A stretch of 31,017 nt of DNA from a virus, in IMG/VR virus record IMGVR_UViG_3300036782_000160, positions 1-31,017 of that record; one strand, 5' to 3'. How positions within the stretch are numbered: position 1 is the first letter of the stretch; each line of letters starts with the position of its first letter. Shown here piece by piece: positions 1 to 31,017 of this stretch. A model generated the notes under the pieces. It did not search any database and was not told where the DNA came from. It saw only the letters and a list, made by a program, of their open reading frames with translations. The translations under genes and the position numbers were made by a program.

Positions 1-1062
1 TTATTGGTTGTTTGAGTCCTGAGGGGGCAGAAAGGGGGCACTTTTTGCCAGGGGGTTAAGCTCTATGGCCTCGTTAAAATGGTTAGGCGCGAAATGCGCA
101 TAACGCATTGTCATCTTAATATCTGTGTGGCCAAGTATGCGCTGCAAAACCAAAATGTTCCCGCCGTTCATCATAAAGTGTGATGCGAAAGTGTGGCGTA
201 ACACGTGCGAAAGTTGGCCGTCTGGCAGCTCAATATCAGCACGCTCTACCGCTTTGCGGAACGCCGAATAACATGACTTAAAGAGCCGCCCTGGTTTTTC
301 TGGTTTCGGTAGCGCGTCATAAAATGCTTTGCTGATTGGTACCGTGCGGTTTCTGTTGCCTTTGGTCTTGAAGAAACTAACCTTGAGGTTTTTGATCTGC
401 TTTGTCGTCAGTGACTCCGCTTCATCCCATCGTGCGCCGGTGGCCAGACAGACGCAGGCCACCCAGAATGTGCTTTCGTTACGGCTGGCTTTGCATTGTT
501 CCAAAAGGCTGCTGATCTCGTCTTGCTCAAGATAAGCCAGCTCCGCTTCTTCAGACTTAAAGGCGCGAACCCCGGAGAGCGGGTTATCAAGCTTCCAGTG
601 GCCGAGGCGTTTTAGTTCATTGAATACGGCGCGGAAATAGGCCAGCTCAAGGTTCATTGTCCTGGGTGATACTTGTTTGACGCGGGTGGTTCGGACGATC
701 TCACCGGACAGGCGCTTTTTTCGGTACAGGGAAAACATGGTTGCATCAAACTCATGCGCCAGCGGTTCCCCCATGCTTGCACAGGCAAACTCCATCGCCC
801 CTTTTCGCTTCTCGCCATCGTCCAGGGTTACGCCGTGTTCGTCGAACCACTGGCCTACCAGCTGGCGCAGAGTGCGCCGATCTTCTTTGCCGTCCAGCCA
901 CGGTTTAACGTGTATGTTTTCAAGGGTGTGGTTCTGGTATGCCAGCGCCTCGCCTTTAGTCGAAAACGTCTTACGAATGCGTTTGCTGGGCTTGCCCTTC
1001 GGTTTCCCCTCCGGGTAAAAGTCCAGTAACCACTTGCCGTCCGGCTGTTTTCTTATGCTCAT
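1..1062 (-). CDS. int: Phage integrase (tyrosine recombinase), P2/186/HP1 type
   Basis: This 353-residue protein is a tyrosine site-specific recombinase that would integrate and excise the prophage. The catalytic set is visible: R211 in TGARWDEA, H286 and R289 in SHVLRHTF, H312 in LGHTD, and the nucleophile Y321 in MRYAHF. The N-terminal ~60 residues resemble the arm-binding domain of P2-family integrases. The stop codon is the first three bases of the window, so the gene is complete but the attachment site expected beyond its 3' end is outside. The ATG start lies only 4 bp after the stop of the upstream cI copy on the same strand, so int can be read from the repressor transcript. The first 11 codons are repeated as a remnant at 1888-1922. 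Confidence 0.96.
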   Translation of the reverse strand: MSIRKQPDGKWLLDFYPEGKPKGKPSKRIRKTFSTKGEALAYQNHTLENIHVKPWLDGKEDRRTLRQLVGQWFDEHGVTLDDGEKRKGAMEFACASMGEPLAHEFDATMFSLYRKKRLSGEIVRTTRVKQVSPRTMNLELAYFRAVFNELKRLGHWKLDNPLSGVRAFKSEEAELAYLEQDEISSLLEQCKASRNESTFWVACVCLATGARWDEAESLTTKQIKNLKVSFFKTKGNRNRTVPISKAFYDALPKPEKPGRLFKSCYSAFRKAVERADIELPDGQLSHVLRHTFASHFMMNGGNILVLQRILGHTDIKMTMRYAHFAPNHFNEAIELNPLAKSAPFLPPQDSNNQ

Positions 1063-1066
1063 ATGC

Positions 1067-1651
1067 TTAGTTGGTAATCGTCATAACAACGCGGCCAATA
1101 ACCTCTATATCATCAAGGCTGCAATCAAAAGCCATCACCACGTCACTCACGCGAACTTTTTTGATAGGGATGCGGGTTAGTGTCCGGACGCTGGTTTTAC
1201 CTTCTATCACCACGAGCCATTCCCCGTCGTACACCTCTGCGAATGTCTGATCGATGATGTACTGGGCTTTCTCATCTTCCACGCATAAAGGATTTGCCGG
1301 GAGGGGAACGCCAGCCCGGAAAAAAACCTTGTCGAACATCACACGGCCCGAGTCGTAAAGCTGGCCATCCACCAATTTTTTGCGCGCAAATTTCATTATG
1401 TCCAGTTCGTCACTTTCAAACTTTTTGCCGCTTCCAGTTGCCAGCCATTCGAGGCTTACCCCAGTTTCAGCCATGCATTTAAGCATGATATCTGCGGGTA
1501 GCCCGCCGCGCTTGTACCGCGAAGAAAGCGAGCTTGCAGCCATATCAAGGTGCTCCGCTAGCTGCATCTTCTGGGTGAAGCCGTAAGCCTCAATGACTCT
1601 ATCTAAAACTGGGGCGCTATCAGTGCCTGGGTCAATTCGGAATCGTGCCAT
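1067..1651 (-). CDS. cI: CI-type immunity repressor, copy 1
   Basis: This 194-residue protein resembles the CI repressor of coliphage 186, which shuts early lytic promoters in a lysogen. Residues ~20-65 form the helix-turn-helix domain (KMQLAEHL, then AASSLSSRYKRG). Residues ~75-194 form the CI C-terminal oligomerisation domain, which is S24-like in fold but has no obvious self-cleavage site. A near twin lies at 1927-2511. The C-terminal ~120 residues differ at only about five positions, while about 18 of the first 73 residues differ. It is divergently oriented from a TTGACA/TAACCT promoter and leads straight into int. Its ribosome site is weak. The family call is firm. Whether it shares DNA targets with copy 2 is not known. 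Confidence 0.93.
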   Translation of the reverse strand: MARFRIDPGTDSAPVLDRVIEAYGFTQKMQLAEHLDMAASSLSSRYKRGGLPADIMLKCMAETGVSLEWLATGSGKKFESDELDIMKFARKKLVDGQLYDSGRVMFDKVFFRAGVPLPANPLCVEDEKAQYIIDQTFAEVYDGEWLVVIEGKTSVRTLTRIPIKKVRVSDVVMAFDCSLDDIEVIGRVVMTITN

Positions 1652-1687
1652 TTGCGATCTTGGTAATTAGAAATTGTCTTAGTGGTG

Positions 1688-1716
1688 TTGACACGTAGAA
1701 AATATCTAAGTAACCT
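1688..1716 (+). promoter_or_regulatory. Early rightward promoter of immunity copy 1
   Basis: A sigma-70 promoter has TTGACA at 1688-1693, a 17-bp spacer and TAACCT at 1711-1716. It lies in the 137-bp control region between cI copy 1 and the truncated cox. The inverted pair CTTAG (around 1679) and CTAAG (around 1706) flanks and overlaps it and could be part of the repressor operator. The same -35, spacing and -10 occur in copy 2, but the spacer sequence is different. It would now drive the truncated Cox and then run antisense into cI copy 2. Confidence 0.7.
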
Positions 1717-1788
1717 AGCTCCTGTTGTTTGCTAATTGCGAATACTGATGAACTTTGCCGAGTTCAAACGAATTGAGGAGTTTGCCTT

Positions 1789-2040
1789 ATGCGTCCTAAC
1801 ATTACAATCACCATCCCTACGCCTTACCTACCTATTGATGAGTACTGCCGCCTGACCGGAACCCCTATGGGAACCGCCCGCGATATTAACCATTTGCCGT
1901 CTGGCTGCTTTCTTATGCTCATGCGCTTAGTTGGTTATCGTCATTACGACGCGGCCAATAACCTCAATATCATCAAGGCCGCAGTCAAAAGCCATCCCCA
2001 CGCCACTTACGCGCACTTTTTTGATAGGGATGCGGGTTAG
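1789..2040 (+). pseudogene. Truncated, chimeric Cox/Apl (copy 1 remnant)
   Basis: The first ~31 codons match the intact Cox at 2646 apart from two residues, including PYLPIDEYCRLTG. At the duplication joint (~1887) the frame passes into reverse-oriented int and cI sequence and continues for ~52 unrelated codons. The Cox recognition part (MVRDGRLPIR and beyond) is missing, so normal Cox activity is unlikely. The ribosome site GAGGAGTTTGCCTT before the ATG is intact, so a peptide may still be made. It overlaps the 3' end of cI copy 2 on the opposite strand. Confidence 0.85.
1888..1922 (-). pseudogene. 5' remnant of integrase in duplicated unit
   Basis: This stretch repeats the first 11 codons of int, with a few base changes, just downstream of cI copy 2. 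It stops at the joint with the truncated cox. It shows that the duplicated unit once sat next to int in the same arrangement as copy 1. It cannot encode a recombinase. Confidence 0.85.
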
Positions 2041-2511
2041 TGTTCGGACGCTGGTTTTACCTTCTATCACCACGAGCCATTCCCCATCGTACACCTCTGT
2101 GAATGTCTGATCGATGATGTACTGGGCTTTCTCATCTTCCACGCATAGAGGATTTGCCGGGAGGGGAACGCCAGCCCGGAAAAAAACCTTATCGAACATC
2201 ACACTGCCCGAGTCGTAAAGCTGGCCATCTACCAGTTTTTTTCGAGCAAATTTCATTATGTCCAGTTCGTCACTTTCAAACTTTTTGCCGCTGCCAGTTG
2301 CCAGCCACTCTAGGCTAGCTCCTGTTTCAGACATGCATTGAACGACTAGATCAGCGGGAAAAACGCCCCTCTTGTAACGGGAGGATAACGAGCTTGCTGC
2401 CATGTTCAGATGTGCTGCAAGTTGCATTTTTTGGGTGAATCCGTACGCCTCAATAATCCGATCAAGTACAGGGGTGCCATCAACAGTTAGCTCAATTTTG
2501 AATCGTGCCAT
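1927..2511 (-). CDS. cI: CI-type immunity repressor, copy 2
   Basis: This second 194-residue CI repressor has the same domain plan as copy 1: HTH at ~20-65 and C-terminal oligomerisation domain at ~75-194. The ATG at 2511 was chosen because it matches the start of copy 1. An upstream in-frame TTG would add seven residues. The stretch AASSLSSRYKRG, which includes the likely recognition helix, is identical in both copies. Residues 5-13, 33, 36, 50-51, 55-58, 61 and 65 differ. With nearly identical C-terminal domains, mixed oligomers of the two repressors are plausible. It is intact, and is opposed by the intact cox/cII operon across the 2512-2645 control region. Confidence 0.93.
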   Translation of the reverse strand: MARFKIELTVDGTPVLDRIIEAYGFTQKMQLAAHLNMAASSLSSRYKRGVFPADLVVQCMSETGASLEWLATGSGKKFESDELDIMKFARKKLVDGQLYDSGSVMFDKVFFRAGVPLPANPLCVEDEKAQYIIDQTFTEVYDGEWLVVIEGKTSVRTLTRIPIKKVRVSGVGMAFDCGLDDIEVIGRVVMTITN

Positions 2512-2544
2512 AGCTAATAGGGGTTTCTGCAATTCTAATTTAAA

Positions 2545-2573
2545 TTGACAATTAAGATTGCGAGAATTAACCT
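2545..2573 (+). promoter_or_regulatory. Early rightward promoter of immunity copy 2
   Basis: TTGACA at 2545-2550, a 17-bp spacer and TAACCT at 2568-2573 form a good sigma-70 promoter for the intact cox-cII-early operon. Around it the arms AATTCT (2531-2536) and AGAATT (2563-2568) form an inverted repeat that could be an operator. The spacer differs from copy 1 while the hexamers are the same. That is what would be expected if operators had diverged around a conserved promoter. Confidence 0.72.
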
Positions 2574-2645
2574 ATCTCCGTTAGTTAGAGTTAAGTGAAT
2601 ATCAATGAGCATTGCCGTGCTCAACTGAACAAAGGAGTTTGCCTG

Positions 2646-2867
2646 ATGCGTCCTAACATTACAATCACCATCCTAACGCCTTACCTTCCTATTGATGAGT
2701 ACTGCCGCCTGACCGGCACCGCTATGGGAACCGCTCGCGATATGGTTCGTGATGGTCGTCTTCCAATCCGTGGCAAAGGGGATAAACCCCGCGCCCGCGT
2801 CGAAATCAACATGGCCGCGCTGACCGTTCAGGCGCTGAGTGAATGCAACATCGCGTTGCAGGCCTGA
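2646..2867 (+). CDS. cox: Cox/Apl family regulator and excisionase
   Basis: This 73-residue protein matches the Cox/Apl family of P2 and 186. These are small winged-helix-like DNA-binding proteins that repress the lysogenic promoter and direct excision with Int. PYLPIDEYCRLTG followed by ARDMVRDGRLPIRGKG is the family's helix-turn-helix and basic wing. The ATG at 2646 was chosen over an upstream one at 2595 because AAAGGAG lies 8 bp ahead of it and because the duplicated copy starts at the same place. It is the first gene of the early operon and is followed 31 bp later by cII. Confidence 0.87.
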   Translation: MRPNITITILTPYLPIDEYCRLTGTAMGTARDMVRDGRLPIRGKGDKPRARVEINMAALTVQALSECNIALQA

Positions 2868-2898
2868 GTTCATCCTAGCGATCACGTTGGAGATAACC

Positions 2899-3402
2899 AT
2901 GTTTTATTATCAGACCTCCATACATTCCCACTTTGATGCAGCTTGCCGGGCATTCGCGCAAGCTAACAACCTGGAAGATGTGGCGTATGCCGTTGGTATG
3001 CGCGTTCAGGTACTTCGCAACAAATTAAACCCAGCCCAACCGCACCGCATGACTGTGGATGAACTGCTGGCCATTACCGATTACACCGAGGATGCCCGCC
3101 TTTTGGATGGGATGCTGGCGCAGATTAACTGCTTGCCTTCGGTGCCGGTGAACAATACTACGGAAAACAACATGCAGCTATGTGCGCTGACCGCCAGCGC
3201 CAGCGTTGGGGCGATTGCCGGGGAAGCTGTATCGCCTGAGAAAATGACCGCTGCGCGTAAAAACGCCATCCTTGACCGTGCAAACGAAGCCATCCGCAGT
3301 ATTTCAATGCTGGTTTACACCGTTGAAGCCCGTTTTCAATCCGCCCCCGTGCTGGCTGCTGCTGTGGATCTCGTCACAGGCAACGCCGCTGGTCTCATGT
3401 GA
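2899..3402 (+). CDS. cII: CII-like regulatory protein (186 CII / CP76 family)
   Basis: This 167-residue protein resembles the 186 CII activator, which promotes establishment of lysogeny by switching on cI transcription. Family landmarks include YDEACRAFA-like FDAACRAFA at ~11-19, RNKLNP at ~39-44, the segment HRMTVDELLAITD, and GMLAQINCLPSVPVN. Residues ~1-65 form the DNA-binding part and the rest is alpha-helical. The ATG at 2899 is preceded by TTGGAGA and was preferred over an upstream start at 2839 that lies inside cox. It belongs to the cox-cII-fil early operon. Confidence 0.88.
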   Translation: MFYYQTSIHSHFDAACRAFAQANNLEDVAYAVGMRVQVLRNKLNPAQPHRMTVDELLAITDYTEDARLLDGMLAQINCLPSVPVNNTTENNMQLCALTASASVGAIAGEAVSPEKMTAARKNAILDRANEAIRSISMLVYTVEARFQSAPVLAAAVDLVTGNAAGLM

Positions 3403-3411
3403 GGGAAAACC

Positions 3412-3612
3412 ATGCACAACAAACCTTTCGTTACTTACCTCAAAAACCAGTCGCCAACGCCGCAGTTTAATGCGCATGGCCACGGCTGGATTGAACTACC
3501 GAATGGCCAACTGTGGAACCCGGCTACCCGGTTCAATTTCGTAGCTAACAAAGCCCGCCGCCCTGGCTGGCGCGCATTCCTGAATCGGATCGGAGGGCTT
3601 TGCCGTGGCTGA
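3412..3612 (+). CDS. fil: Fil-like protein (186 filamentation protein family)
   Basis: This 66-residue protein has the look of the phage 186 Fil family: PFVTYLKNQSPTPQ, then GHGWIELPNGQLWNPA. Fil of 186 inhibits host cell division when expressed. The ATG at 3412 follows GAGGGAAA at the end of cII, so the two genes are closely spaced. It overlaps the next gene by 8 bp. The family assignment is by recall of the sequence pattern. Activity against division is only inferred. Confidence 0.7.
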   Translation: MHNKPFVTYLKNQSPTPQFNAHGHGWIELPNGQLWNPATRFNFVANKARRPGWRAFLNRIGGLCRG

Positions 3613-3994
3613 CCATAAAAAATGGCTGGCCACGCTACGCCAGCAGGTAACAGACCATCACAGCCGCGCCCGCGATGTGTGGAACGGCTTAACAAAAGAG
3701 CGTCGCGGCGTGGTGCTTCATGCTGCCGGGCTGGGGGGACGTTATTGCTCTTACTCCTGGTCTGAGTTTGATAACCGCGAATTGCTTCGCTTAAAGCGTG
3801 GTATTCAACGTCTGGATGCCCTGGTTAGTGCTTTTGGGGCAATTGGGGATCTGGACTTCGTACAGCCGGTAAAACTGGCAGCACCATCGGCAGTAAAACC
3901 GGGTGGCGACACCTCAAAGGCTTCGGATGTTGTGCAGGCAATACTTGAAGCCCGCGCCACGCTCAGGAATAACGTTGCTGAACGCAGACACTAA
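3605..3994 (+). CDS. Hypothetical early phage protein
   Basis: This 129-residue soluble protein starts at a GTG with GGAGGG about 8 bp upstream and overlaps the preceding stop by 8 bp. It is not firmly recognised. Its central part (VLHAAGLGGRYCSYSWSEF, then LLRLKRGIQRLDAL) is reminiscent of a small protein in the same position in 186-like early regions. It has no membrane segment, and its C-terminal third is of low complexity. Position suggests an early or replication-associated role, but the function is unknown. Confidence 0.72.
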   Translation: MADHKKWLATLRQQVTDHHSRARDVWNGLTKERRGVVLHAAGLGGRYCSYSWSEFDNRELLRLKRGIQRLDALVSAFGAIGDLDFVQPVKLAAPSAVKPGGDTSKASDVVQAILEARATLRNNVAERRH

Positions 3995-4004
3995 GGAGCA
4001 GTTG

Positions 4005-4412
4005 ATGAAAATTATCTCAGTAGAAAAGCAGGGGTTGTTAGCGGATATGCAGAGCTGGGGCGTGAGCCCAAATTACGTTCACAAGTTCCTGACCAAAAAC
4101 AACGATACCGGCCAGCACGTAGAGCTGACCGCGTTCCAGTTCAACGACACCGCGCACCTGAACAACCCGCAGCAGTGGCTTTCCGCTTATGCCGCTTTCT
4201 GGTGCCGGGTTTACCGGGAGGCCGAAGCGGTAGCCGATCAGGCGCAGGCCCTGGGGGCTATTCAGTCTCTTAATGTTGTGGCCGGGATGCTGGGGCAAAG
4301 CGCTGTTGTGCTCATGATTCACAGGTGGTGGGAACTGTCCCTGCCGCTTCACGCGCTGCCAGCGCCAAACGCTCGCTTTACCCCTGGAATGGCCACCGCC
4401 GCCATTCACTAA
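4005..4412 (+). CDS. Hypothetical early phage protein
   Basis: This 135-residue protein starts at the ATG at 4005 with AAGGAG at 3993-3998, which overlaps the stop of the previous gene. It is not recognised. The N-terminal half is polar (KIISVEKQG, NYVHKFLTKNN). The second half is alanine- and tryptophan-rich with a moderately hydrophobic stretch around LNVVAGMLGQSAVVLMIHRWW, which could be a buried helix and not necessarily a membrane span. It lies in the early operon between the unknown gene at 3605 and a DUF2732-like gene. Confidence 0.65.
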   Translation: MKIISVEKQGLLADMQSWGVSPNYVHKFLTKNNDTGQHVELTAFQFNDTAHLNNPQQWLSAYAAFWCRVYREAEAVADQAQALGAIQSLNVVAGMLGQSAVVLMIHRWWELSLPLHALPAPNARFTPGMATAAIH

Positions 4413-4489
4413 CTCAAAAATTACGCAAAACCTTACGGCTCCCCTTCGGTGGCCGGGGGCTCACTTTTTCTAAATCTGGAGAAATACCC

Positions 4490-4720
4490 ATGAAAATGGT
4501 TCGTCAAAACATCCCGACAGCAAGCAGTGCAGACCTGCCGCAACTACTGAGAAGAGCTACTGAAGCTGGCAAACGCGCCGCCGCAGACCTGTGCTCTACC
4601 CGTCTGGATTTGCTGGCCACTTACGCCGCCAGCAAAGAATTAAGCCCGGTTGAGATTATCGAACTTATTCGCCAGGAATCCGAAAACCTGAGTGGCAATG
4701 GTGGTGCTGTATGGAACTGA
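4490..4720 (+). CDS. DUF2732-like small phage protein
   Basis: This 76-residue helical protein resembles the DUF2732 family found in the early operon of P2-like phages: DLPQLLRRATEAGKRAAADLCSTRLD, then PVEIIELIRQESENL. No function is established for the family. The ATG at 4490 has GGAGA 8-12 bp upstream. The 77 bp before it are the only sizeable gap in this operon. It overlaps the next gene by 10 bp. Confidence 0.7.
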   Translation: MKMVRQNIPTASSADLPQLLRRATEAGKRAAADLCSTRLDLLATYAASKELSPVEIIELIRQESENLSGNGGAVWN

Positions 4721-4944
4721 AAAATAAGGAATTAAAGTTGTCAGAGGCACAGGTGGATTTCATGCGCCGCGTGGCCGATGTGAAAGGTGGCTATGCCCTG
4801 CAATCTCCCTCCTGTCGCACGGGTACTGCGTTGGTTAAAAAAGGACTGGTGATGTTTCACTGGGGGGTTAACCGCTGGGCTTTAACCTTTGAGGGGGGGC
4901 AGTTTCTGAAAGATATGAAATCTCCGGGGAGGGTGAATAGATGA
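4711..4944 (+). CDS. Hypothetical small phage protein
   Basis: This 77-residue basic protein is not recognised. The pattern ALVKKGLV, then HWGVNRWALTFEGGQFLKDM, resembles the wing region of a small winged-helix protein, so DNA binding is possible but unproven. It overlaps the gene before it by 10 bp and the methylase after it by 4 bp (ATGA), so its translation is probably coupled. Confidence 0.62.
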   Translation: MELKNKELKLSEAQVDFMRRVADVKGGYALQSPSCRTGTALVKKGLVMFHWGVNRWALTFEGGQFLKDMKSPGRVNR

Positions 4945-5744
4945 CCATTAAAACCCCACTGAAATGGGCAGGTAACAAAACCTCCCTTATGCCGCAGCTG
5001 CTGGAGCACTTGCCGAAAGGTAAACGTCTGGTGGAGCCGTTCGGCGGTTCCTGTGCCGTAATGATGAACACTGATTATGACGAGTATCTGATCGCTGATG
5101 TGAACCCGGATTTAATCCATCTTTGCAAATATATCCAGATGGACGCCGGGCAATTCATAGCCGATTCAAAACCCTTCTTTGAGCGGTCAAACGAAGAACA
5201 TCTGTACTATGACCTGCGCTTATCTTTCAATATTGAACCAGAATGGCAGTGGCGCGCTACGGTGTTCCTGTACCTGAACCGCCATGGTTACCGTGGCTTG
5301 TGCCGCTACAATCAGCGCGGCCATTTCAACATACCTTATGGCCATTATAAAAAGCCGTATTTCCCCGAAGCTGAGATCCGGGCTTTTGCTGAGAAGGCAA
5401 AACGAACAACGTTTATTTGCGCCGATTTTGAGGAAACATTGCGTATGGTGCGCCCTGGCGATGTTGTGTACTGTGATCCCCCTTACATCCCGGAAAGCGC
5501 TACAGCCTGCTTTACCCAATACCACACCGATGGCTTCACATCTGATAACCAGCTGCATCTGGCGCATTCGCTCTACAGGCTATCGCTGGAGGGGTATCCA
5601 GTTGCTGCCTCTAATAGCGATACCCAGGAAACCCGCAGCCTTTATGGCCGCTTTAATATTCATAAACTAACCGCGCCTCGCCGTATCGGCGCGGGTAAGG
5701 GTGGCGCTTCTTTAGCACCTGAATTGCTGGCGGTGCTCAAATGA
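4941..5744 (+). CDS. dam: DNA adenine methylase (Dam family)
   Basis: This 267-residue D12-class N6-adenine methyltransferase has the family motifs in order: PLKWAGNKTSL with the AdoMet-binding segment near the N-terminus, VEPFGGSCAV at ~32, and the catalytic DPPY at residues 179-182, followed by a target-recognition region. Length and motifs match Dam enzymes, which methylate GATC. Dam-like genes are common in 186- and HP1-like phages and may protect phage DNA or tune replication. The start overlaps the preceding gene by ATGA, and the stop overlaps the next start. The GATC specificity is inferred from family resemblance. Confidence 0.93.
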   Translation: MTIKTPLKWAGNKTSLMPQLLEHLPKGKRLVEPFGGSCAVMMNTDYDEYLIADVNPDLIHLCKYIQMDAGQFIADSKPFFERSNEEHLYYDLRLSFNIEPEWQWRATVFLYLNRHGYRGLCRYNQRGHFNIPYGHYKKPYFPEAEIRAFAEKAKRTTFICADFEETLRMVRPGDVVYCDPPYIPESATACFTQYHTDGFTSDNQLHLAHSLYRLSLEGYPVAASNSDTQETRSLYGRFNIHKLTAPRRIGAGKGGASLAPELLAVLK

Positions 5745-5953
5745 CAACTGGATTCCTGATTGGTGGGCACCTGCTGGGTGCAGCTGTGGCTTTGGCTGTC
5801 TCTCTTTGGATTGTAAGTAACGAAGAAGAGCGCCCGGATATCTTTGATGCTGTCATGATCGCTATTACCTCCGCTTTGTGGCCGGTAACGCTGGTAGTCA
5901 TTGCTTCCAGCTTCGCTTTGGATTGCTGGAAAAAATGGGTAAGCCGTGGCTGA
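5741..5953 (+). CDS. Small membrane protein
   Basis: This 70-residue protein has two hydrophobic segments, roughly residues 4-24 and 37-60, separated by a short acidic loop (NEEERPD). This suggests a two-span inner-membrane protein. It is not recognised. It overlaps dam by 4 bp and the gpA gene by 8 bp, so it is embedded in the replication operon. A role in exclusion or membrane association of replication is conceivable but not shown. Confidence 0.68.
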   Translation: MTTGFLIGGHLLGAAVALAVSLWIVSNEEERPDIFDAVMIAITSALWPVTLVVIASSFALDCWKKWVSRG

Positions 5954-7976
5954 GCTATTGGCTAATGGCCTGCATCACGCCGTTGATATCTGGCGGCGTG
6001 AGCATTTTGCACCTGGCCTCCCAAAAGATGTAACGCTGACAGAGCGGAAGTTGTGGCAGGTAAACCCTGCGGATCATGACTTCCGCTCTCAGTACATCCA
6101 CGAAATCCCCGACTGGCTGGCCGGATACTTTGGCCAGCGTTACGAAAAACTGTTTAACGCCCCACGCGGTGGGCGTCGTCGTGCCAATACTTTTTTACGC
6201 CAGACCATTGGAAAGAACGTATTGCCACGTCTGCGCAAAGTATCTGGCCGCTACAGGCTGGCCAGTGATGTAGACGATTTGCCATTCGGCAAAGCCATGC
6301 AACGCCTTCCTGCGCTTGACCGGCTGGAGATTAAAAAGCTATCCCGGCGCGTGGCCATGTGGCTGGCTGAGTCCTTTTATTCCTTCACTGATACCGCTTT
6401 CGACGAAGCCACCGGGGACCCCGACGAACTACATCGCCGCACGATGGAGAGTTACCGCCATTTGTGCGGGCTGTCTTTGATGTTGGGGAATCATCCGCCT
6501 TACTGGGCAACGTACAACGCGAATGGTGGTCAGCTGGCTAACCGTAAAGCGGAATCTGGTTTGCTGCGCATGATGGCGCCGGAATGGTGGCAGGGCCGGT
6601 TGAAGCGTATGCGTGATGTTCAGCGCGAGCATCTGGCCATCGCCGTGGGGCAGGTGCAAAAGGCAGCAACGGCTTATGTGTCACGCGGCACCCTGGGTGA
6701 ATGGCTGGAGCAGAAGAAGCGCAACGCGGAATTTTTTAAAAAGTTCGATCTGATTAATAAAGAAGGTGACCGTATCGACATGGCGGATAAGGTCTACGGG
6801 AGCGTGGCGAATCCGGCGATACGTCGCGCTGAACTAATGGTAAGAATGAGAGGATTTGAAGATATGGCCAACGAAGAGCAACTGGCGGGAGAGTTCTACA
6901 CAATAACCGCGCCATCACGTTATCACGCTGTTCATAGCAGCGGCGGTTTTGTTTCTCAATGGAACGGGAGCAACCCGCAGGACACGCAAAAATACTTGTG
7001 CAGCGTCTGGGCAAAAGTCCGCGCCGCGCTTTCACGTGCGGGCATCCACGTTTTTGGCTTCCGCGTTGTTGAGCCCCACCACGATGGAACCCCGCACTGG
7101 CATATGTTGCTGTTTATGCACCCACATGATGTAGATACGGTGCGCGATATTATGTGCTATTACGCCCGTATTACCGATTCGGAAGAGCTTCAAACCCCTG
7201 ATGCGTTAAAAGCACGTTTCCATGTTGAAGCTATCGATCCGGCCAAAGGTTCCGCAACGGGCTACATTGCCAAATACATTTCCAAGAATATCGACGGTTA
7301 CGCCCTGGACGGTGAGAAAGACGACGAAACCGGCGAAAACTTGCGCGAGATGGCTAAAGCCGTTTCTGCCTGGGCATCACGCTGGCGTATTCGCCAGTTT
7401 CAGCAAATCGGTGGGGCGCCGGTAACCGTATACCGTGAGCTGCGACGCCTGCGCGATCAGAAACTGCCAGACAAACGCATGGATGCTGTGCTGGCTGCGG
7501 CTGATGTTGGGTGCTGGGCGTCTTATACGCAAGCCCAGGGCGGTGCGCTGGTTTCTCGCAAGGATTTGATCGTGCGCCTCGCATACGAAATCACCGAGCA
7601 GGGCAATGAGTACGCGGAGGACGTGCAGCGTGTCCAGGGTATCTACTCGCCGCATGTGTCCGATTCTGAAATCGTCACGCGCCTGGTTAAGTGGGACAGG
7701 GTGCCGAAGTTGGCCGAAGCGCAAGCGGAGGCTGCTTTTGACCCTGACCTTAATCACCCTTGGAGTTCTGTCAATAACTGTACGGAGGGAACCCGGAGGC
7801 GGTTAACACTGGAACTAAATCGACGGGGTTTCCAGGCCACAGATGAACAAATAGCCATTCTTATGCGCGGCAGTGGGTTGGTTATGAGTCCGGGGGCATC
7901 GTTGTGTTATCGGAATGGGCGACTGGATGAGAAACGACTTCGGGCGGAGGATGAGGGCTGGCCGGGCTGGTCTTAA
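5946..7976 (+). CDS. A: Replication endonuclease gpA (HUH rolling-circle initiator)
   Basis: This 676-residue protein is the P2/186-type rolling-circle replication initiator, which nicks the origin, becomes covalently attached to the 5' end and starts replication. The HUH metal site is H384-W385-H386 within PHWHMLL. The paired catalytic tyrosines are Y440 and Y444 in GYIAKYISKNIDG, matching the Y-x3-Y of P2 gpA. The start is a GTG that overlaps the membrane-protein gene by 8 bp. In P2 the origin lies inside gene A. A nick site could not be identified here with confidence. It is the last gene of the early operon. Confidence 0.94.
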   Translation: MAELLANGLHHAVDIWRREHFAPGLPKDVTLTERKLWQVNPADHDFRSQYIHEIPDWLAGYFGQRYEKLFNAPRGGRRRANTFLRQTIGKNVLPRLRKVSGRYRLASDVDDLPFGKAMQRLPALDRLEIKKLSRRVAMWLAESFYSFTDTAFDEATGDPDELHRRTMESYRHLCGLSLMLGNHPPYWATYNANGGQLANRKAESGLLRMMAPEWWQGRLKRMRDVQREHLAIAVGQVQKAATAYVSRGTLGEWLEQKKRNAEFFKKFDLINKEGDRIDMADKVYGSVANPAIRRAELMVRMRGFEDMANEEQLAGEFYTITAPSRYHAVHSSGGFVSQWNGSNPQDTQKYLCSVWAKVRAALSRAGIHVFGFRVVEPHHDGTPHWHMLLFMHPHDVDTVRDIMCYYARITDSEELQTPDALKARFHVEAIDPAKGSATGYIAKYISKNIDGYALDGEKDDETGENLREMAKAVSAWASRWRIRQFQQIGGAPVTVYRELRRLRDQKLPDKRMDAVLAAADVGCWASYTQAQGGALVSRKDLIVRLAYEITEQGNEYAEDVQRVQGIYSPHVSDSEIVTRLVKWDRVPKLAEAQAEAAFDPDLNHPWSSVNNCTEGTRRRLTLELNRRGFQATDEQIAILMRGSGLVMSPGASLCYRNGRLDEKRLRAEDEGWPGWS

Positions 7977-8003
7977 CCACTGTGCCATTGGCCAGGTAAA
8001 AAA

Positions 8004-8032
8004 TTGCATCTGGTCAGGGAGTTAAGTAGTAT
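8004..8032 (+). promoter_or_regulatory. Promoter of the hok-like mRNA
   Basis: TTGCAT at 8004-8009 and TAGTAT at 8027-8032 are 17 bp apart. The expected start of transcription (about 8038) falls just at the element GGGTGCCTGA, which is complementary to the far 3' end of the transcript. That is the position known for the 5' end of hok mRNAs. Confidence 0.6.
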
Positions 8033-8083
8033 TGCGGCGGGTGCCTGAGACTGTCTGTTTCAGGCATATTATGAAGCGGACAG

Positions 8084-8134
8084 AAAAAGGCCCCAGACGA
8101 CTAAAAATCAATCTGAGGCCCCCTATGCATCAAC
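8084..8134 (-). ncRNA. sok: Sok-like antisense RNA (antitoxin)
   Basis: On the minus strand a promoter reads TTGACC (8170-8165), an 18-bp spacer and TAACCT (8146-8141). About 50 nt downstream is a hairpin with nine paired positions (8112-8120 with 8089-8097, one G-U pair) followed by TTTTT (8088-8084). This predicts a ~50-nt RNA complementary to the leader of the Hok mRNA, covering the mok start. Sok RNAs block mok/hok translation and trigger RNase III cleavage. The exact 5' end is inferred. Confidence 0.75.
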
Positions 8135-8181
8135 AACATAAGGTTAGCCTCTTACAGACCGGCAGGTCAAGGAGAAGTTAG
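8125..8181 (+). CDS. mok: Mok-like leader peptide
   Basis: An 18-codon ORF starts at ATG 8125 and ends at TAG 8179-8181, two bases before the hok start and across its ribosome site. In hok/sok systems such a leader frame couples toxin translation to its own, and the antisense RNA acts on it. Here it is shorter than the plasmid R1 mok because it ends before hok and does not overlap it. Confidence 0.65.
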   Translation: MHQQHKVSLLQTGRSRRS

Positions 8182-8183
8182 CC

Positions 8184-8336
8184 ATGAAGCAGCAAAAGGC
8201 GAAGTTAATCGCCACCATCGTAATCTGTATTACCGTGCTTGTCGCGGTGCTGGTAACGAGGAAGAGCCTCTGTGAGGTCCGACTACGAACCGGCCAGACG
8301 GAGGTGTCTGTTTCCATGGCTTACGAACCCGGGTAA
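8184..8336 (+). CDS. hok: Hok/Gef-family type I toxin
   Basis: This 50-residue toxin matches the Hok/Gef family: basic N-terminus MKQQKAK, one membrane span at about residues 8-25, then RKSLCEVRLRTGQTEV and a C-terminus ending AYEPG. Both family cysteines are present (C15 in VIC, C30 in SLCEV). Hok proteins depolarise the inner membrane and kill the cell. AAGGAG lies 9 bp before the ATG. The gene sits in the accessory block just after gpA and looks fully intact, with antisense RNA and fold-back elements. In a prophage it may stabilise the lysogen or act in phage exclusion. Confidence 0.93.
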   Translation: MKQQKAKLIATIVICITVLVAVLVTRKSLCEVRLRTGQTEVSVSMAYEPG

Positions 8337-8343
8337 GAGCACC

Positions 8344-8372
8344 GGTGGGGAGTAATCCCCACCACTCTTTTT
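8344..8372 (+). terminator. Hairpin downstream of hok
   Basis: A 7-bp stem GGTGGGG/CCCCACC with a 6-nt loop is followed by ACTCTTTTT. It could be a partial terminator, or the conserved stem in hok mRNA 3' regions that helps keep the full-length RNA inactive. Confidence 0.6.
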
Positions 8373-8387
8373 AGTGTTGAGCGTAAC

Positions 8388-8416
8388 GTCAGGCACCCGT
8401 TCCCTCCTGGCTTTTT
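8388..8416 (+). terminator. hok mRNA 3' end: fold-back element and terminator
   Basis: TCAGGCACCC at 8389-8398 is the exact 10-nt complement of GGGTGCCTGA at 8039-8048 near the mRNA 5' end. This is the long-range pairing that keeps full-length hok mRNA silent. The same bases can also form a hairpin GTCAGG/CCTGGC (8388-8393 with 8406-8411, one G-U pair) followed by TTTTT, giving the terminator. Confidence 0.65.
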
Positions 8417-8427
8417 CTTCCACCAGA

Positions 8428-8456
8428 TTGACATTCGTAAATCCACGGGGCTATAG
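8428..8456 (+). promoter_or_regulatory. Promoter of the C4-like RNA
   Basis: TTGACA at 8428-8433, a 17-bp spacer and CTATAG at 8451-8456 make a strong sigma-70 promoter with expected start near 8462. No open reading frame follows before the terminator at 8538, which fits a dedicated small-RNA promoter. Confidence 0.72.
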
Positions 8457-8461
8457 TCACC

Positions 8462-8538
8462 GTGCATCAGCAAAATCTGATGTCGGGATTGATACCCCGG
8501 AAATCTAAGAGGCGCATGGCCGCGTTTGCGGTTTTTTT
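8462..8538 (+). ncRNA. C4-type antisense RNA controlling the antirepressor
   Basis: The predicted transcript of about 77 nt has a 5' hairpin CATCAG/CTGATG (8465-8470 with 8477-8482), a single-stranded middle, and a terminator CCGC-GTTT-GCGG plus seven T (8520-8538). The length matches the C4 RNA of phage P1. The middle carries two boxes complementary to the ant leader: CTAAGAGG (8505-8512) with CCTCTTAG (8606-8613), and TTGATAC (8489-8495) with GTATCAA (8620-8626). C4 RNAs keep ant genes silent in lysogens. The family assignment rests on this layout and on recall of similar prophage sequences. Confidence 0.8.
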
Positions 8539-8696
8539 ATGCGTTAAGCACAGCCACATTCGCATTATGGTGGGGCGTGCAGGGCAGCTTTAGGGCTGGC
8601 CGGTTCCTCTTAGCCGGTAGTATCAACCCTGTACGTCTCACCACCCGATGATTGATACCAGACGGTGGTGATTACCCTTCATAAGAGGAAATTACC
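8539..8696 (+). promoter_or_regulatory. Structured leader of the antirepressor mRNA
   Basis: The 158-bp leader carries the two C4 target boxes (8606-8613 and 8620-8626), an 8-codon ORF at 8567-8593, and several mutually exclusive pairings. GTATCAA (8620-8626) can pair with TTGATAC (8654-8660). TCACCACC (8638-8645) can pair with GGTGGTGA (8664-8671). CCTCTTA (8606-8612) can pair with TAAGAGG (8682-8688), which is the ant ribosome-binding site. This suggests translation control by RNA folding. Confidence 0.68.
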
Positions 8697-9329
8697 ATGA
8701 ATGTTCAACTAATCCCTGTTTTTAGCGGCACAATTTCTGGAGAAACTATGCTGCTTTGTAATGCTCGCGAATTGCATGCCTTTCTCGCTGTGGGTAAACG
8801 CTTTGCTTCATGGATTGCTGAACGCCTGGCTGAATATCAATTTGTTGAAAACCAGGACTATTTGATTGCTTCCCAAAATCGGGAAGCAAAAATTCGTGGA
8901 GGCCACAACCGCAAGGACTATCATCTTACACTCGATACAGCCAAGGAGTTGGCGATGGTGGAGCGTAACGACAGAGGGCGTCAGATCCGCCGTTACTTTA
9001 TCGAATGTGAGAAACGCCGCTACGATAAGCACCAGCCCGATGCACAGACTGTGGTTACTCTGCCTGAACCAAAGCGGATTTTACATCCGACTTCGCTGGA
9101 TTTTGACATCCCCGAACCCGTTGTTATCGTGGAAGGCAACGCGGTATCTCAGCTCAACGCACTGTTTGGTACAGTAGAATTTCTGGAGGCTGAAATGTGG
9201 CCACACCTGCAGGCTCTCTTCCCGGGGTTAGGGAAGCAGTATTCCAGCACATTTGATACGGCGGGGCTGTTGTTATCTTTGTTGAAGAATACGCGATATT
9301 CCTGTGAGGACGCAGCTCTCAGGCGTTGA
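8697..9329 (+). CDS. ant: AntA/AntB-family antirepressor
   Basis: This 210-residue protein has an AntA/AntB domain at about residues 18-105 (LCNARELHAFLAVGKRFASW, then QDYLI, KDYHLTLDTAKELAMVERN and GRQIRRYFIECE). Such proteins bind phage repressors and cause derepression. The C-terminal ~100 residues (from ILHPTSLDFDIPEP on) are not recognised and are the likely target-specific part. AAGAGGAA lies 7 bp before the ATG. Upstream are the C4 RNA gene and its target leader, as in P1. The natural target here would be one or both CI repressors, but that is inference. Confidence 0.88.
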   Translation: MNVQLIPVFSGTISGETMLLCNARELHAFLAVGKRFASWIAERLAEYQFVENQDYLIASQNREAKIRGGHNRKDYHLTLDTAKELAMVERNDRGRQIRRYFIECEKRRYDKHQPDAQTVVTLPEPKRILHPTSLDFDIPEPVVIVEGNAVSQLNALFGTVEFLEAEMWPHLQALFPGLGKQYSSTFDTAGLLLSLLKNTRYSCEDAALRR

Positions 9330-9331
9330 GC

Positions 9332-9368
9332 AAAAAAAAGCCCTCTCATTCAAGGCAATGAGAGGGCT
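9332..9368 (-). terminator. Rho-independent terminator for minus-strand regulator
   Basis: A perfect 12-bp stem (9339-9350 with 9357-9368, loop of 6) is followed on the minus strand by a run of T (A-tract at 9332-9339 on plus). It ends transcription from the HTH gene at 9503-9790 and sits just after the ant stop. The plus strand lacks a T-run, so it is not a good terminator for ant. Confidence 0.82.
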
Positions 9369-9502
9369 GGCTAAGCGGCCAGCAACGTTAGGGAAATGTC
9401 GAAGTGAGACTATACCAAGGTATGGTTTCAATAAACACAGGTTTGATCAAAAATACCCCTTCCTGGTTATTTGTCCGGGCACAGGTCTGCCCCCTCTGAT
9501 TT
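9369..9502. other. Untranslated stretch between ant and the HTH gene
   Basis: No convincing ORF is present. The only structure noted is a short inverted repeat ATACC-AA-GGTAT at 9412-9423. It is probably the 3' untranslated region of the minus-strand regulator. Confidence 0.4.
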
Positions 9503-9790
9503 TTACGTCTGCTCCCTGAGCATTTTAATCATCTGACATATCAGCATCTTCGCCTCATCGGACAGTGCCGTAAACTCATCATAAGCGGATAAATCATCCG
9601 TTATCCCCAGTGCCTTATAGATGGCATCCAGGTCAGACAGCGTCAGCGACTGGGCTGACCATATGTTCAGGCTGCGTTTGAGTCTGGCCTCGTGGATACC
9701 TGTTTTTTCCGCCAGCGTCCTGTAGCCGACGGCTTTTTTCTGCATGGTTTGCTTTATCTTTCGGGTAATACGCTGTTCTGTTGACATCAT
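9503..9790 (-). CDS. HTH transcriptional regulator of unknown target
   Basis: This protein of ~95 residues has a helix-turn-helix at about residues 20-55 (VGYRTLAEKTGIHEARLKRSLN, then LTLSDLDAIYKALGI) and an acidic helical C-terminus. The pattern is XRE-like, but no named family is recognised. The start is one of two adjacent ATGs (9790 or 9787). An upstream in-frame start at 9847 is unlikely because it lies upstream of the probable -10. There is no Shine-Dalgarno sequence, and the operator nearly abuts the start, so the mRNA would have a very short leader. Two 15-bp palindromes and a CRP-like site lie directly upstream, suggesting autoregulation and catabolite control. Confidence 0.75.
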   Translation of the reverse strand: MMSTEQRITRKIKQTMQKKAVGYRTLAEKTGIHEARLKRSLNIWSAQSLTLSDLDAIYKALGITDDLSAYDEFTALSDEAKMLICQMIKMLREQT

Positions 9791-9793
9791 AGG

Positions 9794-9839
9794 ACACACT
9801 GAATGTGTTATTTTATTGTTGACGACACAGTGAGTGTGT
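9794..9839. promoter_or_regulatory. Twin operators overlapping the HTH gene promoter
   Basis: Two copies of ACACA-N5-TGTGT lie at 9794-9808 and 9825-9839, with centres 31 bp apart, about three helical turns. A probable minus-strand -10 (TAAAAT, 9815-9810) lies between them. One site would cover the transcription start and the other the -35 region. The best candidate ligand is the HTH protein encoded just downstream. Confidence 0.65.
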
Positions 9840-9852
9840 TGTTGCAATGTTG

Positions 9853-9868
9853 TGTGATTAAAATCACA
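9853..9868. promoter_or_regulatory. CRP-like binding site
   Basis: TGTGATTAAAATCACA is a perfect match to the core TGTGA-N6-TCACA of the cAMP receptor protein. It is centred about 57-61 bp upstream of the expected minus-strand transcription start, close to the class I activation position. It is also the most promoter-like signal toward the plus-strand ORFs at 10037 and 10120, so its target is uncertain. Confidence 0.6.
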
Positions 9869-9945
9869 TCATCATTTTATCCGGGGGCGCTACTATGAAG
9901 ATATAAGGCGTGCCATACAATATTGATGCAGATATTTAGTTTTTT

Positions 9946-9962
9946 CTGGACAGTATGTCCAG
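9946..9962. promoter_or_regulatory. 17-bp palindromic operator candidate
   Basis: CTGGACAgtaTGTCCAG has perfect 7-bp arms around a 3-bp centre. A possible plus-strand -10 (TATATG, 9970-9975) follows 7 bp later, so a bound protein would sit over the -35 region of a promoter for the small ORFs at 10037-10344. The CTG/CAG spacing is 11, not 10, so it is not a good LexA box. The binding protein is unknown. Confidence 0.5.
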
Positions 9963-10036
9963 GGTTCTTTATATGATTTGACCGTTTTCGCCAGCACCAG
10001 GGAATATTATCTTTTTAACAAAAAGGAATATTCATT

Positions 10037-10123
10037 ATGCGAAGAACGTTATTTTTGATAATAACAGCGAACTGGTTTTCCTCCGTTTTAATGCATATTC
10101 ATAAAATGGAGAAAACACAATGA
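10037..10123 (+). CDS. Small ORF coupled to next gene (possible leader peptide)
   Basis: A 28-codon ORF starts at ATG 10037 with AAGGA 12 bp upstream. It begins with basic residues and a hydrophobic stretch (RRTLFLIITANWF). Its TGA overlaps the ATG of the next gene (ATGA). It could be a leader peptide that couples translation, or a tiny membrane peptide. Nothing else supports it, so the call is tentative. Confidence 0.35.
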   Translation: MRRTLFLIITANWFSSVLMHIHKMEKTQ

Positions 10124-10344
10124 GCGATTTATTCTGGGAAACTATCCAGGCAAAACGTATCGATTTAATGGCGCGCCTTATTACCACGGCGCAAAGTAAG
10201 GAGCAGGAAGATCAGTCAATCGCCCTGGACTGGATTGCTGATATTGCAGGGGAGTTGCGCCAGAAGCTGGAAACATATGTTCATCCCTCACGATCGCATG
10301 ATGACCCTGTATCAGAGAGGAGAGGCAGCGGTCCCCCGCAGTAA
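10120..10344 (+). CDS. Hypothetical small protein
   Basis: This 74-residue acidic, helical protein (SDLFWETIQAKRIDLMARLITTAQS, then SIALDWIADIAGELRQKLETY) is not recognised. GGAG lies 8 bp before the ATG. Its last 33 bp overlap the end of the convergent ogr-like gene. It follows a palindromic operator candidate and may be under control of a prophage regulator. Confidence 0.6.
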   Translation: MSDLFWETIQAKRIDLMARLITTAQSKEQEDQSIALDWIADIAGELRQKLETYVHPSRSHDDPVSERRGSGPPQ

Positions 10345-10587
10345 ATCGAGCATCATCTGTTTTTGCTGTAGATTCATATTGCAGATAACGGTTTTCAGAA
10401 GCTGATCGCCGGTTCTGCCGCTGGGGCTGAGAGTGTGGGAAAACGTCAGATTCAGGACAAACGTATGACCACACTCCACATCCTGACAGGCACAATAAAT
10501 ATCGGCAATATGGCGGTGCTTGCGGTTTGTTTTGCGAATAACAGCTTGAGAGCCGCACTCCGGGCATTCGATTTTTAATACGCGCAT
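10312..10587 (-). CDS. ogr: Ogr/Delta-family late transcription activator (zinc finger)
   Basis: This 91-residue protein carries the Ogr/Delta zinc-binding pattern with C8-x2-C11 and C34-x4-C39 (ECPECG, then ACQDVECGHTF). Ogr of P2 and B of 186 activate the phage late promoters by contacting RNA polymerase alpha. The ATG at 10587 was chosen because AGGAG lies 8 bp upstream. Longer in-frame starts lack a ribosome site. The gene lies 50 bp downstream of the portal gene on the same strand, so it could be carried on the Q-P transcript and reinforce its own production. In P2 ogr lies elsewhere, so this placement is notable. Confidence 0.85.
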   Translation of the reverse strand: MRVLKIECPECGSQAVIRKTNRKHRHIADIYCACQDVECGHTFVLNLTFSHTLSPSGRTGDQLLKTVICNMNLQQKQMMLDLLRGTAASPL

Positions 10588-10637
10588 ATTCCATGCTCCT
10601 GCTGTCAAATAATGCCTGGATTTTAGCCGTTTTTGCC

Positions 10638-11687
10638 TCATTTTGCACCCTCACCCGTTGATTCATAATCAAAATTCAGGTGAAGGCGTTCTGGCACTTC
10701 AGGGTCACTGTTGATGGCGGTGGCGATGCGTCGCTGGATGGGGACCACTTCCGTTTTGAAATAGGTCGCCCGTGATTTTTCAGGGTCGCCCAGGCCAGCG
10801 GTGTTTTGTGGGACAATACCTGCAAGGCCAGCCGGGAAGCGGTGAGCGTTCAGAACGTCCTGGGCGCTGATGTTTTTAACACTGGCAAATTCATCTTTGG
10901 CGGAAATATCGCCCATTTCAATAAATTTGATGGCGTCGCCATCGCCACCGGGTATGTTCACCAGAATGGTGGAGAAGTTACCGATCCCCTTGCTGTCGCG
11001 CAGCTGCTGTTCAATCTCTTCTTCCATTTCATCGGTCATGCTGGGGTCACGGGTGTAGAGAATACCGCCCGTGTGTGCGCCGTTGTGGTAGTAGCGGCGG
11101 CGGAAAATCACCGCTTCACTGTTGAGTAATGCGGAGTGAATGCCGCCGATGTAGTCCGGCAGGCCATAGATGTGCTGCTGCGGGTCGTACATCTTGATGA
11201 AGATAATATCTTCGGGCGCATAAACCAGCGGTTTTCCATGCTGAAGTACCACAAAATCACCAGGCACATTCTTTTCGTTTTCACGTTCTTTGCGGCGGCG
11301 CAGGTACAGGCCTGGAAGTGGCTCAAGTCCGATCACATCCCCCCAGCCATTGCGAATTTTATTTATGGCCAGATCGCCAAACGTCAAAAAGTCATAAGAG
11401 GCAGCGTCCAGTTCATCGAACGACAGCCCGCCGCCCTGATAGCTCGAAATGACCATGTTTTTGCGGGCATGGATAATGCCGCCGTGCTGGCCATTGAGGT
11501 TAATCAGCTGCGCCAGTGCCAGCCGATCAATGGGCAGCGTGAAGTGACCGGCGGTGTTGTCATACCAGACTTCAGCATAATCCGTGCCGGTGGTCAGCAC
11601 GGGTTCAGGTTTACCAAAGGTGATGATGCTCATTTTTTTGGCTTGCTGCACCTGCGCTTTTTGGTTGATGTATTTTTTCTTTTTCAA
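10638..11687 (-). CDS. Q: Portal protein (P2 Q family)
   Basis: This ~349-residue portal vertex protein forms the dodecameric ring through which DNA enters the capsid. PBSX/P2-type portal features include YAEVWYDNTAGHFTLPIDR, HARKNMVISSY, KMYDPQQHIYGLPDYIGG, and NAHRFPAGLAGIVPQNTAGLGD near the C-terminus. The TTG start at 11687 overlaps the terminase stop (TTGA), has AAGG just upstream and gives a length close to P2 gpQ. An ATG 18 codons later is the alternative. It is transcribed with the terminase gene, divergently from the scaffold gene. Confidence 0.94.
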   Translation of the reverse strand: MKKKKYINQKAQVQQAKKMSIITFGKPEPVLTTGTDYAEVWYDNTAGHFTLPIDRLALAQLINLNGQHGGIIHARKNMVISSYQGGGLSFDELDAASYDFLTFGDLAINKIRNGWGDVIGLEPLPGLYLRRRKERENEKNVPGDFVVLQHGKPLVYAPEDIIFIKMYDPQQHIYGLPDYIGGIHSALLNSEAVIFRRRYYHNGAHTGGILYTRDPSMTDEMEEEIEQQLRDSKGIGNFSTILVNIPGGDGDAIKFIEMGDISAKDEFASVKNISAQDVLNAHRFPAGLAGIVPQNTAGLGDPEKSRATYFKTEVVPIQRRIATAINSDPEVPERLHLNFDYESTGEGAK

Positions 11688-13468
11688 GCTGCCTTCTTCT
11701 TTGTTCCCCAGTGGGATTTTGGTTTGTTCTCATAGTTCAACGGCTCGTTATGCAGCGCGTGCATTATTGCCCACGCGGATTCCGCGTGACCGGTTTCCGG
11801 GCTGCGGTCTGCAACAAACGTCATGGCCGCACCGCTGTTTGTTGTTGTGCGGCGGATGGACATGAAGCTTGCCGGGATTTCCTTGAGCTCCTGATCCCAT
11901 TCGATGCGCTGGCTTTCCACGACGTCAGCGGCTTTTAAAACCAGCTGGTTTTTGGTGTTCCGGTCATAGCGAATTGCCTCAATGACGCGCAGCGCGAAAT
12001 GCTGAATGTTGTCAAATACGCCCTGGCCGATGCCGGTAACATCAACGCCCAGGTAGCTGAAGTTGTACTGGCCGAAAAGCTTCTCTATCTGCTTTGCCTG
12101 CCAGCGAAAGTTCATTCCCTTCCAGTTAAAAATTCGCAGTACCCGGAATTTTTCAACGGCCAGAACAGGCGGCGCGATAATCACAAAACACGACAGGTCG
12201 CCGGAGCGGGCGGGGTCGAAGCCACCCCAGACAGGACGATCGCCAAATGGCCGCACCTTGCCGGAGTCATGGTCTTGCCACTCGCTAACATCAACGCCGC
12301 ACTGCTCCAGATCTGAGAAGGAAAAGACGGAGTCTTTACTGTCCACAAATACGCACATATAGAGCATGTTGAATGTGTCAGTGTTGTAGCGGTTGCGCAG
12401 TTTCCCGATACTGGCGCGATTGAAGCCACCGGCAATGGCATCTTCCATTGTAATGACGTAGCGCCACTGGTCATCCGGGCAGACTCTGCCGCCGTCGCGC
12501 ATCTGGTTAAAGTTGGGAAACTCCACGGCACTGCGTTTTTTGCTGCCCCGCTTCCATTCTTCCCCTGTCCAGAACGGGTAAGCCTGGTGCGTTTTGGCTG
12601 AAGGCGTGGAAAAGTAGGTGGTGCGCCATTTATCGTGTGTGGCCATTGCGCTGGCCACTTCGTTAAGGCGGGCAAAGTTCGGTACCCAAAAATATTCATC
12701 ACAATACAGGTGGCCGCTGTATGACTGCGCCGTGTTCTTGTTGGTGGACAGAAAGCGCAGCTCTGCACCGTTCGATAAGCGGATCGGGTTGCCTGTCAGC
12801 GTGATGCCGAAATACAGCTCCGCAATATTGACGATATAAGACCGGAACAATTCCGCCTGGGATTTGGACGCTGACAGGAAAATTTGTGGGTCGCCGGTCA
12901 GTACGGCGTTTTCAAACGCCTCAAAGGCAAAATACCAGGTGGCACCAATCTGGCGGGACTTCAGGATGTTGCGGATCTGCCGACCAATGTTGTTGCGCAG
13001 GTGTTTTTGATAACCAAAAAGGTGCTTGTCCACCCAGGTGTCGAAATCGTCCTGTGTCAGTGAAGAGATATCATTCTTTTTCGGCTTGCCTTTACTGCGG
13101 CGTTCTTTGTGGCCTGCTGGTGCGTCGGATTCATCTTCACTACGTGGGTAAGCGCCAGCCGTGGCAAGCTTCTCTTTGTGCTTATTGCTTTGCGCCCGCA
13201 GCTTGCAGGCGTGGGCAATCAGCATTTCCATTTCTTTAAGTTCAGTTTCGTTCTTATCATCGCGGCTGGTCAGCAGCTGATAGCGGCGTTCAATGGCTTC
13301 TTCCGTGCTTTCATGGTTGAGCAAATCCGCCCAGCTGTATTTTTCCGCCCAGTAGTAAACGATCCGCGCATTGGGCAGATTTAATTCACTGGCAATTTCC
13401 TTTGGTGTGCAGCGTCTTAAGTAAAGAGAGCGGGCTACACCTTTCAGTTCTTCTGAGTATCTGGCCAT
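11684..13468 (-). CDS. P: Terminase large subunit, ATPase (P2 P family)
   Basis: This ~594-residue packaging motor resembles P2 gpP. Residues ~10-50 form a helix-turn-helix (MARYSEELKGVARSLYL, then PKEIASELNL). The ATPase follows, with a Walker A-like SRQIGAT at ~171-177 and Walker B LYCDEYFW at ~254-261. A nuclease domain follows, with acidic residues in GGFDPARSGD and GVDVTGIGQG. The ATG at 13468 gives a length near the 590 of P2. An upstream TTG would add eight residues. It is the promoter-proximal gene of the minus-strand late operon. Confidence 0.95.
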   Translation of the reverse strand: MARYSEELKGVARSLYLRRCTPKEIASELNLPNARIVYYWAEKYSWADLLNHESTEEAIERRYQLLTSRDDKNETELKEMEMLIAHACKLRAQSNKHKEKLATAGAYPRSEDESDAPAGHKERRSKGKPKKNDISSLTQDDFDTWVDKHLFGYQKHLRNNIGRQIRNILKSRQIGATWYFAFEAFENAVLTGDPQIFLSASKSQAELFRSYIVNIAELYFGITLTGNPIRLSNGAELRFLSTNKNTAQSYSGHLYCDEYFWVPNFARLNEVASAMATHDKWRTTYFSTPSAKTHQAYPFWTGEEWKRGSKKRSAVEFPNFNQMRDGGRVCPDDQWRYVITMEDAIAGGFNRASIGKLRNRYNTDTFNMLYMCVFVDSKDSVFSFSDLEQCGVDVSEWQDHDSGKVRPFGDRPVWGGFDPARSGDLSCFVIIAPPVLAVEKFRVLRIFNWKGMNFRWQAKQIEKLFGQYNFSYLGVDVTGIGQGVFDNIQHFALRVIEAIRYDRNTKNQLVLKAADVVESQRIEWDQELKEIPASFMSIRRTTTNSGAAMTFVADRSPETGHAESAWAIMHALHNEPLNYENKPKSHWGTKKKAA

Positions 13469-13667
13469 GCGTCCGGGATGATCGCCTTTCAATATTTCTT
13501 TCGGGTTGATGGATATTGTGCCAGCAAGATGGCGAAATATTATTTTTACGGTTCGGGATGGTTCCGTTATGGCTTATATCCGAATTAACCCGAACTAATG
13601 AAGGTGCGGGGCTGTGGGTAATCGTTAATAATTCATTTCGCAATATCACTGCGGCATCAGGAAATAT
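13469..13667. promoter_or_regulatory. Divergent late control region between P and O
   Basis: This ~200-bp gap separates the divergent late operons, so it should hold both late promoters. GTTCGGG (13551-13557) and CCCGAAC (13589-13595) form an inverted pair with 31 bp between the arms. A further TTCGGGTT occurs at 13499-13506. TAATAAT at 13626-13632 is a possible -10 toward O, placing the 13589 site near -50. No clear P2-type TGT-N12-ACA Ogr site was seen. The motif is a candidate activator site only. Confidence 0.5.
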
Positions 13668-14465
13668 ATGTCACATCTGAAAACAGACTGGCTGTGTGTT
13701 GCCACTGAAGGGGATACGGTAGACGGCAGGGTTATTAAGCGTCAGTGGTTAATTGATATGGGGGATACCTATGATTTTAACCTTTGGGCAGCATTAATCT
13801 GGCCAGAGCATGAGGGCGAAGGCGATAACCTTGGCGAAGTGCTCGATGCCATGTGGCAGGAGGGGGATGACGGAAAGGTACGGCTTTTTGTTTCCATCTG
13901 CCCGAATATGCGCCTGATTTATGCGAATAACGAAGGACAATTGCTTTTCTTCTCTGTCGAGCCGGAAGAAAACTGGCGAGGCTCCGGGCGGACTTATCTT
14001 ACCGGCCTTGCGGTTACCGATCATCCGGCCAGTGTGGGTACTACACGGCTGCGCTTCAGTCGGCGCAAAAAGTTAAATAAGCAGGGTTATTACAGCTGTG
14101 TAATTACCCGTGATGGCAAAATTGAACAGGAACGTGAAATGAAAAACTGGCAGAAATTATTTGGTATTAAGCCAAAGTTTGAAGAAGAAGTGTCGGGCAA
14201 TGAAGGTGGTCAGGGGGGCGACAAATTACAGGCACTGGCGAATGCAGTTAATGAGCTGGAAGGCCGCGTTGCTGCCATCGAAAATACACTGAGTGGTGTA
14301 AAAGAAGATGTGGATACCATCGCGGAAGTTGTCGATACGGAGGAGTTTGCAGCAATTCGTGATAACGCCCCGGAAATCGTTAAGCGTTTTTCTGATTTAG
14401 GTGCAAAAAACCAACGCCAGCAGCGTAGCGTTCAGGATAAAGATAAGAAATTTAATTACCTGTAA
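13668..14465 (+). CDS. O: Capsid scaffold and maturation protease (P2 O family)
   Basis: This 265-residue protein guides procapsid assembly and cleaves capsid proteins. The N-terminal ~130 residues form a serine protease with the family triad D19, H48 (WPEHEG) and S122 (HPASVGT), matching the spacing known for P2 gpO at the first two positions. A coiled-coil scaffold region follows (ALANAVNELEGRVAAIENTLSGVKEDV). The basic, glutamine-rich C-terminus is the likely capsid-contact end. It opens the plus-strand late operon. Confidence 0.94.
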   Translation: MSHLKTDWLCVATEGDTVDGRVIKRQWLIDMGDTYDFNLWAALIWPEHEGEGDNLGEVLDAMWQEGDDGKVRLFVSICPNMRLIYANNEGQLLFFSVEPEENWRGSGRTYLTGLAVTDHPASVGTTRLRFSRRKKLNKQGYYSCVITRDGKIEQEREMKNWQKLFGIKPKFEEEVSGNEGGQGGDKLQALANAVNELEGRVAAIENTLSGVKEDVDTIAEVVDTEEFAAIRDNAPEIVKRFSDLGAKNQRQQRSVQDKDKKFNYL

Positions 14466-14527
14466 TTTACAGCTTTCTACCTGAATAAAAATTAACTGAA
14501 TTAATCGCGTTAACGCGAGGGAGTTTT

Positions 14528-15550
14528 ATGCATCTTAATAACCGTGCGCGGGATTTACTGGATAAATATTCGGCGGGGATGGCGCAGCATTTCGGTGCGC
14601 GTGATACCAGTCGTTATTTTTCCCTGAATGATCCGCAGGAAAATGCGTTACGCCTGGCACTTCTGGAATCAGTGGAATTCCTGAACATGATCACCTGCAT
14701 GGATGTAGACCAGCTGAGCGGCCAGGTCATTTCTGTCGGCTCTTCGGTTCTGCATACCGGACGCAGTGAAGAGGGGCGCTTTACCCGCCGTGTGGGTGTG
14801 GACGGCAACGACTACTCACTGGTTGAAACAGACAGCTGCGCCGCACTGCGCTGGGATCTGCTTTCCGTGTGGGCGAACGCCGGTAAGGAAGAAAATGAGT
14901 TCTTTAACCTCGTTCAGACTTTCTCAACCCAGGCTTTCGCACTCGATATGCTGCGCATCGGCTTCAACGGTAAGAGCCGCGCCAAAACCACTAACCCAAC
15001 GGAAAACCCGAACGGCGAAGATGTGAACATTGGCTGGCATGAGCGTATGCGTACCCTCCTGGGTGGCAATCAGATCATGACTGACCCTGTCACGCTGGAT
15101 GAGGCGGGCGATTACAAATCACTGGATGCGATGGCATCGGATTTGATTAACGCCAAAATCGCCCCGCAATTCCGCAACGATCCCCGCCTTGTTGTGCTGG
15201 TCGGCGCTGATTTAGTGGCAGCTGAACAGTACCGACTCTATCAGGCCGCAGACCGTCCAACGGAGAAGATTGCCGCGCAGATGCTGGGCAGCACCATCGC
15301 CGGACGTCAGGCAATTATCCCGCCGTTTATGCCGGGTAAACGCATGGTGGTGACGCCGCTGAGCAACCTTCACATCTACACCCAGCGCAATACGCGTATG
15401 CGTAAGTCTGAGTTTGTTGAAGATCGTAAGCAGTTCGAAAACAAGTATCTGCGCAATGAAGGTTACGCCGTGGAAGTGCCGGAGCTGTACGCGGCAATCG
15501 ATGAAAGTGCCGTGACCATCGGCAAGCCGGAAGAGCCGAAGGAGGGCTAA
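14528..15550 (+). CDS. N: Major capsid protein (P2 N family)
   Basis: This 340-residue major capsid protein of the P2 N family (HK97-like fold) has family segments HLNNRARDLLDKYSAG, WHERMRTLLGG, VVLVGADLVAAEQYRLYQ and the C-terminal VEDRKQFENKYLRNEGYAVEV. The first ~30 residues would be removed by the scaffold-protease in P2. GCGAGGGAG lies ahead of the ATG. It lies between scaffold and small terminase, the normal P2 order. Confidence 0.95.
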   Translation: MHLNNRARDLLDKYSAGMAQHFGARDTSRYFSLNDPQENALRLALLESVEFLNMITCMDVDQLSGQVISVGSSVLHTGRSEEGRFTRRVGVDGNDYSLVETDSCAALRWDLLSVWANAGKEENEFFNLVQTFSTQAFALDMLRIGFNGKSRAKTTNPTENPNGEDVNIGWHERMRTLLGGNQIMTDPVTLDEAGDYKSLDAMASDLINAKIAPQFRNDPRLVVLVGADLVAAEQYRLYQAADRPTEKIAAQMLGSTIAGRQAIIPPFMPGKRMVVTPLSNLHIYTQRNTRMRKSEFVEDRKQFENKYLRNEGYAVEVPELYAAIDESAVTIGKPEEPKEG

Positions 15551-15553
15551 AAC

Positions 15554-16255
15554 ATGGTGCTTTCCCCGGCTCAACGCCATAGCCAGCGCATCAGGATGCA
15601 GCAGCAGCTTGCGCAGCAGATGGCGGTAACAACCTCGGACAGTTTGCACATTCAGATTGCCGAGCTGAATCGCGATCTGGAAGCCCTTCAACGCTTCACG
15701 TTGAGGGTTGACAAAATCGCCCATAAGCGTGATGTGCTGCTGCCGCGCTGGAAACCTACGGTGGAAGCGTATCTGGCCAGCGGCCAGGCGTACCCAAACC
15801 CGGTTTTTGCCTGGTGCATTATCTGGCTGTTTGACGTGGGCGATCTCGATACTGCGCTGGCGTGGGCTGATATTGCGATTGCACAGCAGCAGGCCACGCC
15901 AGACCGGTTACGCAGCAACTTTCCTACGTTTGTGGCGGATACCGTGCTGGCCTGGGCGCAGGAGTCTGCGGGGCGCGGGGAAAGTGTTGAACCCTATTTT
16001 TCAGCCACGTTTGACCGCGTGGCCACTTCATGGCGTTTGCATGAGCAGGTGACGGCTAAGTGGTTCAAGTTTGCCGGACAGCAGATGTTACGCAGCGATG
16101 ATGGCCGGGTGAATCCGGCCAGCGTGGACAGCGCCGACGTGCTGGAAAAGGCCGATCAGCTACTGGCAACGGCAGAGCAGCATTACGCAAAAATTGGCGT
16201 GGGAACCACGCGCCAGCAGGTTGCAGCCCGACGCAGGAAACTGTTGCAGCCTTAA
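15554..16255 (+). CDS. M: Terminase small subunit (P2 M family)
   Basis: This 233-residue protein recognises cos DNA and hands it to the large terminase. It starts SPAQRHSQRIRMQQQ as P2 gpM does, with family segments LPRWKPTVEAYLASG and WCIIWLFDVGDLDTALAWADIAI. AAGGAGG lies about 8 bp before the ATG, in the last codons of the capsid gene. The order O-N-M-L matches P2. Confidence 0.94.
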   Translation: MVLSPAQRHSQRIRMQQQLAQQMAVTTSDSLHIQIAELNRDLEALQRFTLRVDKIAHKRDVLLPRWKPTVEAYLASGQAYPNPVFAWCIIWLFDVGDLDTALAWADIAIAQQQATPDRLRSNFPTFVADTVLAWAQESAGRGESVEPYFSATFDRVATSWRLHEQVTAKWFKFAGQQMLRSDDGRVNPASVDSADVLEKADQLLATAEQHYAKIGVGTTRQQVAARRRKLLQP

Positions 16256-16352
16256 CGACTACCGCAGGCCAGGCGGGCGCGGTGGAGGGCAGAGCACAGT
16301 AAGTGCACCTGCGCCGTGGAAACCGGCCAGCCCGCCTTTTTACGGAGTGAAC

Positions 16353-16805
16353 ATGTTTAGCGGAACACCGATTGATTATCAGGATGAGCCGCTGGAGAAC
16401 AACGGATTCTGGCCAGATTTGAATCTGAAGGATTTTCAGAGCCAGCGCACCCTCCCCGCAGATATCGACGCGGACACCATCGGCCAGGCGCTTATCGCAG
16501 CGGTGGCGGAGGTTAACGCGGAGCTGGAGGCGACGGAGGCAAAGCACCGGGCAAATGGCTATGAAACGGCAGACAAGGTGCCAGGGGTGAAGCTGAAAGG
16601 GAAAAACGCCCTTTGCGCCCAGTACACGAAAGCTGTTTTTGCCAGGGCAAAAGCGGATCTGATGGGGGAGTTTGCTTCCGTTGGCCGACACGATACCCAG
16701 CCGGGGCAGGAGAGCGCGGAAACCCGCAATGGATTGCTGGCTGAATCGTCAGTGGTTATCCGGCGAATGAAGGGGCTGAAACGGGCAACGGTGAGAATGG
16801 TATGA
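16353..16805 (+). CDS. L: Head completion/stabilisation protein (P2 L family)
   Basis: This 150-residue protein corresponds by position and sequence to P2 gpL, which completes the head after packaging. Segments such as NGFWPDLNLKDFQSQRTLPADID and CAQYTKAVFARAKADLMGEF fit the family. The ATG at 16353 has CGGAG 6 bp upstream. Longer in-frame starts overlap M. The 97-bp gap before it has complementary arms GGCGGGC/GCCCGCC with a large loop and then TTTTT, possibly a weak attenuator. It overlaps the next gene by 4 bp. Confidence 0.88.
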   Translation: MFSGTPIDYQDEPLENNGFWPDLNLKDFQSQRTLPADIDADTIGQALIAAVAEVNAELEATEAKHRANGYETADKVPGVKLKGKNALCAQYTKAVFARAKADLMGEFASVGRHDTQPGQESAETRNGLLAESSVVIRRMKGLKRATVRMV

Positions 16806-17305
16806 GTCAGACGCAGCTTGAATCACTCACCGCGCTTTTCCGGGAGAACGTGCCAGCGCGGGTGATGCAGGGGTTTAGCAGTTTCCTTGACGAAATGAAG
16901 TTTATTCCCGCCACCAGGGATATGGGGTTGGGGCAATACCGGCAGGCAATCATCCGCTATGACGCGTTGTTGACCTGGGAGCGCTTCCCGTTCCGGCTGG
17001 TTCCGCCTCAGTTGCTTATGTCACTGCTGGCTGCGTGGCTGGATGAGGCCAGTCAGTCACTGCTTGATGATATCGGGCAAAGCGAATCAGAACCTGACTG
17101 GGATGTGTCGGTGGAGACTGAAGAAACCGCCACCATTGTTTTAACAGTGCCGATGGCTGAAGAGCTGGTGATTAAGCGGGATAAAAACGGGGCGATCCCC
17201 TGGCAGGGTGAGCGCTGGTCACTGGTTGAGCCTGAAGTATGGACAGCCATCACGGCGCAGGTGTTCGGTGTGGATGAAGCCGGTGCGCCGATTGGGAGTG
17301 CGTGA
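16802..17305 (+). CDS. R: Tail completion protein (gpR-like)
   Basis: This 167-residue protein matches in place and pattern the P2 R-type tail completion proteins, which act at the head-proximal end of the tail (RYDALLTWERFPFR, then LLAAWLDEAS). It overlaps L by ATGA and the next gene by one base. P2 gpR is slightly shorter. Assignment rests mainly on order and on this motif. Confidence 0.75.
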   Translation: MSQTQLESLTALFRENVPARVMQGFSSFLDEMKFIPATRDMGLGQYRQAIIRYDALLTWERFPFRLVPPQLLMSLLAAWLDEASQSLLDDIGQSESEPDWDVSVETEETATIVLTVPMAEELVIKRDKNGAIPWQGERWSLVEPEVWTAITAQVFGVDEAGAPIGSA

Positions 17306-18012
17306 TGTTCGTCGGCGGTGAGCTTAACAAAAAGCAGCTGGCCACGCTGCGCCAGAGTCTGGCCAACATGGATTTGCCGCCCAGGAAGCGCCAGCGCCTT
17401 ATCTGGCGTCTGGCCAAATACGGGCTGATTGCCGCGGCAAAACGTAACGTTCGCAATCAGCAAAGCCCGGATGGCCAGCCGTGGGCGGCAAGGAAAACCC
17501 GGCGCAAGGGAAAGATGCTGCGTAATTTGCCAAAGCTGCTTCATATCAGGGAAATGCCGGAAATTCAGGCCGTGCGTGTCTACTTGCAGGGCGGTGGATA
17601 CCGGAACGGCGAAACGCCGGTACCTGCTGGCACCGTGGGGTTTGCGCAGCAAAACGGGATGCGTGCCCGGGTAAGCCGAAAGGGGAAAACCGGCAGCGTC
17701 CCGGCAGGCAAGATGGCCACGGCGGCGCAGGCCAAAAAGTTACGCGTCCTGGGCTACCGGGTGAAAAGAGGCACGCGCTGGAAGAAACCCACGTACCGGG
17801 AGCTTATGGACGCGATGCCCTACAGCCAGGCCGGTTTGCTTATCAGGAAGCTGAGCGGCAGGGCGGTGAAAACCAGCTGGACGGTTGATTTGCCCGCCCG
17901 TGAGTTTCTGGGCATGAGTGACGACGATTTTAATAAAGCGCTTGCGCGACAGCTTCAGGCCATCGGCTTTGGCTGGGACGTTTACGCGCAGGATATGAAG
18001 GGGAAAAAATGA
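17305..18012 (+). CDS. S: Phage virion morphogenesis protein (gpS-like)
   Basis: This 235-residue basic protein resembles the virion morphogenesis (gpS) family involved in tail completion: RRKRQRLIWRLAKYGLIAAAKRN-type N-terminal region, then SPDGQPWAARK. The ATG at 17305 was chosen over a GTG one codon earlier because it forms the TGATG overlap with the R stop. GGGAG is upstream. It overlaps the sheath gene by 4 bp. Confidence 0.8.
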   Translation: MFVGGELNKKQLATLRQSLANMDLPPRKRQRLIWRLAKYGLIAAAKRNVRNQQSPDGQPWAARKTRRKGKMLRNLPKLLHIREMPEIQAVRVYLQGGGYRNGETPVPAGTVGFAQQNGMRARVSRKGKTGSVPAGKMATAAQAKKLRVLGYRVKRGTRWKKPTYRELMDAMPYSQAGLLIRKLSGRAVKTSWTVDLPAREFLGMSDDDFNKALARQLQAIGFGWDVYAQDMKGKK

Positions 18013-19136
18013 CCTGGCCAAATGTGACGGTAAATCAGGTAAACCAGCTTCTGGGTGAAACCAACGAAGTGGAACGTGCCGTGCTGTTTGTCGGTACGGG
18101 TAGCACGAATGCAGGTAAAACGCTGGCGGTGAATGCCCAGAGTGATTTTGATTCGCTTCTGGGTACTAAAGCCAGCCAGCTGAAAAGTGATGTGATGGCC
18201 GCGCAGGCGAATGCTGGCACGAACTGGTGGGGCTTTGTTCATGTTCTGCCAGAGGACAGTGAATCGGGGGCCTGGGTGGATGCTGTGCTGGCGGCGCAGG
18301 GCGTGTGTTCAGTTGAAGGCGTCGTACTTTGTGATGATGTCAGCGCGAAGGCGGAGATTAATCAGGCCATCACGCTGCGCAGCAATCTGATCGCTAAATT
18401 CGGGCGCTGGGTGTGGTTTCTGCTGGCCGTCGAGGGGATGCAGGACGCAGAAACGCAGGCCGATTATCTGGCACGGCTGTCAACGCTACAGGACGGCATG
18501 GCAGAAAAAGCCGTTCAGCTGGTTCCGCGTATCTGGGGGAATGAGCCAGGGGCGCTGGCGGGGCGGCTATGCTCCCGTGCTGTAACCATTGCTGACAGTC
18601 CGGCGCGGGTAAAAACAGGCGCACTGTTACGCCTGGGTAGCGATAAAACGCCGGTGGATGGCGCTGGTATGCCGCTTGAGCTGGCAACGCTTCAGGCGCT
18701 GGAAGCGCAGCGCTTCAGTGTGCCGATGTGGTACCCGGACTTTGACGGGATTTACTGGGCTGACGGGCGCACCCTCGATGTTGAAGGCGGTGATTATCAG
18801 AGTATCGAAACGCTGCGCATTGCGGATAAAGCTGCCCGCCGTGTGCGTCTGATGGCCATCAGCAAAATTGCGGATCGCTCGCTGAACAGCACGCCGTCCA
18901 GCATTGCCGCGCATGAGCAGCTTTTTGCGAAGCCGCTGCGTGAAATGTCTGTCAATTCTGCAATCAACGGCGTGACGTTCCCCGGTGAGGTTAAGCCGCC
19001 GCAGGATGGTGATGTATCCATTGTCTGGAAAACCAAAAAGGCCGTGGAAATTTACATTGTGGTGCGCACGTATGAAGTGCCGCTGCAAATCACCATCAGT
19101 CTGTTACTGGATGCCAGCCTGGAGGCCGCAGCATGA
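18009..19136 (+). CDS. Tail sheath protein (DUF2586, HP1/K139 type)
   Basis: This 375-residue protein fits the DUF2586 sheath family of HP1-like myophages: NVTVNQVNQLLGETNEVERAVLFVG at the N-terminus and a C-terminus AVEIYIVVRTYEVPLQITISLLLD. It would form the contractile sheath around the tube. It is distinct from the P2 FI sheath, so the tail module is not P2-like. It overlaps neighbours on both sides by ATGA. Confidence 0.86.
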   Translation: MTWPNVTVNQVNQLLGETNEVERAVLFVGTGSTNAGKTLAVNAQSDFDSLLGTKASQLKSDVMAAQANAGTNWWGFVHVLPEDSESGAWVDAVLAAQGVCSVEGVVLCDDVSAKAEINQAITLRSNLIAKFGRWVWFLLAVEGMQDAETQADYLARLSTLQDGMAEKAVQLVPRIWGNEPGALAGRLCSRAVTIADSPARVKTGALLRLGSDKTPVDGAGMPLELATLQALEAQRFSVPMWYPDFDGIYWADGRTLDVEGGDYQSIETLRIADKAARRVRLMAISKIADRSLNSTPSSIAAHEQLFAKPLREMSVNSAINGVTFPGEVKPPQDGDVSIVWKTKKAVEIYIVVRTYEVPLQITISLLLDASLEAAA

Positions 19137-19588
19137 CTAAACGTATCTCGGGTATGTCGTTTGATACCCACATGGGTGGCCAGCTGGTCAACATTGAAAA
19201 AATCAGTCTGGATATCACGGATAACAGCGCCGCCGCGCAAACCCGTGGTGTACCCGATGGCCACGTTGATGGGGATGTGTCGGCAGAGGGCGAGATTGAA
19301 CTGAGCACTAAAGCGCTGGGCATTCTTACCGGCCTTGCGCGTAGCGCCGGCTCATGGCGCGGCATTGATACCCAGGATTTTCTTTTTTATGCCAGAGCGG
19401 GCAATGAAGAAATCAGGGTTGAAGCCTTTGGCTGCAAGCTGATGCTGAACAACGTGCTGGATATCGATCCGAAGGGGGGCAGCGTTACCACGCACAAAAT
19501 CAAATACTTCGTGAGCAGCCCGGAGTTCGTGAAAATTAACGGTATTCCGTATCTGGAAGCGGAAGCCACAGCAAACCTGACGGGTTAA
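19133..19588 (+). CDS. Tail tube protein (DUF2597)
   Basis: This 151-residue protein matches DUF2597 tail tube proteins of the HP1 group: RISGMSFDTHMGGQLVNIEK at the N-terminus, then VDGDVSAEGEIELSTKAL and LMLNNVLDIDPKGG. It forms the inner tube through which DNA passes. It directly follows the sheath gene with a 4-bp overlap. Confidence 0.86.
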   Translation: MTKRISGMSFDTHMGGQLVNIEKISLDITDNSAAAQTRGVPDGHVDGDVSAEGEIELSTKALGILTGLARSAGSWRGIDTQDFLFYARAGNEEIRVEAFGCKLMLNNVLDIDPKGGSVTTHKIKYFVSSPEFVKINGIPYLEAEATANLTG

Positions 19589-19597
19589 GGGGAAGGG

Positions 19598-19888
19598 ATG
19601 CAGGAATACGAAAAGTGGGGTGTCTCGCTGGCCATTCTGGGGGCGTTGATAGCCCTGGGCAAAATGCTGGACAGCGGCGAACCTGTCACGGTGCGTCTGG
19701 TGGCGGGTCGCGTGATTGTCGGCAGCGCCCTGGCGCTGATGGCAGGCTCGGTGCTTTATCTGCGTCCGGATACCCATCCGCTGGCCATTGTGGGGCTGGC
19801 CTCCGCGCTGGGGATTACTGGTCATAGCCTGGTTGAAGCATGGCTGAAGAAGAAGGCGAAGCAGAGTTTAAAAAGGGAGGGAAAGTGA
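19598..19888 (+). CDS. Holin
   Basis: This 96-residue membrane protein has three hydrophobic segments (about residues 8-22, 38-52 and 60-76) and a strongly basic C-terminus (KKKAKQSLKREGK), the form of an HP1-type holin. It would permeabilise the inner membrane to release the endolysin. The stop overlaps the endolysin start (GTGA). It heads the lysis cassette between tube and tail chaperone genes. Confidence 0.82.
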   Translation: MQEYEKWGVSLAILGALIALGKMLDSGEPVTVRLVAGRVIVGSALALMAGSVLYLRPDTHPLAIVGLASALGITGHSLVEAWLKKKAKQSLKREGK

Positions 19889-20226
19889 CACTGAGTGAAA
19901 AACAGCAGCTGTTTGCCGTGAAAATTGCGCAGCTGATTTTATGGGCAGATGAATGCGGGCTGCGTGTAACGTTTGGTGAAGCATACCGAACCCCGGAACA
20001 GGCTGCACTGAATGCGAAAAAGGGCAGCGGTATTGCAAACAGCCTTCACACGCAGCGCCTGGCTGTGGATCTGAATCTGTTTGTGAATGGCCAGTACAAA
20101 ACCCGCACCGAAGATTACCGGGTGCTGGGCGAATACTGGGAGTCTATCGGCGGCAGCTGGGGCGGGCGCTTTAAATCAAACCCGGACGGGAACCACTTCA
20201 GCCTTGAGCATAACGGGGGGCGCTGA
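19885..20226 (+). CDS. Endolysin, M15 peptidase
   Basis: This 113-residue M15-family D-Ala/L-Ala-D-Glu-type peptidoglycan peptidase shows the zinc site S53-x-H55-x6-D62 (SLHTQRLAVD) and H104 in GNHFSLEH. The GTG start at 19885 follows GGGAGG by about 5 bp and overlaps the holin stop. An upstream in-frame ATG inside the holin gene is less likely. There is no signal peptide, so release depends on the holin. Confidence 0.87.
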   Translation: MTLSEKQQLFAVKIAQLILWADECGLRVTFGEAYRTPEQAALNAKKGSGIANSLHTQRLAVDLNLFVNGQYKTRTEDYRVLGEYWESIGGSWGGRFKSNPDGNHFSLEHNGGR

Positions 20227-20603
20227 TGAGCCGTGCCGCTGTGATGATTCTGGCCGCGCTGGCGCTGGCATTTGGTGCAGGCTGGAAAGTGGCAGTATTG
20301 CAGCGTGACAGCATCGATCTGGTTATTGAACGGAGCGCTACCGCTGCCGGTAAAGAAGGCCAGCGCATTGCCAGCGAATCGGCCAGGAAACTGGAAGGAC
20401 AACTGGATGAGATACGGAACGCGCCGCCCCGTGAAATCCGCACGGAGCTGGTTAAGCCGGTGTTTACTAGCCGCTGTCTGTCTGATGAATTTGTCAGCAT
20501 GTACAACGACGCCACCACTAAAATTGAAGGTGCCTTATCAGGAAAGCCTCAAGGTGCTTTGCCCCGTGCAGCTACCGCGCCTGACGGGAGCGCAGGGAAA
20601 TAA
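20226..20603 (+). CDS. Rz: Rz-like inner-membrane spanin
   Basis: This 125-residue protein has one N-terminal membrane span (AAVMILAALALAFGAGW) and a periplasmic helical region (ERSATAAGKEGQRIASESARKLEGQLDEI), as in i-spanins. Together with the overlapping Rz1 it would fuse the membranes in the last step of lysis. The start overlaps the endolysin stop (TGATG). Confidence 0.8.
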   Translation: MSRAAVMILAALALAFGAGWKVAVLQRDSIDLVIERSATAAGKEGQRIASESARKLEGQLDEIRNAPPREIRTELVKPVFTSRCLSDEFVSMYNDATTKIEGALSGKPQGALPRAATAPDGSAGK

Positions 20604-20712
20604 CGCAGCGGATTTGTTACTAATTTATTTAGAACTGTATGGCCAGTGCGCCGCACGGCATAACCAGTTAATTACTGAAATCAATCAACGTGAGAAAATG
20701 AATGATGAGTGA
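20407..20712 (+). CDS. Rz1: Rz1-like outer-membrane spanin lipoprotein
   Basis: In another frame, overlapping the second half of Rz, this 101-residue protein has a basic N-terminus, a hydrophobic core (LLAAVCLMNL) and a lipobox LSAC with C32 as the acylated cysteine, followed by TTTPP. This is the o-spanin pattern. It extends 109 bp past the Rz stop and overlaps the E start, which is a longer tail than in lambda. AAGGAC lies upstream of the ATG. Confidence 0.78.
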   Translation: MRYGTRRPVKSARSWLSRCLLAAVCLMNLSACTTTPPLKLKVPYQESLKVLCPVQLPRLTGAQGNNAADLLLIYLELYGQCAARHNQLITEINQREKMNDE

Positions 20713-20965
20713 AAAAATTGTATTTACCGTTAAAGGTAAAGATATTGCTTTTGAGCCAAATCAGGTTGCTTACAACAAAATGATTAACGAAATGACGATG
20801 GAAAATAAAGTTGCCCCGTCGCATAACTATTTAACGCGTATTGTTACGCCGGAAACTAAAGAGGCGCTGGAAGAAATTCTGAAACTTCCGGGGGCGGCTA
20901 TTCAGCTGGCGGGCAAAGTTAATGAAATCTACGTGCCTGATCTGGAAATCGAAGTAAAAAACTAA
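20702..20965 (+). CDS. E: Tail assembly chaperone (gpE-like)
   Basis: This 87-residue protein just ahead of the tape measure is in the place of P2 gpE (tail assembly chaperone). It ends VKN with codons GTA-AAA-AAC followed by TAA, which sets the slippery heptamer A-AAA-AAC in the right phase. A longer product with the E' extension would be made by -1 frameshifting. Two adjacent ATGs are possible starts. The start overlaps Rz1. Confidence 0.85.
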   Translation: MMSEKIVFTVKGKDIAFEPNQVAYNKMINEMTMENKVAPSHNYLTRIVTPETKEALEEILKLPGAAIQLAGKVNEIYVPDLEIEVKN

Positions 20966-21001
20966 CCGCCCGGGTCCGTGCGATTGAAAACAACGGACTC
21001 G
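20956..21001 (+). promoter_or_regulatory. -1 ribosomal frameshift signal
   Basis: The heptamer A AAA AAC lies at 20956-20962 in the correct X-XXY-YYZ phase and is followed directly by the E stop TAA. After an 8-nt spacer comes a 9-pair stem (20971-20979 with 20993-21001, one G-U pair, 13-nt loop). This is the full layout of a programmed -1 signal. Confidence 0.85.
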
Positions 21002-21156
21002 AACAATATCTGATTTTACGCCGCCATTATTTACCCCACGGGGAAGATAATCAGGATGATATTGCTGCTGCTATCTGGCTGGATAATCGTCACTGGGAAT
21101 TTATGAGGGCGGCGGTAGCCAATGGAATTGGACTGGCATTTAAAGGCAGCGAATGA
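20962..21156 (+). CDS. E' extension of the tail assembly chaperone (-1 frame)
   Basis: From base 20962 the -1 frame is open for 64 codons (starts LTARVRAIENNGLEQY, ends GIGLAFKGSE) and stops at 21154-21156, overlapping the tape measure ATG. It has no start codon of its own at the right place. An E+E' fusion of ~151 residues would result, as in P2 (142 residues). Such fusions chaperone the tape measure. Confidence 0.83.
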   Translation, partial: LTARVRAIENNGLEQYLILRRHYLPHGEDNQDDIAAAIWLDNRHWEFMRAAVANGIGLAFKGSE

Positions 21157-23123
21157 AACAGCTTGAATTTACATTAAGCCTTATCGACAAATTAACGCGC
21201 CCGCTGAAACAAGCGCAGGGCAGTGTCAGCAGCTTTGCCGATAAATCAAAAGATGCCTTTAAACAGATTGGTGGTGGCCTGCTGGCGGCGGCGGGGGTTG
21301 GCATGGCCATTAAAGGCGCGTTATCCCCGGCTGTTGAGATGTACGACGCGCTTAATGAGGCATCGGCACGGGGCGTTGACAGTACGGCATTAAAAACCGT
21401 GCAGCGTGATGCCCTGCGCTTCAGCACTACTTATGGCGCAAGTGCGGTTGAGTTTGTGAACTCCACACACTCTATTAATGCCGCCATCGCCGGGCTGACT
21501 GGCGAGGAACTGCCAAAGGTCACGACTGTAGCCAATACCCTGGCGTTTGCGATGAAGTCCACTGCCACCGATACCAGCGAGTTTATGGGGCAGATGTTCG
21601 GCAACTTCCGCAGTGAAGCGGATGCGCTGGGCAAAGTGCAGTTTGCTGAGCAACTGGCCGGAAAAATGGTGTACATGCGCCAGACGTTCGGCACAGAAAT
21701 GTCACAAATCAAAGACCTGATGGAAGGTGCTCGCGGCGTTGGCAGCAACTACGATATCGGACTGGATGAGCAGCTGGCCGTATTGGGTGAGCTTCAGCGA
21801 ACGCTGGGAACGGAGGCCAGCAGCGCCTACGAAGGATTTATAACAGGTGCCATTGATGGTGCTAAAAAACTGGGGCTGTCGTTCACGGATGTAAACGGCA
21901 AAATGTTGTCTATGCCGGAAATGCTGACAAAGCTTCAGGGTAAGTATGGCAAGAGCCTGCAAGGAAACCTTAAAGCACAGGCTGAGCTTGATGCGGCGTT
22001 TGGTGACAGTGCCGCCGTGGTGAAGCAGCTTTACGGCAACGTCGCGTTGCTTCAGCGTAATATCACGGAGCTGGGCGGTTCGGATGGGCTGAAGCGCACA
22101 CAAGAGATGGCTGCAAAGCTGGTTAAGCCATGGGAGCGTTTTGTCGAAATCCTGAAAGCCATTCGTACCGTGACTGGACTAACGCTTATCCCAATACTGT
22201 ACCCGCTACTTAATCAACTTGCGGATATGGGACAGACTTTCGTCCGCTGGATGCAGATGTTTCCGAATATTGCCCGTGCGGTGGGATGGCTTTCAGCGGC
22301 ATTACTGAGTTTCGCCCTGGTCGGGGCGACGGCAAATATTGTGATGGGGGTGTCTAAGTTCATCATGATTGGGTGGAAGGCCGTCTGGAAATCACTTGTG
22401 ATGGTCGTGAAATCCTACACACTGGTTGTCTGGCTTGCGCAAAAGGCGGTGATTGCCTGGAACGTTGTGCTGAGAACGCTGCGGGGTGTATTGCTGGCTG
22501 TGCGCATGGCGGCGATTACTGCGGGGATTGGCATCAACCTGATGAGCTGGCCGGTGCTTCTGATTATTGGGGCAATAGCCTTGTTGGTTGCCGGTTGTTA
22601 TCTGCTGGTTAAGCACTGGGATGCGATTAAAGCCGCAGTGATGGACAGCACCGCGTTTAAAGCGGCGGCGGAGGTGGTTCAGTGGCTGGCGGGGATCTTC
22701 AGTTCTGCATGGCAATGGATTGCAGCGGGCTGGAATAACTTCATTGCTTTGCTTGCCGGATTTTCACCATCCGATGCACTGGCCGGAATGGTCAGCGGTA
22801 TTGTGTCCATGTTTGATAATGCCCAGGAAAGTATCAAATCCAGCTTCTTAAATTCATGGAACTGGATTGTAGAAAAACTGAATAAGCTACCGGGGGTAAA
22901 TATTTCACTTGCCGGAAATAATCAGGGATCACCGTTAAAAGAGAATAGGTTATCAACCGGTGGCACAGTTGCGGATATTGAACACGGCGGGATAAGTAAA
23001 ACGATCTCCAGCAACTCACGAACGGTAACGGATAACAGTAAACGTATCGGCACCGTGAATATTTATCCTGAAGAGGTCATGACGCCCGGTCAGCTTATGG
23101 AGTGGCAGGAGTTACATTCATGA
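21153..23123 (+). CDS. T: Tail tape measure protein
   Basis: This 656-residue protein sets tail length. The N-terminus is helical (LSLIDKLTRPLKQAQGSVSSFADKSKDAF), followed by a TMP core domain (TYGASAVEFVNSTHSINAAIAGLTGEELPKVTTVANTLAF-type region), hydrophobic segments between residues ~370 and 490, and a polar C-terminus. It is shorter than P2 gpT (815), so a shorter tail is expected. The start overlaps the E' stop (ATGA). Confidence 0.92.
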   Translation: MKQLEFTLSLIDKLTRPLKQAQGSVSSFADKSKDAFKQIGGGLLAAAGVGMAIKGALSPAVEMYDALNEASARGVDSTALKTVQRDALRFSTTYGASAVEFVNSTHSINAAIAGLTGEELPKVTTVANTLAFAMKSTATDTSEFMGQMFGNFRSEADALGKVQFAEQLAGKMVYMRQTFGTEMSQIKDLMEGARGVGSNYDIGLDEQLAVLGELQRTLGTEASSAYEGFITGAIDGAKKLGLSFTDVNGKMLSMPEMLTKLQGKYGKSLQGNLKAQAELDAAFGDSAAVVKQLYGNVALLQRNITELGGSDGLKRTQEMAAKLVKPWERFVEILKAIRTVTGLTLIPILYPLLNQLADMGQTFVRWMQMFPNIARAVGWLSAALLSFALVGATANIVMGVSKFIMIGWKAVWKSLVMVVKSYTLVVWLAQKAVIAWNVVLRTLRGVLLAVRMAAITAGIGINLMSWPVLLIIGAIALLVAGCYLLVKHWDAIKAAVMDSTAFKAAAEVVQWLAGIFSSAWQWIAAGWNNFIALLAGFSPSDALAGMVSGIVSMFDNAQESIKSSFLNSWNWIVEKLNKLPGVNISLAGNNQGSPLKENRLSTGGTVADIEHGGISKTISSNSRTVTDNSKRIGTVNIYPEEVMTPGQLMEWQELHS

Positions 23124-23446
23124 GTGATTTGCTTTATATCGACCTGATGATTAATCAGGGAACGTTCAGCCTTAATTCTGGCAGGGAGCCTGAGTTGTGT
23201 AATAACCGCCAGAGCATTGGGCAGGATGTTATTCACGCGATTTTAGAAAGCGGTCTTGCCACTGAATTAATTGCGGAGCGCAGCCCAACACTGCGGGCGG
23301 ATATCTTCACGCAAATGGAATTGCTGATTGAAAGTGATGAGCGGATTGTGCCGGGTACCGTGGTTATCCATGAGGAAACCCCGGCGCGGCTATGGATAAC
23401 GGCGGATACCGATTTCGGCGCGCTGTCAGTGAGGGCTGAGCTATGA
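23120..23446 (+). CDS. DUF2590 phage tail protein
   Basis: This 108-residue protein fits DUF2590, found next to baseplate genes in HP1-like phages (LLYIDLMINQGTFSLNSGREPELCNNRQSIGQDV). It is probably a baseplate component in the role of P2 gpW. The ATG at 23120 was chosen over one 18 bp upstream because AGGAG is well placed and it overlaps the tape measure stop as ATGA. Confidence 0.78.
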   Translation: MSDLLYIDLMINQGTFSLNSGREPELCNNRQSIGQDVIHAILESGLATELIAERSPTLRADIFTQMELLIESDERIVPGTVVIHEETPARLWITADTDFGALSVRAEL

Positions 23447-24627
23447 CGGATAAACCTCAGGTTGATTTTGAAGAAATCATTAAAGACAGCGGGATGCCAG
23501 GCACGGAAGAAGAGGTGCGTAGCCGGTTTAATGCCATCGTTCAGGAAGAAGGGCTGATCACGAATACGTCGCGCATGTCGCCGTTCTGGCGGCTGATTAC
23601 CGCGATTGTGACCGCGCCGGTTATGTGGCTGAAAGACGCCATGGTAACCGTTGTGCTGGCCAATATGTTTGTGGCCACGGCGGGTGGCAAGATGCTGCGC
23701 CTGCAGGCCTGGGCGGTGAACCTGACGGCAAAGCCCGCCAGCGCAGCCGAAGGCGTGATCCGCTTTTACAAAGAAGATGCAAAAGAGGCCGTGACCGTAA
23801 AGGCCGGAACGCTTATCCAGACTGAGCGAATTAATGGCGTTGTTTATGAGCTGGCCGTCACCCTGGACACCCTCATTGCCGCTGGCATTGCCAGTGCGCC
23901 GGTACCGGTTAAAGCCACCGGCCCGGGCGCGGGTTACAACCTTGCGCCGGGCTATTACCGCATATTGCCGGTGGCCGTTTCCGGCATCAGCCATGTGGAA
24001 AGTGAAGAGGACTGGTTAACAACGCCGGGGGCTGATGAAGAAGGTGATGATGAGCTACGCGAACGTTGCCGCAATCAGTTCAATCTTGTGGGGAATTACC
24101 ACACGGATGCGGTTTACCGCTCAATGATTGCCGGTGTGGCCGGGTTAAGCGTTGATCGCATTTTCTTTCAGCATGATGCACCACGTGGGCCTGGTACGGC
24201 GAATGCTTATCTGCTGCTGGATTCCGGCGCCACGTCTGCGCCCTTTATTGATGCGGTGAACGACTACATCAACAACCAGGGGCATCACGGGCATGGCGAT
24301 GATATGCAGTGCTTTGCCATGCCGGAGACGCGCCACCGGCTTGATGTGAAGGTGTTTGTGCTTAACCCGGACAACATGACGGAGGAAGGCAGGGCGTTGC
24401 TGCTGACGGGGGTGGAGAACCTGATCCGCTGCGCCTTCAGGGAAAACAGCAATTTCGACGTGAAGAAAACATGGCCGTACTCGCGTTTTTCGTTTTCGAA
24501 TCTTGGGCGAGAAATACACCGGCAGTTTGCTGTTGTGGATTCACTGGCGTTTTCCCTGGGCGATATCGTGAGTGAACTTGCCGTGCCGCGTCTTGATGAA
24601 TTGAGTGTGGAGATTAACCATGATTGA
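23443..24627 (+). CDS. J: Baseplate protein J
   Basis: This 394-residue baseplate wedge protein of the J family has segments VTVKAGTLIQTERINGVVYEL, GPGAGYNLAPGYYRILP, and EEGDDELRERCRNQFNLVGNYHTDAVYR, which are characteristic. It forms the periphery of the baseplate with the I-like protein encoded next. It overlaps DUF2590 by 4 bp and the I-like gene by 8 bp. Confidence 0.91.
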   Translation: MTDKPQVDFEEIIKDSGMPGTEEEVRSRFNAIVQEEGLITNTSRMSPFWRLITAIVTAPVMWLKDAMVTVVLANMFVATAGGKMLRLQAWAVNLTAKPASAAEGVIRFYKEDAKEAVTVKAGTLIQTERINGVVYELAVTLDTLIAAGIASAPVPVKATGPGAGYNLAPGYYRILPVAVSGISHVESEEDWLTTPGADEEGDDELRERCRNQFNLVGNYHTDAVYRSMIAGVAGLSVDRIFFQHDAPRGPGTANAYLLLDSGATSAPFIDAVNDYINNQGHHGHGDDMQCFAMPETRHRLDVKVFVLNPDNMTEEGRALLLTGVENLIRCAFRENSNFDVKKTWPYSRFSFSNLGREIHRQFAVVDSLAFSLGDIVSELAVPRLDELSVEINHD

Positions 24628-25204
24628 TTTCATGAAAAAACTGGCCTCAATGGCGCTGCCGTTCTGGATGAGTAAAGGCGAACCGGCAACGCTGCTTAAA
24701 GCCGCCCGCCGATTCTGGGGGCAGGCTTACGGCTGGGTAACCTGGCCGCTTCAGCAGTTTGATCCGCTGACGTGTACAGCGCCGTTGTTAAATCTGCTGG
24801 CCTGTGACCGGGATATCAGCCGGTTTAACGGTGAGCCACTGGCGTTGTTTCGCAAACGTGTGGCGTACGCCTTCGTTAACGCCGCCGATGCCGGATCGGT
24901 TGAAGGGTTCATTGCCATTTTTGAGCGTCTGGGTATCGGGTACGTGGAGCTGCTGGAGCGTCAGCCAGATATTGACTGGGATGTGATAACCGTAAAGGTG
25001 ACGGACAGCCAGATTGCAGAAAACCCCGATCTGATGCTTCAGATCATCAGGCAGTACGGGAGAGCGTGCCGCCGCTACCGGTTTGAAGTGATGACAGCGC
25101 AGGGCTTTGCCCTCCGTGCCGGGTGGTACCAGGGCGAATATATTTGCTATGCGGCTGCGCTGCCGCTGAGTGAAACACCATCAACGTATAGCGCAAAAAT
25201 GTAG
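24620..25204 (+). CDS. I: Baseplate/tail protein I-like
   Basis: This 194-residue protein directly after J fits the P2 I / tail-protein family (LDPLTCTAPLLNLLACDRDI-like segment FDPLTCTAPLLNLLACDRDI, then FRKRVAYAFVNAADAGSV). It links the baseplate to the tail fibre. The ATG at 24620 was chosen for the GGAG upstream and the 8-bp overlap. A longer start 5 codons earlier has no ribosome site. Confidence 0.83.
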   Translation: MIDFMKKLASMALPFWMSKGEPATLLKAARRFWGQAYGWVTWPLQQFDPLTCTAPLLNLLACDRDISRFNGEPLALFRKRVAYAFVNAADAGSVEGFIAIFERLGIGYVELLERQPDIDWDVITVKVTDSQIAENPDLMLQIIRQYGRACRRYRFEVMTAQGFALRAGWYQGEYICYAAALPLSETPSTYSAKM

Positions 25205-25213
25205 GAAAAGGAT

Positions 25214-26968
25214 ATGTCACAGACTGCTATCACAATTGCATTTGAACAGTGGAAAGCACAGCAGGGCGCGGAAAACGTTGATGTGGTGCTGGATGAGTTT
25301 GTTTTCGCAAACGTCCCGGGGCTTGATCCCGAAAAGCCGGTTGACCGACAGGAAACTATTCCGGTGGCCAGTATTGTTCACCGGCAGGCCGTGAGTAAAA
25401 CCGGCGTGGTGAATGAAAATGCCGTTGTGTACTCCGTTGTGCTGGGCGCGGAAGTGGGCGACTTTGATTTTAACTGGATAGGACTCGTTAATAAGGCGAG
25501 CGGCATCCTGGCCATGGTGGTTCATGCCCCTGTGCAAAAGAAGGTGGCCACCGCCGCTGGCCAGCAGGGCAATGTGCTGACGCGTTCATTTTTGATGGAA
25601 TACAGCGGTGCAGCCACTGAAACCCAAATTAATACACCGGCAGAAACGTGGCAGATTGACTTTACCGCCCGACTGGCCGCGATGGATGAGCGCCAGCGAA
25701 TGGAGAATGTTGATATTTATGGGGCGGGCGCGTTCTTCGGGGATGGCTGGCGGGTTGTGCGAAACGGCAACCAGTACAGCGTGCAGAAGGGGGCCGGATA
25801 CGTTGGTGGTCTGCGTGCTGAGCTGGCTGTAACACAGCCGATCACCGTTGGGGTGAAGCCCGCCAAAATCTGGCTGGATGTGTGCTGGAAAGGCACGTTA
25901 ACCAGTGTATGGGGCGTTCAGCATAAATTGGTTGCTGCGGAAGCTTTGCAGGATTACCAGTCAGAGGGTGTTCAGCATTATGTGTTTGCGCTGGCCAGTA
26001 TTGACGCCAGCGGCGTTGTTACCGATTTACGCCCCAAAGGCACTCTGGGCGATCAGCAGGGAAACAGCGACTTTGTACGCAAAGACCAGAATCTTGCTGA
26101 TTTAAACGATGCAGCCGCCGCGCGTAAAAATATTGGCCTGGGCGATATCGCAACCCATGACGCAAAAGAGTTTGTGTCAGCCACTGGTGGTGATGTCGGC
26201 TGGCTTGATAACGCGAACCACTATGCAACAAAAGAGGGGGCGTGGCCGGGTGGCGGGGCCTTTCAGAGCCAGTTGGCTGACAGGCGTGCCCTGTTTTATT
26301 CCGCCGGTTACAGCGCCAGCGGGAACGTATATTTACCCATGACCAAAGCGACCGTGCAGACGGCGGGTACCGGGTATCAGGTCGCCATCAGCTACGGGGT
26401 GCTGGTCTCCGGAAAAAATGATTTCCCCTCTGGCTGTATTCATATTCTCGATGACCAGGGGCGCGACCATATCTGGACGTTTAACCCCAACGATAACTCC
26501 TTTACCGCGAACGGGTCCATTCGCGCAGGTGCTAGCGTGTACGCCGGAGGGGCAATTTTCGAGCCTGGCGGTAATATCAATGGCGAAATCTGGGGCGGCT
26601 GGCTGAGCACATGGCTCGCTAATCAGTTTACCGCGCGGGATAACAACATCAATACCCGTGCCACATGGGACTGGGCAAATGGTCAGCTTGCCGCGCGGGA
26701 TGACAATATTAACACCCGCTCGACATGGCAATGGGTGAATCAGCGTATAGATGAAGTGCAGAGCTGGGCTGTTGCAAATTTTGTTCAGGCCGAGGACTTA
26801 ACTGCGCCTGTTGAAGTGCAGTTTACAGGTGGATGGGGTTACCCCCGGGGAACTGACGGAGCGCACATTTATAACCTGAACATGGTTGGTGGTGACAGTA
26901 ACGTCGGTGTGCTGGTGTTCCGCTATAAGCGATATTACAAAAATGGCCAATGGATTGTTCTTAATTGA
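25214..26968 (+). CDS. H: Tail fibre protein
   Basis: This 584-residue receptor-binding fibre has at residues ~1-160 a phage tail-collar fibre domain (DUF3751-like: FANVPGLDPEKPVDRQETIP, FDFNWIGLVN, GQQGNVLTRSFLMEYS). A middle linker has the usual NLADLNDAAAARKNIGLG repeat. A 60-bp tandem repeat (26631-26690 and 26691-26750) encodes two similar 20-residue units. The C-terminus is glycine- and aromatic-rich (GGWGYPRGTDGAHIYN) and likely binds the host. AAAGGA precedes the ATG. Confidence 0.9.
   Translation: MSQTAITIAFEQWKAQQGAENVDVVLDEFVFANVPGLDPEKPVDRQETIPVASIVHRQAVSKTGVVNENAVVYSVVLGAEVGDFDFNWIGLVNKASGILAMVVHAPVQKKVATAAGQQGNVLTRSFLMEYSGAATETQINTPAETWQIDFTARLAAMDERQRMENVDIYGAGAFFGDGWRVVRNGNQYSVQKGAGYVGGLRAELAVTQPITVGVKPAKIWLDVCWKGTLTSVWGVQHKLVAAEALQDYQSEGVQHYVFALASIDASGVVTDLRPKGTLGDQQGNSDFVRKDQNLADLNDAAAARKNIGLGDIATHDAKEFVSATGGDVGWLDNANHYATKEGAWPGGGAFQSQLADRRALFYSAGYSASGNVYLPMTKATVQTAGTGYQVAISYGVLVSGKNDFPSGCIHILDDQGRDHIWTFNPNDNSFTANGSIRAGASVYAGGAIFEPGGNINGEIWGGWLSTWLANQFTARDNNINTRATWDWANGQLAARDDNINTRSTWQWVNQRIDEVQSWAVANFVQAEDLTAPVEVQFTGGWGYPRGTDGAHIYNLNMVGGDSNVGVLVFRYKRYYKNGQWIVLN
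26631..26750 (+). repeat. Two 60-bp tandem repeats in the tail fibre gene
   Basis: The units begin CCGCGCGGGA at 26631 and at 26691, exactly 60 bp apart, and encode ARDNNINTRATWDWANGQ and ARDDNINTRSTWQWVNQR types. A more degenerate third unit (WLSTWLANQFT) precedes them. Copies differ at many silent and some coding bases, so they are not a very recent duplication. Confidence 0.85.
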
Positions 26969-26980
26969 GAGGAAAGCGCC

Positions 26981-27520
26981 ATGCAGCAGTTCAGTAAATT
27001 CACGGCATATATCCCTGGGCCAGAAGAGCAGGAAATAAGCACGCCGGGATATTCCGGTGAAGGCCTGTACATCCGCGACCGGGAAGGTAACGACTGGTAC
27101 GTCGTCAGAAAACTTTTTAAGAAAGACTCGCTAAAAGTGGGCTATGACGAGGAAGGCCGGGTGCGCACGTTCTCAACCGATACCGATGCTTTTTTCCCGG
27201 TCAATCTTGGCGCGGTTGAGCTACCGGCCACAAAGGCGAATATGTGCGTAACCCTGGGCGACGACTGGTTCTATAAAGACGGGAAGTTACAGCAAATCCG
27301 GGATTACCCGGCGATTGCAGCGGCTGAACGCGACAGGCTCATGAGTGAGGTGACAAAGCGCATCGACTGGCTGATCGGTGCGCTTGAAGATAGCGATATT
27401 TCCGATGATGAAGACGCAGAGCTTGAAGCGCTGCGAGCTTATCGCACTGCGCTACGCCGTCTGGATTTGACTGCTGCCCCAGTAGTTAAATGGCCGGAGG
27501 TGCCGCAAAGTGTGGCGTGA
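26981..27520 (+). CDS. G: Tail fibre assembly chaperone
   Basis: This 179-residue protein follows the fibre gene and has the family's C-terminal pattern: AAAERDRLMSEVTKRIDWLIGALE, then EALRAYRTALRRLD and the ending KWPEVPQS. Such proteins help fold and trimerise the fibre. AGAGGAAAG precedes the ATG, and the stop overlaps the next gene. Confidence 0.9.
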   Translation: MQQFSKFTAYIPGPEEQEISTPGYSGEGLYIRDREGNDWYVVRKLFKKDSLKVGYDEEGRVRTFSTDTDAFFPVNLGAVELPATKANMCVTLGDDWFYKDGKLQQIRDYPAIAAAERDRLMSEVTKRIDWLIGALEDSDISDDEDAELEALRAYRTALRRLDLTAAPVVKWPEVPQSVA

Positions 27521-28235
27521 AGCAAATCTGGCTTTTACAGACCGCGTGGCCGCGCTGAATTGTGCCATTGTTCCCGCGCATCCCTGGATTTACGGGCTGG
27601 GGCAACAAACGGAAAATGGCGCGTACCTTAGCCCGGTAAACGCGATTAACTATCTGGCCACTAAGCTGGCCAGTGCTGCCGCCACTGATGATGTGGTGAT
27701 TTTTATGGTTACCGGCAGCAATCACGATGGTTTTATGAAAAACCTTGAGGCGCTGACGGATGTATTTCCCGCCCCGACATTTACGCAGGTTAAGAGGCTG
27801 GCGCAGTCTTCTGCCGAGCTTGCAGTGGCGAAAATGCAATTACCGGCCAAAGGCGGCAGCGGTCTACCGGCCGCAATACCGCTGTCGGTACCTACAACCC
27901 GCGCCGCACTGACCGCGAAAGCTATTGCGCAGGCGCAGCAGGCTGCCGGGGCAGGAACAAGCCTGGCAGACCTTAAAGGCCAGCTTAGTGACTTTGCCAC
28001 GTTGCGAAATAACCTGATTAGCGCGGCGGCGGATGGGCTGGCAGATTTGCAGGGTGAAAGTGCGCGGGCGTGGGTGTTTACCGGGGCCGACGATATGGCC
28101 ACAACGCTGACTGAGCTGGTTAAGTCTGTGCCACAACCTTCTGCGGTGTTCTGTGCTGCCGTGATGATGGTGGGTGAAAACCTTCAGGGCATAAAAGGAG
28201 TGATCCATGAACTCTGTCCCAACCCTGGCGCTTAA
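27510..28235 (+). CDS. Phage protein of HP1-like tail region, function unknown
   Basis: This 241-residue protein starts at GTG 27510 with GGAGG 9 bp upstream. It is rich in alanine, with helices around residues 120-180, and has no membrane span. It occupies the place of an uncharacterised protein between fibre chaperone and baseplate genes in HP1/K139-type phages. A structural or accessory baseplate role is inferred from position only. It overlaps neighbours on both sides. Confidence 0.72.
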   Translation: MWREANLAFTDRVAALNCAIVPAHPWIYGLGQQTENGAYLSPVNAINYLATKLASAAATDDVVIFMVTGSNHDGFMKNLEALTDVFPAPTFTQVKRLAQSSAELAVAKMQLPAKGGSGLPAAIPLSVPTTRAALTAKAIAQAQQAAGAGTSLADLKGQLSDFATLRNNLISAAADGLADLQGESARAWVFTGADDMATTLTELVKSVPQPSAVFCAAVMMVGENLQGIKGVIHELCPNPGA

Positions 28236-28749
28236 TGGGGAAGCCATCGCGCTAAAAAATATGCGTGTCACGGTCAGTATGCAGTTTCAGGATAAAGACC
28301 AGTCCGGCCAGACCAGCGCCACGTCAAAATCGGAGCAGGGCATCAAGGGCAAAGAGCTGCGTGTTGTTGGTGAGGTGCCATTCAGGAAAAAAGAGATTCT
28401 GGCGCGAATTTTTGAGCTGGCCAGCACCCGCGATGGTGCCGGAAAGTTGCAGACATACCGCGTGGCTCACGATGTTGCCCGAGCGGTTAATTTTCGTGAA
28501 GCAACTTTTTCAGGGACAATCGACGCGCCGCAGCAGGACGGGAAAATGTCCTGGCTGGTCACTTTTACGTTAACTGAGCATTTGAGTGTTCAGGAAAAGC
28601 GTGAAGCCCGTGCGAGTGGCAAGGTGACGGCAAAAAAACAGGGCGGTGCGGCCGGTACCGGTGTGCAGGGCGCGGCTGAAGATGAAGAGAAAATGACGTG
28701 GTTTGAACGCAAAGTGCTGAAACCCGTAAACGATGCGCTGGGGGATTGA
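28207..28749 (+). CDS. Probable baseplate complex protein
   Basis: This 180-residue protein opens with NSVPTLALNGEAIALKNMRVTVSMQFQDKDQSGQTS, typical of small proteins just upstream of the hub-spike gene in HP1-like phages, where they are annotated as baseplate complex proteins. It ends with a short charged tail (TWFERKVLKPVNDALGD). AAGGAG is 6 bp before the ATG. It overlaps both neighbours. Confidence 0.72.
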   Translation: MNSVPTLALNGEAIALKNMRVTVSMQFQDKDQSGQTSATSKSEQGIKGKELRVVGEVPFRKKEILARIFELASTRDGAGKLQTYRVAHDVARAVNFREATFSGTIDAPQQDGKMSWLVTFTLTEHLSVQEKREARASGKVTAKKQGGAAGTGVQGAAEDEEKMTWFERKVLKPVNDALGD

Positions 28750-30425
28750 TGAAACCACTAAAACGCCTTTATTTGTCCGGGGATGAGGTTCATCTGGTCG
28801 ATTTGAACCTGATGCTGGAGCTGAACAGCTGCGGGCGTGGTTTCATCACGGCGGAAACGGGAACGGATTACACCGGCAAACTGGTACGCGTGGATGTGGG
28901 GTATACCGATTTGCTGCTGCGTTGGTTTACTGGCTATGTTGAGCGGTCACAGCCTGCTGATAATGGTTATCAGCGGCTATTTGTTCGTGAGCTGGTTGGG
29001 GTGTTCGAACGCAACTGGCCATGCTCTTTCCAGCATCCAACGTTACGTGAGATTGCTGGTTGGCTGACAGAGCACAGCGGGTTGAAAGTGTCGGTGCCAG
29101 ATGCGGATTACACGGATAGAGCGATCCCCCATTTCACGCACAGCGGAACCGGGTATCAGTTGCTGGATAATCTGGGGCGTGCTTTTGGCATTCAGGATTA
29201 CATCTGGTATCAGCTGCCGGATGGGGATGTGTGGCTGGGCGGGGCTGATAAAAGCCTGTTCGCGGGGCGTCCGGTTGATATCCCCGCAGAGTTTGGACAG
29301 GGTGCGGCGGGTGGCAATACGATGACCATTCCGATGGTGCAAAGTTTACGCCCCGGTGTGGAGCTGAACGGCCAGCGGCTGACACGGGTTAATCTGGATA
29401 ACGACAACATGAACGTGACCTGGACACCCCGAAATAAAACCACGGGGGCTGCACTTCAGAAAACCCCGCTGCAACGCCAGATTGAGAGCTGTTACCCGGA
29501 GCTGGCTTCCGGGCTTCATCTGCCGAAATTTGCCCGCGTTGTAGCGCCCAGCGAACCGGTAACCAGCGGTAATTTTGCCGACCCGTTCCGCCCGCGCTAT
29601 GCGGTGGATGTTCAGCTACTGGATGCAGACGGCAATCCGGAAAAAGGTACACCGCAATATTCTGCGGTACCGCTGCCGGTGCCGATGGCCGGTAACGATT
29701 CGGGGATGTTTCAGTTTCCGCCTGAAGGCACCCTGGTTGAAATTGGCTTTACGGATGGCAGGCCGGATAAACCCTTTGTTCGCCAGACGGTGGCCAGTGG
29801 CACCAGTTTGCCGGATGTTAAGCCCGGAGAGCAGCTACAGCAGCAGCGTGAAGAGGTTTCCCAGCGCGTAACACAATCAGGTGACTGGGAGCGAAAAACC
29901 GATCAGGTCATTCATGAAACATCAATGGCGCGGGAAGTGTCGGCAGATACAGAACGCCGCCAGCTGGTCAGTCGTGAAACAATCATTAAAGCCGCTGACA
30001 AAACCACTGTAGTGGGTACCACCCAACTGCTGGCCGGAGCCATTCAGCATGTGACAACCGGTGATTACAGCCAGGCCGTGGGTGGAAATATGCTGGCCAG
30101 CGTAGACGGTAGCGCCGAAACCGATATCACTGGCAGCAAAACCACGACAACCGGCAAAGATCTGATTGAGAGAATTGGCACCATCAGAAAAAGCGTGGCA
30201 GCGTTGCGGCAGGAGATTAAAGCGCCGGTTGTGTGGATTGGTAGCGAGTCAATCAACGTAGCCCAGCTGATGCTTGATACCCTGGATGTTGTGAAGCAGC
30301 TGGCGGAGGCAACGGCAAGCCATAGCCACCAGAACACAGGAACGCCTACAAACGCCGATGCCATTCGTGGCGCTGGCCAGGGCGCTGCCAGCCTGAAAGA
30401 AAAATATAAACCCGTGATAGCCTGA
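28749..30425 (+). CDS. Baseplate hub-spike fusion protein (VgrG-like)
   Basis: This 558-residue protein combines a hub resembling P2 gpD (residues ~1-230, with MLELNSCGRGFITAETG and RLFVRELVGVFERNW) with a middle OB-like domain and a spike resembling P2 gpV (from ~380, with beta-helical repeats TTVVGTTQLLAGAIQHVTTG, DYSQAVGGNM). The motif H525-S-H527 near the C-terminus resembles the iron-binding tip of such spikes. The ATG at 28749 forms TGATG with the previous stop. It is the last gene of the late operon. Confidence 0.83.
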   Translation: MKPLKRLYLSGDEVHLVDLNLMLELNSCGRGFITAETGTDYTGKLVRVDVGYTDLLLRWFTGYVERSQPADNGYQRLFVRELVGVFERNWPCSFQHPTLREIAGWLTEHSGLKVSVPDADYTDRAIPHFTHSGTGYQLLDNLGRAFGIQDYIWYQLPDGDVWLGGADKSLFAGRPVDIPAEFGQGAAGGNTMTIPMVQSLRPGVELNGQRLTRVNLDNDNMNVTWTPRNKTTGAALQKTPLQRQIESCYPELASGLHLPKFARVVAPSEPVTSGNFADPFRPRYAVDVQLLDADGNPEKGTPQYSAVPLPVPMAGNDSGMFQFPPEGTLVEIGFTDGRPDKPFVRQTVASGTSLPDVKPGEQLQQQREEVSQRVTQSGDWERKTDQVIHETSMAREVSADTERRQLVSRETIIKAADKTTVVGTTQLLAGAIQHVTTGDYSQAVGGNMLASVDGSAETDITGSKTTTTGKDLIERIGTIRKSVAALRQEIKAPVVWIGSESINVAQLMLDTLDVVKQLAEATASHSHQNTGTPTNADAIRGAGQGAASLKEKYKPVIA

Positions 30426-30440
30426 TACCCCAGCCAGTAC

Positions 30441-30466
30441 AGCCCGCCACCGTGCGGGCTTTTTTA
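30441..30466 (+). terminator. Terminator of the late operon
   Basis: A perfect 7-bp stem AGCCCGC/GCGGGCT with a 6-nt loop (30441-30460) is followed by a run of six T. It lies 16 bp after the hub-spike stop and ends the 16.7-kb late operon. Confidence 0.9.
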
Positions 30467-30891
30467 CGCCTGTAGCCAACCAAACGCACCAGAACGCACA
30501 CAGCACCACGCAACAACAAAGACACCCGCCCATGCAAGTGAAAACGAACTGAGCCACCACGGCGTACAGGCGAAGCGACAGCACGCCGAAATAAAACCTT
30601 CAGCGACCAAAATCAAACTACACCGCACCCGCCTGCGGTTTCTGGATCGAAAAGTTTTTTCAGTTTTATTTTTCTACAAACCCTAACGCCAGCCCGCGCC
30701 GCCGCTGGGCGCTTGCCGGAAAACACCAACTGAAAAAGTTGAAAAGAATTTCAGTGTTTTTCAGTAAAAAGGATCTGTGGAAGATCTGACGAAAATGTCA
30801 ACCTACAGATATATAAGAGAATTTTAAATTTTGCGTGAGTTGAGAAGATCAAATTGCGCGGGGAGCGCCAGACAAAGAAAAACCCGCAAAG
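30467..30891. other. Noncoding tail of the prophage
   Basis: No convincing gene is seen in this ~425-bp stretch. It contains A/T-rich runs around 30650-30680 and 30820-30835, an inverted repeat CTGAAAAA/TTTTTCAG (around 30731 and 30758), and a repeated GATC-containing element (AGGATCTGTGGAAGATCT around 30769-30786). It may hold the right attachment region or part of it, but no core could be matched. Confidence 0.5.
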
Positions 30892-31017
30892 TGAACCGCC
30901 CCGGAAATCCTGGAGACTAAACTCCTTGAGAAAGAGGCAAACAGGATGACTAAAAATACGCGTTTTTCCCCTGAGGTCCGCCAGCGGGCCATCCGTATGG
31001 TTCTGGAGAGTCAGAAC
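30892..31017 (+). mobile_element. Left end of an IS3-family insertion sequence
   Basis: The stretch starting TGAACCGCCCCGGAAATCCT, followed by the orfA start at 30946, matches the left end of IS3-subgroup elements of enterobacteria (ISEhe3/IS1222 type, by recall). The right end is beyond the window, so length and target duplication cannot be seen. The element interrupts or abuts the prophage's right end. Confidence 0.78.
30946..31017 (+). CDS. IS3-family transposase OrfA (partial)
   Basis: The first 24 codons (starting MTKNTRFSPEVRQRAIRMV) match the HTH-containing OrfA of IS3-family elements. The gene runs off the right edge. AGAGG lies upstream of the ATG. In this family a downstream OrfB is normally fused to OrfA by frameshifting. 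Confidence 0.85.
   Translation, partial: MTKNTRFSPEVRQRAIRMVLESQN

Follow-up and report, generated by a model that had tools for sequence, protein, structure and literature searches.

A tandem immunity region with two cI genes of different predicted class in a 186/P2-like prophage

Superinfection immunity is usually drawn as one repressor for one class of phage. The 186/P2-like prophage analyzed here (an IMG/VR virus record; its whole stretch of 31,017 bases is called the window below) carries two cI genes in tandem, and raises the questions of how the second repressor arrived and whether the two differ in specificity. At the immunity region, the closest named relative is Escherichia phage ESSI2_ev015 (Peduoviridae, Quadragintavirus). 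On the left, the window ends at the stop codon of the integrase gene int (1–1062, minus strand; PF24624, PF00589, phrog_1), the last gene of the lysogenic operon; on the right, it ends inside an IS3/IS1203-type element, so that the record holds no chromosomal flank. Searches of plasmids and E. coli genomes gave no useful match. An Ogr/B-like C4 zinc finger gene (10315–10590, minus strand) adjoins the portal gene; in 186, it lies near int.

Two repressor genes in a repeated immunity segment

The locus is ordered int – cI1 – control region 1 – cut cox1 / cut int2 – cI2 – control region 2 – cox2 – cII. Direct repeats and alignment delimit two units (1027–1886 and 1887–2743); the repeated segment of ~860 bp comprises the first int codons, cI, the cI-cox control region, and ~33 cox codons. 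In unit 1, cox1 (1789–1886, plus strand) retains ~33 Cox codons followed by unrelated residues, and matches phrog_575 over positions 1–32 only. Unit 2 begins with an int remnant, MSIRKQPDGKWL (1887–1922, minus strand), which by alignment represents the first 11–12 codons, and runs into cox2 (2646–2867, plus strand), a complete Cox/Apl-like excisionase-regulator gene (phrog_575, 1–68) followed by a gene for a cII-like activator (2899–3402, plus strand; PF06892). With both cox1 and the second int cut so short, true doubling is limited to the repressor and its control region. Coliphage 186 has the same cox/apl–control–cI–int order, with operators at pR and face-to-face pR and pL promoters, but its cI and its control region are each present once. 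Likewise, ESSI2_ev015 and prophages L002, L003, and L038, whose cox, int, and cI are closely related to those of the window, are single-immunity versions of the locus with one cI each.

The first-pass annotation had described two complete tandem cI genes, and indeed intact open reading frames of 194 aa are present at 1067–1651 (cI1) and 1927–2511 (cI2), both on the minus strand. Each product contains PF07022 and PF16452 at scores far over the cut-off (Phage_CI_repr and Phage_CI_C, respectively: 77.6 and 109.3 bits for CI1, 85.2 and 110.6 bits for CI2), and CI1 matches 2fjr with E = 8e-36. The N-terminal HTH domain and the C-terminal oligomerization domain that characterize a 186-type CI are thus found in both proteins, as in 186 CI itself. 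CI1 belongs to the GLPADIM class and CI2 to the GVFPADLV class. Judged by sequence, both repressors are intact and their immunity classes differ.

CI1 and CI2 are 88% identical, and the differences are concentrated N-terminally, as had been noted before: 18 changes fall in the first 80 residues and 5 in the last 114. Base-by-base alignment of the two units gave a stepped rather than a uniform profile, with DNA identities of 86.5% at the int start (37 nt), 94.2% in the CI C-domain, 75.0% in the N-domain, 54.5% in the control region, and 93.9% at the cox start; the longest stretch common to both units, 47 nt, lies within cI. The control regions do share little beyond the promoter hexamers (TTGACA-17-TAACCT in both), as earlier stated. 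Heterogeneity between segments is very strong (chi2 = 124, p = 1e-26), at odds with the uniform divergence expected of simple tandem duplication.

Origin of the second immunity segment

Synonymous codon changes between cI1 and cI2 are also concentrated in the N-domain (25/80 codons, compared with 15/114 in the C-domain; p = 1.4e-4). The segments therefore differ in age, and duplication followed by drift, already doubted in the first-pass annotation, is rejected. A variant in which one immunity segment was duplicated and its DNA-binding half and operators then diverged fast under selection would account for the similarity of the flanks, since the CI1 and CI2 C-domains are 94% identical to each other and at most 86% identical to those of any other phage found, and since the cox starts are 94% identical. 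Fast protein evolution would, however, raise amino-acid rather than synonymous changes, so the synonymous excess counts against it. Moreover, L003, which has one cI, matches unit 1 in DNA at 97% in the N-domain and at 91% in the control region. Later gene conversion of the flanks could be invoked under duplication, yet two separately evolved modules would still be required. We disfavor this variant and regard it as very improbable.

The same comparisons bear on capture of the immunity segment of a related phage, which had been proposed earlier. The N-domain and control region of unit 1 have their counterpart in L003, but the CI2 N-domain had no close match: in IMG/VR and in genomes from the family (392) and the order (395) of G011, the best N-domain was ~79% identical in protein, and the best DNA match to the unit 2 N-domain was ~77%. 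The int remnant of unit 2 is 97.7% identical to L002 over 43 nt, compared with 86.5% to the intact int1 over 37 nt. Because the two C-domains are nearer to each other than to any phage found, the donors would have been siblings, or the flanks were homogenized later.

At the junction (1886/1887), the cut cox1 is fused to the cut second int, and comparison with the relatives' sequences there revealed no evident microhomology. Hence the capture part of the earlier proposal stands, but its unequal recombination gives way to an illegitimate join between the cox of one phage and the int of another. The best reading, and a well-supported one, is that the second segment was probably captured by illegitimate recombination between sibling phages. 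Exactly the observed order would result if two heteroimmune prophages in tandem lost the DNA between the cox of one and the int of its neighbor, or if the illegitimate join formed in a co-infected cell.

A search for the exact junction 21-mer in other viral contigs returned none, which would also fit an assembly artifact, two co-resident phages having been joined in silico. The right end of the record does stop inside an IS3/IS1203-type element, as short-read contigs do. However, chimeras made by assemblers usually form where k-mers are shared, and this join lacks a shared stretch; other tandem cI arrangements are present in several independent records. We therefore consider an artifact improbable.

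Predicted operators and a proposed double switch

Many related phages have a pR (TTGACA-17-TAAYCT) whose 17-bp spacer forms a dyad; its two 6-bp half-sites vary with the class of the CI N-domain, and this association of CI class with operator class recurs in many relatives. GLPADIM after the helix is paired with TTAGA or TGTAGA half-sites, GVFPADIV with TTCTC/TTCGC, and GLPSDIV with TTCGC/TGCGC. The operators of coliphage 186 are different (e.g., ATTCAC-n5-GTGAAT at FL, FR, and pB in the annotated record). We built a class-A half-site model (TTAGA-n5-TCTAA) from 19 distinct spacers of other phages with CI1-type N-domains, leaving the window out. Across the whole window, it scores highest at CGTAGAAAATATCTAAG (1694–1710; 16.4 bits, 1 in 1000 shuffles), which is the spacer of pR1, and next at ATTAGAAATTGTCTTAG (1666–1682; 11.4 bits), an imperfect site; both are predicted CI1 operators. 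The promoter pR1 (1688–1716, plus strand) was assigned by homology to 186 pR, and pR2 (2545–2573, plus strand) has the same TTGACA-17-TAACCT arrangement. A generic promoter scan missed both, because the -10 element TAACCT is off consensus.

In unit 2, the class-A model scored at best -4.7 bits in control region 2 and -17.8 bits at the pR2 spacer; hence CI1 is not expected to bind pR2 via class-A sites. The pR2 spacer, ATTAAGATTGCGAGAAT (2551–2567), is a weak palindrome and the presumed CI2 operator. A class-B model, the nearest to CI2, scored 2.0 bits there: the right half, GAGAAT, fits, but the left half does not. The late-gene (ogr/B) operator, scanned as a possible indicator of the native CI, contained no class-A site.

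The presumed recognition helix, AASSLSSRYKRG, is identical in CI1 and CI2, from which overlapping specificities had been suggested. As stated, this suggestion did not hold up. The same helix occurs in members of all three operator groups (TTAGA, TTCTC/TTCGC, and TTCGC/TGCGC), so its identity in the two proteins says little about overlap, and only control region 1 contains operators of the CI1 class. As far as operator patterns can tell, the two repressors most likely have different specificities. A helix that is identical across several operator classes makes a direct test of 186-type CI specificity possible.

Two side observations concern the control regions. The best class-B site near the switch lies in unit 1, at the predicted pL1 -10 element (GTTTGCTAATTGCGAAT, 1727–1743; 11.6 bits), and several CI1-class phages retain it. 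The sequence could be a third site for a repressor or simply part of the promoter. The predicted 5' UTRs of cox1 and cox2 each contain a stem-loop on the plus strand (TGAACT-TTGCCG-AGTTCA, 1749–1766, and TGAGCA-TTGCCG-TGCTCA, 2606–2623), 22 nt upstream of the cox start in both units and likewise in many related loci. An Rfam scan of 900–3500 gave no match, for the stem-loop or otherwise. The element was present in 72 control regions across the relatives (24 distinct stem-loop sequences), compared with 10 of 2540 shuffles; its hexaloop TTGCCG is conserved, with variants TTGGCG, TTGCTG, and TTGACG, and its arms vary with complementarity kept. Being independent of CI class, it looks like an RNA element of the pR leader.

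We think it fairly likely that the window contains a natural double-immunity locus, in which the cox of one phage was joined to the int of a sibling with a different immunity module. In a lysogen, CI1 would shut pR1 via TTAGA-n5-TCTAA operators and CI2 would shut pR2 via different ones. No terminator-like site was found on the minus strand from cI2 to control region 1 or on the plus strand from cox1 to cox2. Transcripts from pL2 could thus read cI2, cI1, and int, and those from pR1 could pass antisense through cI2 into cox2-cII, which would place two switches in series, both repressors being required for stable lysogeny. In 186, pR and pL are convergent, and pL is inhibited by pR transcription (PMC7498355). 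Given distinct DNA-binding halves and probably distinct operators, the lysogen is probably immune to two classes of phage, a superinfecting phage of either class being silenced by the repressor of its own class. The C-domain of 186 CI forms a 14-mer wheel, and a hybrid of the lambda N-domain and the 186 C-domain works as a repressor (PMC8053113). Since the 186 C-domain tolerates a foreign N-domain, and since the C-domains of CI1 and CI2 differ at five positions, mixed wheels are plausible by analogy.

Alternatively, with cox1 destroyed, unit 1 may be in decay after a chance join (e.g., of two tandem prophages collapsed at one att site), only unit 2 with cox2 and cII being functional and cI1 a passenger. 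The truncation of both cox1 and the second int, the occurrence of the exact junction so far in this prophage only, and the imperfect upstream CI1 operator would all be consistent with decay. Against it, cI1 is full length, with both domains and two predicted operators of its class, and adjoins int in the lysogenic operon; moreover, an unrepressed pR1 would drive transcription toward cox2-cII, so that CI1 is probably needed. On balance, we consider decay unlikely. In G134, considered as a candidate tandem dilysogen, two prophages lie 24 kb apart; the window structural proteins that were tested had no match in the 13 kb examined between them.

Stacked repressors in related prophages

Lambda strains with two immunity regions were constructed in the laboratory decades ago. 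A literature search, with most subscription journals outside its scope, found no paper on natural double immunity by two cI genes in one phage. Tandemly integrated heteroimmune prophages, such as prophiT36-2a/b, place two repressors of different specificity at one site (PMC9934374); there, however, each phage is complete and has att sites of its own, whereas in the window the immunity segment alone is doubled inside one phage.

All other related viral loci examined have a single cI, except three Yersinia-type prophages (L118–L120, with the host assigned from matches to Yersinia phages). As in the window, the interval from cox to int contains two full-length cI genes that belong to different immunity classes. 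In L118 (3001–4204), the N-domain of cI-a is 98.7% identical to that of phage vB_YenM_324, with an almost identical control region; that of cI-b is 86.5% identical to that of vB_YenM_06.16-2. Unlike in the window, cI-b lies 31 bp downstream of cI-a and has neither a control region nor operators of its own; the vB_YenM_06.16-2 operator pattern (ATTCAC-n5-GTTAAG type) was absent from the L118–L120 loci. By its sequence context, cI-b represents a second class and is an orphan repressor; kept without its operators, it looks like a pure defense gene. The outcome is the same as in the window and both donor classes are known, which again speaks for capture.

A further case is provided by L139 (3933–5818, in bacterial genome G052), where three cI genes in tandem separate cox from int, with pairwise identities of 53–68% in the N-domains and 41–75% in the C-domains. 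Together, the two-cI and three-cI parallels indicate that repressor stacking arose more than once; on this comparative reading, close relatives reach the same stacking in other ways. The main interest of the locus lies in the repeated stacking of immunity repressors. If two or three repressors work, immunity would be broader in such a phage than in its relatives. More tentatively, 186/P2-like prophages might repeatedly accumulate foreign-class repressors in the lysogenic operon, operators included or not, as heritable defense against rival temperate phages. Their near-identical C-domains would let mixed wheels connect the two control regions, and double-HTH CIs might represent a later stage of this trend; we regard this extension as possible, though doubtful.

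Double-headed CI proteins of 281–313 aa were observed in Salmonella phages PSP3 and SW9 and in Klebsiella phages 4LV2017 and ST437-OXA245phi4.2. They contain the CI HTH domain (PF07022) twice and a single C-domain (L147, 2707–3567; L150, 2713–3558; L146, 2626–3567; and L060, 2429–3364).
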